In this document: one piece after another, positions 1-64,000 of the stretch | Position numbering within the stretch: position 1 is the stretch's first letter | Layout: each line of letters opens with the position of its first letter | From: Pseudomonadota bacterium | GTDB taxonomy: Bacteria > Pseudomonadota > Alphaproteobacteria > GCA-2746255 | Direction of reading: 5' to 3' | Assembly (NCBI GenBank): GCA_040752895.1 | Contig: JBFMHN010000003.1 | Location: 281,501 to 345,500, forward strand | Length of the DNA: 64,000 bases | Notes under the pieces: model-generated | Databases searched by the model: none | The model's input: only the letters and a program-made list of their open reading frames with translations | Told to the model about the DNA's origin: nothing | Translations under genes and position numbers: made by a program

Positions 1-5
1 AGCGG

Positions 6-914
6 ATGATCGACGCCATCCTGAAGAAGAAACAAACTTTCACGGAAACGTTGAACGGCGAACTCTACAACCGCTTCTTTGGACTTTCCAACGAGGTTGC
101 GGAGATTCAAACCGCGAGCGAGCGGATTCAATCCGCCGTGACGCGGGTTCTCGAATATCTCGGCGATGCGAACACCGAGGTTTCCCGCCACAACCAGAAG
201 CTGGAAACCATGTCCGGGCAGATCGCAAACGCAACGAACATAGACGCCATTCGCGAGACGGTGACGAGCATTCTGCTGGAAACGAAGCAAATGGCGGCGA
301 AAAGTCATAAACTCGAAAGCCAATTGAAAACCGCGACTCACGAAATCATCGAACTTCAGGAAAACATCCAGTACATCCGCCGGGAGGCGACGACGGACGC
401 GCTGACGGGCTTGCCGAATCGCAAGCATTTCGACGAGCAGCTTTCGCTTGTCATCCATCAGGCGGTAGAGGCGAACGAGCCGCTTTGCCTGATGATGGCC
501 GATATCGACCATTTCAAAAAATTCAACGACACCTATGGGCACCTGCTCGGCGATCAGGTGCTGGGGCTCGTCGGGAGTACGCTGGTCGAATGCGTCAAAG
601 GGCGCGATATACCCACTCGGTTCGGCGGCGAGGAGTTCGCGATCATTCTTCCGCGTACGGCGATCGGCGGCGCCGAAAAGCTCGGGCAGGAAATTCGCAA
701 GCGGGTCGCCTCCAAAAAAATCGTTCGCAGGGCGACGAGCGAGAATCTCGGCGGCATCACGCTTTCAATCGGCATCGCCCAATACCTGCCGGGCGAGCCG
801 CCGAAAAGCCTCATCCAGCGGGCCGACAACGCGCTTTACCGGGCCAAGAGCCATGGGCGCAACCGGGTCGTCTCCGAAGCGTCCCACGATTCACGCATCG
901 TCATGCACGGCTAA
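6..914 (+). CDS. GGDEF diguanylate cyclase (possibly 5' truncated)
   Basis: Makes the second messenger c-di-GMP from two GTP. The last ~175 residues form a GGDEF domain: DALTGLPNR near residue 131, the metal-binding D166/D168 stretch, and the GGEEF active-site motif at 207-211, so it should be catalytically active. The inhibitory I-site RxxD normally found just before the active site reads K-G-R-D, so product inhibition may be weak. Residues 1-125 are helical and probably coiled-coil, with no recognised sensor domain. The frame is open up to the left window edge, so the true start may lie outside; the ATG at 6 is only the first one visible. Family assignment is secure; the input signal is unknown. 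Confidence 0.85.
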   Translation: MIDAILKKKQTFTETLNGELYNRFFGLSNEVAEIQTASERIQSAVTRVLEYLGDANTEVSRHNQKLETMSGQIANATNIDAIRETVTSILLETKQMAAKSHKLESQLKTATHEIIELQENIQYIRREATTDALTGLPNRKHFDEQLSLVIHQAVEANEPLCLMMADIDHFKKFNDTYGHLLGDQVLGLVGSTLVECVKGRDIPTRFGGEEFAIILPRTAIGGAEKLGQEIRKRVASKKIVRRATSENLGGITLSIGIAQYLPGEPPKSLIQRADNALYRAKSHGRNRVVSEASHDSRIVMHG

Positions 915-933
915 TCGAAGGCGCCCGCGCGCC

Positions 934-1575
934 TTACCCGGCCTTGCCCAGCAATTCCTCTGCCCGCACCAGGTCTTCCGGCCGGTTGACGTTGAAGAAG
1001 GGGTCCACGGGTTCCGTTGGATAGTCTATATCGGCCACCCGGTAGCGCGCCGTCCAGCAGCCGATCTTGCGGACACCTTCTTCCATCAGCGCTTGGCGCA
1101 AGGGCTGGGCAAGCTTGACCGGCCAAAGGCCGAAGACCGGGTGCGGCCTGCCGCCGGAAACGGCCCGCGCAAGGTCGGCGCCTTCGGTTGCCATGGCCGC
1201 TTCTATGGCTTGCAGGAAGCGCCCCACGAGATCGCGGGGGAAAAAGGGGCAATCCGTCGCGAAGGTGGCAACCCACCGGGCGTCCGGTGCATTCTTCCTC
1301 GCCCATTCCATGCCGGTCAGCACGCCGGCAAGCGGCCCCGCATGCCCTTCGACGACGTCGCCCGCGACGGGCAGCCCGAAACGGGCCAGCCGGCCAGAAT
1401 CCGCGTTGGCGTTAAGAACCATTCGCGCCACTTGCGGTCGCGCCCGCTCGATCGCGTGTTCGAGCAAGGTCCGGCCGCCAAGGGCGAGGAGATATTTCTG
1501 ACCCCCGCCCATTCTCAAGGCGCGGCCTCCCGCCAGCAGCACGCCCACCACCTTCGTCAGGTCCGGTCCCGCCAT
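934..1575 (-). CDS. mobA: Molybdenum cofactor guanylyltransferase MobA
   Basis: Transfers GMP from GTP to Mo-molybdopterin, giving the guanine dinucleotide cofactor (MGD) used by DMSO-reductase-family enzymes. The 213-residue length is typical. The N-terminal nucleotide loop LLAGGRALRMGGGQK lies at residues 13-27, and a downstream FATDCPFF stretch carries the metal-binding Asp. It is divergent from the formate dehydrogenase genes, whose alpha subunit needs this cofactor, which fits a dedicated cofactor-supply gene. The 146-base gap between the two starts must hold both promoters; I could not pick clear -35/-10 boxes. Confidence 0.93.
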   Translation of the reverse strand: MAGPDLTKVVGVLLAGGRALRMGGGQKYLLALGGRTLLEHAIERARPQVARMVLNANADSGRLARFGLPVAGDVVEGHAGPLAGVLTGMEWARKNAPDARWVATFATDCPFFPRDLVGRFLQAIEAAMATEGADLARAVSGGRPHPVFGLWPVKLAQPLRQALMEEGVRKIGCWTARYRVADIDYPTEPVDPFFNVNRPEDLVRAEELLGKAG

Positions 1576-1721
1576 TTTTTGATCTTTTCCCCTTTCAGGA
1601 CATGGCCTCTTTCAGGAACATGGCTACAAAGTTTCCGCTATTGTTACACTCTTCACCAGTCGCTTCGCCACGGAGGGAGGGCAGCCTTCCTTTCCTTTCG
1701 GGGATAGCGGTTGAGGGGCGG

Positions 1722-3428
1722 ATGACGAAAACCAAGAGGGAAACAGGGGTGCCTCGGCACCCGGGGAAGGGGAAGAAGCGAACGCGCGCCACCCCGAAGG
1801 GTCGCCAGATCGACCCGCGCGCCCTGGCGGAAGTTCGCGCCTTGCTCGGCAAGCGTTCCCGGGCCCGCGATCTTCTGATCGAACACTTGCATCGGCTTCA
1901 GGATACCTACCATGGGCTTTCCGCCGCCCACCTGCGGGCCCTGGCGGAAGAGATGCGCCTCTCCATGGCCGAGATTTACGAGGTCGCCACCTTCTACGCC
2001 CATTTCGACGTCGTGAAGGAAGGGGAGGAGCCGCCGCCCGTGACCGTTCGCGTCTGCGACGGTGTTGTCTGCGAGACGATGGGGTGTCGGGCCCTTCTGG
2101 AAGAACTCCCCAAGCGTTTAGGCACCAAGGTGCGCGTCCTGCGCGCGCCCTGCATGGGCCGGTGCGCCGAAGCGCCGACCGTGCGCCTTCCGTATGGCTT
2201 TGTCGATCGCGCGAGCACGGAAAGCGTTGCGGCGGCCGTCGCTTGTCCTTCGCCGGCGACGGCTATTCCTTTTCTTTCCTTCGAGGCGTACGCCGCCGAA
2301 GGGGGGTATGCTCTGCTTCGCGCCTGTTTGCGTGGCAAGCCGGCTTCCGAAATCCTCGAAACGCTCGACGCGGCCGGCCTTCGCGGGCTGGGTGGCGCAG
2401 GCTTTCCGGTGGGGCGGAAATGGGCCGCCGTTCGCAAGGGGCCAAGGCCGCGTTACCTGGTTCTCAACGCCGACGAAGGGGAACCCGGCGCCTTCAAGGA
2501 CCGCTTTTGCCTGGAACGCGATCCCCACCGCGTCCTCGAAGGTGTGGGGATTGCGGCGCACGTCATCGAGGCGGACGCCGTTTACCTCTACCTGCGGGAC
2601 GAATATCCCCAAATCCGGGAAATCCTGGGCAAGGAGATTCCGAAACTCGAAATAGCGGGCTTGGCGCCTTCGGGCGGCATCCACCTCCGCCGGGGGGCCG
2701 GCGCCTATGTGTGCGGCGAGGAATCGGCGATGCTCGAAAGCCTCGAAGGCAAGCGGGGTTACCCCCGCCACCGGCCGCCCTTCGCCGCGCAAGCCGGTCT
2801 GTTCGGGCGGCCGACCTTGATCCAGAACGTGGAAACATTTTATTGGCTCCGCGAAATCCTGGAAAAGGGTGCCGCCTGGTACCGGGGCGAGGGCCGTCAT
2901 GGCCGAAGCGGGGTGCGTCTTTTCTCGGTTTCCGGCCGGGTGCGCGCGCCGGGCGTGAAGCGCGCGCCGGTCGGCATCACGGCGCGCGAGCTGATCGCGG
3001 AACACTGCGGCGGCATGGCGCCCGGCCACCGCTTAAAGGCTTTTCTCCCCGGCGGCGGCGCCGGCGGCATCCTGCCGGCTGCGCTGGCGGACCTGCCCCT
3101 CGATTTCGGCACCCTCGAGTCGGAAGGGGCCTCCCTTGGGTCCGCCTCTCTGATCGTGCTTTCCGATCGCGACGATTTGTGCGCCGTCGCGCTTAACCTC
3201 CTGCGTTTCTTCGAGGACGAAAGCTGCGGTCAATGCGCGCCCTGCCGGGTCGGAACGGAAAAGATGGTGAGACTGCTGGAGCGGCCGAAATGGGACCGCC
3301 CGCTTCTGGAAGACCTTGCCCGGGCCATGGCCGAGGCCTCGATCTGCGGTCTGGGCCAGACGGCCCCGAATCCGCTGATGTCGCTGTTCCGCCATTTCCC
3401 GGACGACGTGCCGCCGGGGGAAACCTAA
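1722..3428 (+). CDS. fdh1B: NAD-dependent formate dehydrogenase beta subunit (fused NuoE/NuoF-like)
   Basis: Electron-input/NAD-reducing flavoprotein of a cytoplasmic formate dehydrogenase. A single 568-residue chain joins two modules that are separate proteins (FdsG and FdsB) in Rhodobacter or Cupriavidus. Residues 1-160 are NuoE-like, with [2Fe-2S] ligands C112, C117, C144 and C148. Residues ~190-568 are NuoF-like, with an FMN loop GLGGAGFP at 222-229, an NAD-site GAGAYVCGEESA at 325-336, and [4Fe-4S] ligands C502, C505, C508 and C542. This fused form and its size match the FDH1 beta subunit of Methylobacterium as I remember it. I chose the ATG at 1722 because a GAGGGG ribosome site sits at 1713-1718; the frame upstream is open but unlike the family. 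Confidence 0.92.
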   Translation: MTKTKRETGVPRHPGKGKKRTRATPKGRQIDPRALAEVRALLGKRSRARDLLIEHLHRLQDTYHGLSAAHLRALAEEMRLSMAEIYEVATFYAHFDVVKEGEEPPPVTVRVCDGVVCETMGCRALLEELPKRLGTKVRVLRAPCMGRCAEAPTVRLPYGFVDRASTESVAAAVACPSPATAIPFLSFEAYAAEGGYALLRACLRGKPASEILETLDAAGLRGLGGAGFPVGRKWAAVRKGPRPRYLVLNADEGEPGAFKDRFCLERDPHRVLEGVGIAAHVIEADAVYLYLRDEYPQIREILGKEIPKLEIAGLAPSGGIHLRRGAGAYVCGEESAMLESLEGKRGYPRHRPPFAAQAGLFGRPTLIQNVETFYWLREILEKGAAWYRGEGRHGRSGVRLFSVSGRVRAPGVKRAPVGITARELIAEHCGGMAPGHRLKAFLPGGGAGGILPAALADLPLDFGTLESEGASLGSASLIVLSDRDDLCAVALNLLRFFEDESCGQCAPCRVGTEKMVRLLERPKWDRPLLEDLARAMAEASICGLGQTAPNPLMSLFRHFPDDVPPGET

Positions 3429-3429
3429 A

Positions 3430-6210
3430 GTGGAAAAACACGTCCGCTTTGTTCTCGATGGAAAGCAGGTGACGGCGAAGCCGGACGAAACAATCTGGCA
3501 GGTCGCGCACCGGCTCGGCATCGAAATCCCCCATCTCTGTTACCGGGAAACGCCGGGCTATCGCGCCGACGGCAATTGCCGGTCTTGCGTCGTCGAGATC
3601 GAGGGCGAGGAGAGGCTTGCCGCCGCCTGCCTCCGCAAGCCGGCGGATGGCATGAAGGTTTCGACGGCGGGCGAGCGGGCGGACGCGGTGCGGCGGACGG
3701 TGATGGAGCTTTTGCTCACCGATCAGCCGCCGCGGAAAGTCGCCCATGACCCGGCGTCCGATTTCTGGGGCTGGGCCGACCGGCTGAAAATCTCCGAAAG
3801 CCGCTTCCCGGCGCGCGCTGCGGTCGCAAAGGACACGAGCCACCCCGCCATGGCCGTTCACCTGGACGCCTGCATCCATTGCGGGCTTTGCGTTTGCGCC
3901 TGCCGCGAGGTGCAGGTCAACGACGTTATCGGCATGGCCGCCCGCGGTCCGGCGACGAAGGTCGTCTTCGATTTCGACGATCCGATGGGGGAGAGCACTT
4001 GCGTGGCGTGCGGCGAATGCGTCCAGGTCTGTCCGACCGGCGCCCTGATGCCGGCGAATTTGGTGGACGAGAAAGGCGTTGGCCACGTCGCGGCTGACCG
4101 ACGGGTGCAGAGCGTCTGTCCCTATTGCGGGGTCGGCTGCCAGGTCGTTTATCACCTGAAGGGGAATACCCTTCTCTTCGTCGAAGGCGAAGATGGGCCG
4201 GCGAACGAGGACCGCCTCTGCGTCAAGGGACGATTCGGCCTCGGCTATGTCGCGCACCAAGATCGCCTGCAAAAGCCGCTGATCCGCCGTCGGGACGTGC
4301 CCAAGGAGGCAAGCCCCGAATTCGATTCCCGGAACCCGCTCACCCATTTCCGCGAGGCGAGCTGGGAGGAAGCGCTTGTCGTCGCCGCCGAGGGTTTCCG
4401 AAGGATCCTGGCGCGCAATGGAAAGGGCGCGCTCGCCGGGCTGGGTTCGGCGAAATGCTCGAACGAGGAGGCCTATCTTTTCCAAAAGCTCGTCCGCACC
4501 GGGTTCGGCAGCAACCACGTCGATCACTGCACGCGGCTCTGTCACGCAAGCTCCGTCGCCGCCCTTCTAGAAACGATCGGCTCCGGCGCCGTCACCGCCC
4601 CCTTCACGGAAGTGCTGAACAGCGACTTCTTCATCGTGACCGGCAGCAACCCGACCGAGAACCACCCGGTCGCCGCGACCTATTTTAAAAACGCGGTGCA
4701 GCGGGGCGCGCGGCTTGCCGTCATTGACCCGCGTGGCCAGGCGTTGAAGCGTTACGCCGCCCATATGCTGCAGATCAAACCGGGCAGCGACGTTTCGCTG
4801 CTGAACGGCATGCTGCACGTTCTCGTCGCCGAAGGGCTTTACGATCGCGCTTTCGTCGCCGCCCGGACGGAAGGCTTCGAGGAGCTGCGGGCCCATCTCG
4901 AAGCTTACCCGCCGGAACGCGTCGCCGCGACGTGCGGGATCGACGCCGGAACGATCCGCCAAGTCGCCCGCGAATACGCCAAGGCCAAGGCGGCGATGAT
5001 CTTCTGGGGAATGGGCGTCACCCAGCATGTTCATGGGACGGACAATTCGCGCTGCCTGATTTCCCTCGCGCTGCTCTGCGGCCACCTTGGCCGTCCCGGC
5101 GCCGGCCTTCACCCCTTGCGCGGCCAGAACAACGTGCAGGGGGCTTCCGATGCCGGCCTCATCCCGATGATGTACCCTAACTACCGCCCGGTGGCTTCTC
5201 CCGACCAGCGCGCCTTCTTCGAAAAACTGTGGGGAGCGAAGCTCGATCCCGACCCGGGCCTGACCGTCGTCGAGATGATGGAGGCCGTTCACGGGGGCCG
5301 GATCCGGGGCATGTATTTCGTTGGCGAGAACCCCGCCATGTCGGACCCGGACGCGAACCGCGTGCGGTCGGCGCTCATCAAGCTCGAACATCTGGTGAGT
5401 CAGGAAATCTTTCTCACCGAGACGGCCGCCTACGCCGATGTCGTTTTGCCAGCTTCCGCCTGGCCGGAGAAGGACGGCACGGCAACGAACACGAACCGCC
5501 AGATCCAGATGGGCCGCAAGGCGCTGGAGCCGCCTGGCGATGCGCGAGAGGACTGGTGGATCATCCAGGAGATCGCGCGGCGGCTCGGGCTGGACTGGCG
5601 TTACACGCACCCGCGCGACGTCTACGACGAGATGGGCCGTGCGATGCCCTCTCTCGATCATATTTCCTGGGACCGTTTGGAACGGGAGGGCGCCGTTACC
5701 TACCCGTGCGACGGGCCTTCCGTTTCCGGCCGCGCCATCGTCTTCGGCGACCGCTTCCCGACGCAAAGCGGTCGCGGGCGCCTCGTGCCGGTCGCGGTCG
5801 TGCCGCCGGACGAAGTGCCGGATAAGGAATACCCGATGGTCCTCATCACGGGCCGCAAGCTTGAGCATTGGCATACGGGCGAGATGACCCGGCGGGTGGA
5901 CGTCCTCGACGCCCTCGAGCCGGAGGCGGTCGCCAGCCTGAACGCCGCCGATCTGGAAAGGTTCGGCATAGGACCGGGGGGGCGGATTCGCGTCGAGACG
6001 CGACGCGGCGGGATCGAGCTTACGGCCCGGGTTGACCCGGCCGTTCCGCAAGGCGCCATCTTCGTCGCGTTCTGCTACGCCGAGGCCTCCGCCAACCGGT
6101 TGACCAACGCGGCGCTTGATCCTTACGGGAAGATTCCCGAACTCAAATATTGTGCCGCCCGTGTTGAGGCCTTGGGCGAGAAGCCGAACGTCGCGCCGCG
6201 CAAGGCTTAA
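3430..6210 (+). CDS. fdh1A: NAD-dependent formate dehydrogenase alpha subunit (molybdopterin)
   Basis: Catalytic subunit that oxidises formate to CO2 (possibly reversibly) at a Mo- or W-bis-MGD centre. Domains in order: [2Fe-2S] plant-type cluster with C37, C50, C53 and C67; two ferredoxin-type [4Fe-4S] motifs starting at C148 and C191; a molybdopterin-type [4Fe-4S] motif starting C230/C233; then the large MGD domain with metal ligand C371 followed by His372; and a C-terminal molydopterin-dinucleotide domain. The ligand codon is TGT, so this is not a selenoprotein. I find no HxxxCxxC cluster between the [2Fe-2S] and ferredoxin motifs. It starts with GTG one base after the fdh1B stop, so the two are translationally coupled. 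The 926-residue length is slightly short of FDH1 alpha (~989, from memory). Confidence 0.92.
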   Translation: MEKHVRFVLDGKQVTAKPDETIWQVAHRLGIEIPHLCYRETPGYRADGNCRSCVVEIEGEERLAAACLRKPADGMKVSTAGERADAVRRTVMELLLTDQPPRKVAHDPASDFWGWADRLKISESRFPARAAVAKDTSHPAMAVHLDACIHCGLCVCACREVQVNDVIGMAARGPATKVVFDFDDPMGESTCVACGECVQVCPTGALMPANLVDEKGVGHVAADRRVQSVCPYCGVGCQVVYHLKGNTLLFVEGEDGPANEDRLCVKGRFGLGYVAHQDRLQKPLIRRRDVPKEASPEFDSRNPLTHFREASWEEALVVAAEGFRRILARNGKGALAGLGSAKCSNEEAYLFQKLVRTGFGSNHVDHCTRLCHASSVAALLETIGSGAVTAPFTEVLNSDFFIVTGSNPTENHPVAATYFKNAVQRGARLAVIDPRGQALKRYAAHMLQIKPGSDVSLLNGMLHVLVAEGLYDRAFVAARTEGFEELRAHLEAYPPERVAATCGIDAGTIRQVAREYAKAKAAMIFWGMGVTQHVHGTDNSRCLISLALLCGHLGRPGAGLHPLRGQNNVQGASDAGLIPMMYPNYRPVASPDQRAFFEKLWGAKLDPDPGLTVVEMMEAVHGGRIRGMYFVGENPAMSDPDANRVRSALIKLEHLVSQEIFLTETAAYADVVLPASAWPEKDGTATNTNRQIQMGRKALEPPGDAREDWWIIQEIARRLGLDWRYTHPRDVYDEMGRAMPSLDHISWDRLEREGAVTYPCDGPSVSGRAIVFGDRFPTQSGRGRLVPVAVVPPDEVPDKEYPMVLITGRKLEHWHTGEMTRRVDVLDALEPEAVASLNAADLERFGIGPGGRIRVETRRGGIELTARVDPAVPQGAIFVAFCYAEASANRLTNAALDPYGKIPELKYCAARVEALGEKPNVAPRKA

Positions 6211-7010
6211 GGTGCGCGGCCGCGCCCTCTTGCGACGAAGGCCGGGTTCTCGAAGCCTGGCTTGCCGTAGCGCAATTCTTCGTTGTCGAGTGTCGTGATG
6301 TTGCCGCCCGCCGCCAGCAGGATGGCGTGTCCAGCCGCCGTGTCCCATTCCATCGTGCGGCCAAGGCGCGGGTAAAGGTCGGCCTTGCCTTCCGCAATCG
6401 CGCAAAATTTGACGGCGCTTCCGCTGGTCTTTCGCTCGCGCACCTTGAATTTCGCGAGGTAGGTTTCCGTCTCCGGCCCGGTGTGGGAGCGGCTGGCCAG
6501 CACGACGAACCCCTCCGGCGACGCTGTGACGGCGGTGATCGGTCTCGGCTTTTCCTCTCCGATAGCGACCGTGGCCGTGCCGGGGCCGGCCGCCGCGTAG
6601 GTGATGCTCGTCAAAGGCACGTGAATGAGTCCCAAAACCGGGCGGTCGCCGATGACCAGCGCCACGTTGATCGTGAACTCGCCGGTACGCCCGACGAATT
6701 CCTTCGTACCGTCGAGGGGGTCCACGAGCCAGAACCTGCCGCCGGCGATGGAGGGAACGTCGCCCGCCTCGAAGCGTTCCTCCGAAACGACCGGGATATC
6801 CGGCGTCAGCTTCCGGATGGCATCCAGCAAAATACGCTCCGAAATTTCGTCCGCTTCCGTTACCGGCGAGGCGTCGTCTTTTTTCCGGACGGTGTAATCC
6901 CTTGCCTCGTAGATGCGGACGATTTCCTTTCCCGCCTGACGCACGGCCGGGCGCAGCGCCCCGACAAGTGCGAGGTGGTCCGTCGCGTCCGGTGCTTTTT
7001 TCTCACTCAT
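6207..7010 (-). CDS. cysQ: 3'(2'),5'-bisphosphate nucleotidase CysQ
   Basis: Hydrolyses 3'-phosphoadenosine 5'-phosphate (PAP), the by-product of sulfate activation and sulfotransfer. It belongs to the inositol monophosphatase family: E77/E78 and the metal-binding DPLDGT motif at 97-102 are present, with a second WDTAAGHAIL motif near residue 225. The 267-residue length is normal. It converges with fdh1A, overlapping it by 4 bases, and is followed by the glutathione transferase gene, whose start lies upstream on the same strand. A sulfotransferase-domain gene at 59.9 kb would be one possible source of PAP in this organism, but nothing links the two loci directly. Confidence 0.92.
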   Translation of the reverse strand: MSEKKAPDATDHLALVGALRPAVRQAGKEIVRIYEARDYTVRKKDDASPVTEADEISERILLDAIRKLTPDIPVVSEERFEAGDVPSIAGGRFWLVDPLDGTKEFVGRTGEFTINVALVIGDRPVLGLIHVPLTSITYAAAGPGTATVAIGEEKPRPITAVTASPEGFVVLASRSHTGPETETYLAKFKVRERKTSGSAVKFCAIAEGKADLYPRLGRTMEWDTAAGHAILLAAGGNITTLDNEELRYGKPGFENPAFVARGRGRAP

Positions 7011-7019
7011 GCCGCTTTC

Positions 7020-7715
7020 TCACTCATGCCGTTCGTATTGCCGCTTGCCGAACATGGTGTTCCAGGCGTCCTTGTCTTCCGCCCAGTCCTTCTCCATCTT
7101 TCGCGGCACGTCCATGCCGCGCTTGACGGCAGGGCGTTCGTGGATTGCGCGGTACCAACGTTCGACGTTCGGGAAGTCTTCCAGTTTTTGCCCGTGCATG
7201 TCGTGCCAGCGAATCCAGGGGTAGGTCGCGATGTCGGCGATCGAATAGTCGCCGGCGAGGTAGGCGCTTTCGCCCAGACGGCGGTCCAGAACGTTGTAAA
7301 GCCTCGCGGCTTCGTTCGTATAACGTGCGATGGCGTAGGGCAGTTTCTCCGGCGCGTATTTCCGGAAATGATGCGCCTGCCCAAGCATCGGCCCGATGCC
7401 GCCCATCTGGAACATCAGCCACTGGATCGTCACGTAACGTGTCCTGGGGTCTTTGGACAGAAATTTTCCGGTCTTTTCGCTAAGATAGATAAGGATGGCG
7501 CCGGACTCGAAAAGTGCCAGCGGCTTGCCGTCCGGCCCTTCCGGATCGACGATCGCCGGTATCTTGTTGTTGGGGCTGATCTTCAGGAATTCCGGTTCGA
7601 ACTGGTCTCCCTTCGTGATGTCAACCTTCGTGACGCGGTAGGGCAGCGCCGCCTCCTCGAGATAGATCGAAATCTTGTGGCCGTTCGGCGTGCCGTCCGT
7701 GTAGAGATCGATCAT
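7020..7715 (-). CDS. Glutathione S-transferase family protein (YfcG-like)
   Basis: Soluble thiol-transferase or disulfide-reductase of the GST superfamily. The N-terminal thioredoxin-fold half starts with [13 protein letters not shown] and contains the cis-Pro segment NNKIPAIVD and the glutathione-contacting FESGAIL. The C-terminal all-helical half contains the GQAHHF and [10 protein letters not shown] motifs usual in the nu-class GSTs related to E. coli YfcG and YghU. Length 231 residues. Its stop is 9 bases from the cysQ start, so the two are likely co-transcribed. The physiological substrate cannot be told from sequence. Confidence 0.85.
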
Positions 7716-7845
7716 CCGGCGCTCCTTTGAGGGACAGGGGTGTTCGGCCCCTCTATAGCACCCCTCCTTCCTTGAAACGAGCCCGGCGGGAAAGACCGGA
7801 TCAACCGGTCAAGGAGAGCTTCCAGATTTATGCTACTCTCGGTTC

Positions 7846-8700
7846 ATGCGGTCCGTGCCAGCCATCGATTCGGTCGAAACGCCATCCGGGAAAGGGGCGG
7901 CGGACGAGAATTTTCCCGTCGGCTCGCGCTTGCTTCCGGCGAGGCTCCGGCCGCACGTCGCCGCCTTCTATGCCTACGCGCGGGCGATCGATGACGTTGC
8001 GGACAGTCCCGACCTTGCACCGGACGAGAAGGTAAGGCGCCTGGAAGGCTTCGCCCGCGCCATCCGGGGGGAGGAAAAAGACGACCCGGTCTATGAGAAG
8101 GCGCATCGTTTGCGCCAAAGCCTCGCGCAAACGAAGGTGTCCTTCGTTCACTGCACGGACCTGGTGGATGCTTTCAAGCAGGACGCGACGAAGCTTCGCT
8201 ACAGCGACTGGCAAGACCTCATGCGTTACTGCGACCGTTCCGCTGCGCCCGTCGGACGTTACCTTCTCGATCTGCATGGCGAGCCTGCGGCGAACTACCC
8301 GCCGTCGGACGCGCTCTGCAACGCGCTCCAGGTCTTGAATCACCTTCAGGACTGCAAGGAGGACTACCTTCGTCTCGGCCGTGTCTACCTTCCGGAGCCC
8401 TGGCTTGCCGAGGCCGGCGCCTCCCTTGAGGACTTGGCGGCTCCTTCGGCAAGCTTTGCCCTTCGGCGGGTGATCGACCGCTGCCTGGATGGCGTCGAGG
8501 CGCTCCTCGTGACCGCCCACCGGCTTCCGGATGTGCTCGGGAACCGTTTTCTGGCGATGGAATCCGCCGTCATCGTGGCAATCGCCGAGGCGTTGACGCG
8601 AAAACTTCGCCGTCGGGACCCGCTGGCCGGGCGTGTCGTTCTCACAAGGATGGAATATGCGTTCTGCTTCTTGAGGGGGGTCGGCCGCGCGCTTTGGTAA
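7846..8700 (+). CDS. hpnC: Hydroxysqualene synthase HpnC
   Basis: With HpnD and HpnE it makes squalene from farnesyl diphosphate; HpnC converts presqualene diphosphate to hydroxysqualene. It is a squalene/phytoene synthase fold protein of 284 residues. The first aspartate-rich motif is DDVAD at 49-53, the second is QDCKED at 168-173, and the ENFPVGSRLLP segment at 21-31 is characteristic of HpnC. It opens a same-strand run hpnC-hpnD-hpnE-shc-hpnG with short gaps (80, 3, 25 and -1 bases). There is no clear Shine-Dalgarno sequence before the ATG, so the start is slightly uncertain. Confidence 0.95.
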   Translation: MRSVPAIDSVETPSGKGAADENFPVGSRLLPARLRPHVAAFYAYARAIDDVADSPDLAPDEKVRRLEGFARAIRGEEKDDPVYEKAHRLRQSLAQTKVSFVHCTDLVDAFKQDATKLRYSDWQDLMRYCDRSAAPVGRYLLDLHGEPAANYPPSDALCNALQVLNHLQDCKEDYLRLGRVYLPEPWLAEAGASLEDLAAPSASFALRRVIDRCLDGVEALLVTAHRLPDVLGNRFLAMESAVIVAIAEALTRKLRRRDPLAGRVVLTRMEYAFCFLRGVGRALW

Positions 8701-8780
8701 GGGATGCTTCCGTTTTCTTTTCGCGTCCCCCGTTTCGGGCTATGTTCATACCTTCTCTGGATTTGAGCGGTTAACCTCAC

Positions 8781-9662
8781 GTGCAGATGCCTTTCGCGGC
8801 CCCCCATATTTCTCCGGATACGGCAGCGTCCGAGTCGGCCGAACGGATCGCAACCCGTTCCGGCACCTCGTTTTTCTGGGCGATGCGGCTTCTTTCGAAG
8901 TCACGCCGGGAAGGGATGTTCGCCATCTATGCCTTCTGCCGGGAGGTGGACGATCTCGCCGACGACTCCCTGCCGCGGGCGGAGAAGATCGAGGCTCTCG
9001 GCAAGTGGCGCGCGCAGATCGAAAGACTTTACGCCGATGGAAAAAGCGCGGGCTTGAGCTTGACGGCCCGCGCGCTGGCCGAACCGATCCGTTCGTTTGG
9101 CCTTCGCAAGGAGGATTTTCTCGCCGTCATCGACGGAATGGAGATGGACGCGAACGGCCCCGTCCGAAGACCTTCGATGAAGGAGCTGGAGCTTTACTGC
9201 GCCCGCGTGGCGGGTGCGGTGGGGCGGCTTTCCGTCCATGCGTTTGGCGCGCCGGGCGCCAAAGGCTATGCCGTCGCCGACAAGCTTGGCCAGGCGTTGC
9301 AGCTTACGAATATCCTTCGGGACCTTCGCGAGGACGCCGGGGAAGGCCGCCTCTACCTGCCGGCCGAGCTTCTGGAAAAACATGGCATTATCGGGTGCGA
9401 ACCAGGCAAGGTGCTTGCGCACCCCGCCTTGCCCGCGGTCTGCGAGGATCTTGCCCGGCTTGCCGAGCGCCGCTTTCGGGAGGCGGAAGCGGCTCTTGCC
9501 GAATGTTCCCGCCGGCAGATGCGCCCAGCTGTCGTCATGATGCGGGTTTACCGGAAGCTCCTTGAAGGCCTGCGGGCAAGGGGATGGAAGGATCTGGATC
9601 GTTCGGTCGGCCTTTCGAAGGTGGAGAAGATCTGGATCGCCTTGCGCCACGGAATCTTTTAG
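8781..9662 (+). CDS. hpnD: Presqualene diphosphate synthase HpnD
   Basis: Condenses two farnesyl diphosphates head-to-head to presqualene diphosphate, the first committed step to hopanoids. It is a squalene/phytoene synthase family member of ~293 residues, with a first Asp motif DDLADD after CREV near residue 55 and a second LRDLREDAGEGR near residue 178, followed by the LYLPAELL segment usual in HpnD. GTG at 8781 or ATG two codons later at 8787 are both possible starts. It lies between hpnC and hpnE, three bases from the latter, in the hopanoid operon. Confidence 0.95.
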   Translation: MQMPFAAPHISPDTAASESAERIATRSGTSFFWAMRLLSKSRREGMFAIYAFCREVDDLADDSLPRAEKIEALGKWRAQIERLYADGKSAGLSLTARALAEPIRSFGLRKEDFLAVIDGMEMDANGPVRRPSMKELELYCARVAGAVGRLSVHAFGAPGAKGYAVADKLGQALQLTNILRDLREDAGEGRLYLPAELLEKHGIIGCEPGKVLAHPALPAVCEDLARLAERRFREAEAALAECSRRQMRPAVVMMRVYRKLLEGLRARGWKDLDRSVGLSKVEKIWIALRHGIF

Positions 9663-9665
9663 CGG

Positions 9666-10919
9666 ATGACCGTCTTTCACATCGTAGGCGCCGGCCTTGC
9701 CGGCCTTTCCGCAGCGGTGCGTCTTGGCCAAGCGGGGAAACGGGTCGTCCTTTACGAGGCGGCCGATCACGCGGGGGGGCGATGCCGGTCCTATCTGGAC
9801 GCGACCCTCGGCCAGCGCGTGGACAACGGCAACCATCTGCTTTTTCGCGGGAACCGGGCAGCCCTTCGTTATTTGCAAACGATCGGCGCGGTCGGACATT
9901 TCATTTGCCCGCACGAGCCCGCCTTTCCTTTCGTTGACCTTGAGACAGGCGCGCGTTGGGTCGTGCGCCTGAACGGCGGGCTCTTTCCGTGGTGGATTCT
10001 TTCCCCCTCGCGCCGCATTCCGGGCACCAAGGCGGCCGACTATTTGACGGCCCTTCGCCTTTTTACGGCGCCCAGGCAGGCAACCGTCGCCGAGACCTTT
10101 GCGGACGGCGGCCCACTCTACCGCTATTTCTGGGAACCCCTTGCCGTTGCTTCGCTGAACACGCCGGCCGAGAGGGGGGCCTTGCGCCTTCTCCTGCCGG
10201 TCGTGCTGCGCGTCTTCGGCAAAGGGCGAGAGGCGGCGCGCCCGATGGTGGCAAGGGACGGCCTTTCGGAAAGCTTTATGGATCCCGCGCTCGACTTCCT
10301 CCGCAAGAAAGAAGCGACGGTTCGTTTCACGCACCGCTTGCGGGGCATCGGTTTTGCGAATGCCGCGGCCAGCGCGCTCGATTTCGGCGAACGCCGCGTT
10401 GACCTTGGGAAAGACGACCGGCTGATCCTCGCGGTGCCGCCGGGCAACGCCGCCGATCTGCTGCCCGGCTTGACCTGCCCGCAAGCCTACGAACCCATCT
10501 TGAATGCCCACTTCCAGTTGCCTGAGGCGCCGGCCTGGCCCCACGAAACTCCTTTCATCGGCGTCGTCGGCGGCCTTGCCCAATGGGTGTTCCTGCGCGG
10601 CCGGATCGCTTCGGTGACGGTAAGCGCCGCCGGGGCTCATATCGACGCGGCGCCGGAGGCGCTCATTCCAAGGCTTTGGTCGGACGTTGCCCGGGCGCTT
10701 CAGCTTCCCGAAACTTCCCCCCCGCCTTGCCGCGTCATCAAGGAACGCCGCGCGACATTTTCCCAAACGCCTTCCGCGCTCGCCCAACGCCCGAAAACGC
10801 GGACGGCGTATGCGAACCTCTTCCTGGCCGGCGATTGGACCGATACCGGCCTCCCTGCTACGATCGAAAGCGCTATATTCTCCGGTCATCTGGCCGCCAC
10901 GGCCGCCATGAAACGCTAA
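9666..10919 (+). CDS. hpnE: Hydroxysqualene dehydroxylase HpnE
   Basis: FAD-dependent enzyme of the amine-oxidase/desaturase family that reduces hydroxysqualene to squalene. The N-terminal dinucleotide fold reads IVGAGLAGLSAAVRLGQAG, followed by an acidic YEAADHAGGRC segment that binds the FAD ribose. Near the C terminus NLFLAGDWTDTGLP is the second FAD contact. The 417-residue length matches the family. It starts three bases after hpnD and ends 25 bases before shc, so it is part of the same operon. Together with HpnC and HpnD it completes the route to squalene used by most hopanoid-producing proteobacteria. Confidence 0.95.
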   Translation: MTVFHIVGAGLAGLSAAVRLGQAGKRVVLYEAADHAGGRCRSYLDATLGQRVDNGNHLLFRGNRAALRYLQTIGAVGHFICPHEPAFPFVDLETGARWVVRLNGGLFPWWILSPSRRIPGTKAADYLTALRLFTAPRQATVAETFADGGPLYRYFWEPLAVASLNTPAERGALRLLLPVVLRVFGKGREAARPMVARDGLSESFMDPALDFLRKKEATVRFTHRLRGIGFANAAASALDFGERRVDLGKDDRLILAVPPGNAADLLPGLTCPQAYEPILNAHFQLPEAPAWPHETPFIGVVGGLAQWVFLRGRIASVTVSAAGAHIDAAPEALIPRLWSDVARALQLPETSPPPCRVIKERRATFSQTPSALAQRPKTRTAYANLFLAGDWTDTGLPATIESAIFSGHLAATAAMKR

Positions 10920-10944
10920 CGAAACGCGACCAAGCGGAGACAAC

Positions 10945-12903
10945 ATGGTAAGTTTTCTAGATCCCGTCGCGGCGGTGGATGGCTCGGCGCGGATCGACCC
11001 GCTTCTCGACCAAGTCATCGAAGAAAGCAGGCGGGATTGCTTCCGTCGGCAGGCCGGGGACGGCCATTGGGTCTTCGAGCTCGAGGCGGACGCCACGATT
11101 CCTTCGGAATACATCCTGTTCGAGCATTTTTTCGACGAGATCGACGCCGCATTGGAGAAGAAGATCGCGGCCTATCTCCGCCGCAATCAATCGGACCGGC
11201 ATGGTGGCTGGCCGCTGTTCTACAGCGGCGATTTCGACATGAGCGCAAGCGTCAAGGCCTACTATGCGCTCAAGCTCGTCGGCGATGACGTGAACGCCCC
11301 GCATATGAAGCGCGCCCGCGAGGCAATTCTTGCCCGTGGCGGTGCGGCAAAATCCAACGTCTTTACGCGAATCACGCTCGCTCTTTTCGAGCAGGTGCCG
11401 TGGCGGGCGGTACCGGTCATGCCGATCGAGATCAGCCTGTTGCCGAAATGGTTTCCCTTTCACCTCGACAAGGTTTCCTACTGGTCGCGGACGGTAATTG
11501 TCCCGCTTCTGATCGTGATGGCGATGAAACCGAAGGCCGGGAATCCGCGCCGAGTCGGCATCCGCGAGCTTTTCACGACTCCGCCCGAAAAGGAAAAGCG
11601 CTACCACGTGAACCCGACCGGCTCGCGGCTCGCGGCGCTTCTCTTGCGGTTCGATACGCTGCTTCGCTGGGTTGAGCCGTGGTTCCCGAAAGCCATCCGT
11701 TCCCGTGCGATTGAAAGGGCGTATCGCTTCACGAAGGAACGGCTGAACGGCGAGGACGGCATCGGCGCTATCTTCCCCGCCATAGTGAATTCGGTCGTCG
11801 CCTTTCATTGCCTTGGCTATCCGAAGGACCACCCGGACGTCGTCGTTGCGAAGAAGGCAATCCGGCGGCTGCTCGTCGAGCGCGAAGACGAGGCCTACTG
11901 CCAGCCCTGTTTCTCGCCGGTGTGGGACACCGGCCTCATGTCGCTCGCCCTTCAGGAGGCGCCGAAAAGCGAGGAGGCCGCGCAGCATCGGAAGGCGCTC
12001 GATTGGCTGAAGGACCGCCAGATCCTCGACACCGTCGGCGACTGGGCGGCCCGGCGGCCGCACGTGCGGCCCGGCGGATGGGCTTTTCAGTACTGGAACG
12101 GTTATTACCCCGACGTCGACGACACCGCCGTCGTCGCGATGGCGCTGCACCGGTTCGACAAGGCAGGCTACGCCGAGGCGATCGACCGCGCGAGAGAATG
12201 GATCGTCGGCATGCAAAGCGAAAACGGGGGGTGGGGCGCCTTCGATGCCGAGAACGCCCATTACGGCCTCAATCATATTCCCTTTGCCGATCACGGCGCG
12301 CTCCTCGACCCGCCGACCGTGGACGTCAGCGCACGCTGTTTAGGTTTCCTTGCCCAGATCGGCTACGGGAAGGACCACCCCGTCGTCGTCCGCGGCATGG
12401 AATTCCTGAAACGCGAACAGGAAGCGGACGGGTCCTGGTTTGGCCGCTGGGGTACGAATTACGTTTACGGCACTTGGTCGGTCCTTTCCGCCTTGCAGGC
12501 GTTGGGGGAAGACCCTGCCGCGCCGCACATACGGCAGGCGGTGGAGTGGCTGAAGTCGCATCAGCGCGAGGACGGCGGCTGGGGCGAGGACGGCGCCACC
12601 TACTGGGAAGAACGCCGCTCGGAAACGAAGGCGAGCACGGCCTCGCAAACGGCCTGGGCCGTTCTTGGCCTGATGGCCGCCGGCGAGGTCGAAAGCGAAT
12701 CCGTCGCACGCGGTGTGGCCTACCTGCTGCAAGCGCCAAGAACCGGCGCGCAATGGGAAGAGCCTTGGTACACGGCGGTCGGCTTTCCGCGCATTTTCTA
12801 TCTTCGCTACCACGGCTACAGCGCTTATTTTCCGGTTTGGGCGTTGACGCGTTACCGGAATCTCAAGCGCGGCAACGCGCTCCCCACCCGGCACGGCATG
12901 TGA
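10945..12903 (+). CDS. shc: Squalene-hopene cyclase
   Basis: Monotopic membrane enzyme that cyclises squalene to hopene and diplopterol. At 652 residues it is full length. The catalytic proton donor motif DVDD (DxDD) is at residues 390-393. QW repeats such as GSWFGRWGTNYVYGTW and GGWGEDGATYW stabilise the two alpha-barrels. A GGWAFQYWN stretch just before the DxDD motif also matches the family. Its stop TGA overlaps the hpnG ATG. It sits centrally in the hopanoid operon, directly after the squalene synthesis genes. Confidence 0.97.
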   Translation: MVSFLDPVAAVDGSARIDPLLDQVIEESRRDCFRRQAGDGHWVFELEADATIPSEYILFEHFFDEIDAALEKKIAAYLRRNQSDRHGGWPLFYSGDFDMSASVKAYYALKLVGDDVNAPHMKRAREAILARGGAAKSNVFTRITLALFEQVPWRAVPVMPIEISLLPKWFPFHLDKVSYWSRTVIVPLLIVMAMKPKAGNPRRVGIRELFTTPPEKEKRYHVNPTGSRLAALLLRFDTLLRWVEPWFPKAIRSRAIERAYRFTKERLNGEDGIGAIFPAIVNSVVAFHCLGYPKDHPDVVVAKKAIRRLLVEREDEAYCQPCFSPVWDTGLMSLALQEAPKSEEAAQHRKALDWLKDRQILDTVGDWAARRPHVRPGGWAFQYWNGYYPDVDDTAVVAMALHRFDKAGYAEAIDRAREWIVGMQSENGGWGAFDAENAHYGLNHIPFADHGALLDPPTVDVSARCLGFLAQIGYGKDHPVVVRGMEFLKREQEADGSWFGRWGTNYVYGTWSVLSALQALGEDPAAPHIRQAVEWLKSHQREDGGWGEDGATYWEERRSETKASTASQTAWAVLGLMAAGEVESESVARGVAYLLQAPRTGAQWEEPWYTAVGFPRIFYLRYHGYSAYFPVWALTRYRNLKRGNALPTRHGM

Positions 12904-13613
12904 TGCGCCTAGGTTTTGTCACCGGACTTCGCTCGGAAGCCGTCATCGTCGAGGCGGCGGCACGCGAGGCGCCCGAAGAAACCCGGCCGCTTTTATTTTG
13001 CGCCGGGGTGCGGTCGGGCCGGACCGAGGCGGGCATCCGCCGTCTGGTGGCCGATGGCGCCGGCGCTTTAGTGAGCTTCGGCATCGCAGGCGGTCTGGCG
13101 CCCGGGCTTTCCCCGGGCAGGCTCGTGCTGGCCTCTGCCGTTCAAACGGCGGGCGGGCCTTCCTATGGGGTGGATATTGCTTGGCGAGGTCGGCTCCTGG
13201 CCAGGCTGGCGGGCGCCTTGGAACCCGCTCTCGGCGAGTTGGCGGGAAGCGATGTGGTCCTGCGCACGGCGGAAGAGAAAAGCCGCCTCCATGGGCAGAC
13301 CGCGGCGCTGGCCGTCGACATGGAAAGCCATGTCCTTGCCCGTGTCGCGCAAGAGCGGGGGCTTCCCTGCCTCGTTGTCCGTACGATCGCGGACCCGGCG
13401 GGCGCTGGCGTTCCGGCGTCCGCCCTGGTTGGCATCGGCCCGATGGGTGAGACGCGTCCTTTCGCTGTGCTGAAGCAGGCCGCACTGACACCTTGGGAAT
13501 GGCCGGCGCTTCTGCGGCTTGGGCGTTCGCACCACTTGGCGCTCGGCACGCTCCGCCGGCTGATCGGGCTTGCCGGCGTCGGGCTTGCCTTCGAGGAATG
13601 GGATGCGCCGTAA
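12903..13613 (+). CDS. hpnG: Hopanoid phosphorylase-family protein HpnG
   Basis: Nucleoside-phosphorylase-fold protein that releases adenine from adenosylhopane to give ribosylhopane in side-chain extension. The start ATG overlaps the shc stop (TGATG), giving 236 residues. Family features are the SFGIAGGLAPGLSPG glycine-rich stretch, the DMESHVLARVA segment (substrate-ribose-binding Met-Glu) and VVRTIADPA. It is the last gene of the plus-strand hopanoid run and converges with hpnH, which makes its substrate. A longer open frame upstream of 12903 is the shadow of shc and was not used. Confidence 0.93.
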   Translation: MRLGFVTGLRSEAVIVEAAAREAPEETRPLLFCAGVRSGRTEAGIRRLVADGAGALVSFGIAGGLAPGLSPGRLVLASAVQTAGGPSYGVDIAWRGRLLARLAGALEPALGELAGSDVVLRTAEEKSRLHGQTAALAVDMESHVLARVAQERGLPCLVVRTIADPAGAGVPASALVGIGPMGETRPFAVLKQAALTPWEWPALLRLGRSHHLALGTLRRLIGLAGVGLAFEEWDAP

Positions 13614-13619
13614 GCGGTT

Positions 13620-14744
13620 TTAAGCGGCGTCGCTCGTGTGGGATTTCTCGATGAACTGTTGGACGTTCTTCTCGAAGACGTATTCCGCTTTGCGTTGGCT
13701 GGCAAGCGGGATGTCTTCGGCCATGTCGCCTTCCGTCCGGACGCCGAACAGGGCAACCTTCAACGCCTTCCACGGCCGCGAGATCGTGTCGTTCACGGCG
13801 GTCGGCTCATACCCGCAATGCACCATGCAGTTGGCGCATTTTTCGTAATTGCCGGTGCCGTAGTTTTCCCAGTCCGTCTCCTCGATAAGTTCCCGGAAGG
13901 AACCCACATAGCCTTCGCCTAAAAGATAGCAAGGCCGCTGCCAGCCGAAGATGTTGCGGGTCGGGTTGCCCCAGGGCGTGCAGTGGTAGTTCTGATTGCC
14001 GGCCAGGAAGTCGAGGAAGAGGGAGGATTGCGAAAATCGCCACTTTTTCCCTTTCCCCAACCGGAAGAGGTCGCGGAAAAGCCGGCGTGTCTTTTGGCGG
14101 TTCAGGAAGTGTTCCTGGTCCGGCGCGCGCTCATAGGCATAACCGGGGGATACCGTGATTCCCTCGACGCGAAGCTCGTTCGTCACGTAGGAGAAGAAAT
14201 CCGCCATCTCCTTCGCGTCTGCCCCGTCGAACAAGGTACTGTTCACGTTCACGCGGAAGCCTTTTTCCGCGACGGTGCGGATCGCCTGAACGGCGCGGTC
14301 GAAGACGCCTTCCTGGCAGACCGCCTTGTCGTGTGTCTTGCGGTCGCCGTCCAGATGAACCGAGAAAGTGAGATAAGGGCTCGGTTGAAAGAGGTGCAGC
14401 TTCTTTTCAAGCAAAAGCGCGTTCGTGCACAAATAAACGAACTTCTTCCGCGCGACAATTCCCTGGACGACTTCCCCGATTTCCTTATGCAGGAGGGGCT
14501 CGCCGCCGGGAATGGAAACGACGGGCGCTCCGCATTCATCGACGGCGTCCAGGCATTCCTTGACGCTAAGCCGCTTGTTCAGGATTTCGTCCGGGTAGTC
14601 GATTTTTCCGCAGCCGGCGCAGGCCAGGTTGCACCGGAAAAGGGGTTCGAGCATGAGAACGAGAGGGTAATGTTTTGCACCCCGCAGGCGCTGCTTCAGC
14701 ACGTAAGCGCCGACGCGAATCTGTTGAATAAGAGGTACCGCCAT
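13620..14744 (-). CDS. hpnH: Adenosyl-hopene transferase HpnH (radical SAM)
   Basis: Radical SAM enzyme that attaches 5'-deoxyadenosine to hopene, making adenosylhopane, the precursor of all extended C35 hopanoids. The [4Fe-4S] motif CxxxCxxC is at C38, C42 and C45, followed by a SPASM-like C-terminal region with CANCMVHCGYEP. The 374-residue length is typical. It is convergent with hpnG (6-base gap) and directly downstream of ispH on the same strand, 28 bases after it, a pairing seen in other hopanoid producers and sensible because IspH supplies isoprenoid precursors. Confidence 0.96.
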   Translation of the reverse strand: MAVPLIQQIRVGAYVLKQRLRGAKHYPLVLMLEPLFRCNLACAGCGKIDYPDEILNKRLSVKECLDAVDECGAPVVSIPGGEPLLHKEIGEVVQGIVARKKFVYLCTNALLLEKKLHLFQPSPYLTFSVHLDGDRKTHDKAVCQEGVFDRAVQAIRTVAEKGFRVNVNSTLFDGADAKEMADFFSYVTNELRVEGITVSPGYAYERAPDQEHFLNRQKTRRLFRDLFRLGKGKKWRFSQSSLFLDFLAGNQNYHCTPWGNPTRNIFGWQRPCYLLGEGYVGSFRELIEETDWENYGTGNYEKCANCMVHCGYEPTAVNDTISRPWKALKVALFGVRTEGDMAEDIPLASQRKAEYVFEKNVQQFIEKSHTSDAA

Positions 14745-14772
14745 CTAGTCCTTGTCCTTTATCCGCTGCGTT

Positions 14773-15741
14773 TCAGGCGCAAGCCGACGGCTGCTCGTCC
14801 AGCAGTTCCGGCGGCAGCTTGAACTGCACGTGTTCTTCAATTCCATCAAGCGCTCGCACCTCCAATACGCCGAAGTCGCCAAGCCGCTGGATGACTTCCT
14901 GGACGAGCTGTTCGGGGGCGGACGCCCCTGCCGTGATCCCGATCGTATTGATGCCTTCCAGCCATTTCGGATCCAGGCCCCGCGAATCCTCGATCAGGTA
15001 GCTGGGCAGCCCCATTTCAAGGCCGATCTCGCGTAGCCGGTTCGAGTTCGAGCTGTTTGGGGCGCCGACAACCAACAGCAGGTCAACCTCTTTCGCCAGG
15101 TAACGAACGGATTCCTGGCGGTTCTGGGTCGCGTAGCAAATGTCCTTTACGTCAGGGCCTTGGATCTTCGGAAAACGTTCCTTCAACGCCTCGATCACGT
15201 CCCTTGTGTCGTCGACGCTGAGCGTGGTCTGGGTGATGTAGGCCAGCTTATTGGGATCGCGCACCTTGATCCGGCTGACATCGCCTGGCTCGGAGATAAG
15301 CAGGACGCCACCTGGGATCTGCCCGCGGGTTCCTTCCACTTCCGGATGCCCCTCATGGCCGATAAGGATAATTTCGTAGCCGCGCTGAGCGTAGCGCTGT
15401 CCCTCCTTGTGCACCTTCGAGACGAGCGGGCAGGTCGCGTCGAGCACCGGTAGGTCGCGGCGCTGCGCTTCCCCAATCACTTTTTGGGAAACGCCATGGG
15501 CGCTGAAGACGGTGACGGCACCTTCCGGCACCTCGTCGAGCTCGTTGACGAAACGCGCACCTTTCGCCCGCAAGGCGTCCACCACGTGCTTGTTGTGGAC
15601 GATCTCATGGCGTACATAAACAGGCGGCCCGTACTTCTCGAGGGCGTGATTCACGATCTCGATCGCCCGTTCGACGCCAGCGCAAAAGCCGCGCGGCTGC
15701 GCGAGCAAGACCCGGATTTTTTTTTGCTTTGCCGAGGTCAT
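14773..15741 (-). CDS. ispH: 4-hydroxy-3-methylbut-2-enyl diphosphate reductase IspH
   Basis: Last enzyme of the MEP isoprenoid pathway; reduces HMBPP to IPP and DMAPP with a [4Fe-4S] cluster. The three cluster cysteines lie in [15 protein letters not shown] and [10 protein letters not shown], and the HGV and SSNSNRL active-site segments are intact. I chose the ATG at 15741, giving 322 residues that begin just before the conserved [14 protein letters not shown]; a TTG further upstream would add an extension unlike the family. Being upstream of hpnH, it joins precursor supply and hopanoid elongation in one transcript. Confidence 0.95.
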
Positions 15742-15994
15742 GAAAAATCCAAATACTTTTCCCCGCGGGTTTTTCTGCTTGCCGGGGCAAACCAATAGGA
15801 CACCCGCGGCGCCCCTTGCAACGCGTATAATTCGTTGAAATCTTCAAAAAGGCAAAGGTTTAAGGCTTTGGCATAGCAATTTTGCGCTTTCCATGCCCTA
15901 TCCACCGTTCAGTCGAGGGCATTGACGTGGCAATATGACCCTAATTTTTCTGTCCCTTTTCCTTGCCCGAAAGGGACTCGCATAAGAGGGTGGC

Positions 15995-16999
15995 ATGACA
16001 ACACTCGTCACCGGTGCTTCCGGTTTTGTCGGTTCGGCAATTCTCCGGGCCTTGCTCGAGGCGGGGCATGATGTTCGTGCGCTGGTTCGGGAATCGAGCG
16101 ACCGGCGGAACCTCGAGGGCCTTCGGGCCGATGTCGTGATTGGGGATCTCCGCGACCGGGCTTCCCTTGAGCGCGCGCTTCGAGGGTGCGAAGCCCTTTT
16201 CCACGTCGCCGCTGACTACCGCCTGTGGGCACGCCGTCCGGAAACCATATACGAGAACAACGTTACCGGCACGCGCCAGATCCTTGAGGCGGCGGGCGAG
16301 GCAGGGGTCCGCCGCATCGTCTATACCAGCAGTGTCGCTGCCCTCGGCTTGCCGAAGCATGGTGGCGCGGGCGACGAGGAAACCCCCGTCACGCTTGCCG
16401 ACATGATCGGGCATTACAAGCGCTCGAAATTTCTTGCCGAGGAAGAAGTTCGCCGCCTCGTTTTAAAAGGGCTTCCCGTCGTCACCGTGAACCCTTCGGC
16501 GCCGGTTGGCCCCCGCGACATCAAGCCCACGCCCACCGGCCGGATGATCGTCGAGGCTGCTGCCGGCCGCATGCCGGCCTATGTGGAAACTGGTCTCAAC
16601 GTCGTTCACGTCGACGACGTGGCAAAGGGGCATCTGCTTGCCTTCGAGAAGGGCGAGGTCGGTCGGCGCTACGTTCTTGGCGGCGAGAACCTGACGCTTC
16701 GCGAGATTCTTGAAAGGCTCGCCGCGCTAACCGGAAGGGGGGGGCCGAAATTCCGTATTCCCCGCGGCTTTGTTCTTTCGGTTGCGGCGGTTGCCCAAAC
16801 CTGGACGCGGATCAGCGGCGGAGACCAGCCCTTTGTGACGATCGACAGCGTTCGCATGTCGAAGAAGCAAATGTTCTATTCAAGCGACCGGGCGCGGAAA
16901 GAACTCGGCTATCGCCCGCGTCCGGCGGAGACGGCGCTGCGGGACGCCGTGGCGTGGTTCGCGGAGCGCAGTTACTGTCCGCCGCCGCGTATGCCCTAG
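15995..16999 (+). CDS. hpnA: Hopanoid-associated NAD-dependent epimerase/dehydratase HpnA
   Basis: Extended short-chain dehydrogenase of the dihydroflavonol-4-reductase type, commonly encoded in hopanoid clusters; its exact reaction is not settled. The N-terminal NAD fold is VTGASGFVGSAILRAL and the catalytic pair is in YKRSK (Tyr and Lys four apart). A GAGGG ribosome site lies just before the ATG at 15995. Length 334 residues. Its 3' end overlaps the convergent hpnN by 4 bases. The gap before it (15742-15994) holds no gene that I can see. Confidence 0.92.
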   Translation: MTTLVTGASGFVGSAILRALLEAGHDVRALVRESSDRRNLEGLRADVVIGDLRDRASLERALRGCEALFHVAADYRLWARRPETIYENNVTGTRQILEAAGEAGVRRIVYTSSVAALGLPKHGGAGDEETPVTLADMIGHYKRSKFLAEEEVRRLVLKGLPVVTVNPSAPVGPRDIKPTPTGRMIVEAAAGRMPAYVETGLNVVHVDDVAKGHLLAFEKGEVGRRYVLGGENLTLREILERLAALTGRGGPKFRIPRGFVLSVAAVAQTWTRISGGDQPFVTIDSVRMSKKQMFYSSDRARKELGYRPRPAETALRDAVAWFAERSYCPPPRMP

Positions 17000-19605
17000 A
17001 CGGTCTTCCGCCTTATTGCCATAAACGCCGGAACGAGAGTCAGGGTGCAGACCATCATCAGCAACAGGGCGATGGTCAGCAGCGTGCCCATGCTGGCGGT
17101 GCCCAAATGGGTGGAAAGCATCAGGCTTCCGAAGGAGCCGATCGTGGTAAGCGTGCTGAACAAAACGGCACGTGGCGTGCTGGTGTGCAGGACGTCCACG
17201 TCGATGCCGTTTCGCTCCCGCAGGACGAAATGAATACCGTTCGCGACGCCAATCCCCAACAGCAACGGCAGCACGATGACGTTCGCAAAATTGAGAGGGA
17301 CGACGAAAAGCACGGCAAGAAGGTTCGTCAGAAGTGCCGCCAGGCCTAAGGGCGCCAGCACAAGCAAAACGTCCGAGGTGCGCCTGAGAATAAGCGCCAG
17401 AAGGCCGGTGATCAGAACCAGGGCAAGCGCGCTCGCCTGCCAGAAGGCCTCGATGACGGCCGCCGCTGCGCCGAGCATGGTTATCGGATCGCCCGCCGCG
17501 TTCGGCGCGACGGCCTCGACGGTGGCGATGAAGCGGCGAAGCGTGGCGGGATCTTTAGGGTCGCCGGCCGGCAGGACTTCGACCCTTGCCTGGCCATCCT
17601 TGCTGAGGAAGCGCGTCTTTAGGGAAACGGGCAACGTCTCGAACGTCACTGCTTGTGCGCCAAGGGCGGCACGCAAACGTTCCAGCTGCATGGGCAGCGT
17701 GCCAAGCAGCCTTTCCTCCAGCGCTTTGTAGGAGAGGGGGGTGGCGTCCAATTTCCGAAGCGCCTCGGCAAGCCGCTTGGCGGACCGGACGTAATCGGCG
17801 GGATGCCCGCTATCGGCCAAGGTTTCGATCTTTTTCCGAAAGACGGCAAGCGCCTCCTTGCGCTCAGCTTCCGTCAATTCCTGCTTCTCTGCTTTCCCCA
17901 TCAGGACGGGCAACAGGATGACGGAGAGGTCTTCGATGGTGGCGAGCTTCTCGCCCTGGTCTTTTGGAACGAGATCCTGGGGAATGACGACCTCTTTCAC
18001 CTCCGGCAGCTTTGAAAGTTTCTCCTTGAGCGCGGTGGTCGTTCCAAGATCGTGCGCTAAGATGGCAATGGCGTAAGGATCGATGTCGCCGGCTTCCATA
18101 AGATCCAGGAAGGTGCGCATGGCTTCGCTGTTCGGGTCCTTGAGGTGCAGCGGATTGAAATCGAATCGGGCGAAAGGAAGCGCCACGAGACCGGCCAGCG
18201 CAAGCCCGCCGCTCGCAGCGACGATAAAGCGCGCCCGCCGGCGGATGACCGCGGAGAAGTCGAAACGCAGCCGTGGGGTGGGGGGCGCCTTCCGGAACCG
18301 GAGAAGGACGAGAAGGGCTGGCAAGATCGTGAGGTTGGTGAAAAGAGAGACGAACATGCTGGTCCCGGCAATAAGGCCAAGCTCGGCAACGCCCCGATAA
18401 GCTGTCGGCAGAAAAGCATAGAAACCGATGGCCGCCGAGATGGCGCAGAAAGTCAGCGCCCCGCCGACCCCTTCCGCCGTTTGTTGCAGGGCCGCCGCCG
18501 GCTCCGTTCCGCGTTCGATCCCCTCCCGGAAGCGCAGGGCGAAGTGGATACCGAAATCAACGCTTAGGCCCACGAAGAGAACAGCGAAAGCGACGGAAAT
18601 GAGGTTTAGATGACCGACGGCGAAGGCGGCAAAGGCGAAACTCCAGATAAGCCCCATCACCAGCGTCAGCAGGATCGCTAGCACGAGGCGCACCGAACGC
18701 ATGCCGATCAGGAGAAGGCCAAGAACGAGAGCAACGGAAACGCCGCCGACCAGGCCCATGCCTTCCTGTATGCTTTGGATTTCCGTTTCATCCAGGGCGG
18801 CGTCGCCGGTCAGCCGCAGGCGGACGTCTTCCGGCAACCCGTTCGTTTGGGCGAGCGCGCGGATAAGGCTTATGGTTTTCTTCGCCGGGGCAAGGGACCC
18901 GAAATCGAGAACCGGTTGTACGGCGATCAGTTGCCGGGCAAGGCCGGCTTTTGGTTCGCCTTCCATAAGGGTCTTCCACGAAAGGTCGCGAGGGCGACCC
19001 GCGCTCATCGCCTCGACGACGTCCACCGCGCCGTTCAGAATTCGCGTGAGCCCTTCCGCTTTTTTCTTCTCCGCCTCGGCCGTGTCCAGGACGTGATCGG
19101 TGGCAAGTCCCAGCATCTCGAGCAGGCCGTCAAGGCGGGGGTTCCCTGCGAGGGTTCCCAGGAAAGGCTGGCCATCGGAGAGGCGCAAGCCGAGATCGTC
19201 GAGGTCTTGCCGATCAAGATAGAGAAGCCCGTTCTTTTTGAAGAACGGATCGGCCGCCGGGTAAAAGACGTCACCAAAACTTTCCGGCCGCGCGCGAAGG
19301 TGCGCCACCAGTTCTTCTGCCGCGGCATCGACGCGATCGGGATTTTCGCCCTCGAGAACGACAAGAATCACGTCGGAGTATTGTGGAAACGCCGCCTTCA
19401 GCGCCTCGGCGTTTTGCCGGAAGGGCAGCTCGCGGGAAAGCATATCCGTCGTTTTCGTGTTCAGACCAAGGGTGCCAACCGTGTAGTAGAGGAGGCCCAG
19501 CGTCACGGCAAAGGCGGTCCATAGCACAGCCTTTGCCCGGTGGTGGACGAGGCCAACCCATTGGCCAAGGAGATGGCGGTAGCGGCGGACTATCTGTTCA
19601 ATCAC
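16996..19605 (-). CDS. hpnN: Hopanoid transporter HpnN (RND superfamily)
   Basis: Inner-membrane RND permease that moves hopanoids toward the outer membrane. The 869-residue protein has the usual RND duplication: an N-terminal membrane helix near residue 30, a large periplasmic loop, a six-helix bundle (~residues 270-450), a second periplasmic loop, and a second bundle at ~715-865. Sterol-sensing-domain-like segments such as VGLSVDFGIHFALRFREG and LLGIGVANGIHF mark the fourth helix of each half. It is divergent from hpnM, the presumed periplasmic partner, across a 120-base gap containing an inverted repeat. Confidence 0.94.
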   Translation of the reverse strand: MIEQIVRRYRHLLGQWVGLVHHRAKAVLWTAFAVTLGLLYYTVGTLGLNTKTTDMLSRELPFRQNAEALKAAFPQYSDVILVVLEGENPDRVDAAAEELVAHLRARPESFGDVFYPAADPFFKKNGLLYLDRQDLDDLGLRLSDGQPFLGTLAGNPRLDGLLEMLGLATDHVLDTAEAEKKKAEGLTRILNGAVDVVEAMSAGRPRDLSWKTLMEGEPKAGLARQLIAVQPVLDFGSLAPAKKTISLIRALAQTNGLPEDVRLRLTGDAALDETEIQSIQEGMGLVGGVSVALVLGLLLIGMRSVRLVLAILLTLVMGLIWSFAFAAFAVGHLNLISVAFAVLFVGLSVDFGIHFALRFREGIERGTEPAAALQQTAEGVGGALTFCAISAAIGFYAFLPTAYRGVAELGLIAGTSMFVSLFTNLTILPALLVLLRFRKAPPTPRLRFDFSAVIRRRARFIVAASGGLALAGLVALPFARFDFNPLHLKDPNSEAMRTFLDLMEAGDIDPYAIAILAHDLGTTTALKEKLSKLPEVKEVVIPQDLVPKDQGEKLATIEDLSVILLPVLMGKAEKQELTEAERKEALAVFRKKIETLADSGHPADYVRSAKRLAEALRKLDATPLSYKALEERLLGTLPMQLERLRAALGAQAVTFETLPVSLKTRFLSKDGQARVEVLPAGDPKDPATLRRFIATVEAVAPNAAGDPITMLGAAAAVIEAFWQASALALVLITGLLALILRRTSDVLLVLAPLGLAALLTNLLAVLFVVPLNFANVIVLPLLLGIGVANGIHFVLRERNGIDVDVLHTSTPRAVLFSTLTTIGSFGSLMLSTHLGTASMGTLLTIALLLMMVCTLTLVPAFMAIRRKTV

Positions 19606-19653
19606 GGGGAGCGTTATCTGCCCATGGTGGGAGAGTCAAAGATGGTGGTGTTT

Positions 19654-19682
19654 TTATGCTCGGGAATGCTTAAATAGCATAA
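19654..19682. repeat. Inverted repeat between hpnN and hpnM
   Basis: TTATGCT (19654-19660) and AGCATAA (19676-19682) are perfect inverted repeats separated by 15 bases, in the 120-base divergent gap between the hpnN and hpnM starts. Arm length and spacing suit a dimeric regulator controlling both genes or a hairpin in the hpnM leader. No T-run follows on either side, so it is not an intrinsic terminator. Confidence 0.5.
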
Positions 19683-19725
19683 CAACGCCACCCACAACAC
19701 GAAAGGCTCATGAAAGGAAACGGAC

Positions 19726-20340
19726 ATGCGGCGCCAAAAAATAAAGCAGATTCTCTTTCTGGCTGTTGCCGCCGTATTTCTGGTATTTCCCCTTCGCGCA
19801 GAGCCGATGGCGCCAGCGGCAGTTATCGAAAAACTCCATGAAAAACTGATCTCGGTCATGAGGGCGGCCGACGCGCTTGGCTACGCGGGGCGGCGCGAAG
19901 AACTGGCCCCCGTTCTTCTGGCCAGCTTCGACCTTCGCAGAATGTCGCAAGTGACGGTTGGGAGCAACTGGAAGACGATGACGGACGCGCAAAGGGACGC
20001 GCTTGTCGAGGCGTTCACGGACATGACGATTTCGAACTACGCCTCGCGCTTCAAGGGGTTTTCGGGCGAATTTTTTGAAACCCTCGGCACTCTCGAAACG
20101 CCGCACAAGGATATCGTCGTGCAGACGCACATCGTGACCTCGGACGAAAAAATTCGCATCGATTACCTGTTGCGGGAAACGCCGGACGGGTGGCGCATTA
20201 TTGACATATTTCTGAAGGGAACGATCAGCGAGCTGGCGGCACGGCGCTCGGAGTACATGACCGTTATCCGCGACCAGGGGGTCGACGTGTTGATCGGAGC
20301 CGTCCGGAAAAAAGCGGCAAGCCTGGCCGCGGCATCCTGA
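19726..20340 (+). CDS. hpnM: HpnM, MlaC/Ttg2D-family periplasmic lipid-binding protein
   Basis: Secreted lipid carrier of the MlaC (toluene-tolerance Ttg2D) family, the version associated with hopanoid clusters. It has an N-terminal signal sequence (basic RRQKIKQ, hydrophobic LFLAVAAVFLVFPL, cut after ...RAEP-like) and then the ~170-residue MlaC domain with the recognisable GSNWKTMTDAQRDALVEAF and GWRIIDIFLKG segments. Length 204 residues. It probably shuttles lipid in the periplasm between HpnN and the outer membrane. The downstream DUF2141 gene starts 12 bases after it on the same strand. Confidence 0.9.
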   Translation: MRRQKIKQILFLAVAAVFLVFPLRAEPMAPAAVIEKLHEKLISVMRAADALGYAGRREELAPVLLASFDLRRMSQVTVGSNWKTMTDAQRDALVEAFTDMTISNYASRFKGFSGEFFETLGTLETPHKDIVVQTHIVTSDEKIRIDYLLRETPDGWRIIDIFLKGTISELAARRSEYMTVIRDQGVDVLIGAVRKKAASLAAAS

Positions 20341-20352
20341 CACTTGGGCCAC

Positions 20353-20802
20353 ATGCTTGGCGGTACGCGACGTTTCCTCGGCCTTCTCCTGCTAGGCGGG
20401 GTTCTTTTACCTGCCGCGGCGGCTTCCGCAAAGGCTGCCGACTTGCGGGTTCAGGTGCCTGAAATCAAAAACCGATCCGGCATCATGCGGTTTGCCCTTT
20501 ACGATCGGGCCATCGGTTTTCCTTCCTATGAAGGGCGCTTTGCCCATCTCGACATAGCGGTGCCGAAGGAGGGGGTGGTGGAAGCAGTGTTCGCCGATCT
20601 TGCTCCGGGCGGCTACGCGGTTGCGGTTTATCACGACGCCAACGGCAACAACAAATTCGACAGCAGTTTTTTCGGCTTGCCGCTGGAGGGCTATGGCTTC
20701 AGCAACAACGCCCGCGGTTTTCTGAGCGCACCCGGCTTTTCTTCGGCGGCGGTTGCCCTTGGGGAAGAAGGGCGCACGATTGAAATCCGGCTTTCCTATT
20801 GA
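20353..20802 (+). CDS. Secreted DUF2141-family protein
   Basis: Small secreted protein of unknown function. An N-terminal signal peptide (residues ~1-27, ending ASAKA-A) is followed by a ~120-residue beta-sandwich of the DUF2141 type, with the conserved PGGYAVAVYHDANGNNKFD segment and a terminal GFSNNARG stretch. The ATG at 20353 gives 149 residues; a TTG three codons upstream is also possible. It follows hpnM closely and is separated from the convergent mlaA by a strong bidirectional terminator, so it probably ends the hpnM transcript. A role in envelope lipid handling is only a guess from position. Confidence 0.75.
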   Translation: MLGGTRRFLGLLLLGGVLLPAAAASAKAADLRVQVPEIKNRSGIMRFALYDRAIGFPSYEGRFAHLDIAVPKEGVVEAVFADLAPGGYAVAVYHDANGNNKFDSSFFGLPLEGYGFSNNARGFLSAPGFSSAAVALGEEGRTIEIRLSY

Positions 20803-20814
20803 GAGCGGAATCAA

Positions 20815-20840
20815 AAACGGCGCCCCAAAGGGCGCCGTTT
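20815..20840. terminator. Bidirectional intrinsic terminator
   Basis: An 11-bp perfect stem (AAACGGCGCCC / GGGCGCCGTTT) with a 4-base CAAA loop. A-rich on the left flank and T-ending on the right, so it can terminate both the hpnM-DUF2141 transcript and the convergent mlaA transcript. Confidence 0.85.
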
Positions 20841-20864
20841 GATAGATCGTCTTGGGCTTAAGCG

Positions 20865-21698
20865 TTATCCGCCGTTGCCGTAATCGGGATAGGAATAGCC
20901 ATAGGGGCTCGATCCCCCTTCGAGGGGCAGCTTGCCGTCGTAAATCTTGTCCATCCGATCCTGCCGATAGAGGCTTCGGATCGTGGCGTAGAGGTCAATC
21001 GCGGTCCGCTGCAATTCCTCGAAGCGCTCGATGTTCCGTTCGCGCCGATCAAGCGCGCTCAGCCCGCTTCGCACATAGGTAACCCATTCCTTGTCTTCGC
21101 TGTTCGCCCAGAAACGGAAGGGATCGGAAAAACTGTCGACGAGAGTGCCCACGAGATCCCGTGGGTTCGACGGTCCGCCAACCGGCAACATCAGATAGGG
21201 ACCCTCGGGAACGCCCCAAACGGCCAGCGTTTGCCCAAAATCCTCAATGTGGGGTTCGAGCCCCCATTCCGTGGCCACGTCGAAAAAGCCGCCGACGCCG
21301 ACGGTCGAATTGATGACGAAGCGACCGAGGGTTTCAGCCCCGTTCTCGAATTTCGCCTGGAGAATCTGGTTCGCGATCACGGTCGGCGTCTGAAGGTTGA
21401 GAAGCGCGTTGCGAATGGCTCGCCGCATTAGCTCGGGTAGGAGAAAACGGTAGCCCTGGGCCAGCGGCTTGAAGAGGTTGCGGTCGAGGAAGAGGTTGGC
21501 ATCCAAGATGCCGCGGTTAACGTCTTCGAGGGGGTCGTTGATGTCCTCTTCTTGTTGAGCGTGCGCCTCCGATAAGGGCAGCCCAATGCAAACCAGCATC
21601 AAGACCATCGCTACCCAGGCGCGCGGCGCCCAAAGCACACGAAGCGGTTGGGGAAGGGACCGGCCTACCCACATTTTATCTACTCCCTCGCAACTCAT
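20865..21698 (-). CDS. mlaA: MlaA/VacJ-family outer-membrane lipid-asymmetry protein
   Basis: Removes phospholipids from the outer leaflet of the outer membrane and hands them to a periplasmic MlaC. The family signature NDPLEDVNR appears just after the signal peptide, with further conserved blocks in the middle (VGGFFDVATEWGL, FGQTLAVWGV) and PYLMLPVGGPSNPRDLVG. The signal sequence ends SEAHAQ without a lipobox Cys, so unlike E. coli MlaA it seems to be a non-lipidated version. Length 277 residues if the start is at 21698; an internal ATG eight codons later (21674) is also plausible. Its placement beside the MlaC-like hpnM suggests a shared lipid-trafficking role. Confidence 0.92.
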   Translation of the reverse strand: MSCEGVDKMWVGRSLPQPLRVLWAPRAWVAMVLMLVCIGLPLSEAHAQQEEDINDPLEDVNRGILDANLFLDRNLFKPLAQGYRFLLPELMRRAIRNALLNLQTPTVIANQILQAKFENGAETLGRFVINSTVGVGGFFDVATEWGLEPHIEDFGQTLAVWGVPEGPYLMLPVGGPSNPRDLVGTLVDSFSDPFRFWANSEDKEWVTYVRSGLSALDRRERNIERFEELQRTAIDLYATIRSLYRQDRMDKIYDGKLPLEGGSSPYGYSYPDYGNGG

Positions 21699-21919
21699 TC
21701 CCTAAGCCTTTTCAGAAAGATAACACGTTTTAAAGCGTCCGCAAGCGGTCTCTTGCCAAAGTGAACGACATTTTTGACAGAATTTCCTTACCAATTCCTT
21801 GCCGCAGTTCGCCCGTTTTGGTTCTTGAGCGCAACGGCCGGGTGGTTGCCGAGGGGGGGCGGTTTATTGTTTACTACCGGGTGCTAAGCGTGCTGCACGA
21901 GGGAGCGTTGGGAAGCAAT

Positions 21920-22693
21920 ATGCCGCCAGATACCATCCTTTCCGAGATCCAGAAAGAGAGCTTTCACGAGAACGGTTTCGTAATCGTTCGTCAGTTGTTT
22001 GACGCCGACGAAATGCGCCGGATCGAGGCGTGGACGAACGAGGTCGTCGCCATGCCGGAGGTGCCTGGCAATCACATGGTCTATTACGAGGAAAACCTTC
22101 GCGAGCCGGGAAAGCGTGTGCTTCAGCGAATCGAGAATTTTTCACCCTACCATGAGAAGTTCTGGGAGCTGTTCAACAGCCCAAAAATGTGCAGCGCCGT
22201 TGCCGAGCTGTTCGGTGAACCGGCGGTCCTTTTCAAGGAAAAAATCAACTTCAAATTACCCGGCGGCGGTGGGTTCAAGCTGCACCAGGACCAACAGGCC
22301 GGGTGGGGGGTCTACGCCGATATCTTCATCACGATGCTTGTCAGCATCGACCCGTCAACGCAGGAAAACGGCTGCCTCGAACTTGCCGCCGGCCATCATC
22401 GAAAGGGGCTGGTCGGAAAGGAATGGGAACCCCTGAACGAAGAAGACGCCAGCCGGGAAGGTTTTGCGCTTGTTCCCTTCACGAGTGACCCTGGCGATGC
22501 GGCTTTCTTCGATTCCTATGCGCCCCACCAGTCGCATCCGAATCAGACGAATAAGCCAAGGCGTGTCCTTTACGTCACCTATAACAAAGCCTCCGCCGGC
22601 GATCATCGCGTCCGCTACTATGCCGATAAAAGGCGCAGCTTTCCGCCGGACATCGAACGGGAGCCGGGCAAGCCTTACGTCTTCCGGGTGTGA
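21920..22693 (+). CDS. PhyH-family 2-oxoglutarate dioxygenase, PhnY-like
   Basis: Fe(II)/2-oxoglutarate-dependent dioxygenase. The iron triad reads H122-x-D124 plus H203 in an HxSxxN context, and R214/R215 would bind 2-oxoglutarate. The block INFKLPGGGGFKLHQDQQ resembles PhnY, which hydroxylates C1 of 2-aminoethylphosphonate. Since it sits with PEP mutase and transaminase genes here, the likeliest substrate is that phosphonate or a lipid carrying it (inference). I chose the ATG at 21920, which has GGGAAG just upstream; the frame is open 53 codons further up but that part is unlike the family. The 257-residue length is usual. The PhyH family also acts on many unrelated substrates, so the substrate is not certain. 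Confidence 0.75.
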   Translation: MPPDTILSEIQKESFHENGFVIVRQLFDADEMRRIEAWTNEVVAMPEVPGNHMVYYEENLREPGKRVLQRIENFSPYHEKFWELFNSPKMCSAVAELFGEPAVLFKEKINFKLPGGGGFKLHQDQQAGWGVYADIFITMLVSIDPSTQENGCLELAAGHHRKGLVGKEWEPLNEEDASREGFALVPFTSDPGDAAFFDSYAPHQSHPNQTNKPRRVLYVTYNKASAGDHRVRYYADKRRSFPPDIEREPGKPYVFRV

Positions 22694-22721
22694 TCTTCTT
22701 AGGCTTTTAGGATGGGTTGAA

Positions 22722-23336
22722 ATGGGCAAGATGCGGAGTTGGGATCAGCGCCTTGGCTTCCGGATCGCCAAAGGGCTCGCCCGCACGCCGATAACCCCGA
22801 ACCAGGTTTCGCTTTTCTCGCTGGTGCTTACGCTCACGGGCGCTGCTTTTTTCACAAGCGGGGAGGCGGTGTTGCTCCATTGGGGGGCCGGTCTTTTTGT
22901 CGCGGGGCGATTCCTCGACCACGTGGATGGTGAACTCGCGAGATACAGCGGCCACACCTCGCGCTTCGGCTATTACCTCGACTACACCGTGGGCGCCATA
23001 AGCTACGCCGCCCTTTTCCTGGGTTTGGGCGTCGGCTTTCGGGAGAGTGCGCTTGGGGACTGGTCCATCGTTCTGGGATTGGCCGGCATGACCGCCGCCC
23101 TTCTTGCGATGGCGCTAAATATCGGCATCGATCGGCAAAATGCGGAGGGGGCGGTTGGCTACCCGTCTTTTGCCGGATTCGAGCTTGAGGACGGCATTTA
23201 TCTTATCGCCCCCATTACCTGGCTGGGCGGGCTGCTGTTTTTCTTCACCGCCGCCGGCATCGGCGCCGTCTGCTACCTGCTCTGGACGTTCCGCTGCTAT
23301 CTGAGAGGAGAGCCTGCCAAGGCTTCCGGACGCTAG
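22722..23336 (+). CDS. CDP-alcohol phosphatidyltransferase family protein, catalytic Asp missing
   Basis: Polytopic membrane protein of the CDP-alcohol phosphotransferase family, 204 residues with about six hydrophobic helices. The signature should read DxxDGxxAR-x8-GxxxDxxxD. Here D66, D69, G70, A73, R74, G83 and D87 are in place, but the fourth Asp, the proposed catalytic base, is Gly91. The start at 22722 follows an AGGAT sequence. It is 28 bases after the dioxygenase and its 3' end overlaps the convergent paralogue by 4 bases. In this phosphonate context it may transfer a phosphonate headgroup from a CMP-activated donor, but the missing base leaves activity in doubt. Confidence 0.82.
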   Translation: MGKMRSWDQRLGFRIAKGLARTPITPNQVSLFSLVLTLTGAAFFTSGEAVLLHWGAGLFVAGRFLDHVDGELARYSGHTSRFGYYLDYTVGAISYAALFLGLGVGFRESALGDWSIVLGLAGMTAALLAMALNIGIDRQNAEGAVGYPSFAGFELEDGIYLIAPITWLGGLLFFFTAAGIGAVCYLLWTFRCYLRGEPAKASGR

Positions 23337-23932
23337 CCCCGGTTCCTGGGCGTGCGAAAGCGCAAATAGGCATAAATGGCAAAGGCGGGCACGCCGATAC
23401 CGGCGGCCAGCAGCAACGCCTCGCCCCAGCCGAGCCATAGGGCGACCGGGATGGCGAGGATCGCATCGTCGGGATCGAAACCGCCAGCACCTTCGAAGGC
23501 GGGCTTTCCATGACCTTCTCGGTTTTCCATCTGAACAACGAAACCCAAAATCGCCGCCACCGCCGAACCCGCGACAACCCCAAGCGGAATCGCCGACATA
23601 CCAAGCGCGCTTTCGCGAAGACCGATGCCGATTCCGACAAAAACCATGCCGTTGACGGTGGCGTCGCAAACCAGATCGTAACGATGCCCCCACGCGCTCG
23701 TGATGCCGGTAAGCCGTGCCAACTCGCCGTCCGCGCGATCGAGCAGTATGGAAAGCACGAAGAAAAGCCCGCCCAGCAAGGTCCAGAAGGGGTCGCCTGC
23801 GGCGTAAGCGCCGCCCGCCCCGAGGCCGGCAACCAGGCGCAGCGTCGTCAATTGGTTCGGCGTGACGGGCGTGCGCGCCAGTACCCGGACCGGCGGGCGG
23901 ACGAAGCGGTGGATCCAGGTGTTATGGGACAT
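23333..23932 (-). CDS. CDP-alcohol phosphatidyltransferase family protein
   Basis: Membrane enzyme that transfers a phospho- or phosphono-alcohol from a CDP/CMP donor to an acceptor alcohol. The full signature is present: D65, D68, G69, A72, R73, G82, D86 and D90. Length 199 residues with around six membrane helices. It shares the RTPxTPNQ-type N-terminal segment and GxGxGLRESALG-like middle with the paralogue at 22722-23336, indicating an old duplication. By analogy with ethanolamine phosphotransferase in the Kennedy pathway, it could move 2-aminoethylphosphonate from its CMP ester onto diacylglycerol (inference from cluster). Phosphatidylinositol-type or other lipid synthases belong to the same family. 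Confidence 0.85.
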   Translation of the reverse strand: MSHNTWIHRFVRPPVRVLARTPVTPNQLTTLRLVAGLGAGGAYAAGDPFWTLLGGLFFVLSILLDRADGELARLTGITSAWGHRYDLVCDATVNGMVFVGIGIGLRESALGMSAIPLGVVAGSAVAAILGFVVQMENREGHGKPAFEGAGGFDPDDAILAIPVALWLGWGEALLLAAGIGVPAFAIYAYLRFRTPRNRG

Positions 23933-24050
23933 GGCGGAGATCAGAGCGGGTGGTAAAATGGTTTCGGCGGCGTGCGGTTCCTAGCGGTGGCTCGGGCGGG
24001 ATCGTAGTCGCCGTTTTCTCAAAGAAAAAGTTTTTTCCGTTCGGCCGTCA

Positions 24051-24079
24051 TTGACACCATAGGGTGGGCGCGGTTTCCT
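24051..24079 (+). promoter_or_regulatory. Candidate sigma70-type promoter for phnW
   Basis: TTGACA at 24051-24056 is a perfect -35 box; with a 17-base spacer the -10 would be TTTCCT at 24074-24079, a poor match. An AGGA ribosome site at 24091 follows. Strength or need for an activator cannot be judged. Confidence 0.4.
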
Positions 24080-24102
24080 GATCTCATTCAAGGACTAGGC
24101 AT

Positions 24103-25215
24103 ATGGCGAATATCCCTGAAGAGCCTCTGCTGCTGACGCCGGGGCCGATCACCACCTCCCGGGCGACGAAAGAAGCGATGCTGCGCGACTGGGGCTCGCG
24201 GGATCGCGATTTCATCGCGCTGACGCAGGGGGTGCGGGAAAACCTGCTGCGGCTGGTCGGCGGCATGGAAAGCCATACCTGCGTGCCGATCCAAGGAAGC
24301 GGCACCTTCGGCATGGAAGCCGCGCTCGGCACGCTCGTCCCGCGTCACGGCAAGCTGCTCGTTCTCGTGAATGGCTCCTATGGCGCGCGTATGGCCGAGA
24401 TCGTCGTGCGCCTGGGTCGGGCCTGTGCGACGCTCGTTTTCGAGGAGTCCCGGCCGGTTGATCCGGCGGCGCTCGAGGAAGCCCTCAAGGCAGACCCCGC
24501 GATCACCCATGTCGGCGCCGTTCATTGCGAAACCGGGGCCGGGCTTTTGAACCCGATCGAGAAGATCGCCGCCGTCACGGCGAGGCACGGTTGCGGGCTT
24601 TTGCTGGATGCGATCAGCACCTTCGGCGCCTTGCCGCTCGATGTGGCGGCTCTTCCTTGCGAGGCGGTCGTCGCTTCCGCCAACAAATGCCTGGAAGGCG
24701 TGCCCGGCGTCGCCTTTGCCATCGTCGGGCGGGAGGCCCTTGCCGCCGTGAAGGGGAACGCGCCTTCCCTGAGCCTCGATCTCTATGGCCAATGGCGCGC
24801 CCTTGAAGAAACCGGCCAGTGGCGGTTCACGCCACCCACCCATGTTGTGGCCGCCCTTGCCCGGGCGCTCGAGGAGCACGCGGCCGAAGGCGGCGTCGAA
24901 GGTCGCGGAGCGCGCTATCGCGGCAATTGCCGCTTACTGGTCGAAGGTATGCGCGAGCTGGGTTTCCGGCCGTTTCTTCCCGATGCGCTGCGGGCGCCGA
25001 TCATCGTCGCTTTCCATTCGCCGGCGGACCCCAACTTCGCCTTTCCCGCTTTCTACGACCTCCTTCGCGACCGGGGCTATGTGATCTATCCCGGGAAGGT
25101 GACAGCGGCGGACACTTTCCGGATTGGTTGCATCGGGCGGGTCGCCGCGCGGGATATCGAGGGCGTGTTGGTGGCGGTTCGGGCGGCGATGACGGTGCTG
25201 GGAGCGGCCGCCTGA
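24103..25215 (+). CDS. phnW: 2-aminoethylphosphonate-pyruvate transaminase-like enzyme
   Basis: PLP enzyme (class V fold) interconverting phosphonoacetaldehyde plus alanine with 2-aminoethylphosphonate plus pyruvate. The N-terminal LLLTPGPITTS is diagnostic of the PhnW/AGT group. The PLP-anchoring Asp is D169 in LLLDAIS and the Schiff-base lysine is K195 in SANKCLEGVPG, a PhnW-like context. The 370-residue length is typical. It converges with the decarboxylase gene downstream (10-base gap). PhnW also serves catabolism, but the neighbouring PEP mutase and decarboxylase argue for the biosynthetic direction here. Confidence 0.9.
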   Translation: MANIPEEPLLLTPGPITTSRATKEAMLRDWGSRDRDFIALTQGVRENLLRLVGGMESHTCVPIQGSGTFGMEAALGTLVPRHGKLLVLVNGSYGARMAEIVVRLGRACATLVFEESRPVDPAALEEALKADPAITHVGAVHCETGAGLLNPIEKIAAVTARHGCGLLLDAISTFGALPLDVAALPCEAVVASANKCLEGVPGVAFAIVGREALAAVKGNAPSLSLDLYGQWRALEETGQWRFTPPTHVVAALARALEEHAAEGGVEGRGARYRGNCRLLVEGMRELGFRPFLPDALRAPIIVAFHSPADPNFAFPAFYDLLRDRGYVIYPGKVTAADTFRIGCIGRVAARDIEGVLVAVRAAMTVLGAAA

Positions 25216-25225
25216 CCAGGCCTTA

Positions 25226-26365
25226 TTAGGCCTTCTTCAGAAAAGCCTGGAAACGCCGCGCGACGGCCGCCGGCTTCACCGTCGGACGGCCAAGCGTGGC
25301 AAGCGAACCGGGGCGAATGCGAAGATGAAGAAGCACCGGGCCGGTAAGCTTGGCCGCTTCCCGGTAGGCGCGCTCGAATCCGGCCAGCGTGTCGGCGCTG
25401 TAGGCATGGGGATAGCCGCAAGCCAATGCAACGGCGGCGAAGTCCACGCTCTCCGAAACCGTTGCCTGGCCGCCCGTCGAATCGTGGGTCCCGTTGTCGA
25501 GTACGACGTGGATCAGGTTTTTTGGCGCGTAGGCCCCGATCGTGGCAAACGTGCCCATCTTCATAAGCGCGGCGCCGTCGCCGTCAAGCACGACGACGGG
25601 GCGCGCGACGTTCAGCGCCACGCCGAGCCCAAGCCCGCTCGCGCAGCCCATCGAGCCCACCTGGTAGAAGTGCTGGTCGCGGTCGGCGAGGGTGAAAAGT
25701 TCGCGGCCGCATTTTCCGGTCGTTGTAATGACGGCCGCCTCCTTCGAAACGAGGCCGAGAAAAGCCTCGAGCGCCACCGCCCGGGTCGGCCGCTCGATTC
25801 CTTCCCGGTGGTCATGCCGCTTTCCGGGCGGCGGCAGCGTGCGCTTTCGCTGGTTGAGGCCGTCGTCACGAACGGCGCCCTTTTCCATGAGGAACGCAAA
25901 GGGGCGTTCGGAAGCGACGAGCGCCCGGTCCGCCGTCTCGAGGGCCTCCGGAATCTCGGCTTCTTCCTTCGGAAAAAGCCGGTGGGGGATTTCCATGTCG
26001 GCGAGCAGGCGCTCCGTGATTCGCCCCATCAGTTCGTGCTGGGGCTCGTCCTTAAGGCCGGGCTCGCCGCGCCAGGTCGTGATCAGAAGAAGGGGAATGC
26101 GAAAGGTATGGGCAAGCGAGGTAAGCGGGTTCACGGTGTTTCCGAGGCCCGAGTTCTGGCACATCATGACGCTGCGCTTCCCGGCAAGCCACGCGCCCGC
26201 CGCGATGGCGACGGCTTCCCCTTCGCTTGCCGCGCCCACGTAGCGAAGGTCGGGGCTGCTGATCGCGCGGTTGATGAAGGGCGTCAGGAACGAACAGGGC
26301 ACGCCGGAATAGAAACCGAACCCACGCTCGCGCGCCGGTTTCAAGAAGGCGTCCGCTTCGATCAT
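25226..26365 (-). CDS. ppd: Phosphonopyruvate decarboxylase
   Basis: Thiamine-diphosphate enzyme that decarboxylates phosphonopyruvate to phosphonoacetaldehyde, pulling the unfavourable PEP mutase reaction forward. A catalytic Glu lies at residue 50 in [25 protein letters not shown] matches known Ppd enzymes, and the ThDP motif begins [12 protein letters not shown] and ends at [12 protein letters not shown] chose the ATG at 26365 because it overlaps the stop of the PEP mutase gene (ATGA) and gives 379 residues, the family size; the longer open frame upstream is the antisense of that gene. Confidence 0.94.
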
Positions 26366-28017
26366 AAGAAGTTGCGGGCTTTCGCGAGGTCGAAGGGGTC
26401 GTCGATGTCGAGCCAGTGGCCGGTGATGTATTGCACCTGAATCTTGTGACCGGCCTCGACGAGCCGGTTGAAAAGGTCTGGCATGTCGGCCGCCGCCAAA
26501 CTGCCCTCCGCGGCCATCACCTCGATCTCGTTCCGCACGACGCTGGCGCCGTTCGGGCTCAGCAGGACGAGGCCGACCCATTCGCCGTGGATGCCTTCCG
26601 GGGGAAAGTCGGTGCCGATGCGAAGCAGGCGCGCGGTGTCGCCTTCAAGGTAATTCGGATGGAACGGCTGGTCGCAATGAACGAAATCGCGGGCTTTCTT
26701 CAGCGTCTGGCGTTCCCGCCAAAGGCCGTCGGCCACAACGGTGATATCGGCCTTCGATCCCTGCAACTGTTCGAGAATGTAGCTTCGGTACAGAATGTCG
26801 CCGTAGGAAATCAGGCAGGTGTCGTCCTTCAACTGGTCGATCGCGCATGCGAGGGATGCCACCTCGCCGGTCTCGGCAAAGTTCGGGTTCGTGCGCAAGT
26901 CAATCGAGGGAACGTTGATCGTTTCCTTGCCATAACCGGCGACGACCGTCACATGGCGGATGCCGCACCCGCGGATCGTGGCAACCATCGTGCGAAGCAA
27001 GGGCTTGCCGCGGACGTCGATCATGCATTTCGGCCGGTCTTCCGTCAGCGGCCCCAGCGAATCCCCTCGCGTTGCCGCCAGGATGATGGCGCGTCCCTTC
27101 TCGCTCTTTTGCGGCAGATAGCGCTGTTCGGCTTCCGAAAGTTCCGGTTGCCCGGAAAGCTCGAAGACGTCCTTCACCGAGGCAATCGAATCCTCGATGT
27201 TCAGCAGGCTTTGCGTTTCGTGAATCTGTTTGCTGACTTGCCGCATGGCGGAGATTGCGGCGCGCAGGTTCTGATTCGCCCAGATGACCGTCGAAACGCC
27301 GGCCTTTTCATACTGCGCCGTCGGTGTCGCATAATACATTGTGGGTACGATGACGACCGGGCAGGTGTCTCCCCATTCCTTCATGAAGGCAAAGATTTCA
27401 TCCGCCGTTTTCTGCTTGGAATGGACAAGCAGGGCGTCGGCCCCGGCCCGGTGGTAGGCCTCGGCGCGTCGGAGCGCCTCGTCCAGGCCCCAGCCTGCGA
27501 TGAAGGCTTCGATCCGGGCCAGAACGCAAAAATCGGGGTCGAGCTGGCTGTCCTTGCCCGCCTTGATCTTGCCGCAGAACTCGTCGATGTCGGCAAGCGG
27601 CTGGCCTTCGCCGAGGAAGGAGTTCGTCTTCGGGAAAAGCTTGTCCTCGATACAAACGCCGGCGATGTGCCGTTGGCAGAGTTTCGTGACGAGACGGCGG
27701 ACGTTGTTGAAGTTGCCGTACCCCGTATCGCCGTCCACCAGGATCGGGATCGTGGTTGCGTCCGACATGAATTCTAGAATTTCAAGGACTTGGGTCCAGG
27801 ACGCCTCGTTGTTGTCGCGGACGCCGAGCGCCGCCGAAATGGCAAGGCCGGAGGCCCAGACGCCACGGAATCCCGCCTCCTCGACGATTTTCGCGGAAAG
27901 CCCGTTATGGGCTTCCATGAGGAAGGAAAGCTTCGGCGCCAGCAACTCCCGGCGCAGGAGCGCCGCCTTCGTGGGCTCCGCGGGCGCTTCCATCTCGCGT
28001 TTCGGAAGAACGACCAT
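26362..28017 (-). CDS. pepM: Phosphoenolpyruvate mutase fused to a nucleotidyltransferase
   Basis: Bifunctional 551-residue protein. Residues ~25-295 are PEP mutase, which rearranges PEP to phosphonopyruvate and creates the C-P bond: the diagnostic [10 protein letters not shown] motif is at 124-133 and the metal-binding DGDTGYGN at 95-102. Residues ~309-551 are a sugar-nucleotidyltransferase-like domain (PntC type) that would join a phosphonate to CMP. Its P-loop is odd: where AAGxGxRL is expected it reads [12 protein letters not shown], although the following DRPKCMI lysine is kept. It is the first gene of a pepM-ppd pair with a 4-base overlap. The mutase call is very firm; activity of the second domain is uncertain. 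Confidence 0.95.
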
Positions 28018-28045
28018 CGCTTGAATTTCCTAAATGGACCCGTAA

Positions 28046-28074
28046 CATCTACGTCATATTCCAAGGGTTTTCAA
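28046..28074 (-). promoter_or_regulatory. Candidate promoter for pepM-ppd
   Basis: On the minus strand TTGAAA (28074-28069), a 17-base spacer and TAGATG (28051-28046) lie about 30 bases upstream of the pepM start. The -10 match is weak, so this is a tentative reading. Confidence 0.35.
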
Positions 28075-28168
28075 ACGTCTGTGACGGTTGCCCGAAGGGT
28101 CCGCCTTGCCAGGCTTGGCCTTCCGGTGCGATACCCACGCGGGCAAGAGGGGCGAGAGCGAGGGGAAA

Positions 28169-28903
28169 ATGCAAGCGATCATGCTGGCCGCAGGTGTCGG
28201 TGCGCGGCTCGGCCGGGCCGATGCCCCGCCGAAAGTGCTTCTGGAATTCGGGGGCCGGACATTACTCGCCCGTCATATCGAGATCCTGCGCGGTGCCGGC
28301 CTTGCTACCCTCGTCCTTGGCGTAGGCTACGAGGCGGAGCGGATCGCGGCCGAGGTCGAAAGGCTGCAAGCCGGGGACTTCGTCCGTCTCGTTCGCAACC
28401 CCGACTATCGGAAGGGCAGCATCACGACCCTTTGGGCCCTCCGGGACGCATTGCGGACGGGGGATTCCGTTCTGCTCATGGACGCCGACGTCCTTTACGA
28501 CCGGCGCCTGATCGAACGGCTTTTGGCCGCCCGCCACCCCAACTGCTTCCTCCTCGACCGCGATATAGAGCCGGGCGAGGAGCCGGTAAAGCTCGGCATC
28601 CGGGGCGGCGTGCCGGTCGATTTCCATCGCCGCCTCGAGGTGCCTTGCGATTTTTATGGCGAATCGGTCGGCTTTTTCCGCTTTTCCCCGGAAACCGTTC
28701 GGAAAATTCTCGGCCACGCCGAGCGCCGCCTGAAAGCCGGCGAGGAAAATCTCTGGTACGAGGAGGCAATCCGCGATGCGGTGCGCAACGAACCCGCCGG
28801 TGCCTTCGGCTTCGAGGACGTGACCGGTCTTCCTTGGGTCGAGATCGATTTTCCCGAAGACGTCCGGAAGGCGGAAGCCTTGCTGCCGGAGCTGCTGGGC
28901 TGA
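28169..28903 (+). CDS. Stand-alone nucleotidyltransferase (probable phosphonate cytidylyltransferase)
   Basis: NTP-transferase-fold protein of 244 residues. Unlike the domain fused to PEP mutase, its nucleotide loop is canonical: MLAAGVGARLG at residues 5-15 followed by PPKVLLEFGG, and a metal-binding LMDADVLYD. The family includes sugar-phosphate and PntC-type phosphonate nucleotidyltransferases. Position between the PEP mutase and methyltransferase genes suggests it makes CMP-2-aminoethylphosphonate from CTP. An AGGGG ribosome site sits 4 bases before the ATG at 28169. The true substrate, including whether it uses a hydroxylated phosphonate, is open. Confidence 0.8.
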   Translation: MQAIMLAAGVGARLGRADAPPKVLLEFGGRTLLARHIEILRGAGLATLVLGVGYEAERIAAEVERLQAGDFVRLVRNPDYRKGSITTLWALRDALRTGDSVLLMDADVLYDRRLIERLLAARHPNCFLLDRDIEPGEEPVKLGIRGGVPVDFHRRLEVPCDFYGESVGFFRFSPETVRKILGHAERRLKAGEENLWYEEAIRDAVRNEPAGAFGFEDVTGLPWVEIDFPEDVRKAEALLPELLG

Positions 28904-28906
28904 AGC

Positions 28907-29704
28907 CTACGCCCGGAAGAAGTAGTTTTCCGGCCCCTCATAACCGGCGACCAGCCGCAAGGCAGTGCCGGCGGAATCTGGAAAATACGCGCGGTAGCCA
29001 AGGGATTCGAGAAACCCGAAGACGTCCTTGGGCGCGTGGCCCAGGCGGGCGAGATAACTCTCGAAAACCTCGATATAGATCGTCGGATGAAAACGGCGAA
29101 GCGTCTCGGCCGCTCCTTTGAGAACGAGAAACTCCGCCCCCTCGACGTCGCATTTCACGAAATCAAGGCGCGGGAGCTTGCGTTCTCCGACATAGGCGTC
29201 GAGGGTCGTCGTTGCGACGCGCTCGATGACGTAGTCGCGCGCGTTCTCCGGCCCGAAATGGCCGAGGCTGCTGCCCACCCGCCCGGATTCCTTCACCGGC
29301 AGGTGCAAATCCACCTCGCCCGGCTGATCGGAAAGGGCCGCCTTGTTCGTATGCACGTTCGGGTGCCCTGCGGCCACGTCTTCCAGGATGGAAAAATTAT
29401 AGGCGAGCGGTTCGAAGGCGTGGACCTCGACGCGGCCTTCGTGCAGCCGGGCGAAGGCCTTCGTGTAACTGCCCGTATGGGCGCCGACATCGAAGACGAC
29501 GCCCTGCTCGGGGATGAACCGACCCAGAAATAGGACAACGTCCCGGTCGCGCGAACGTGTCCGGTATTTTGTCCGTAGCTTCTGCGCGAAATGGGCGAAG
29601 CGCTGGATCGGGGACCGATAGACGCGCTCGGGGTCGAGTTTGCGGCCTTCCCGTTCCGCCCCGGGTTTGTCTTGTTGGCGAGACAGCGCTTTTCTCTTTC
29701 CCAT
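28907..29704 (-). CDS. FkbM-family methyltransferase
   Basis: S-adenosylmethionine-dependent methyltransferase of 265 residues. The SAM-binding motif I is VVFDVGAHTGSYTKAF, a later acidic FVKCDVEGAEFLVLKGA matches the FkbM signature, and the C terminus holds IYIEVFESY. FkbM proteins mostly O-methylate sugars or polyketides. Here it ends 3 bases from the convergent nucleotidyltransferase gene, so it may tailor the phosphonate headgroup or an envelope glycan; nothing in sequence decides between these. Its 5' leader carries two alternative hairpins (29722-29771). Confidence 0.85.
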   Translation of the reverse strand: MGKRKALSRQQDKPGAEREGRKLDPERVYRSPIQRFAHFAQKLRTKYRTRSRDRDVVLFLGRFIPEQGVVFDVGAHTGSYTKAFARLHEGRVEVHAFEPLAYNFSILEDVAAGHPNVHTNKAALSDQPGEVDLHLPVKESGRVGSSLGHFGPENARDYVIERVATTTLDAYVGERKLPRLDFVKCDVEGAEFLVLKGAAETLRRFHPTIYIEVFESYLARLGHAPKDVFGFLESLGYRAYFPDSAGTALRLVAGYEGPENYFFRA

Positions 29705-29721
29705 TGCGGATCACTTTCTTC

Positions 29722-29756
29722 GGCAAGGGGGGGGAGTGTTTCAATTCCCCCTTGCC
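29722..29756 (-). promoter_or_regulatory. Leader hairpin before the FkbM gene (alternative 1)
   Basis: A 10-bp perfect stem GGCAAGGGGG (29722-29731) with CCCCCTTGCC (29747-29756) encloses a 15-base loop. On the minus strand it ends 17 bases before the FkbM-gene ATG, so it could cover or control the ribosome site. Its outer bases are shared with the hairpin at 29753-29771, so both cannot form fully at once. Confidence 0.55.
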
Positions 29757-29771
29757 CTAAATTATAGGGCA
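29753..29771 (-). promoter_or_regulatory. Leader hairpin before the FkbM gene (alternative 2)
   Basis: TGCCCTA (29753-29759) and TAGGGCA (29765-29771) form a 7-bp stem with a 5-base AATTA loop. Overlaps the first four bases of the neighbouring hairpin arm, giving two competing structures in the minus-strand leader; it could equally be a protein operator. Confidence 0.5.
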
Positions 29772-29902
29772 GGACCCGAGCGACGTTGAAGCTTGCAGGT
29801 GCGACAAAAGCGGCACAAAATACCCTACTATTTCACAACGCGGATGAAACAGGTCATGAAGCAGACGCGGCCGCCTCTTTAATAAAGGTTCACGGTATAT
29901 AT

Positions 29903-29928
29903 CCTTCCACCTTACTATTCTTGGAAGG
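29903..29928. repeat. Inverted repeat upstream of aldA
   Basis: CCTTCCA (29903-29909) and TGGAAGG (29922-29928) are perfect inverted repeats 12 bases apart, ending 61 bases before the aldA GTG. Possible operator or leader hairpin. The rest of the 285-base gap 29705-29989 holds no gene that I can see. Confidence 0.45.
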
Positions 29929-29989
29929 GAAGGAAAACAATACATAGGGGTTTCAATCCGCCCGCAGCGGGTAAAAGGGGGAACGACAA

Positions 29990-31429
29990 GTGAGAATTCA
30001 ACATCGCAATTATATCAATGGCAAGTTCGTCGACATGCCGAAGGTCGACATGATTCCGGTTCTCAATCCTGCGACCGAAGAGGTGATTTCCGAGATTCCA
30101 GATTCACCGGCGGCGATCGTGGACGATGCGGTTGCGGCGGCAAAAACGGCCCAGAAGAGCTGGAAAAAATTACCCGCCATTCAACGGGCGGGTTATTTGC
30201 GTCAGATTTCTGCAAAGATTCGCGAAAACATCCCGGCGCTCGCCCGCGCTCTCACCGAAGAGCAGGGCAAGGTTCAGACCCTCTCGGAGATCGAGATCGC
30301 CTTCACCGCGGATTACATCGACTATATGGCGGAATGGGCGCGACGGATCGAGGGCGAGATCATCACTTCCGATCGCCCCGGCGAAAACATTTTCCTCTTC
30401 CGCCAACCGGTTGGGGTCGTTGCCGGCATCTTGCCGTGGAACTTTCCCTTCTTTCTGATTGCGCGCAAGCTTGGTCCCGCTCTGGTTACCGGAAATTCCA
30501 TCGTGCTGAAGCCCAGCACAGATGCGCCGAATAACGCCGCCATGTTCGTTGATTTGCTTGCCCAGACCGATATGCCGAAGGGCGTGGTGAACGTCGTCTA
30601 TGGCAAGGGAAGCACGACCGGCAATGCGCTCTGCGACAACCCGGATGTGGGCTTGGTGAGCTTCACCGGCTCGGTTGGGGTGGGATCTCGGATCATGGCC
30701 GCGTGCGCCAAAAATATTACCAAGGTCAATCTGGAACTGGGCGGCAAGGCGCCGGCCATTGTCATGGCGGACGCCGATATCAATAAGACGGTTGCGGCCG
30801 TCAAGGCTTCGCGTGTCATCAATACCGGCCAGGCCTGCAATTGCGCCGAGCGTGTTTACGTTGATCGTCGCGTCGAGGACGAATTCATTTCCAAGTTTTC
30901 GGCTGCGATGGAAGAAACCAAGTACGGGAATCCGGGCGTGATCCGGGACCTCGACATGGGGCCGATGATCAACAAGGCGGCGCTGGAAACGACGGACGGC
31001 ATGGTCAAGCGCGCGATCCGCGCCGGCGCGGAATTGGTCAGTGGCGGGCATATCGCCGACGTTGGCGGCAAGGGGTTCTTTTATCAGCCGACCGTGCTGC
31101 GCAATTGCGAGCAAAGCTCCGAGATCATGCAGGAAGAGGTCTTCGGGCCGGTCATGCCGATCAATACCTTCGATACGCTGGACGAAGCGATCGAGCGTGC
31201 CAATGATTCGAAGTACGGCTTGACGTCTTCGATCTATACCCGCGACATCGGGGTGGCGATGCGGGCCTGTAACGAACTTAACTTCGGCGAAACCTACATC
31301 AACCGCGAACACTTCGAGGCGATGCAGGGCTTTCACGCCGGCGTGCGCCAATCCGGCATTGGCGGCGCGGACGGCAAGCATGGCCTCTATGAAAACACCC
31401 AGACCCACGTCGTCTATCTTCAGAGTTGA
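29990..31429 (+). CDS. aldA: Aldehyde dehydrogenase, AldA (lactaldehyde/glycolaldehyde) type
   Basis: NAD-dependent aldehyde dehydrogenase of 479 residues oxidising small aldehydes to acids. The catalytic cysteine is in NTGQACNCAERVY and the general-base Glu in NLELGGKAPAIVM. The C-terminal region (NREHFEAMQGFHAG, SGIGGADGKHG) closely follows E. coli AldA, which acts on lactaldehyde and glycolaldehyde. GTG at 29990 is used as the start, preceded by AAGGGGG. It follows the phosphonate block and might act on an aldehyde from it, such as phosphonoacetaldehyde, but its close AldA resemblance argues for ordinary hydroxyaldehydes. Confidence 0.92.
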   Translation: MRIQHRNYINGKFVDMPKVDMIPVLNPATEEVISEIPDSPAAIVDDAVAAAKTAQKSWKKLPAIQRAGYLRQISAKIRENIPALARALTEEQGKVQTLSEIEIAFTADYIDYMAEWARRIEGEIITSDRPGENIFLFRQPVGVVAGILPWNFPFFLIARKLGPALVTGNSIVLKPSTDAPNNAAMFVDLLAQTDMPKGVVNVVYGKGSTTGNALCDNPDVGLVSFTGSVGVGSRIMAACAKNITKVNLELGGKAPAIVMADADINKTVAAVKASRVINTGQACNCAERVYVDRRVEDEFISKFSAAMEETKYGNPGVIRDLDMGPMINKAALETTDGMVKRAIRAGAELVSGGHIADVGGKGFFYQPTVLRNCEQSSEIMQEEVFGPVMPINTFDTLDEAIERANDSKYGLTSSIYTRDIGVAMRACNELNFGETYINREHFEAMQGFHAGVRQSGIGGADGKHGLYENTQTHVVYLQS

Positions 31430-31442
31430 ACGGCAAACCCTT

Positions 31443-31464
31443 GGCGCCGCCCTTATCCGGCGCC
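31443..31464 (+). terminator. Possible weak terminator after aldA
   Basis: GGCGCCG (31443-31449) and CGGCGCC (31458-31464) form a 7-bp GC-rich stem with an 8-base loop starting 14 bases after the aldA stop. No T-run follows, so it would be inefficient alone; it may instead protect the 3' end. Confidence 0.35.
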
Positions 31465-31538
31465 CGATAAACGCGCGAGGGGGCGGGCTTCCGGCCTTCC
31501 CGTTTCATGCCCGTCCCCTGCGCGTGGGTTGCAAGACG

Positions 31539-31613
31539 TGGTGGGCGCTGCTGGGATTGAACCAGCGACCCCTGCCGTGTGAAGGCAGTGCTCTCCCGCT
31601 GAGCTAAGCGCCC
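31539..31613 (-). tRNA. tRNA-Val (CAC)
   Basis: Cloverleaf on the minus strand: acceptor GGGCGCT pairs with AGCGCCC, D-arm TAGCTCAGCGGGAGAGC, anticodon stem CTGCC/GGCAG with loop TTCACAC, giving anticodon CAC for valine GTG codons. T-arm contains GGTTCAATCCC. The 3' CCA is encoded. 75 bases. Confidence 0.95.
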
Positions 31614-31778
31614 GGATGCAATAACAGGCGATATAAGGGGGCCGGTTTCGGCCTGTCAAGGAAGGTGGTTCCCGCTTCGGGTCGGCGCGCAAATCTTGCT
31701 TTGGACGGGGCAGGGGCTTTATGACAATCTGCACAGAGCGACCGCAAGAAGAAAGTACTCCCAACCGTTCGCGATTCG

Positions 31779-33137
31779 ATGGCCAAGCAAAAAACCGCAG
31801 TTCTCATCCTCGCCGCCGGGAAAAGCACCCGGATGCAGTCGGATTTTCCGAAGGTGCTGCACCCCTTGGGCGGGCGCCCGCTCATCCACTATGCGCTGGA
31901 CGGGGCGAAGGCGCTCAAGCCGGAACGCGCCGCCGTCGTCATCGGCCCCGGCATGGCGGCGGTTGCCGAGGCGGTCAAGCCATGGCCGACGGTGCTTCAG
32001 AAGACGCAGGCCGGAACGGCCGATGCCGTCCGCGCGGCTAGAAAGGCGTTGGCCGGTTTTACCGGCGACGTCCTCATCCTTTTCGGAGACACGCCCTTCC
32101 TGGCGCCGGCTACCCTGAAAAGGCTGTTGGCGCGAAGGCGGGCGAAGCCGGAACCCGCCGTCGTTGTCCTCGGCTTCCGCCCGGCCGATCCCGGCGAATA
32201 TGGCCGTCTCGTCACGAACGCGGCCGGCGACCTGGAGGCCATCGTCGAATACCGCGAGGCGGACGCCGCGACCCGCCGCCTCACGCTCTGCAATTCCGGT
32301 GTCATGGCGGTCGATGGCAAGGCGCTTTTTCGCCTTCTCGACCGCGTCGCGAAAAGCCCGGCAAAGGGTGAATATTACCTGACCGACCTGATCGCCATCG
32401 CGCGGAAGGAGGGGCTTGGCTGCGCCTATGTGGAGGGCGAAGCGGAGGAGCTTCTGGGCATCAACGACCGCGCCGACCTGGCCGAGGCGGAGGGACTGTT
32501 CCAGCTTGAACGTCGGGCCCGGGCGATGGCGGAAGGCGTGACGCTTCTCGACCCGACGACGGTCTGGTTCAGTTTCGACACCAAACTGGGCCGCGACGTT
32601 ACGGTCGGTCCGAACGTTTTTTTCGGGCCCGGCGTGACGGTGGCCGCGGGCGCCGTCATCCGCGCCTTCTCCCACATCGAAGGCGCGAAGATAGGCCCGC
32701 GCGCCATCCTCGGCCCCTTTGCGCGTCTCCGGCCCGGGGCCGAGATCGGCGAGGGCGCCCATATCGGGAATTTCGTCGAGGTAAAGGCCGCGAAGGTCGA
32801 GGCCGGCGCCAAGGTGAACCACCTGGCCTATGTCGGCGACGCCAGAGTGGGCGAAGGCGCCAACGTGGGTGCTGGCACGATCACCTGCAATTACGACGGG
32901 TTCACGAAGGCGCGGACGGTGATCGGGAAGGGCGCCTTCATCGGCTCGAACGCGGCTCTCGTCGCGCCCGTCACCATCGGCGATGGCGCGGTCGTCGGCG
33001 CCGGCAGCGTCATCACCCGGGACGTCGGCGCCTTCTCCCTTGCGCTGGCGCGGGCGGAACAAAAGGAAGTCCGCGGCTGGGCGCGGGCGCGCCGGGGTAA
33101 GAAGGCCATCCGCACCGGAAAAAAAAAGAAGGGGTAA
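31779..33137 (+). CDS. glmU: Bifunctional UDP-GlcNAc pyrophosphorylase / glucosamine-1-P acetyltransferase
   Basis: Makes UDP-N-acetylglucosamine for peptidoglycan and lipopolysaccharide in two steps. Residues 1-~230 form the uridylyltransferase with LAAGKSTRMQSDFPKV at the N terminus. Residues ~250-452 form a left-handed beta-helix of hexapeptide repeats that carries the acetyltransferase site, including NYDGFTKARTVIG and the AFIGSNAALVAPV coil. Length 452 is normal. It is directly followed by glmS (9-base gap), so the first and last steps of UDP-GlcNAc supply are made from one transcript. Confidence 0.96.
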   Translation: MAKQKTAVLILAAGKSTRMQSDFPKVLHPLGGRPLIHYALDGAKALKPERAAVVIGPGMAAVAEAVKPWPTVLQKTQAGTADAVRAARKALAGFTGDVLILFGDTPFLAPATLKRLLARRRAKPEPAVVVLGFRPADPGEYGRLVTNAAGDLEAIVEYREADAATRRLTLCNSGVMAVDGKALFRLLDRVAKSPAKGEYYLTDLIAIARKEGLGCAYVEGEAEELLGINDRADLAEAEGLFQLERRARAMAEGVTLLDPTTVWFSFDTKLGRDVTVGPNVFFGPGVTVAAGAVIRAFSHIEGAKIGPRAILGPFARLRPGAEIGEGAHIGNFVEVKAAKVEAGAKVNHLAYVGDARVGEGANVGAGTITCNYDGFTKARTVIGKGAFIGSNAALVAPVTIGDGAVVGAGSVITRDVGAFSLALARAEQKEVRGWARARRGKKAIRTGKKKKG

Positions 33138-33146
33138 GCCGCCGAA

Positions 33147-34970
33147 ATGTGCGGGATCGTCGGCATTATCGGCAAGGCGGAAGTGGCGCCCCTGCTGCTC
33201 GAAGGGCTTAGGCGGCTCGAATACCGGGGGTACGATTCGGCCGGCATCGCAACGCTGGTTGATCAGAAGATCGAACGCCGCCGGGCCGAGGGGCGCATCG
33301 CGAATCTGGAGAAACGCCTGCAGGCGGAACCGCTCCGGGGCAAAATCGGGATCGGGCATACGCGCTGGGCAACCCACGGCATCCCGAACGAGAACAACGC
33401 CCATCCCCACGCCAACGCCCGCGTCGCCGTCGTTCACAACGGCATTATCGAGAACTTCCAGTCCCTTCGGAAGGAGCTGGAAGACCTCGGCGTTCGTTTC
33501 GAGACGGATACGGACACCGAGGTCATCGTCCACCTGATCGCCCATTACTTAAGCGAAGGTTTGCGCCCGGAGGCGGCAACCGCGAAGACCTTGCGCCGGC
33601 TGGAAGGCGCTTTTGCCCTTGGCGTCATCTTTGCCGGCGAGACCGGCCTCATGATCGGCGCCCGGCGTGGAAGCCCGCTGGCGATCGGCCACGGGGACGG
33701 CGAGATGTATCTGGGTTCCGACGCGCTGGCGCTGGCGCCGCTTACCTCGAAGATCACCTATCTCGAAGAAGGGGATTGGGCCGTCCTGACGCCGGCCGGG
33801 GTGACGGTCCATGACGAGACGGGCGCCATCGTCGAGCGCAAGATGGTGAAAAGCACGGCTTCCGGCGCGCTCGCCGGGAAGGGGAATTACCCCCATTTCA
33901 TGCTGAAGGAGATTTTCGAACAGCCTGCCGTCATCGGCGACACGCTGCACGCGCTGCTTAATCCCGTGACGCGGTCCATTTTTCTTCCCGACCTGCCATT
34001 TGACCTGGCGAAGGTTTCCCATGTCACGATCATCGCCTGCGGCACGTCCTACTATGCGGCGCTGGTTGCAAAATACTGGATCGAAAGCATGGCGCGGCTT
34101 TCCGTCGAGGTGGATATCGCCTCCGAGTTCCGTTACCGCGCCGCCGCCATGCCGAAGGATGGGCTTGCGATTTTCATCTCGCAATCCGGCGAGACGGCGG
34201 ACACCCTGGCGGCGCTGCGCTACGCGAAGAAGGAGGGCCAGTGCACGCTTGCCCTCGTCAACGTGCCGCAAAGCAGCCTCGCGCGCGAGGCTGGGGCGAC
34301 GCTCCACACCTACGCCGGGCCGGAGATCGGGGTCGCTTCGACGAAGGCCTTCACGACCCAGCTTACGGTGCTTGCCTGTTTCGCGATTGCCATCGCCCGC
34401 GCCCGCGGCGCCATCGATCATGCATGCGAAGCAAGGCTTTCTCTTGCGCTTACGGAGGTGCCTTCCCGCGCTGTTGAAGTCCTCAACCATGACGAACGCC
34501 TGAAAGAGCTTGCCGGCGAAATCGCCGGCGTGCGCGACGTCCTCTATCTCGGGCGGGGAACGAGCTACCCGATCGCCCTTGAAGGGGCGCTCAAACTGAA
34601 GGAAATTTCCTACCTACACGCGGAAGGTTACGCGGCTGGCGAAATGAAGCACGGGCCGATCGCGTTGGTTGGGGAAGGCATGCCGATCATCGTGATTGCG
34701 CCGAGCGATTCTCTTTTCGAAAAGACCGCTTCGAACATGCAGGAAGTCATCGCCCGCGGCGGACGCGTCATTTTTCTGAGCGACCGCCGGGGTGCGAAGC
34801 GCCTGGGCGGTATGGCGGCGGCCACGATCGAGCTTCCCGAGGTTGACCCTTTCGTGACGCCGATCCTTTACGCAATTCCGGTGCAGTTGCTGGCCTATCA
34901 CACCGCCGTTCTGAAGGGGACGGACGTTGATCGACCGCGGAACCTTGCAAAAAGCGTTACGGTCGAATAA
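33147..34970 (+). CDS. glmS: Glutamine-fructose-6-phosphate aminotransferase (isomerising)
   Basis: Converts fructose-6-phosphate and glutamine to glucosamine-6-phosphate, the entry step to amino sugars. The 607-residue protein begins MCGIVGI, with Cys2 becoming the N-terminal nucleophile of the glutaminase domain (residues 2-~230). Two SIS isomerase domains follow: ACGTSYYAAL near residue 299 and GRGTSYPIALEGALKLKEISY near residue 470. The C terminus ends DRPRNLAKSVTVE, the conserved lid that closes the active site. It lies between glmU and gor with 9-base gaps on each side. Confidence 0.97.
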   Translation: MCGIVGIIGKAEVAPLLLEGLRRLEYRGYDSAGIATLVDQKIERRRAEGRIANLEKRLQAEPLRGKIGIGHTRWATHGIPNENNAHPHANARVAVVHNGIIENFQSLRKELEDLGVRFETDTDTEVIVHLIAHYLSEGLRPEAATAKTLRRLEGAFALGVIFAGETGLMIGARRGSPLAIGHGDGEMYLGSDALALAPLTSKITYLEEGDWAVLTPAGVTVHDETGAIVERKMVKSTASGALAGKGNYPHFMLKEIFEQPAVIGDTLHALLNPVTRSIFLPDLPFDLAKVSHVTIIACGTSYYAALVAKYWIESMARLSVEVDIASEFRYRAAAMPKDGLAIFISQSGETADTLAALRYAKKEGQCTLALVNVPQSSLAREAGATLHTYAGPEIGVASTKAFTTQLTVLACFAIAIARARGAIDHACEARLSLALTEVPSRAVEVLNHDERLKELAGEIAGVRDVLYLGRGTSYPIALEGALKLKEISYLHAEGYAAGEMKHGPIALVGEGMPIIVIAPSDSLFEKTASNMQEVIARGGRVIFLSDRRGAKRLGGMAAATIELPEVDPFVTPILYAIPVQLLAYHTAVLKGTDVDRPRNLAKSVTVE

Positions 34971-34979
34971 GCCCGCGGG

Positions 34980-36359
34980 ATGGCGCAATTCGATTTCGAC
35001 TTGTTGACGATCGGCGCCGGTTCCGGCGGCGTCGCCGCCAGCCGGCGGGCCGCGGGCCATGGCGCCAGGGTGGCGATCTGCGAGGCGGATCGGGTGGGCG
35101 GCACCTGCGTCCTGCGGGGCTGCGTGCCGAAGAAGCTTCTTGTCTATGGGGCGCGTTTTGCCGATGACTTCGAGGACGCCGCCGGGTTCGGCTGGCAGAT
35201 AAATTCGCGGGATTTCGACTGGAAGCGCTTGATCGAGCGGAAGAACCGCGAACTCGACCGCTTGAACGGCATCTACCTCAAGATGCTCGACGCGGCGGGC
35301 GTGCGGCTGATCGAAGGTCGCGCCAGGCTACTCGATCCGCACGCGGCGGAAATCGGCTCCCAAAGGGTGACGGCGGAAACCATCCTGGTGGCGACCGGTG
35401 GCCGGCCGATCTTCCCGGACATTCCCGGCATCGCGCATGCCATTTCCTCGAACGAAGCGCTCGACTTGCCCAGCCTTCCCCGCCGCATCGCCATCGTCGG
35501 CGGCGGCTATATCGCCGTCGAGTTTGCCGGCATCTTCCGCCGCTTTGGCGTGGAGGTGACGGTAATCATCCGCGGCGATCGCATCCTGCGTGGCTTTGAT
35601 TCGGATATCCAGGCCGCGTTGACGAAAGAGATGACCCAGGCCGGCATCCGGATCGAGGCGCACACCCTCGTCCAGAAGATCGAACGCAGGAAAGAAGGGC
35701 TCGTGCTCGAGACGGCCGCCGGCGGTCAGGGCGGCCGCATCGAAACCGACCTCGTCCTATACGCGACCGGGCGGGCGCCGAACACGGGCGGGCTTGGCCT
35801 CGAGGCAGTCGGTCTTACCCTGGCCCCGAATGGCGCCATCCCGGTGGACGCGTGGTCGCGGTCCGTCGTTCCCAACCTTTACGCCGTCGGCGACTGCACG
35901 GATCGGCTGAACCTGACACCTGTCGCCATCGCCGAAGGGCGGGCCTTCGCGGACAGCCTTTACGGGAAGCAGCCAAGGCAGGTGGATCACGCCGGCGTGC
36001 CCACGGCCGTCTTCAGCCAGCCACCGGTCGGCACGGTCGGGTTGACCGAAGAGGCGGCACGCGCGGCGCTGGGGAAGATCGACGTCTATCTTTCAAGATT
36101 TCGTCCCATGAAGCACACGCTTACGGGCCGTTCCACCGAGACCGTGATGAAGCTCGTCGTTGAACGGGCGAGCGATCGGGTCGTGGGCTGCCATATGGTC
36201 GGCGACGACGCCCCGGAAATTATCCAGGCGCTCGCCATCGCACTCAAGGCCGGGGCGCGGAAGGCGGATTTCGACGCGACGGTCGGGATTCACCCGACGG
36301 CAGCCGAGGAGTTCGTGACCATGGCCGGTCCAAAAACCGACGCTGGCGCTGAAAACTAA
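34980..36359 (+). CDS. gor: Glutathione-disulfide reductase
   Basis: FAD- and NADPH-dependent reductase that keeps glutathione reduced in the cytoplasm. Starts with the FAD fold [16 protein letters not shown], followed by the redox disulfide [13 protein letters not shown] (C43 and C48). The NADPH fold [15 protein letters not shown] and the C-terminal [11 protein letters not shown] (catalytic His-Glu) are intact. Length 459. It follows glmS by 9 bases; GSH-dependent partners in this window include the YfcG-like transferase and the GrxD glutaredoxin. Confidence 0.95.
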
Positions 36360-36457
36360 GGAAAATCCGGGACTTCGCCGGGCTTTCGCGCGATTTTTAC
36401 TGGAAAACCGACGGATTCCGGCGTATCTACCGGGCAGGCGTCGGAGGGTTAAGGAAC

Positions 36458-37837
36458 ATGGCGAAGAACTGGTCGCCGGAAAGCTGGCGGAAGAAGCCGG
36501 CCCGGCAACTGCCCGACTATCCCAACAAGAAAACGCTTGCCGACGCCGAACAGACGTTGCGCGGCTACCCGCCGCTTGTCTTCGCCGGCGAGGCCCGGCA
36601 CTTGCGCGCCAAGTTGGGCGAGGTGGCGGAAGGCCGCGCCTTCCTGCTGCAAGGGGGCGACTGTGCCGAAAGCTTTGCCGAGTTCGGCGCGGACAACATT
36701 CGCGACACCTTCCGCGTGCTGTTGCAAATGGCGGTCGTTTTGACCTTCGGGGCCGCCTGCCCGGTCGTCAAGGTGGGCCGCATGGCCGGCCAGTTCGCGA
36801 AACCGCGTTCGGAGGATATGGAGACGCAAGCCGGCGTGACCCTGCCGAGCTACCGCGGCGACATCGTCAACGGGATGGCCTTCACGGAAGAGGCGCGTGC
36901 ACCGGATCCGCAGCGCATGCTTCAGGCCTATGCGCAGGCGGCGGCGACGCTCAACCTTTTGCGCGCCTTCGCCCAGGGCGGCTATGCGGACCTGCATCAG
37001 GTAAACCGCTGGAACCTTGGCTTTGTCAGCCAGAGCAAGCAAGGGGAGAAATACCGGGATTTGGCGGACCGGCTGACCGAAACGCTCGCCTTCATGGAAG
37101 CGTGCGGGCTGACTTCCGAGACGTCCGCGGAGATCCGCCAGACGGATTTCCACACCTCCCACGAGGCGCTGCTTTTGCATTATGAGCAGGCGTTGACGCG
37201 GGTCGACAGCACAACGGGGGATTGGTACGACTGCTCCGCTCACCTGCTGTGGATCGGCGACCGCACGCGCCAGCCGGACAGCGCCCATGTCGAATTTCTG
37301 CGGGGCATTCACAACCCCATCGGCGTAAAAATCAGCTCCAAGGTTGAAGCGGCGGAGCTGCTTCGCCTCATTGATATCCTGAATCCGAACAACGACCCGG
37401 GGCGGCTGACGCTGATCAGCCGGATGGGGGCGGAACAGATCTGGGATCGCCTGCCGCCGCTGATCCGCGCCGTTAAACGGGAAGGCCGAAAGGTGGTTTG
37501 GTCCTGCGACCCGATGCACGCCAACACGGTCAAAGCGTCGAACGGCTACAAGACTCGCTCCTTCGATCGCATTCTGAAAGAGATCGAGGCGTTCTTCGCG
37601 ATCCACCAGGCGGAAGGAAGTTACGCTGGAGGCATTCATTTCGAGCTGACCGGTCAGGACGTCACGGAATGTATCGGCGGCGCCCAGGAGATCACCGAGG
37701 ACCGGTTGGCCGATCGCTACCATACGCATTGCGACCCGCGGCTGAACGCTTCGCAAGGGCTTGAGCTTGCCTTTCTCGTCGCGGAGGCCCTAAAGAAGGA
37801 ACGGAACGCCGCCGCACAGGCTTCGGCCGTTTCCTAA
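36458..37837 (+). CDS. aroG: 3-deoxy-7-phosphoheptulonate synthase, class II
   Basis: First enzyme of the shikimate pathway: condenses PEP with erythrose-4-phosphate to DAHP. It is the class II (plant/AroA-II) type: 459 residues, beginning with the [18 protein letters not shown] segment, then [11 protein letters not shown] and the [11 protein letters not shown] active-site stretch, with [18 protein letters not shown] near the C terminus. It stands alone, 98 bases after gor and 70 before nadE. This class is standard in alphaproteobacteria. Feedback control cannot be judged from sequence. Confidence 0.95.
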
Positions 37838-37907
37838 GCCGGGCCTGCCTGGCGGCCCGGTAGTTAAGTCCTTCAACCCCGACGCGCGGACAAGGCCATC
37901 CAGCCCG

Positions 37908-39569
37908 ATGACCGATCACCTGACAATTGCCCTGGCCCAGATCAACCCGACCGTCGGCGATCTCGCCGGGAATCTGGTGAAGATTCACAAGGCCTACCGC
38001 GAGGCGGCAGAGGCGGGCGCCGACCTTGTCATCGCAAGCGAACTCGTTGTGACCGGCTACCCTCCGGAGGACCTCGTTCTGAAACCCTCCTTTCAGGCGG
38101 CGGTCAAGGAGGCGGTGCGGAGTCTTGTGGCGGATCTTCGAGAAGACGGGCCCGGCCTTCTCGTCGGCGCGCCTTGGCGGGAGGGGGACGCGCTTTACAA
38201 CGCCGCCCTGCTGTTGGAGAAGGGGAAGATCGCGAGCGTCCGCTTCAAGCACGATCTTCCGAACTATGGTGTCTTCGACGAAGGGCGGATCTTTTCTCCA
38301 GGCCCGTTGCCGGGGCCGATGAACTTCCGCGACGTGCGCTTGGGTGTCATGGTGTGCGAGGACATGTGGAAGCCGGACGTGACGGAATGCTTGAGCGAAT
38401 CGGGTGCGGAAATCCTCGTGGTTCTCAACAGCTCTCCCTTCGAAGTGGATAAGCCGGACAAGCGTCTGAACCTTGCCGTTGCGCGCGGCGTCGAATCCGG
38501 CCTGCCGCTTCTTTACGTCAACCAAGTCGGCGGGCAGGACGAACTGGTGTTCGATGGCAGTTCCTTTGTCCTTCGACACGATCGCAACCTTGCCGCCCGC
38601 GCCTGCGATTGGCGCGAGGAAATTCTGCTGACCCGTTGGCGTCGGCACACGGGTGTTTGGCTGTGCGAACCGGGTCCCGTGGCGAAGGGAACGGAAGGGC
38701 TGGAAGCGATTTATCAGGCGCTTTTGCTCGCCCTTCGGGATTACGTCGCGAAGAACGGCTTTCCCGGTGTTTTGATCGGCCTTTCCGGTGGCATCGATTC
38801 AGCCCTCACCGCAGCGCTTGCGACGGACGCCCTGGGGGCGGACCGTGTGCACGGCGTTCGCATGCCTTCGCCCTACACCTCGAAGGAAAGCCTCGAAGAC
38901 GCCGAGATGCTGGCCAAAAATCTCGGTATTCGTCTCGATACGGTTTCGATTGAGCCTGCGATGGGCGCCTTCGATTCGATGCTGAGGGATCTTTTCGTGG
39001 AACGTCCGGCGGATGCAACCGAGGAGAACATCCAGGCGCGTGCCCGCGGCATGACGCTGATGGCGCTCAGCAACAAGTTCGGCTACCTCGTTCTCAGCAC
39101 CGGGAACAAGTCGGAAATGTCGGTCGGTTACGCCACGCTTTACGGCGATATGGCGGGGGGGTTCGCCATCCTTAAAGACGTTTATAAGACAACGGTCTAT
39201 GGATTGAGCCGTTGGCGTAACGCGCATTTTCCGGAAGGCTCCCTGGGGCCGAAAGGCGCCGTTATCCCGGAACGCGTGCTCACGAAGGCGCCGACCGCCG
39301 AACTCAAGCCGAATCAGCGCGATCAGGACACACTGCCGCCCTATGCAGCGCTCGACGACATTCTCTGCTGCCTAATTGAGAAGGACATGTCCGTGGACGA
39401 GATCGCCGCCCGCGGTCACGACCGTGAGACCGTGAGCCGGGTTTGGCGGATGCTGGATGTCGCCGAGTACAAGCGCCGACAGGCGCCGCCCGGCGTCAAG
39501 ATCACCAGCCGTTCCTTCGGCCGCGACCGGCGTTACCCGATCACGAACCGCTACAAGGGGTTGGCATGA
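37908..39569 (+). CDS. nadE: Glutamine-dependent NAD+ synthetase
   Basis: Final step of NAD synthesis: amidates nicotinic acid adenine dinucleotide using glutamine-derived ammonia. The N-terminal half (residues 1-~265) is a carbon-nitrogen hydrolase domain with Glu-Lys-Cys triad contexts ASELVVTGYPPEDL, VRFKHDLPNYG and GVMVCEDMW. The C-terminal half is the ATP-pyrophosphatase synthetase with LSGGIDSALT. Length 553. The stop overlaps the gltX start (ATGA), so the two are translationally coupled. Confidence 0.96.
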   Translation: MTDHLTIALAQINPTVGDLAGNLVKIHKAYREAAEAGADLVIASELVVTGYPPEDLVLKPSFQAAVKEAVRSLVADLREDGPGLLVGAPWREGDALYNAALLLEKGKIASVRFKHDLPNYGVFDEGRIFSPGPLPGPMNFRDVRLGVMVCEDMWKPDVTECLSESGAEILVVLNSSPFEVDKPDKRLNLAVARGVESGLPLLYVNQVGGQDELVFDGSSFVLRHDRNLAARACDWREEILLTRWRRHTGVWLCEPGPVAKGTEGLEAIYQALLLALRDYVAKNGFPGVLIGLSGGIDSALTAALATDALGADRVHGVRMPSPYTSKESLEDAEMLAKNLGIRLDTVSIEPAMGAFDSMLRDLFVERPADATEENIQARARGMTLMALSNKFGYLVLSTGNKSEMSVGYATLYGDMAGGFAILKDVYKTTVYGLSRWRNAHFPEGSLGPKGAVIPERVLTKAPTAELKPNQRDQDTLPPYAALDDILCCLIEKDMSVDEIAARGHDRETVSRVWRMLDVAEYKRRQAPPGVKITSRSFGRDRRYPITNRYKGLA

Positions 39570-40921
39570 GCGAGGCTGGGCACTCTGTCGTCGCGCGCTT
39601 TGCGCCAAGCCCAAGCGGGCGGCTGCATGTCGGAAACGTGCGCGTCGCCCTTCTCAATTGGCTGCTGGCGCGAAAGTCCGGCGGTCGCTTTCTCCTTCGC
39701 TTCGACGATACGGATAGCGAGCGCAGCCAGGAGGAATATGTCGAAGCGGCGCGGGAGGATTTGCGTTGGCTTGGCCTGCTTTGGGACGTGGAGATGCGAC
39801 AGTCGTCCCGCCTCGCTTTTTACGCCGCCGCCGCCGAGAAGCTGAAGGCGGCGGGGCGGCTTTACCCGTGTTACGAAACGGCGGAAGAGCTGGCCTTGAA
39901 ACGGAAGACGCTCCTTTCCCGGGGGAAGCCGCCGATCTACGACCGGGCGGCGCTGCATGTGCAGGAGGCGGACCGTCGTGCGTTCGAGGCGAAGGGCCGT
40001 CAGCCTTACTGGCGCTTCCTGCTCGAGGACCGGGAAATCCGCTGGGCCGATGGCGTCCGAGGCGAGGTGCGGTTCGCGGCGGTGAACTTGAGCGACCCGG
40101 TTCTCCTGCGCGCCGACGGCACGCCGCTTTTTATCCTGCCCGCTGTCGTCGACGACATAGACTTCGCGGTGACGGACATCCTGCGTGGGGAAGATCACGT
40201 GACGAACACGGCCGTTCAAATCCAGATTTTCGAGGCGTTGGGCGCGACGCCGCCGCGCTTTGCCCACCTTCCGCTGATGACGGATATCGGTGGCAAGGGC
40301 CTTTCGAAGCGGGAAGACAGCCTTGCCGTTGCCGAACTGCGCGCGGATGGGTTCGAACCGATGGCGCTGAACAGCCTGCTGGCGACGGTTGGTAGCTCGG
40401 ACCCCGTCGCCCCCTTTGCCTCGCTCGAAGCCCTCTTGGCCGGCTTTGACTTGCAAAAATTCGCCCGCGCTACGCCGAAATTCGATCTGGAGGAACTTAA
40501 GGGCCTTAACGCCAGGCTCCTTCATACGCTTCCTTTTTCGACGGTGCGGGCGCGCCTCGAGGCGTTGGGCCTCAAGGGGGTCGCCGAGGCCTTCTGGCTG
40601 GCCGTTCGCGAGAATTTGGACCGCCTGTCCGATGCCATGACGTGGTGGCGCGTCTGCTATGGCGAGGTCCGGCCCGTTATCGAGGACGGGGCGTTTGTCG
40701 AAAAGGCGGCCTCGCTTCTGCCCGAAGAGGAATGGGGGCAAGATACCTGGCGCACATGGACCGAAGCCGTGAAACAGGTGACCGGCCGTAAAGGCAAGAT
40801 GCTTTATCGCCCGCTCAGGCAGGCGCTTACCGGGGCCGAACATGGACCCGAAATGCAGAATCTGTTACCGATGATCGGCCGAAAACGGGCTCTCGCGCGG
40901 CTTCAGGGGGAGGCGGCCTGA
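39566..40921 (+). CDS. gltX: Glutamyl-tRNA synthetase
   Basis: Charges tRNA-Glu (and possibly tRNA-Gln) with glutamate. Class I synthetase: FAPSPSGRLHVGNVRVAL gives an HVGN variant of the HIGH motif, and KGLSKREDS is the KMSKS counterpart. The start ATG overlaps the nadE stop; 451 residues. Alphaproteobacteria usually have two gltX copies, and the HVGN-type sequence resembles the second copy, so another gltX is likely elsewhere in the genome (inference). The upstream in-frame extension overlaps nadE and is not real. Confidence 0.93.
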   Translation: MSEAGHSVVARFAPSPSGRLHVGNVRVALLNWLLARKSGGRFLLRFDDTDSERSQEEYVEAAREDLRWLGLLWDVEMRQSSRLAFYAAAAEKLKAAGRLYPCYETAEELALKRKTLLSRGKPPIYDRAALHVQEADRRAFEAKGRQPYWRFLLEDREIRWADGVRGEVRFAAVNLSDPVLLRADGTPLFILPAVVDDIDFAVTDILRGEDHVTNTAVQIQIFEALGATPPRFAHLPLMTDIGGKGLSKREDSLAVAELRADGFEPMALNSLLATVGSSDPVAPFASLEALLAGFDLQKFARATPKFDLEELKGLNARLLHTLPFSTVRARLEALGLKGVAEAFWLAVRENLDRLSDAMTWWRVCYGEVRPVIEDGAFVEKAASLLPEEEWGQDTWRTWTEAVKQVTGRKGKMLYRPLRQALTGAEHGPEMQNLLPMIGRKRALARLQGEAA

Positions 40922-40959
40922 ACGCGTCTGGTCAAGCCATATGCCGCCCATAGTGACCT

Positions 40960-42342
40960 ATGGAACTTGTTCTCTACAACACGCTGACACGCAAGAAGGA
41001 AATCTTCGCGCCCCTGATCCCGGACAGGGTCGGCATGTATGTCTGCGGCCCTACCGTATACAGCCTGGCGCATATCGGGAACGCCAGGCCCGTCCTTGTC
41101 TTTGACGTTTTATACCGCCTGCTGAAACGCCGTTTCCAAAACGTCACTTACGTCCGCAACATCACCGACGTGGATGACAAGATCAACGCCGCGGCCGCCG
41201 AAAACAATGAGTCGATTTCCGAGCTTACCAAGCGGACGGCCCATGCCTTCCACGAAGACATGGCGGCGCTTGGGGCGCTTCCGCCGGACGTGGAACCGCG
41301 GGCGACGGAACACGTTGTGCGCATGGTGGCGATGATCGCACGCCTGATCGAAAAAAAGCATGCCTACGTGGCGGAAGGGCATGTCCTGTTCGAGGTGGGC
41401 ACGCTGCCAGGTTACGGCAAGCTTTCCGGGAAAAACCGCGACGAGCTGATCGCCGGCGCCCGCATCGAAGTGGCCCCTTACAAGAAAGACCCGGCCGATT
41501 TCGTGCTGTGGAAGCCAAGCACTCCCGACCTTCCCGGGTGGGACAGCCCGTGGGGACGGGGGCGGCCCGGCTGGCACGTCGAATGTTCGGCGATGAGCGA
41601 GGCCTATCTCGGCGAGACCTTCGATATCCACGGCGGCGGTCGCGATCTCGTGTTTCCCCATCACGAGAACGAGATCGCCCAAAGCACCTGCGCCCATGAC
41701 GGCAAGCCGTTCGCCAGATTTTGGGTCCACAACGGTTTTCTTACCGTGAACGGCGAAAAAATGTCGAAATCGCTCGGCAATATCCTGACAGTCCGCGACC
41801 TTCTGAAACAGGCTCCCGGCGAAGTCGTCCGCTTCGCGGTGCTTTCAACCCACTACCGCCAGCCCCTGGACTGGACGGACGAGACGCTGACCCAGGCGAA
41901 GGAAAAGCTCGATCGGCTGTATACCGCGCTTCGTCAGGCGGAAGACGTTCACGCCGCGACGGCGACGGTTTCGGAAGGAGTGGAGGCGCGCCTCCTTGAT
42001 GACCTTCACACGCCGGAGGCGCTCGGCCATCTCGCCGGCCTCGCCGGCCGGCTCAACAAGGCCGAAACAGCGGACATCAAGGCGGACATCAAGGCGGAAT
42101 TGCTTGCGGGCGGGGCGGCCCTTGGGCTACTTCAACAGGCTCCGGGAGCTTGGTTTCGTTGGCATCCAGCGGGAGCCGTCGCCTTCGACGCGGCGGCGAT
42201 CGAGCGCCTGATCGCCCGCCGCGACCAAGCCCGCAAGGCAAGGGACTTTCGGGAAGCCGACCGCATCCGCGACGCGCTTGCCGCCGAAGGGGTCCTGCTC
42301 GAAGATCGGGCCGGAAAGACAATTTGGAGACGGGCAGGATGA
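40960..42342 (+). CDS. cysS: Cysteinyl-tRNA synthetase
   Basis: Attaches cysteine to tRNA-Cys. Class I synthetase of 460 residues with [16 protein letters not shown] containing the zinc-binding Cys and HIGN motif, the [14 protein letters not shown] substrate and zinc site, and [10 protein letters not shown]. The C-terminal DALR-like anticodon-binding helical region ends [17 protein letters not shown]. The stop overlaps the cimA start by 4 bases. Same-strand with gltX 38 bases before it. Confidence 0.97.
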
Positions 42343-43943
42343 TCCGCAGGAAATCGGATAAGCGAGTCTACCTTTACGACAGCACCCTGCGCGACGGGCA
42401 GCAGACCCAAGGGGTCGATTTCGACGTCAGCGACAAGGTGGCCATCGCGGAAGAACTGGATCGCCTCGGCATCGATTACATCGAAGGGGGCTGGCCGGGG
42501 GCGAACCCGACCGATGACACCTTCTTCACCAAACCGCCGAGACTGCGCAACGCGCGGCTTGCCGCGTTCGGGATGACGCGCCGGCTCGGCCGCAGCGTCG
42601 AGAACGATCCGGGCATGGCAGGGCTGCTCTCAAGCGGGGCAAAAGTGGTCTGCCTGGTGGGCAAGACATGGGATTTTCACGTCAAGGTCGCCCTTAAGGC
42701 CACCTTCGAAGAAAACCTCAAGATGATCCGCCAAAGCGTCACCTACGCAAATGAGCGCGTGGCCGAAGTTCTCTTCGATGCCGAACATTTCTTCGACGGG
42801 TTCAAGGCCAACCCGGAATACGCGCTCGCTTGTATCCGGGCGGCCCACGAGGCCGGCGCGCGCTGGGTCGTCCTTTGCGACACGAACGGCGGCACGCTGC
42901 CCCATGAGGTGGAAGCGATCGTCGCGGCGATAGCGAAAGAGGTGCCGGGGGAGCGCCTTGGAATCCATTGCCACAACGACACGGAGAACGCCGTCGCCAA
43001 CAGCCTTGCCGCCGTGCGGGCGGGCGCGCGCCAGGTGCAGGGCACGATGAACGGCCTGGGCGAGCGGTGCGGGAACACCAACCTTGTCTCGCTTCTGCCG
43101 ACCTTGATGCTGAAAATGGGATATACGACGGGTGTTAGCGAAAAAAATTTACGGCAGCTTACGCACGTTTCCCGCCTGATCGATGACCGGCTGAATCGTA
43201 TTCCCAATCACCACGCGCCCTACGTCGGGGTGTCGGCCTTCGCGCACAAGGGCGGCCTTCATGTCTCGGCGGTGGCGAAAGATCCGAAAACCTATGAGCA
43301 CATCGACCCCGAACGCGTTGGCAACCATCGCCACGTCGTTGTTTCGGACCAGGCAGGGAAGGCGAACGTGCTGGCCCGGCTCGATGAAATCGGGGTCAAG
43401 CTGAAGGCGGACGATCCGCGCCTGTCGGCGCTCATCGAAAAGGTAAAAATGCGGGAATACGAGGGCTATTCCTACGACGTCGCCGGTGCCAGCTTCGAAC
43501 TGCTGGCCCGCCGGGCGCTCGGCAAGGTTCCGGAATATTTCAGACTCAACAACTTCCGGGTCATCGATGAACGCCGCTGGAACGCAAAGGGCGAGCTGGT
43601 TACGCTTTCGGAAGCGAAGATCAACGTGAGCGTCGGCGGCAAGAACACCCTCACCGTGGCGGAAGGGAACGGGCCCGTGAACGCGCTTGATAACGCGCTT
43701 CGTCAGGCGCTGGTGCCGATCTATCGCCAGCTCGGCAAGCTGCGCCTCGTCGATTACAAGGTGCGGATTCTGGATTCGAGCTTTGGCACCGAAGCGCGCA
43801 CGCGCGTAATGATCGAAAGCGCCGCCGGCAAGGGCGATCACTGGACGACGGTGGGCGTTTCCACGAACGTGATAGACGCCTCCTACAACGCGCTGCACGA
43901 CAGCATTACCTACCTTCTGTTCCGCGCGGGCGCCAAGGTGTGA
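42339..43943 (+). CDS. cimA: (R)-citramalate synthase
   Basis: Condenses pyruvate and acetyl-CoA to citramalate, giving a threonine-independent route to isoleucine. HMGL-like TIM barrel with [16 protein letters not shown] at the N terminus (catalytic Arg-Asp), the metal-binding [15 protein letters not shown], and a C-terminal LeuA-type dimer/regulatory domain (~residues 400-534). It differs from LeuA in [16 protein letters not shown], the usual CimA signature. I chose the ATG overlapping the cysS stop, giving 534 residues; the longer open frame overlaps cysS. Confidence 0.93.
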
Positions 43944-44710
43944 TGGCGGGTACCAATTCGACGCGAGCTACGAAAAGCGGCGGTCCAATCATCGTGCTCG
44001 TCGATGCCCAGCTGGGAGAAAACATCGGCACCGCCGTACGCGCGATGTGGAATTGCGGCCTTGGAGAACTTCGGCTGGTGACCCCCCGCAAGGGTTGGCT
44101 GAACGAAAAAACGCTTGCCGCTTCGGCGGGCGCCGACCGGGTGCTTGAGAAGGCACGCGTTTATGAGGAGCTTGCGGAAGCGATTGCCGATCTCCGGCAC
44201 GTCTTTGCGGCGACCGCCCGGCCGCGTAACATGGAAAAGCCCGTTCTCGCCCCACGCGCGGCTGCCGTGCGCATGCGGGAGGCCGAAAAAAGGGGCGATA
44301 AAATCGGCATTCTTTTCGGGCCCGAACGCGCCGGTCTTACGAACGACGCCGTGACTCTGGCGGAAGCCATCGTCGAGGTGCCGCTCAACCCGGCCTTCGC
44401 CTCGCTTAACCTTGCCCAGGCCGTGCTTCTGTTGGGCTACGAGTGGTTTCAAGCCGGTCTCGCTGCGCCGACACCCGCCGACACCCGCTGCCAGCATGAC
44501 GAACGCCCGGCCGCCCAGGTCGAACTCCAGGGTTTGTTTGGGCATCTTGAAGGCGCGCTCGACGCTTGCGGTTTTCTCCGCCCGCTTGAGAAACGGCCAG
44601 GAATGGTTCGCAATATCCGGAACATCTTCACCCGGGCGGGACTTACGGACCGGGAGGTGAGCACGCTTCGAGGCATCGTGAGCTGTCTCGATCGCCGGTC
44701 GAAAGGCTGA
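43943..44710 (+). CDS. trmJ: tRNA (cytidine/uridine-2'-O-)-methyltransferase TrmJ-like
   Basis: SpoU/TrmH-type knotted methyltransferase that 2'-O-methylates position 32 of tRNAs. Motif 1 IIVLVDAQLGENIGTAVRAM, motif 2 IGILFGPERAGLTND and motif 3 VEVPLNPAFASLNLAQAV are all intact, forming the SAM-binding trefoil knot. 255 residues from the ATG that overlaps the cimA stop; a GTG one codon earlier is also possible. It directly precedes rpsD, but that gene has its own promoter in between. Confidence 0.92.
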   Translation: MAGTNSTRATKSGGPIIVLVDAQLGENIGTAVRAMWNCGLGELRLVTPRKGWLNEKTLAASAGADRVLEKARVYEELAEAIADLRHVFAATARPRNMEKPVLAPRAAAVRMREAEKRGDKIGILFGPERAGLTNDAVTLAEAIVEVPLNPAFASLNLAQAVLLLGYEWFQAGLAAPTPADTRCQHDERPAAQVELQGLFGHLEGALDACGFLRPLEKRPGMVRNIRNIFTRAGLTDREVSTLRGIVSCLDRRSKG

Positions 44711-44729
44711 AAATAGGCGGGAAATCGGT

Positions 44730-44757
44730 TTGACAGCCTGCCGTTCGCGCGTATAGT
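44730..44757 (+). promoter_or_regulatory. Sigma70-type promoter for rpsD
   Basis: TTGACA (44730-44735), a 16-base spacer, then TATAGT (44752-44757): a near-consensus housekeeping promoter. Transcription would start near 44764, leaving a ~63-base leader before the rpsD ATG. Confidence 0.8.
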
Positions 44758-44826
44758 ACGCCGCTCCCGGCCGAAGGCGGCGGGGTTTCTGGGAAGTAGT
44801 TGATATTATTGATTATGTAAGGTCCG

Positions 44827-45450
44827 ATGACGAAACGGCTGCAATCCAAATACAAGATCAACCGGCGCTTGCGCGTTAATCTTTGGGGACGCCCGAAAAG
44901 TCCCGTGAACCGGCGGGAACACGGCCCCGGCCAGCATGGGCCGTCGAATCTGCGTCGGCGGAAGGTCTCGGACTTCGGTGTCCAGCTCGCCGCCAAGCAG
45001 AGATTAAAGGGTTACTATGGGAACATCGGCGAGCGGCAGTTCCGGCGGATCTATGAGGAAGCCATTCGGCTCAAGGGCGATACGGGCGAACGGCTGATCG
45101 GCCTGCTGGAACGCCGGCTGGACATGATCATTTATCGGATGAAGTTCGTGCCGACCGTGTTTGCCGCCCGGCAATTCGTCAACCACGGGCATGTGCGCGT
45201 GAACGGCAAGCGCATGACGATTCCCTCCGCCCTGCTGAAGGAAGGCGACGTCGTCGAGGTGAAGGAAAAATCCCGCGAATTGGCCGTCGTGCTGGAAGCG
45301 GCCCAGTCGTCCGAGCGGGACGTTCCGGAATATATCGAGGTTGATTTCAAGGCAATGAAGGGAAAGTTCCTGCGCGTGCCGATGCTTGGCGACGTGCCGT
45401 ACCCGGCGCAGATGGAACCGCACCTCGTCGTCGAATTCTACTCACGCTGA
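44827..45450 (+). CDS. rpsD: 30S ribosomal protein S4
   Basis: Primary 16S rRNA-binding protein that starts assembly of the 30S body. 207 residues; alphaproteobacterial S4 with [21 protein letters not shown] at the start, no zinc-binding Cys cluster, and an S4 RNA-binding domain ([30 protein letters not shown]). A strong promoter lies upstream and an 18-bp hairpin terminator downstream, so it is a single-gene transcript here. Confidence 0.97.
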
Positions 45451-45468
45451 CGAAGGCCAGGTCTTCGG

Positions 45469-45506
45469 ATACGAAAAGGGCGGCCCAAGGGCCGCCCTTT
45501 TCGTAT
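45469..45506. terminator. Bidirectional intrinsic terminator after rpsD and grxD
   Basis: An 18-bp perfect palindromic stem (ATACGAAAAGGGCGGCCC and its complement) with a 2-base centre AA, A-rich left and T-rich right. It serves rpsD on the plus strand and the convergent grxD on the minus strand. Confidence 0.9.
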
Positions 45507-45538
45507 CTATTCCATCTCTATTCCATCGATTCTTGGGA

Positions 45539-45874
45539 TTAGCTCGCCGCCTCGATGCCTTTTTCCTTCAGAAGACCTGAAAGTTCGCCGCTTTCATACA
45601 TCTCGCGGACGATGTCGCAACCGCCGATGAATTCGCCCTTGATATAAAGCTGAGGCACCGTCGGCCAGTCGCTGAACGCCTTGATGCCTTGGCGGAGATC
45701 GGGGTCCGACAGCACGTCAACCCCCTTAAATTTCACGCCCATTCGTGAAAGGATTTCGACCACGGTGGCGGAAAACCCGCATTGGGGAAAGACGGGCGAG
45801 CCTTTCATGAAAAGGACGACCTGATTCTCGGAAAGATCCGCACGGATGCGGTCGAATACGGGGCTATCGGCCAT
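45539..45874 (-). CDS. grxD: Monothiol glutaredoxin GrxD
   Basis: CGFS-type glutaredoxin that binds and transfers [2Fe-2S] clusters with glutathione. The active-site motif PQCGFS is near residue 31, with the glutathione-binding TVPQLYIKGEFIGGCDI further along. Length 111. It lies 26 bases downstream of bolA on the same strand; GrxD and BolA form a heterocomplex in iron sensing and cluster trafficking, so the pairing is functional. Confidence 0.96.
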   Translation of the reverse strand: MADSPVFDRIRADLSENQVVLFMKGSPVFPQCGFSATVVEILSRMGVKFKGVDVLSDPDLRQGIKAFSDWPTVPQLYIKGEFIGGCDIVREMYESGELSGLLKEKGIEAAS

Positions 45875-45900
45875 TGGTTCCTCGTCGTTTGAAGTAAGCC

Positions 45901-46140
45901 TTAGGTCCCTTCCGGTAGCGCGGTCTGGAGCGCCAAGGCGTGCAAGGCTTCGCCCATGTTACCACGCAGAGCCTTATAGATCATCTGGTGTTGCTGGACG
46001 CGGCTCTTGCCTTTGAAGGCGGCGGAAACGACCCGGGCGGCGTAGTGGTCGCCATCCCCCCGCAGGTCCGTGATGGTCACTTGCGCGTCGGGCAGCGTTT
46101 CCCGGATCAAACGCTCGATTTCGTGGGCGTCCATCGCCAT
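45901..46140 (-). CDS. bolA: BolA-family protein
   Basis: Small (79-residue) BolA/YrbA protein, partner of monothiol glutaredoxins in Fe-S delivery. The class II KH-like fold is apparent with VSAAFKGKSRVQQHQMIYKAL, the conserved His-containing segment, and ALHALALQT at the end. It sits between purL (upstream, 29 bases) and grxD (downstream), and is probably carried on the same long minus-strand transcript as the pur genes. Confidence 0.94.
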   Translation of the reverse strand: MAMDAHEIERLIRETLPDAQVTITDLRGDGDHYAARVVSAAFKGKSRVQQHQMIYKALRGNMGEALHALALQTALPEGT

Positions 46141-46169
46141 CGTCAGGGTTTCTTTCTTAAAGGTCGGCC

Positions 46170-48367
<2,198 letters not shown>

Positions 48368-48371
<4 letters not shown>

Positions 48372-49057
48372 GCGAAACTCGCCGCAAGGCCTTCGAACAG
48401 GCGCTTGCCGTCTTCGCCCCCAAGCAGCGGTTCGGCCAGCCGTTCGGGGTGCGGCATCATGCCGAGAACCGTGCGCGTTTCATTGAACACGCCGGCGATG
48501 TCGTGGGCGGATCCATTCGGATTCGACCCTGCGTCCTTTCCGCCTTCCGGGGTGCAATACCGGAAAGCGACCCTGCCTTCCCCTTCCAGTTCCTCAAGCG
48601 TCTCCGCGTCGGCGAAATAGTTTCCTTCGAGATGGGCGATCGGAATGCGAAGCACCTCGTTCTTGCGGTAGGCCTGCGTGAAAAGGCTTGCGGGCGTTTC
48701 GACTCGCAGATGGACGTCGCGGCAAATGAATTTGAGGCCTTCGTTCCGAAGCAGCGCACCGGGAAGCAGTCCCGTTTCGGTCAGGATTTGGAAGCCGTTG
48801 CAGATGCCGAGCACCGGCACGCCCCGTTCGGCCCGTCGCCGCACCTCCCGCATGATGGGGGAATGGGCCGCCATCGCGCCGCAACGAAGGTAATCGCCAT
48901 AAGAGAACCCGCCGGGCAGTACGATCAGGTCCACCTCAGGGAATTCGCTGTCCCGGTGCCACACGGCTAGCGGTTGACACCCCATGGCGTGCGCAAGAGC
49001 GACGCGAACGTCTCGATCGCAGTTCGAACCGGGATAGACGATAACGGCGGTCTTCAC
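48368..49057 (-). CDS. purQ: Phosphoribosylformylglycinamidine synthase subunit PurQ
   Basis: Glutaminase subunit of FGAM synthetase, supplying ammonia to PurL. Class I glutamine amidotransferase of 229 residues: [13 protein letters not shown] oxyanion region, nucleophile Cys in [11 protein letters not shown], and catalytic His-x-Glu in [15 protein letters not shown]. The start codon is GTG. Lies between purS and purL; 50 bases separate it from purS. Confidence 0.97.
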
Positions 49058-49106
49058 GGCGACGGTCTCTTCGGGGGGTTGACGGCGGGACGAACAAATC
49101 CGGGCC

Positions 49107-49349
49107 TTAGTCCAGCAACTCGATTTCGTAGTTTTCGATGACGAGGTTGGCGAGCAGCTTCGTGCACATCGCCTTCAAGACCTCTTTGGCGCGCGCGGGG
49201 TCGGTTTCCGCCAGTTCGATTTCGATATACTTGCCCTGGCGGACCCCATTTATACCGTTAAAGCCAAGCGATTTCAAAGCGTTCTCTATGGCCTTCCCTT
49301 GCGGGTCAAGAACGCCCGATTTCAGCATGATATGAATGCCCGCCTTCAT
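49107..49349 (-). CDS. purS: Phosphoribosylformylglycinamidine synthase subunit PurS
   Basis: Small (80-residue) bridging subunit of the PurLQS complex. Conserved PurS features: [23 protein letters not shown] and [12 protein letters not shown] chose the ATG at 49349 because it gives the normal size; the open frame extends upstream over purC antiparallel coding space in the same strand frame but is unlike any family there. It lies 34 bases after purC and before purQ. Confidence 0.95.
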
Positions 49350-49383
49350 GCGCCGCGCTTTTTCAATGGAACGATCGCCTTGA

Positions 49384-50148
49384 TCACTGCATGACGGCCG
49401 GACCGTTGAGGTCCGTTGGTCCGCCTTCCGGAAGGATGCCAAGCCGCCGCGCCACTTCTTGGTAGGCGCCCTCGACATTTCCGAGATCCCGGCGGAAACG
49501 ATCCTTGTCGAACTTCTCGTTTGTCCGCACATCCCAAAGGCGGCAGCCGTCCGGGCTGATTTCGTCGGCGAGGACGACATACACCTGGTCGCCTTCGTAC
49601 AGCCTGCCGAACTCGAGTTTGAAGTCGATGAGACGGAGCCCGATGCTGAAGAAAAGGCCGAGAAGAAAATCGTTGATGCGAAGCGACATCGACAGGATGT
49701 CATCGAGTTCTTGCGCCGACGCCCAGCCAAAGGCGGTGATGTGCTCTTCCGAGATAAGCGGATCGCCGAGTTTATCGGATTTGTAATAGTATTCGATAAT
49801 CGAACGCGGTAACGGCGCGCCTTCCTCGAGGCCCAGCCGCGTGGCAAGCGAGCCCGCGACGACGTTCCGCACCACAACCTCGACGGGAATGATTTCCACT
49901 TCCCGAATCAGTTGCTCGCGCATGTTGAGCCGGCGGACGAAATGAGTCGGAATTCCGATCTCCCCCAGGCGGGTCATCAGGTATTCCGAGATCCGGTTGT
50001 TCAGGACCCCCTTGCCGGTGATGATGGCGTGTTTCTGGTTGTTGAAGGCGGTCGCGTCGTCCTTGAAGTATTGGACGAGCGTGCCCGGCTCAGGCCCCTC
50101 GAAAAGAACTTTGGCCTTCCCTTCGTAGATTCGTCTGCGCCGTGCCAT
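49384..50148 (-). CDS. purC: SAICAR synthase PurC
   Basis: Joins aspartate to CAIR in purine synthesis with ATP. 254 residues from the ATG at 50148: [15 protein letters not shown] at the start (phosphate loop), [36 protein letters not shown], and IDFKLEFGR metal/substrate region. It opens the minus-strand purine run. The longer in-frame extension upstream is rejected because family homology starts at this ATG. Confidence 0.96.
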
Positions 50149-50269
50149 GAATACCCAGTGCCGAAAAAGAAAAAACCCCCCGACCGGTGGGACGAGCGGT
50201 TCAAAGCACGCCCAAGATATAGCAACTCTCCCCCTTGAAAACAATGCCAGCCAGGCTGGGGGGGGGCGA

Positions 50270-51019
50270 TCAGACAGCCACGTTTTCGAAAAGCGTCTCG
50301 TCCGGACGGCCGTCGGCGAACCGAAAGACGGGCGGGCCTTCCTTTCCGGCGGCAGGCAGCGCGATCAAGGCGCTGGAGACGGTGCCGAAGCCATCCCGGT
50401 CCGCGATCGTCATGGCGCTTTCTTCAAGGCCGTCGTCGGCCGCGCGGTCGCGGCTTGCGAGCAAGGCCTCCCATGTCGCCCAATGGTCCTTATCGGGATC
50501 GGGAAGGGGGGCGGCCTGGAAAAGCGGCAGATAAGTGCGGATGCGATGCGACCGCGTGTCGTTTCGGTCATGAGCCGTGATCATCGAGATTCCCGGCGGC
50601 AGCCGCCACCGTTCGATGGCGCCCGTGCCTAGGCTGCGCAGCCAGAAGGCCTCCCGGCTATCCGCCACCACCAGGTTGAAAGGCCGGTAGGCCTGCGTAG
50701 CGAGTTCGTCCAGCGCCCGAGCGGCCGTCGTTGCGTCCGCGTAGTCGAGGGTTCGAAGGACGATTTCCCCCCGACTGCGCTTGCCGGCGGCCGGTCCCAG
50801 CGTTCCCGACCGGTTCAAGATTCCTGCCACCACGCCCGCGTCGTTTAACCCAAGCCACGTTCCGCCGCCTTCGATGTCCTTGCCGGCCACCACCTGGGGG
50901 CGGTTATCCCAATGCCGGCCGGGGGGGAGAGCCGGCCGGCCGATCTTTTCGTCCCGGTTGGCGGCAAGCAAAACCGGCCAGTCGGCGTCGGGACGGTAGG
51001 CGAACACAAGGGTGCACAT
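50270..51019 (-). CDS. NRDE (TANGO2-like) family protein
   Basis: Member of the NRDE/TANGO2 family, suggested to be an N-terminal-nucleophile-type hydrolase; in eukaryotes TANGO2 has been tied to haem and lipid handling, but the bacterial role is not known. [11 protein letters not shown] gives a Cys2 that would be exposed after Met removal, followed by the family-naming [11 protein letters not shown] and [20 protein letters not shown]. 249 residues from the ATG at 51019; a TTG-type upstream extension is rejected. It is divergent from the DUF1476 gene. Confidence 0.85.
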
Positions 51020-51128
51020 GCGAACTTTCAGATACCACTTCCGTGCCGGGCTCGCTATATAAGGAGCGCGGTGGGAATCTCGCAATCCCGCCGTCAGCAA
51101 ACGAAACGGCAAGCACAGGGTGGAGACG

Positions 51129-51452
51129 ATGAACGGCAGCTTCAAGGATCGGGAGAAGGCGGCAGAAGCCAAATTTCAGCACGATCAGGAAACCACGTTC
51201 AAGGCCCAGGCGCGGCGCAACCGGCTGCTTGGGTTGTGGGCAGCCGAGCTTTTGGGCCTCGTGGGCACCGACGCCGAGACGTATGCGAAAGAAGTCATCG
51301 CCGCCGACTTCGAAAAGCCCGGCGACGCCGACGTTCTCGAGAAGGTCTTCCAGGATTTTCAGAAGAAGGGGCTCGACATTTCCGAACACCGCGTTCGCAA
51401 GGAAATGGATCGCTTCCTTCAAATCGCCTTTGAGCAAATTACCAGCGGATAG
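51129..51452 (+). CDS. DUF1476 family protein (F1-ATPase zeta inhibitor)
   Basis: Small helical protein of 107 residues. DUF1476 contains the zeta subunit of alphaproteobacterial F1Fo-ATPases, which blocks ATP hydrolysis through its N-terminal segment. The conserved FKDREKAAEAKFQHDQET start and RRNRLLGLWAAELLGL helix are present. I used the ATG at 51129; a GTG three codons earlier is also possible. A GGAGA site is just upstream. The family is essentially restricted to alphaproteobacteria, which supports the taxonomic placement. Confidence 0.88.
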   Translation: MNGSFKDREKAAEAKFQHDQETTFKAQARRNRLLGLWAAELLGLVGTDAETYAKEVIAADFEKPGDADVLEKVFQDFQKKGLDISEHRVRKEMDRFLQIAFEQITSG

Positions 51453-51491
51453 ACGTTGTCTCCGGGTTTCCGGCTGGGCGGCCGATCGTTG

Positions 51492-52790
51492 CTAGGCGTT
51501 TTCGAAGACCCGCCCAAAGATCGTATCGACGTGGCGCGTGTGGTAACGGGGGTCGAAAAGCCCTTCCAGCACCGCTGCCTCAAGATGGCTTGAGATGTTT
51601 TCGTCAGCCTTCAGAAGGTCGAGGAAAGCGGTTTTCTCCTCCCAGGCTTTCATCGCGTTTCGCTGAACTGCCGCGTAGGCGGCTTCGCGGCTTAGCCCTT
51701 TTTGGGTGAGGGCGAGGAGCACGCGCTGGGAATAGGCCAGGCCGCCCAAGGCGTCGAGATTACGGCGCATGTTTCCGGGATAGACGACCAGTTTCTCGAT
51801 GATTTCCGCAAGGCGGTTCAACGCAAAATCAAGCGTGATCGTCGCATCCGGCGCGATGATCCGTTCGACGGAGGAGTGGGCAATGTCCCGTTCGTGCCAA
51901 AGGACCGCGTTCTCGAGTGCCGGTGTTACGTACCCGCGGACGACGCGGGCAAGGCCTGTCACGTTTTCGCTTAAGACCGGGTTCCGCTTATGCGGCATGG
52001 CCGAGGAACCCTTCTGGCCTGGCGAAAAATATTCCTCCACTTCAAGCACTTCCGTCCGCTGTAGGTGGCGGATTTCGACGGCCAGATTTTCCATCGTGCT
52101 GGCCGTGACGCCGAGCGTGGCGAAGAACGCCGCGTGGCGGTCGCGCGGGATGACCTGCGTCGAGATTGGTTCTACCCGAAGGCCCATCTTTTCCGCTACG
52201 TAGGCTTCGACTCGGGGGTCGATGTTCGCGAAGGTGCCGACGGCGCCGGAAATCGCGCAGGTCGCGATTTCGTCGCGTGCTGCGAGCAGCCGCCCGCGGC
52301 CGCGCTGGAAGGCGGCGTAGTGGCTGGCAAGCTTGAGGCCGAAGGTTGTCGGCTCGGCGTGGATGCCGTGGCTGCGCCCGATGCAAACGGTGTCCTTGTG
52401 CTCGTAGGCGCGCTTCTTAAGGGCGGCGAGCAGCCGGTCGACGTCCGCGAGAATTCGATCGCAGGCTTGGGCCAGCTGGACGGCGAGGCAGGTGTCCAGC
52501 ACATCCGAGGACGTCATGCCTTGATGCACGAAGCGCGCTTCTGGCCCGACATGTTCGGCTAGATTCGTCAGGAAGGCGATGACATCGTGATGCGTTTCCT
52601 TTTCGATGGCCTCGATTCGCGCGATCTCGACCTTGCCGCGTTTGCGCACGGCCTCGGCGGCTTCCTGCGGGATGACGCCGATCTTGGCCTGCGCCTCGCA
52701 GGCATATGTCTCAATTTCGAGCCAGATCTTGAATTTGTTTTCGGGTGCCCAGAGGGCCGTCATTTGCGGGCGCGCATAGCGTGGAATCAT
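51492..52790 (-). CDS. purB: Adenylosuccinate lyase
   Basis: Cleaves SAICAR and adenylosuccinate with loss of fumarate, acting twice in purine synthesis. Fumarase/aspartase superfamily with the signature GSSAMPHKRNPVLSEN around the catalytic Ser, MTSSDVLDTCLAVQ and GRSHGIHAEPTTFG. 432 residues from the ATG at 52790 (MIPRYARPQM); a GTG four codons earlier is the alternative. Converges with the DUF1476 gene. Confidence 0.97.
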   Translation of the reverse strand: MIPRYARPQMTALWAPENKFKIWLEIETYACEAQAKIGVIPQEAAEAVRKRGKVEIARIEAIEKETHHDVIAFLTNLAEHVGPEARFVHQGMTSSDVLDTCLAVQLAQACDRILADVDRLLAALKKRAYEHKDTVCIGRSHGIHAEPTTFGLKLASHYAAFQRGRGRLLAARDEIATCAISGAVGTFANIDPRVEAYVAEKMGLRVEPISTQVIPRDRHAAFFATLGVTASTMENLAVEIRHLQRTEVLEVEEYFSPGQKGSSAMPHKRNPVLSENVTGLARVVRGYVTPALENAVLWHERDIAHSSVERIIAPDATITLDFALNRLAEIIEKLVVYPGNMRRNLDALGGLAYSQRVLLALTQKGLSREAAYAAVQRNAMKAWEEKTAFLDLLKADENISSHLEAAVLEGLFDPRYHTRHVDTIFGRVFENA

Positions 52791-52969
52791 GGGTACGGGC
52801 ACCCCAAAGAAGGCACAAAGAAACGGACAACCCTAGCGGGCGGAAGCATCTCCCGCGCCCCGGATTTTACAGATGTTCGAAACTTTTAAAACCGGAATGT
52901 CGAGATTCGGGCAAGGTAACCCCCGCCGGCGAATCTTGGGCCCGAAAGATAAAGAAACGGGTCTTCGAA

Positions 52970-53620
52970 CTATTCCGCTTTGGCCGAAGCCTCGTTCGCG
53001 TCGGCCGGAGCCTCCTTTGCGCCGGTGGCATCGGAACTCGTCACGATCAATGGGTACTCGAAGGTCGGGTTTTGCCGCCCCGTGTAGACGTAACGTCCCT
53101 CCTTGAGTTCGACTTCGTAAATCTCATCGTAGCCGGTCAGAAGTTCGCCCTTGGAGAAAAGCGGCTTGTTTGCCTTTTTACCCTTGTCATTGACTTCGTA
53201 AATCTCAAGACCGACCGCGTAGGGTACGTTCTCGTTCTTGACGCGGAACTTGTACGTGCCGGGCTTGATGATGAGGGTCTGGATGTTCGGCACCCGGGCG
53301 CTTCGCGTCTTGCGGTTCTCCCGCGGGCAGTCGCGCGGGAAGGTAACCGCAATGTCCTGGGCGGCCCCTTCCGGTTCGACGAACTGGCAGGCCGACGCGC
53401 TAAGTTCGATCACGTTGTCTTTCGAGACGCGCAGCGGCTTCACCGGCACGATCTGGAGATCCGGCGGGCGGTAATTGTCCTCGGACAGATCCTTGGCAGA
53501 CGCAGGGTTGGCCGCTAAGGCAAGGCCGAACAGGGCAAGGACGGCTAAGGGAAGGGAAAAAAAGTTTACCAGAAGCCGGTGCAACACAAACCCTCTCCTT
53601 GTCATTTTCATCGTTTCCAT
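52970..53620 (-). CDS. Secreted protein of unknown function
   Basis: I do not recognise a family. The 216-residue product has a signal peptide (positive MKMTRRG, hydrophobic FFSLPLAVLALFGLALA, cut near ASAKD at residue 43). The mature part looks like an all-beta domain, with two cysteines (C78, C98) that could form a disulfide, then LIIKPGTYKFRVKNENVPY, which is reminiscent of cupredoxin-like strands but has no clear copper-ligand His/Cys/Met set, and an Ala/Glu-rich tail. It sits alone between purB and bioF. Start could be any of the first three Met codons. Confidence 0.7.
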   Translation of the reverse strand: METMKMTRRGFVLHRLLVNFFSLPLAVLALFGLALAANPASAKDLSEDNYRPPDLQIVPVKPLRVSKDNVIELSASACQFVEPEGAAQDIAVTFPRDCPRENRKTRSARVPNIQTLIIKPGTYKFRVKNENVPYAVGLEIYEVNDKGKKANKPLFSKGELLTGYDEIYEVELKEGRYVYTGRQNPTFEYPLIVTSSDATGAKEAPADANEASAKAE

Positions 53621-53685
53621 GAATGCGTTTTTGGTTTGAAAGCCAAAGTTTTCTCCAAAATTTGGATGCGCTGCGTCGGTACCGA

Positions 53686-54876
53686 TCAGGGAATAAGACG
53701 TAATTCTCTGGCCGCCTTGACCGTGACCCGAGTCAGCCGCTCAATGTCGGCATCGTCGTGGGTGGCGGTGATGGCAAAACGTATGCGGCTCTCTCCTTCT
53801 GGGATTGTCGGGGGTCGGATGGCTATACCCAATATATCATTTGTTTCCAAAGCGATACTCAAACGAAGCGCGTTCTCTTCCGATCCCACGATTACGGGGA
53901 TTATCTGCGTTGTTGAGCGCCCAATGTCAAGCCCCGCCTGGCGGAAAACGTGACGGACATGCGCGGCGGCATCTTGGAGCCAAGCCCGCTCGGCGGCCAT
54001 TTTCGGCACGAGGTCTAAAGCGGCGTCATTGGCTCCCAGGACCCCGGGTGGCAGGGCGGTTGAATAGATCAAGCCGGGGCAGCGATTGACCAGGAAGCTC
54101 CGAAGTTTTTCGGAACAGACCACGTAGGCCCCGAAGCTTCCCAGTGCCTTGCTGAAGGTCCCCATGACGAGATCGATCCGGTCGCCGTATTCGGCGGCAA
54201 GTCCAAAGCCTTCCGGGCCAAGAACGCCGGTGGCGTGAGCCTCGTCGAGGTAGAGGAAAGCCCCATATTTATCTGCTATTTCAACAAGTTGCCTAATGTC
54301 AGCTTGGTCGCCATCCATGCTGAAGACAGATTCGGTCACGATAAAGCGTGGCCGGTTTTCGCGCCTTCCTTCACGCAAGAGGGATTCAAGATGATCGAGA
54401 TCGTTGTGATGGTAACAAATCTGCCTCGCTCCGGCGGCCCGGCAGCCCTGGTGAAGGCTGGCGTGGTTCAATGCGTCGAAATAGACGAGCGGCTCCGCCT
54501 CGAGAATCCGGCGATTCAAAAGGGCCGCCAGCACGGCGACGTTGGTCTGATAACCGGAGGCCATTACCAGGGCGGCCTCCTTGCGCTTCGCCCGGGCTAA
54601 TTTTGCTTCTATTTTTTCGAAGAGTTCTAAATTTCCGCAGACCAGCCGGGAAGCCCCGGACCCCGTTCCCCAAGCCTCCGTCCACGCGATGGCGCGCTCG
54701 CGAAGGGCCGGATGTTGAGCAAGCCCCAGATAGTTGTTCGACGAGAAGTTGCAGAGAGTCTTGCCTTCGCGTTCGATGCGGCTGCCGTCCGTCTTGCCGA
54801 AAGCGCGCAACCGGCGCCTTCGGTTTGCCGGCAGGTTTTCCAGAAAGTGATGGTATGCTTGGGGTGCCTGCTTCAT
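53686..54876 (-). CDS. bioF: 8-amino-7-oxononanoate synthase (alpha-oxoamine synthase)
   Basis: PLP-dependent condensation of pimeloyl-thioester with alanine in biotin synthesis. 396 residues: CNFSSNNYLGLAQHP, a FDALNHASLHQG region, LYLDEAHATGVLG with the PLP Asp-x-x-His, and the Schiff-base lysine in GTFSKALGSFGAYV. The C-terminal IRPPTIPEGESRIRFAI favours BioF over serine palmitoyltransferase or ALA synthase. I used the ATG at 54876; the frame reads on upstream past 55600 but only as antisense to the hydrolase gene. No other biotin gene is near. Confidence 0.88.
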   Translation of the reverse strand: MKQAPQAYHHFLENLPANRRRRLRAFGKTDGSRIEREGKTLCNFSSNNYLGLAQHPALRERAIAWTEAWGTGSGASRLVCGNLELFEKIEAKLARAKRKEAALVMASGYQTNVAVLAALLNRRILEAEPLVYFDALNHASLHQGCRAAGARQICYHHNDLDHLESLLREGRRENRPRFIVTESVFSMDGDQADIRQLVEIADKYGAFLYLDEAHATGVLGPEGFGLAAEYGDRIDLVMGTFSKALGSFGAYVVCSEKLRSFLVNRCPGLIYSTALPPGVLGANDAALDLVPKMAAERAWLQDAAAHVRHVFRQAGLDIGRSTTQIIPVIVGSEENALRLSIALETNDILGIAIRPPTIPEGESRIRFAITATHDDADIERLTRVTVKAARELRLIP

Positions 54877-55017
54877 GGGGGTCTCGGTGCGTGGTCGGTA
54901 AGGCAACTTGGGTGCAAAACATACCACGTGGGCAAGGCCTACCGGTAATAGGGAAGGAGCAAGCCTTCGCGTGACGATAGGTGGCGTGACTAGAAGTGAA
55001 GGGTCATTAAAAAACGC

Positions 55018-55923
55018 ATGAGGAACGACCGTTTCGCCACTTTCGAAGTCGCCGACGGGACGCGGATTCGCTACGCCTTCTGGCAACCGGAAGGGCCGCC
55101 GCGCGGCGCGGTTGTCCTGCTGCATGGCCGTACGGAGTTCCTCGAAAAATATTTCGAGACGGTCGACGAATTGCTGGCCAGGGGGTTTGCGGTCTGGTCG
55201 AAAGATTGGCGAGGGCAGGGGCTTTCCTCGCGGCCGCTTTCGAACGCGCGAAAGGGGCATGCCGATTCCTTCGACCCCTTGCTGGAGGATCTCCACGTTT
55301 TTTTGACGGAGATCGTGCGGCCAAGCAGTCCCGGCCCCCATATCGCGCTGGCCCATTCGATGGGGGGGCACCTGGCGCTCCGCTACATGGCCGAACGGCC
55401 GGGGTTCTTTGCGAAGGCCGTGCTGTCGGCGCCGATGGTGGATATCCACACCGGCGGGATGCCGCGGCCGTTCGCCGAGCAACTTGCCCGGCTTACTGTT
55501 CAGTGCGGACTCGGCAAGCAGTACTTGGTTGGGATGGGGGATGCGGACCCCTACGCAGCCGCGTTCAAGGACAATCTTTTGACGTCCGATCCGGTGCGTT
55601 TCCAGCGCAGCCGGGCACTTACGCAAGCAAACCCCGCGCTGGGCCTGGGCGGGCCGACCTTCGCTTGGGTGCACGCGGCATACCAGTCCATTCGTAAGCT
55701 GGAAAACCCGGATTATGTGCGCCGGATCGATGTGCCGGTGCTCTGTCTAAGCGCCGCCGAGGAACAAATCGTCCGGAACGACGCTCAAATACGCCTTTGC
55801 CATCACCTGCCGCAGGCGACCTTTGTTTCGTTTCCGGAAGCGCGCCACGAGCTCTTGTTCGAGCGCGACCCCATTCGGGCGCGATTCTGGGAGACGTTCG
55901 ACAAATTTACCGATTCGATTTGA
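55018..55923 (+). CDS. Alpha/beta hydrolase (monoacylglycerol lipase/lysophospholipase type)
   Basis: Serine hydrolase of the PldB/monoacylglycerol-lipase group, 301 residues. The start region ends in VVLLHGRTEFLEKY (oxyanion HG), DWRGQGLSSRP follows, and the nucleophile elbow reads AHSMGGH, an AxSxG variant of GxSxG that occurs in some PldB homologues. The catalytic His is in EARHELLFE near the C terminus. No signal peptide. It converges with the arylesterase gene (11-base gap) and is divergent from bioF. Confidence 0.88.
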   Translation: MRNDRFATFEVADGTRIRYAFWQPEGPPRGAVVLLHGRTEFLEKYFETVDELLARGFAVWSKDWRGQGLSSRPLSNARKGHADSFDPLLEDLHVFLTEIVRPSSPGPHIALAHSMGGHLALRYMAERPGFFAKAVLSAPMVDIHTGGMPRPFAEQLARLTVQCGLGKQYLVGMGDADPYAAAFKDNLLTSDPVRFQRSRALTQANPALGLGGPTFAWVHAAYQSIRKLENPDYVRRIDVPVLCLSAAEEQIVRNDAQIRLCHHLPQATFVSFPEARHELLFERDPIRARFWETFDKFTDSI

Positions 55924-55934
55924 CGCGCGCCCGT

Positions 55935-56573
55935 TCAATTGTCCTCGGAATCGAGCAACCGCAGGACGTGCGGCAGGATTCCCTCAACAATCATGGCGAC
56001 CCCTTCGGCGTTTGGATGGACCCCGTCCAACAAATTCAACTTCGGATTCTTTGCCACGCCTTCGAGAAAGAAGGGATAGAGCGGAACGCGGTGTTTCTTG
56101 GCCAGAGCCGGGAAAATGGCGTTGAACGCCGCGTCGTAATCCGGGCCCAGGCCGGAAGGAACGCGGCTGCCGGTCAGCAGGACTCGGATATTTTGCTGGC
56201 GAAGAAGGGTTAGGATTCGATCCAGGTTGACGTAACTTTCCTGCGGTTCGAATTGGGCGAAGACGTCGTTGGCGCCGAATTCAACAATTACGATCTCCGG
56301 ATCAAGGGCAAGGATACGGTCGAGGCGGGCAAGGCCGCTTGCCGTCGTGTTACCGGAAACGCCGGCGTTGAGGACGGTGACACCGTAACCCTTGGCGCGA
56401 AGCGCGCGTTCAAGTTGGGCCGGAAAGGCTTGCGTCGGCGGCAGGTTGTACCCCTTCGTCAAACTGTCGCCGAAGGCGACAATCCGGATATCGGCCGCCA
56501 CGGCGGCGGGCGCCAGCAAGAACACAAGCAGGAGCAAGAAGGAGAAGGACGCCCCGCGCCGCCGTCCGGTCAA
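55935..56573 (-). CDS. Periplasmic SGNH esterase (TesA/arylesterase type)
   Basis: GDSL-family hydrolase of 212 residues acting on esters or thioesters. A signal peptide (RRRGASFSFLLLLVFLLAPAAVAA) directs export. Block I is VAFGDSLTKGYN with the nucleophile Ser, block II has AGVSGNTTASGL, block III IVEFGANDVF, and block V DGVHPNAEGV with the catalytic Asp-x-x-His. Its start overlaps the radC stop by 4 bases, so they share a transcript. Confidence 0.9.
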   Translation of the reverse strand: MTGRRRGASFSFLLLLVFLLAPAAVAADIRIVAFGDSLTKGYNLPPTQAFPAQLERALRAKGYGVTVLNAGVSGNTTASGLARLDRILALDPEIVIVEFGANDVFAQFEPQESYVNLDRILTLLRQQNIRVLLTGSRVPSGLGPDYDAAFNAIFPALAKKHRVPLYPFFLEGVAKNPKLNLLDGVHPNAEGVAMIVEGILPHVLRLLDSEDN

Positions 56574-57268
56574 AGCAGCCCCATGGTCTTGAAGGACTGG
56601 TGGCCCTGCTTGGCGATGATGACGTGATCGTACAATTCGATGCCAAGCGTCTCGCAGGCCTGCCGCACTTCCTTCGTCATGGCGATATCGGTCTTCGACG
56701 GCGTCGGGTCGCCGCTTGGGTGGTTGTGGACCATGATGATGGCGGAAGCTCCGAAGTCGAGGGCGCGCCTCACGATTTCCCGCGGGTAGATCGGCGCATG
56801 ATCGACCGTCCCGCTCTGTTGGACTTCGTCGGCGATGAGGGCGTTCTTGCGGTCCAGGAAAAGCAGGCGGAAATGTTCATTCTTTCGATGCGCCATGGCG
56901 GTGTAGAGGTAATCCAGCAATTGCTGCCAACTGCCGATCACCGGCTGGTGCAGGAGTTCCTGGCGGGCAAGCCGGAGGGTCGCTTCCAGAACGGTCTTGA
57001 GGGCGACCATGGCGGCCTCGCCCATACCGGGGGTGGCGAGAAGGTCTTTGGGCTCGGCCTGGAGGACGTTCGCGAAATTGCCGTAGCGCTTTAGCAGGGC
57101 TTTTGCCAAAGGCTTGACGTCCTGGCGCGGGTACGCCGGAAAGAGAAGCATCTCGAGCATCTCGTAATCGGTGAGGGAGTCGGGCCCGGAGCTCAGGAAT
57201 CTTTCGCGAAGACGCTTGCGGTGACCCAGGTAATGGGGCTTCTCGTCCCCCGTCGCCTTTCTGTCCAT
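56570..57268 (-). CDS. radC: RadC/MPN-domain (JAB) protein
   Basis: RadC homologue of 232 residues; its role, once thought to be DNA repair, is unsettled. N-terminal helix-hairpin-helix-like region (residues ~25-100) with ATPGMGEA, then the MPN/JAB metal domain with VHNHPSGDPTPSKTD, i.e. HxHP plus a downstream Asp, the zinc-ligand pattern. Positioned between map and the arylesterase on the minus strand, 12 bases after map. Complete and unremarkable. Confidence 0.93.
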   Translation of the reverse strand: MDRKATGDEKPHYLGHRKRLRERFLSSGPDSLTDYEMLEMLLFPAYPRQDVKPLAKALLKRYGNFANVLQAEPKDLLATPGMGEAAMVALKTVLEATLRLARQELLHQPVIGSWQQLLDYLYTAMAHRKNEHFRLLFLDRKNALIADEVQQSGTVDHAPIYPREIVRRALDFGASAIIMVHNHPSGDPTPSKTDIAMTKEVRQACETLGIELYDHVIIAKQGHQSFKTMGLL

Positions 57269-57280
57269 CGCCCGTCTCCG

Positions 57281-58123
57281 TCAGACGTTATAGGGCGGGC
57301 AGACAAGGCCGGTCGGCGACAGGGTAAAAATTTCACACCCCTCCGCCGTCACCCCAACGCTGTGTTCGAACTGTGCGGAAAGGGAGCGGTCTTTGGTGAC
57401 GGCCGTCCATCCATCGTCGAGGATTTTCACGTCATACCCGCCCGCGTTGATCATCGGCTCGATCGTGAAGAACATGCCCTCCTGCAAGGTGACGCCTTCG
57501 CCGGGTTTACCGAAATGCAGGATGCTTGGGGCATCGTGGAAGATGCGGCCAAGGCCGTGCCCGCAGAAATCGCGGACGACCGAGTAGCGCTGGGCTTCGG
57601 CATGGGATTGGATGGCGTGGCCAATGTCCCCCAGCGTGGCGCCAGGCTTGACCTGCGCGATGCCCCGCATCAGGCATTCGTAGGTAATCTCGACAAGGCG
57701 GCGGGCTTTGACGCCGGGTTTCCCGATGTAAAACATCCGGCTCGTATCCCCATGCCAGCCATCGAGGATGACGGTGACGTCAATGTTCAGAATGTCGCCG
57801 TCGCGTAATTTCTTTTCGCCGGGGATGCCGTGACAAACGACGTGGTTGACGGAAGTGCAGATCGATTTCGGAAAGCCGCGATAATTCAACGGTGCCGGCA
57901 CCGCGCCATGGTTCACGATGAAATCGTGGCAAAGCCGGTCGAGTTCTCCGGTCGTAACGCCAGCCTTCACGTAAGGCGTGATGAAGTCGAGCGTCTCGGC
58001 GGCAAGCCGGCCGGCGCGGCGCATCCCTTCGAAACCCTTCGCATCGTGAAACGTGATGCTATGGATTTCCTCCAAGGCTTCGGCCGGCTGGGTGGTTGTC
58101 CAATCCTGTTCCACGGGGCCCAC
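57281..58123 (-). CDS. map: Methionine aminopeptidase, type I
   Basis: Removes the initiator methionine from nascent proteins using a dinuclear metal site. Ligands lie in ILNIDVTVILDGWHGDTSRMF (two Asp), CGHGLGRIFHDAP (His), and FTIEPMIN (Glu), with the final Glu near the C terminus in FEHSVGVTAEGCEI. About 280 residues if the GTG at 58123 is used; GTG three codons later is also possible and would remove only the unconserved start. 15 bases downstream of sfsA on the minus strand, forming a sfsA-map-radC-esterase run. Confidence 0.95.
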   Translation of the reverse strand: MGPVEQDWTTTQPAEALEEIHSITFHDAKGFEGMRRAGRLAAETLDFITPYVKAGVTTGELDRLCHDFIVNHGAVPAPLNYRGFPKSICTSVNHVVCHGIPGEKKLRDGDILNIDVTVILDGWHGDTSRMFYIGKPGVKARRLVEITYECLMRGIAQVKPGATLGDIGHAIQSHAEAQRYSVVRDFCGHGLGRIFHDAPSILHFGKPGEGVTLQEGMFFTIEPMINAGGYDVKILDDGWTAVTKDRSLSAQFEHSVGVTAEGCEIFTLSPTGLVCPPYNV

Positions 58124-58138
58124 TTCTTTGCGTTGTTT

Positions 58139-58846
58139 TCAAGCCATTCGAAAGGCGAGCGGCAAGGCGCGGTCCAGCGCGATCGTCTCGGCGCTTATCC
58201 GGCAGGAAAAACACAAGCTTTCCACGCCTTCCGCCCGGGCCACTCGCGCCGCTTCAACATAGGCCGGATCGATTTCCTCGGCGAGAACAAAACCAGTGCA
58301 ATCCTCGCGTTGGACGAGGTAAAGCAGGACGGCGCGCCCGCCCGACCGGACGACATTCGCAAGTTCGGCAAGATGCTTCGCGCCGCGGGTGGTGACGGCG
58401 TCCGGGAAGGCGGCGAAGTCTTTCAGCCGTAGAGTGACGTTCTTCACTTCGACGTAACAGCGGGGTTTATCCCCGCTTTCGAGCAGGAAATCCACGCGGG
58501 AATTTTGCCCGTAAGGAACCTCGCGCCGGATGGAGGCATAGCCGGTAAGCCCAGGGATGCGGTCGGTAAGCAGGGCTTCCTCGACGATCCGGTTCGCAAG
58601 CACCGTGTTGATGCCGACGAGGCCTTCGCCGATGCGCACGAGTTCCCAAGTGTAGCGAAGCTTGCGATTCGGGTTTTGCGCGGGCGATATCCATACCTCG
58701 GCGTTTTCCTCCAGCAGCCCCATCATCGAGCCCGGGTTCGGGCAGTGGGCAATTATGCGTTCGCCGCTTTCAAGCTCCACGGTGCTGAAGAATCGCTTGC
58801 TGCGGGTGAGGAAACGGCCGCGGATGAGGGGGGCGGGAAAGCGCAT
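58139..58846 (-). CDS. sfsA: SfsA family DNA-binding/sugar-fermentation protein
   Basis: SfsA homologue, 235 residues, reported in E. coli to stimulate sugar-fermentation gene expression and possibly to bind DNA. The family blocks LIRGRFLTRSKRF at the start, AHCPNPGSMMGLL in the middle, SRVDFLLE and CYVEVKNVTL (nuclease-like Asp, Glu-x-Lys) are intact. I chose the ATG at 58846; the frame continues open upstream to beyond 60 kb but runs antisense through the next gene and a tRNA, so that extension is not real. Confidence 0.92.
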   Translation of the reverse strand: MRFPAPLIRGRFLTRSKRFFSTVELESGERIIAHCPNPGSMMGLLEENAEVWISPAQNPNRKLRYTWELVRIGEGLVGINTVLANRIVEEALLTDRIPGLTGYASIRREVPYGQNSRVDFLLESGDKPRCYVEVKNVTLRLKDFAAFPDAVTTRGAKHLAELANVVRSGGRAVLLYLVQREDCTGFVLAEEIDPAYVEAARVARAEGVESLCFSCRISAETIALDRALPLAFRMA

Positions 58847-58930
58847 ACCGGAAATGTAGAGGCCTGGCTTTGGCCTTTCAACCGGGCGCGTTTCCGGCCT
58901 ATGCTTTTTGGAAGCGAAGGCTTGAACCGC

Positions 58931-59689
58931 ATGTCCATGACCCCTCTTTCGACCGCTTGCCTCCTGGTTATCGGGAACGAGATTCTTTCCGGCCGTACCC
59001 GGGACGAACACGTTCCCTATTTCGGGAAGCGGCTCAACGAATGGGGGATCCGCCTCTCCGAGGTGCGCGTCGTGCGGGACGATCCGGATGCGATTGCCGA
59101 GGCCGTGAACGCCTGCCGCGCGCGCTACCGTTACGTCTTTGCGACCGGCGGCATCGGCCCCACCCACGACGACGTGACCGCCGCCGCCGTGGCGATGGCC
59201 TTCGGCCAGCCTTTGGAGCGCCACCCGCGCGCCGCCGCGATCCTTGAGGACTATTACGGACCGGAGCGGATCAACGATTCCCGGCTGCGCATGGCCGAAA
59301 TGCCGAGAGGGGCCAAGCTCATTCTCAACCCGGTCAGCAAGTCGCCCGGCTTTCAAATAGAGAACGTTTTCGTGCTGCCGGGCCCGCCGCTTGTCCTGCA
59401 GGCGATGGTCGAAGGGGTAAAGGGAAGACTCGTCGGCGGCCCGCCGGTCCTTACGCGCGCGGCTTCCGCAAAACTTGGCGAGGGTACGATCGCGGCGGGT
59501 CTGGCCCAAGTCCAGGCCCATCACACCGATGTCGAAATCGGCAGCTATCCTTATTTTCGCAAGGGCCAACTTGGGGTGAGCATCGTCGTGCGCGGCGTCG
59601 AGGTGTTGCGCGTTGGGCAAGCCTTTGCCGAGGTTGTGCGCCTGCTGGAGGATTTGGGCGGCGACCCGGTCGAGGAAGCGCTTGACTGA
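58931..59689 (+). CDS. MoCF-domain (CinA N-terminal-like) protein
   Basis: Single molybdopterin-binding-fold domain of 252 residues, corresponding to the N-terminal part of CinA but lacking the C-terminal nicotinamide-nucleotide amidase. Conserved VIGNEILSGRTRDEH, FATGGIGPTHDDVTAAAVA and VLPGPPLVLQAM are present. Such short proteins are widespread in alphaproteobacteria; their reaction is not established, although CinA's domain hydrolyses ADP-ribose. ATG at 58931, with a second ATG two codons later. Divergent from sfsA and followed by tRNA-Leu. Confidence 0.87.
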   Translation: MSMTPLSTACLLVIGNEILSGRTRDEHVPYFGKRLNEWGIRLSEVRVVRDDPDAIAEAVNACRARYRYVFATGGIGPTHDDVTAAAVAMAFGQPLERHPRAAAILEDYYGPERINDSRLRMAEMPRGAKLILNPVSKSPGFQIENVFVLPGPPLVLQAMVEGVKGRLVGGPPVLTRAASAKLGEGTIAAGLAQVQAHHTDVEIGSYPYFRKGQLGVSIVVRGVEVLRVGQAFAEVVRLLEDLGGDPVEEALD

Positions 59690-59757
59690 AGCGTCGGCTT
59701 GCTTGCCCGGTTGCCTGGGTAGCCGCCCGGGATTAGGGTTCCCCGGATTTTCCGATG

Positions 59758-59846
59758 GCCCGCTTGGCGGAACAGGTAGACGCAACGGACTTAAAATCCG
59801 TTTCCTGGAAACGGGAGTGCTGGTTCGAGTCCAGCAGCGGGCACCA
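59758..59846 (+). tRNA. tRNA-Leu (UAA)
   Basis: Class II tRNA: acceptor GCCCGCT pairs with AGCGGGC, anticodon stem ACGGA/TCCGT with loop CTTAAAA, anticodon TAA for Leu UUA/UUG codons. A long variable arm TTTCCTGGAAACGGGAG and T-arm GGTTCGAGTCC follow. CCA is encoded. 89 bases. Confidence 0.96.
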
Positions 59847-59862
59847 GCCTTTGTCTTTCGCG

Positions 59863-61527
59863 TTACAGCGCCTCGAGGAGCGGGGCGAGGTGGTGCTCGT
59901 AATGCCGCCATCGCCTTACGGCCGCCGTGTCGATCGGCCGGCGGACGCGGGCGATGCTTGCCGCATGCACGGGCCGCTTCGTTTTGAAGAAGGTGAGGCA
60001 GGCGTCTTCCCACGGCAGCTTGCAGAAATCGAGAATCCGGCGTGTCGTTCCCTCCTGATCGGCGACGAGGTCCTCGTAAGGGATGTCCAGAATCCGCCCC
60101 GGCAGCATGGCGCGCCAGTGGTGCATCAGCCGCTCGTATCGCCGGTAGTAACGTCCAAGTTCGGCCAAATCGTCGCTGCAATTCGGCGTTTCCGCGAAAT
60201 AGGTCTTGAAGCAGGAAAGACAGGTATCGATCGGGTTGCGCGCGCAATGAAGGATGGTCGCCTGGGGAAGGGCGAGATGGATGAGGCCGATATATTGAAA
60301 ATTGCTCGCCAGGCTGTCCGTGATTCGCGCGGCGCCCGGCGCGCGTGCGCCGACCGTCTCGACATACGCCCGGCCGAGCCTTTCAAAAGCGTTGGCGTCG
60401 AGCCCGGCGGCCGCTTCGGGAAAGCCCGTCGCCGGCCCCGGTCCGTTTGGAATCTTGCGAACCTGTTCCGGGAAGGTATCTAGCGCGCCACCGCCGAAAA
60501 CGGCCGGGTGGCTGGCCAGGATTTGCTCGACCAAGCTTATACCGGAACGCGGCATGCCGAGAACGAAGATCGGTTGCTCGCTGGCGAAGCCGTGGCCCGC
60601 CTTCTCGGTCAGGAGCCGCTTGTTGAAGATTGCCGGGATGCGCTCGAACCTCTCTTCGTCCGCCGCGGTACCGTGCGGGGCCGACTCGCGCTTCAGTTGG
60701 TTCGCTTTCTCGAAGCAGTCGAAGGCGAGGTCGTACTTGCCGGTATCCTCATGGGCCTTGCCCAGAGCGAAGCGAAGAAGGGTTGCTTCTTTCTTCGGCA
60801 GGGAAGGGTTCGCAAGGGCACGCTCCATCGCGTGGATTGCTCCGTCGCCTTCCCGGAACGTCGTCAGGCGCGAAAGTGCGAGATGGGCGCGGGCGTCCTC
60901 CGGCCGGGTTTTCACAATTTGCCGGAAACCGGCCTCGGCCTTCTCGATCTCGCCGAGTTCCAGCAAGGTGGCGGCAAGGTTGGTTCGCGCCTCGACGAAA
61001 TCGGGTCGGCGTTCAAGCGCGGCCTCATACGCTGCGACCGCTTCCCCGCAGCGGCCGGCGCGCATCAGGGCGAGGCCAAGGTTGTAGTGGGCACCGGCGT
61101 TTTCCGGTCGCTTCGCGAGGAAGGTCCGGTAGACAGCGGCCGCCTCGTCAAGCCGCCCGAGCAGCAGGAGGGTATTTCCGAGATTGAGGTTGGAGTCGAT
61201 GTCCTCGGGCGCCAGCGTGAGCACGCGTCGGTAGGCGTCAGCGGCCGCCTCGTATTTTCCGAGCCGATGGAGAACGGCGCCGAGGTTGAAAAGCGTATCC
61301 ACCGCGTCCGGGGTTTGCGCGAGCGCCTTCTCGAAGCAGGTGATTGCTTCCACGCTCGCGCCCTTTTGCTGGCACAGTGCGCCGAGGAGGTGAAGAAGTT
61401 CCGCGTCCTTCGATTGCCGCTCTAGAAGTTCACGGTAGATCGCCTCCGCCTCGGCCAGCTTTCCTTCCCGATGCAGGCGAAGGGCGTCCTCGCGAGAAGG
61501 GCCGGTTGAAGTATGCATGCTATCCAC
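59863..61527 (-). CDS. TPR-repeat sulfotransferase
   Basis: 554-residue two-part protein. Residues ~10-285 hold about seven tetratricopeptide repeats (for example GKYEAAADAYRRVLTLAPED, residues 90-109), which usually bind protein partners. Residues ~318-554 form a PAPS-type sulfotransferase: the 5'-phosphosulfate loop is VLGMPRSGISLVEQILASHP at 322-341 and a 3'-phosphate site with CARNPIDTCLSCF follows. Such fusions are common in alphaproteobacteria and planctomycetes, acceptors unknown. It is the first gene after tRNA-Leu, reading toward it, and sits 24 bases downstream of the LysR gene. Confidence 0.88.
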   Translation of the reverse strand: MDSMHTSTGPSREDALRLHREGKLAEAEAIYRELLERQSKDAELLHLLGALCQQKGASVEAITCFEKALAQTPDAVDTLFNLGAVLHRLGKYEAAADAYRRVLTLAPEDIDSNLNLGNTLLLLGRLDEAAAVYRTFLAKRPENAGAHYNLGLALMRAGRCGEAVAAYEAALERRPDFVEARTNLAATLLELGEIEKAEAGFRQIVKTRPEDARAHLALSRLTTFREGDGAIHAMERALANPSLPKKEATLLRFALGKAHEDTGKYDLAFDCFEKANQLKRESAPHGTAADEERFERIPAIFNKRLLTEKAGHGFASEQPIFVLGMPRSGISLVEQILASHPAVFGGGALDTFPEQVRKIPNGPGPATGFPEAAAGLDANAFERLGRAYVETVGARAPGAARITDSLASNFQYIGLIHLALPQATILHCARNPIDTCLSCFKTYFAETPNCSDDLAELGRYYRRYERLMHHWRAMLPGRILDIPYEDLVADQEGTTRRILDFCKLPWEDACLTFFKTKRPVHAASIARVRRPIDTAAVRRWRHYEHHLAPLLEAL

Positions 61528-61551
61528 GTAAGACCACCCTATAAACCTGAC

Positions 61552-62442
61552 CTATAAACCCGATTCGCGGACTTCGCCGATCAGAAAATCCCAGAACGCT
61601 TGAATGCGTCTCGAATCGCGCAGTTTCTCCGGATAAACGAGATAGGCTTTGAAGGCCGGGCCCTCGATTTCGGGAAGAACCCGCACGATGTCCGGGTCTC
61701 CGGCGGCCATGTAATCGGAAAGCCCTCCGATTCCGACGCCGCTTTTCATCGCCAAGAACAAGCTGTTTGCGTGATTCACCTTCAAGGCGACCGCCGGATG
61801 GTTGAAATCGATATCGGCAACGTCCAATAGGAAGTTCAAATTGCCTTGAATGGCCGGATAGTCCTGATTGTAGAGGATTAGCCTGTGATTTTTTAAGTCG
61901 CGCGCATTTTTCGGGGCGCCGTATTGTTGCAGGTACCCACGCGAAGCATAAAGATGTACGCGAAGCGTCGTCAGATGGCGCTGGATAACGTTTGCCTGGC
62001 GGGGGGGCGATATTCGGATGGCGGCGTCCGCTTCCCGCACGCTTAGGTCCGAATCGTAACTCTGAACGGTCAAGCTGACCTTGATGTTCGGGTTTTGATC
62101 CAAGAACTTCTTCAACCGCGGCGCCAGCCAAACGGTGCCGAAGGTGATGGTGGAGAGAATCCGCAACGGCCCTTCCGGTATTTGCTTGCGGTGGTTGAGC
62201 GTTGCTTCGGTAAAGGCCAAGGCGTCGTCCATCTGCCGCGTTGTTTCATAGAGAAGTTTTCCCGGTTCGGTGAGGGCGACGCCGTGGAATAGGCGGTGGA
62301 ACAAAGGCGTGTTGAGGTCCCGTTCGAGCAGGCGAACGTGCCGGCTGACCGAGGATTGGCTCAAGCCCAGCCGTTCGCCGGCAAGGGTCAGGTTTCCTGC
62401 TTGGGCAACCGCATGAAAGATGCGCAAACGGTCCCAGTTCAT
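61552..62442 (-). CDS. LysR-family transcriptional regulator
   Basis: LTTR of ~296 residues. Winged helix-turn-helix at the N terminus (MNWDRLRIFHAVAQAGNLT, then LGLSQSSVSRHVRLLE), followed by a periplasmic-binding-like effector domain. I chose the ATG at 62442 because the family begins just there; an upstream ATG at 62535 would add 31 unconserved residues. It is divergent from the MmoX-like gene across 463 bases, the usual LysR geometry, so control of the monooxygenase genes is possible. sMMO operons known to me use MmoR/MmoG and sigma54 instead. Confidence 0.88.
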   Translation of the reverse strand: MNWDRLRIFHAVAQAGNLTLAGERLGLSQSSVSRHVRLLERDLNTPLFHRLFHGVALTEPGKLLYETTRQMDDALAFTEATLNHRKQIPEGPLRILSTITFGTVWLAPRLKKFLDQNPNIKVSLTVQSYDSDLSVREADAAIRISPPRQANVIQRHLTTLRVHLYASRGYLQQYGAPKNARDLKNHRLILYNQDYPAIQGNLNFLLDVADIDFNHPAVALKVNHANSLFLAMKSGVGIGGLSDYMAAGDPDIVRVLPEIEGPAFKAYLVYPEKLRDSRRIQAFWDFLIGEVRESGL

Positions 62443-62760
62443 GACGGGCTTGGGTTTGGACAATCCGGCCGCCTTTCCGTTTCGACGCTGGAGGCAATTT
62501 ATAGGATTCTGATGCCGGCTATCGAATTTTTGCATGAGCTTTTATCTAAAAAATGCGTTAGTACGGGAACTGGGCCATGCATTCATTGCAGAATAAGGCA
62601 TTCGCAGGTTTTTGGCGCCAGATTTAGGAAAAAATACCTGCTTTGAACAGAGGCATCGTTCGTCCTTGTATGGCGGATCCTAAGGATCGGATTTGCGAAC
62701 AGATCGGAGAGGGGTACCGCGGGCGGTGCTCGCGGCGGCGGTGGAGTGCTAACTTTTTGA

Positions 62761-62779
62761 TTTATTAGGAATTTATTAG
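62761..62779. repeat. Tandem direct repeats TTTATTAG, 11-base period
   Basis: TTTATTAG occurs at 62761-62768 and 62772-62779, exactly 11 bases apart, i.e. on the same DNA face, about 40 bases upstream of the candidate -35 box. This suits an activator-binding site for the MmoX-like gene. Confidence 0.55.
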
Positions 62780-62787
62780 ACTAGTCT
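62778..62787. repeat. Palindrome AGACTAGTCT
   Basis: 10-base perfect palindrome overlapping the end of the second TTTATTAG repeat, between it and the candidate promoter. Could be part of the same regulator-binding region. Confidence 0.5.
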
Positions 62788-62811
62788 TCATTAAATGGGC
62801 GGTGGGGTTTA

Positions 62812-62840
62812 TTGACTTCTTTTGCTTGCAACCCTACGTT
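62812..62840 (+). promoter_or_regulatory. Candidate sigma70 promoter for the MmoX-like gene
   Basis: TTGACT (62812-62817), 17-base spacer, TACGTT (62835-62840). Good -35, weak -10, consistent with an activator-dependent promoter. Transcription would start near 62847, giving a ~59-base leader with GGAGG at 62893-62897. Confidence 0.45.
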
Positions 62841-62905
62841 AGAAGGCAAGATATAGGGGTAAAGTCGCCCGTCGGAATGGGGCGCGAAAATCGGAGGATC
62901 AGAAA

Positions 62906-64000
62906 ATGGTTGCGGTCCCGAAAATCGAGGTCAAGTCGCAAGAGGTACATAAGTATCTCATGGAGTTTGGCTGGAACATCGACAAACGTCGGGGTAAGTA
63001 TCCGACAAAATACAATTACAACCCTTCCGCGCGCGAGCAGTTTAAGCTGATCGCGAAAGAATACTGCCGCATGGAAGAGGAGAAGGACGAGCGCCAATAC
63101 AGCACCCTCCTCGATGGCATGGCGCGGATGAACGTCGGCAGCCGTATCGAGCCGCGCTGGAACGAAGTTATGAAAATTGGCGGCGACTTACTGGAGTCCG
63201 GTGAATACGCGGCGATCTCCGGCACCTCCGTTCTCTGGAATGCGACACAAAGCCCTGAGCTTAAAAACGGCTATCTCGCCCAGACGATGGACGAAATCCG
63301 GCACACGGCCCAGATCGGCTATTTGAACTCCTATATGGCGAAGCATACCTACGATCCGGCGGGCCATGCGGACGCCCGGCGCGTGCGCTACATGAATCCG
63401 CTATGGCGGCCTTGCCGCCGCGCCCTCGTCGACGGATTCTGCGCCGGCGATCCGGTCGAATGTTCACTGAACCTGCAGATGGTTGCCGAGGCGTGCTTCA
63501 CGAATCCCCTGATCGTCGGTTTGACGGAATGGGCGGCGGCGAACGGCGACGAGGTGACGCCGACCATTTTTCTCAGCATCGAGACGGACGAATTGCGCCA
63601 TATGGCGAACGGCTACCAGACAATCGTCTCGATCATTCACGATCAGGAAAACCACAAATACATTCAGACGGACCTGGATAATACGTTCTGGTTGCAGAAC
63701 AAGTTCATCACGCCGTTCGTCGGCGCGGTCCTCGAATATGGCTCCGTCAACAAGGTCGAGCCTTGGGCGGTCACCTGGGATCGCTGGGTGTATCAGGACT
63801 GGGCCTCCATGTGGCTGGGCCGTCTTGCGAAATTCGGCATCAAGACGCCACGGAGCATGCTGGAGGCGAAGACGGAAGCCTACTGGTCTCACCACGCGGC
63901 TTGGCAGGTCGCCACGGCGCTGTGGCCGCTCATGATGATCCGCATCGAACCGCCGACCGAGAAGGACGCGGCATGGTTCGAGAAGAATTATCCGGGCTGG
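62906..64000 (+). CDS. mmoX: Soluble methane monooxygenase-like hydroxylase alpha subunit (partial, 3' end outside window)
   Basis: Catalytic subunit of a soluble di-iron monooxygenase of the sMMO group; inserts oxygen from O2 into a hydrocarbon. 365 codons are visible of ~527 expected. By alignment with Methylococcus MmoX as I remember it (offset 14), all six iron ligands are kept: E100, E130, H133, E195, E229 and H232, in GEYAAI, DEIRH, AEACFTNP and DELRH. The dioxygen-related Thr213 equivalent (T199) and the gate Leu110 equivalent (L96) are kept too. But Cys151 is Ile137, Phe188 is Leu174 and Phe282 is Ile268. GGAGG at 62893-62897 sets the ATG at 62906. Membership in this group is very firm; whether methane is the substrate is not. 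Confidence 0.93.
   Translation, partial: MVAVPKIEVKSQEVHKYLMEFGWNIDKRRGKYPTKYNYNPSAREQFKLIAKEYCRMEEEKDERQYSTLLDGMARMNVGSRIEPRWNEVMKIGGDLLESGEYAAISGTSVLWNATQSPELKNGYLAQTMDEIRHTAQIGYLNSYMAKHTYDPAGHADARRVRYMNPLWRPCRRALVDGFCAGDPVECSLNLQMVAEACFTNPLIVGLTEWAAANGDEVTPTIFLSIETDELRHMANGYQTIVSIIHDQENHKYIQTDLDNTFWLQNKFITPFVGAVLEYGSVNKVEPWAVTWDRWVYQDWASMWLGRLAKFGIKTPRSMLEAKTEAYWSHHAAWQVATALWPLMMIRIEPPTEKDAAWFEKNYPGW

Follow-up and report, generated by a model that had tools for sequence, protein, structure and literature searches.

A group 3 SDIMO outside the sMMO clade in an alphaproteobacterial genus, with a candidate gamma subunit fused to tandem EthD modules

At the right-hand edge of a 64,000-nucleotide stretch of alphaproteobacterial DNA (hereafter the window; G000:C3:281501-345500) lies a gene resembling mmoX, which encodes the alpha subunit of soluble methane monooxygenase (sMMO), and the question raised by this locus is whether its product is a methane monooxygenase or another type of enzyme within group 3 of the SDIMO family. 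The window's genome (G000; 2.29 Mb in 28 contigs) was compared with the congeners G001, G002 and G003, each genome-wide statement of presence or absence resulting from a single family search. The two genes at the edge are as follows:

61552..62535, minus strand: gene for a LysR-type regulator, oriented divergently to the alpha gene (ORF list)
62906..64000, plus strand: SDIMO group 3 alpha subunit, MmoX/SmoX-like (ORF, phmmer, alignment); whole gene L005:4407-5972

The alpha reading frame is open up to the window edge, the first 365 of its 521 residues lie inside, and contig C3 extends about 9.9 kb past this point. A first-pass annotation, made from the letters alone, had described the visible 365 residues as closely similar to MmoX, and this was borne out by phmmer, in which residues 8-514 of the protein matched residues 22-526 of M. 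capsulatus MmoX (1FYZ) with an E value of 1.5e-200. Among the PDB sequences, the top solved-structure matches were MmoX of Methylococcus and Methylosinus. The active-site region aligns ungapped with MmoX at an offset of -14, so that the residue numbering of the first-pass annotation is correct. As had been proposed, all six Fe ligands (E114, E144, H147, E209, E243 and H246 in MmoX numbering) as well as Thr213 (T199 in the window enzyme) are kept, and the alignment places Ile137, Leu174 and Ile268 at Cys151, Phe188 and Phe282 of MmoX. Further changes were found at Met184 (Cys170), Gly208 (Ala194), V285 (F), L286 (V) and L289 (V); E240, L110, G113 and N214 are unchanged. The alpha gene recurs in two congeneric genomes, at 86% and 91% identity and likewise encoding Ile at position 151, which is therefore no sequencing error. 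A chance match or a frameshift was excluded by the E value (1e-200) and by this conservation, and an in-frame TGA in the alpha gene of G003 proved to be the ordinary stop codon ending an ORF of 515 aa. PMC12917321 names C151, M184 and F282 of MmoX as residues that matter for methane oxidation, with P424, G443, P461 and Y464 contacting gamma; all four contact residues are conserved in the window alpha. The YHS-like C-terminal domain bears four cysteines (C404, C407, C436 and C440), shared by almost every other SDIMO alpha in the comparison and lost from the two MmoX sequences.

The first-pass annotation had regarded Cys151 as a hallmark of sMMO. Cys151 marks canonical sMMO, but not the whole sMMO-like group, as the plasmid-borne group 3-like enzymes of actinobacteria, which are the nearest named relatives of the window alpha, carry Thr (Mycolicibacterium chubuense NBB4 SmoX) or Val (Rhodococcus WAY2 and ZPP) at this position. 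A beta-branched residue is therefore normal outside sMMO, and the contrast to Cys151 is weaker than it had appeared. In a maximum-likelihood tree of 15 alphas (two sMMO sequences and no BmoX among them), sMMO, the group 3-like enzymes and the window genus formed a group 3 clade (100/100) apart from groups 4, 5 and 6, and within it three separate branches were obtained for sMMO (100/100), the group 3-like enzymes (97/99) and the window genus (100/100). The canonical sMMO clade, represented by only two sequences in this tree, thus excludes the window genus. The alpha identity is approximately 55-57% to group 3-like enzymes (NBB4 SmoX 57%, Rhodococcus WAY2/ZPP 56%) and 53-54% to MmoX, and the window alpha is about as distant from both as these two are from each other.

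Trees and identities support the window enzyme as a probable third deep lineage of group 3 beside sMMO and the group 3-like enzymes, which agrees with the separate branch with a reshaped pocket that had been suggested before; Ile does align at position 151, and the placement is outside the sMMO clade. The branching order is less clear. The alpha tree leans to sMMO as the sister of the window genus (75/79), the beta and concatenated data weakly lean to the group 3-like enzymes (supports 52-80), and no alternative order was rejected. Membership in the BMO clade, or in a proteobacterial arm of the group 3-like enzymes, is in our view unlikely: sistership with the latter survives the AU test (p-AU 0.196, alpha), is weakly favored by the beta-containing trees (bootstrap 64-74) and would match the X-Y-B-C gene order shared with NBB4, but the low identities to both sides and the group 3-like enzymes forming a supported clade of their own speak against it. 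BmoX is clearly nearer to MmoX than the window alpha is, which was counted against the BMO reading. Group 6 SDIMOs (SmoABCD/PrmABCD of M. dioxanotrophicus PH-06 and Rhodococcus ZPP) share the four-gene order of alpha, beta, coupling protein and reductase, but their alpha is only 41% identical, carries Glu at position 151 and belongs to a separate clade. A search of genome contigs returned as related alphas only OFTM260 (91%) and a distant aromatic type; for 385 + 399 genomes, the matches listed were all of the same class and added no group 3 alpha from beyond the genus, and the viral contigs searched held none.

This probable third lineage of group 3 comes with a gene cluster that continues beyond the window in the order alpha, beta, MmoB, reductase, YCF48, RND and porin, and the same order is found in G003:

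L005:6091-7248, outside the window: beta subunit
L005:7282-7740, outside the window: MmoB-like protein
L005:7875-8909, outside the window: MmoC-like reductase
L005:9371-10486, outside the window: YCF48/BNR protein
L005:10506-13067, outside the window: RND/MMPL transporter
L005:13461-15197, outside the window: DUF1302 outer-membrane protein (porin)

Of the sMMO genes for which the first-pass annotation had proposed to inspect the DNA to the right, those for beta, the MmoB-like protein and the MmoC-like reductase were located, whereas neither mmoZ nor mmoD is part of the cluster. Beta and MmoB are about 41-42% identical to sMMO (beta 41%, MmoB 42%) and 33-39% to group 3-like enzymes. A 109-aa ORF 3' of the reductase gene (L005:9005-9334) was discounted as a gene because it fell into no family and G003 lacks an equivalent. 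On the other side, the LysR gene does not adjoin the cluster in G002 and G003, and a functional link is therefore doubtful. No convincing sigma-54 promoter was found upstream, the best candidate having 4 mismatches. The alpha gene of G002 sits at a contig end. The gene at 59863-61527 of the window, for a TPR protein with what looks like a sulfotransferase-type domain, neighbors the alpha gene in G002 and G003 as well.

An MmoZ-type gamma subunit is nevertheless encoded in the genome, as part of a larger protein:

L036:8771-10012, on another contig (C1): gamma candidate, MmoZ-EthD-EthD, 413 aa (PF02964, PF07110)

This is the one MmoZ homologue in G000 (PF02964 hit on contig C1 at 8795-9253, E 4.4e-31; MmoZ domain in the ORF, E 2.4e-30), and one homologue was likewise detected in G003 on contig C11. 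In both cases the MmoZ part makes up the first 165 residues of a larger protein, 413 aa long in G000 and 417 aa in G003. In either species, the first half of the remainder matches EthD, a module known from ether degradation, with a score exceeding the curated cut-off; the second half scores below this cut-off, and phmmer shows homology between the halves (E about 6e-11). Since the same fusion occurs in a congener at 67% identity, it is old and no assembly error. The single-sequence fold of the fusion protein reached a mean pLDDT of 42, too poor for use. In plasmid records, MmoZ and EthD turned up separately and never as one protein, and among the papers listed in a literature search none had both EthD and mmoZ; we know of no earlier description of a gamma-EthD-EthD fusion. 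Directly upstream of the fusion gene, in G000 as well as in G003, lies a gene for a PPDK_N/PEP-utiliser protein of 835 aa, possibly in one operon with it; in G000 the two genes together span L036:5809-10012.

From these sequences, we infer that the MmoZ-EthD-EthD protein is the gamma subunit of the window enzyme, as no other alpha encoded in the genome would be expected to require a gamma of the MmoZ type. That the fusion protein is not its partner and the hydroxylase works without gamma, like groups 4-6, we consider very unlikely. The location of fusion gene and hydroxylase genes on different contigs in two genomes would fit such an enzyme, but the fusion protein is the only MmoZ homologue found, the gamma-contact residues of alpha are kept, and alpha and gamma occur together in G000 and G003 and are both missing from G001, with G002 (88% complete) having alpha and no detected gamma. 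In NBB4, by contrast, smoZ follows smoC. With the fusion protein as gamma, this subunit of the third-lineage enzyme may have moved out of the operon and been fused to tandem EthD, which would make EthD physically part of a di-iron hydroxylase, perhaps taking over reactive products or delivering substrate; we offer this tentatively, at somewhat less than an even chance.

With regards to the substrate, the pocket was compared with both known lineages of group 3. All Fe ligands, T213, N214, E240, L110 and G113 are shared with sMMO (MmoXYBZDC of Methylococcus and Methylosinus), from which the window enzyme differs by C151I, M184C, F188L, G208A and F282I and by the presence of the YHS cysteines. 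The group 3-like enzymes (SmoXYB1C1Z) resemble it in the kept YHS cysteines, in G208A, in a beta-branched residue instead of Cys at 151 and in the replacement of methane-associated residues, positions 151/184/282 being T/V, T and A there and I, C and I here. However, E240 and L244 of the window alpha match sMMO, unlike the Q and M of group 3-like enzymes, and the pocket is therefore a mixture; F188 is kept in the group 3-like enzymes and is Leu in the window alpha. For the NBB4 SmoXYB1C1Z product, PMC8784404 cites activity towards C2-C4 alkanes and alkenes from Martin et al. 2014, and the same range is given for group 3-like enzymes in 2021 work cited in PMC11057499. By analogy, and with a pocket lacking C151, M184 and F282, the window enzyme most likely oxidizes short-chain (C2+) alkanes or alkenes, in line with the substrates that the first-pass annotation had considered possible. 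The reading as a whole, a complete third-lineage group 3 SDIMO with its gamma provided by the MmoZ-EthD-EthD protein and C2 or larger alkanes/alkenes as likely substrates, is one we consider reasonably probable. Its subunits, catalytic residues and lineage, and the fusion in two species, are read directly from sequence, whereas the substrate range is deduced. It should be noted that sMMO itself oxidizes C2+ substrates and that an enzyme with single changes in its pocket might still accept methane.

Growth on methane is unlikely because of the pocket changes and because Fae was found in none of the four congeners (single family search), although this absence leaves other formaldehyde routes possible. 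A true but divergent methane monooxygenase in a methanotroph could draw on all closest solved structures being MmoX, on beta and MmoB being slightly nearer to sMMO, on the retained E240 and on a PQQ-dependent methanol/ethanol-family dehydrogenase in the genome. However, C151, M184, F282 and G208 are all altered, the cluster is devoid of mmoD, and the dehydrogenase is present in all four congeners, including G001 without the monooxygenase, so that together with the missing Fae we regard this alternative as highly improbable. The genome also holds a full methylmalonyl-CoA mutase, and the metabolic gene set fits C2+ hydrocarbon use better than methanotrophy, which is no proof.

A larger hydrophobic substrate, such as a liquid alkane or a cyclic or branched hydrocarbon moved by the RND transporter, DUF1302 and YCF48 proteins, would fit as well, since these three genes come after the monooxygenase genes in two species, and Phe188 and Phe282 are swapped for smaller side chains. 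The EthD-like protein and a mutase that we take to resemble 2-hydroxyisobutyryl-CoA mutase point in the same direction. Nevertheless, Phe takes the place of V285, so that the pocket has not just been widened, the mutase is also present in G001 without the window enzyme, and nothing links the transporter to substrate uptake. Overall, this alternative appears rather doubtful; the roles considered here for EthD and for the transporter and porin genes are ones we infer.

For the favored C2+ oxidation, electrons from NADH would pass via the MmoC-like reductase to the di-iron center of alpha, which would be gated by the MmoB-like protein, within a hydroxylase that is probably alpha2-beta2-gamma2 with the MmoZ-EthD-EthD protein as gamma. 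The substrate would enter the pocket remodelled relative to sMMO and leave it as an alcohol or epoxide, and an alcohol could then be oxidized further by the PQQ-dependent dehydrogenase that the genome encodes. For the tandem EthD on gamma, we can only guess at a role in retaining a product or substrate or handing it on.

The placement implies that the sMMO-like group is split into three or more deep lineages, only one of which is marked by Cys151, and it puts more sharply the question of what residues in the pocket allow methane to be oxidized. If the fusion is a working gamma, it would be, to our knowledge, the first direct structural link of EthD proteins to a di-iron monooxygenase.

Some observations were made elsewhere in the genome. 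The PQQ alcohol dehydrogenase gene (L063:4287-6803) is followed by a cytochrome c-like gene, and its product has an extra Asp in a 'YDYD' motif, presumably indicating the lanthanide type. The B12-dependent mutase mentioned above (567 aa) is encoded beside genes for a GTPase of the MeaB type and for an acyl-CoA ligase (L064:2959-6499; G000:C1 about 275 kb) and is present in all four congeners; 2-hydroxyisobutyryl-CoA mutase is a key enzyme of tert-butyl and isobutene routes. Two more SDIMO alphas, of the toluene/alkene monooxygenase type, are encoded at L006:7946-9445 (contig C6) and L007:8522-10018 (contig C2). They are 84.5% identical mutually and up to 58% identical to plasmid-borne toluene monooxygenases, and as each lies near a contig end, a duplicated operon split by the assembly is suggested.
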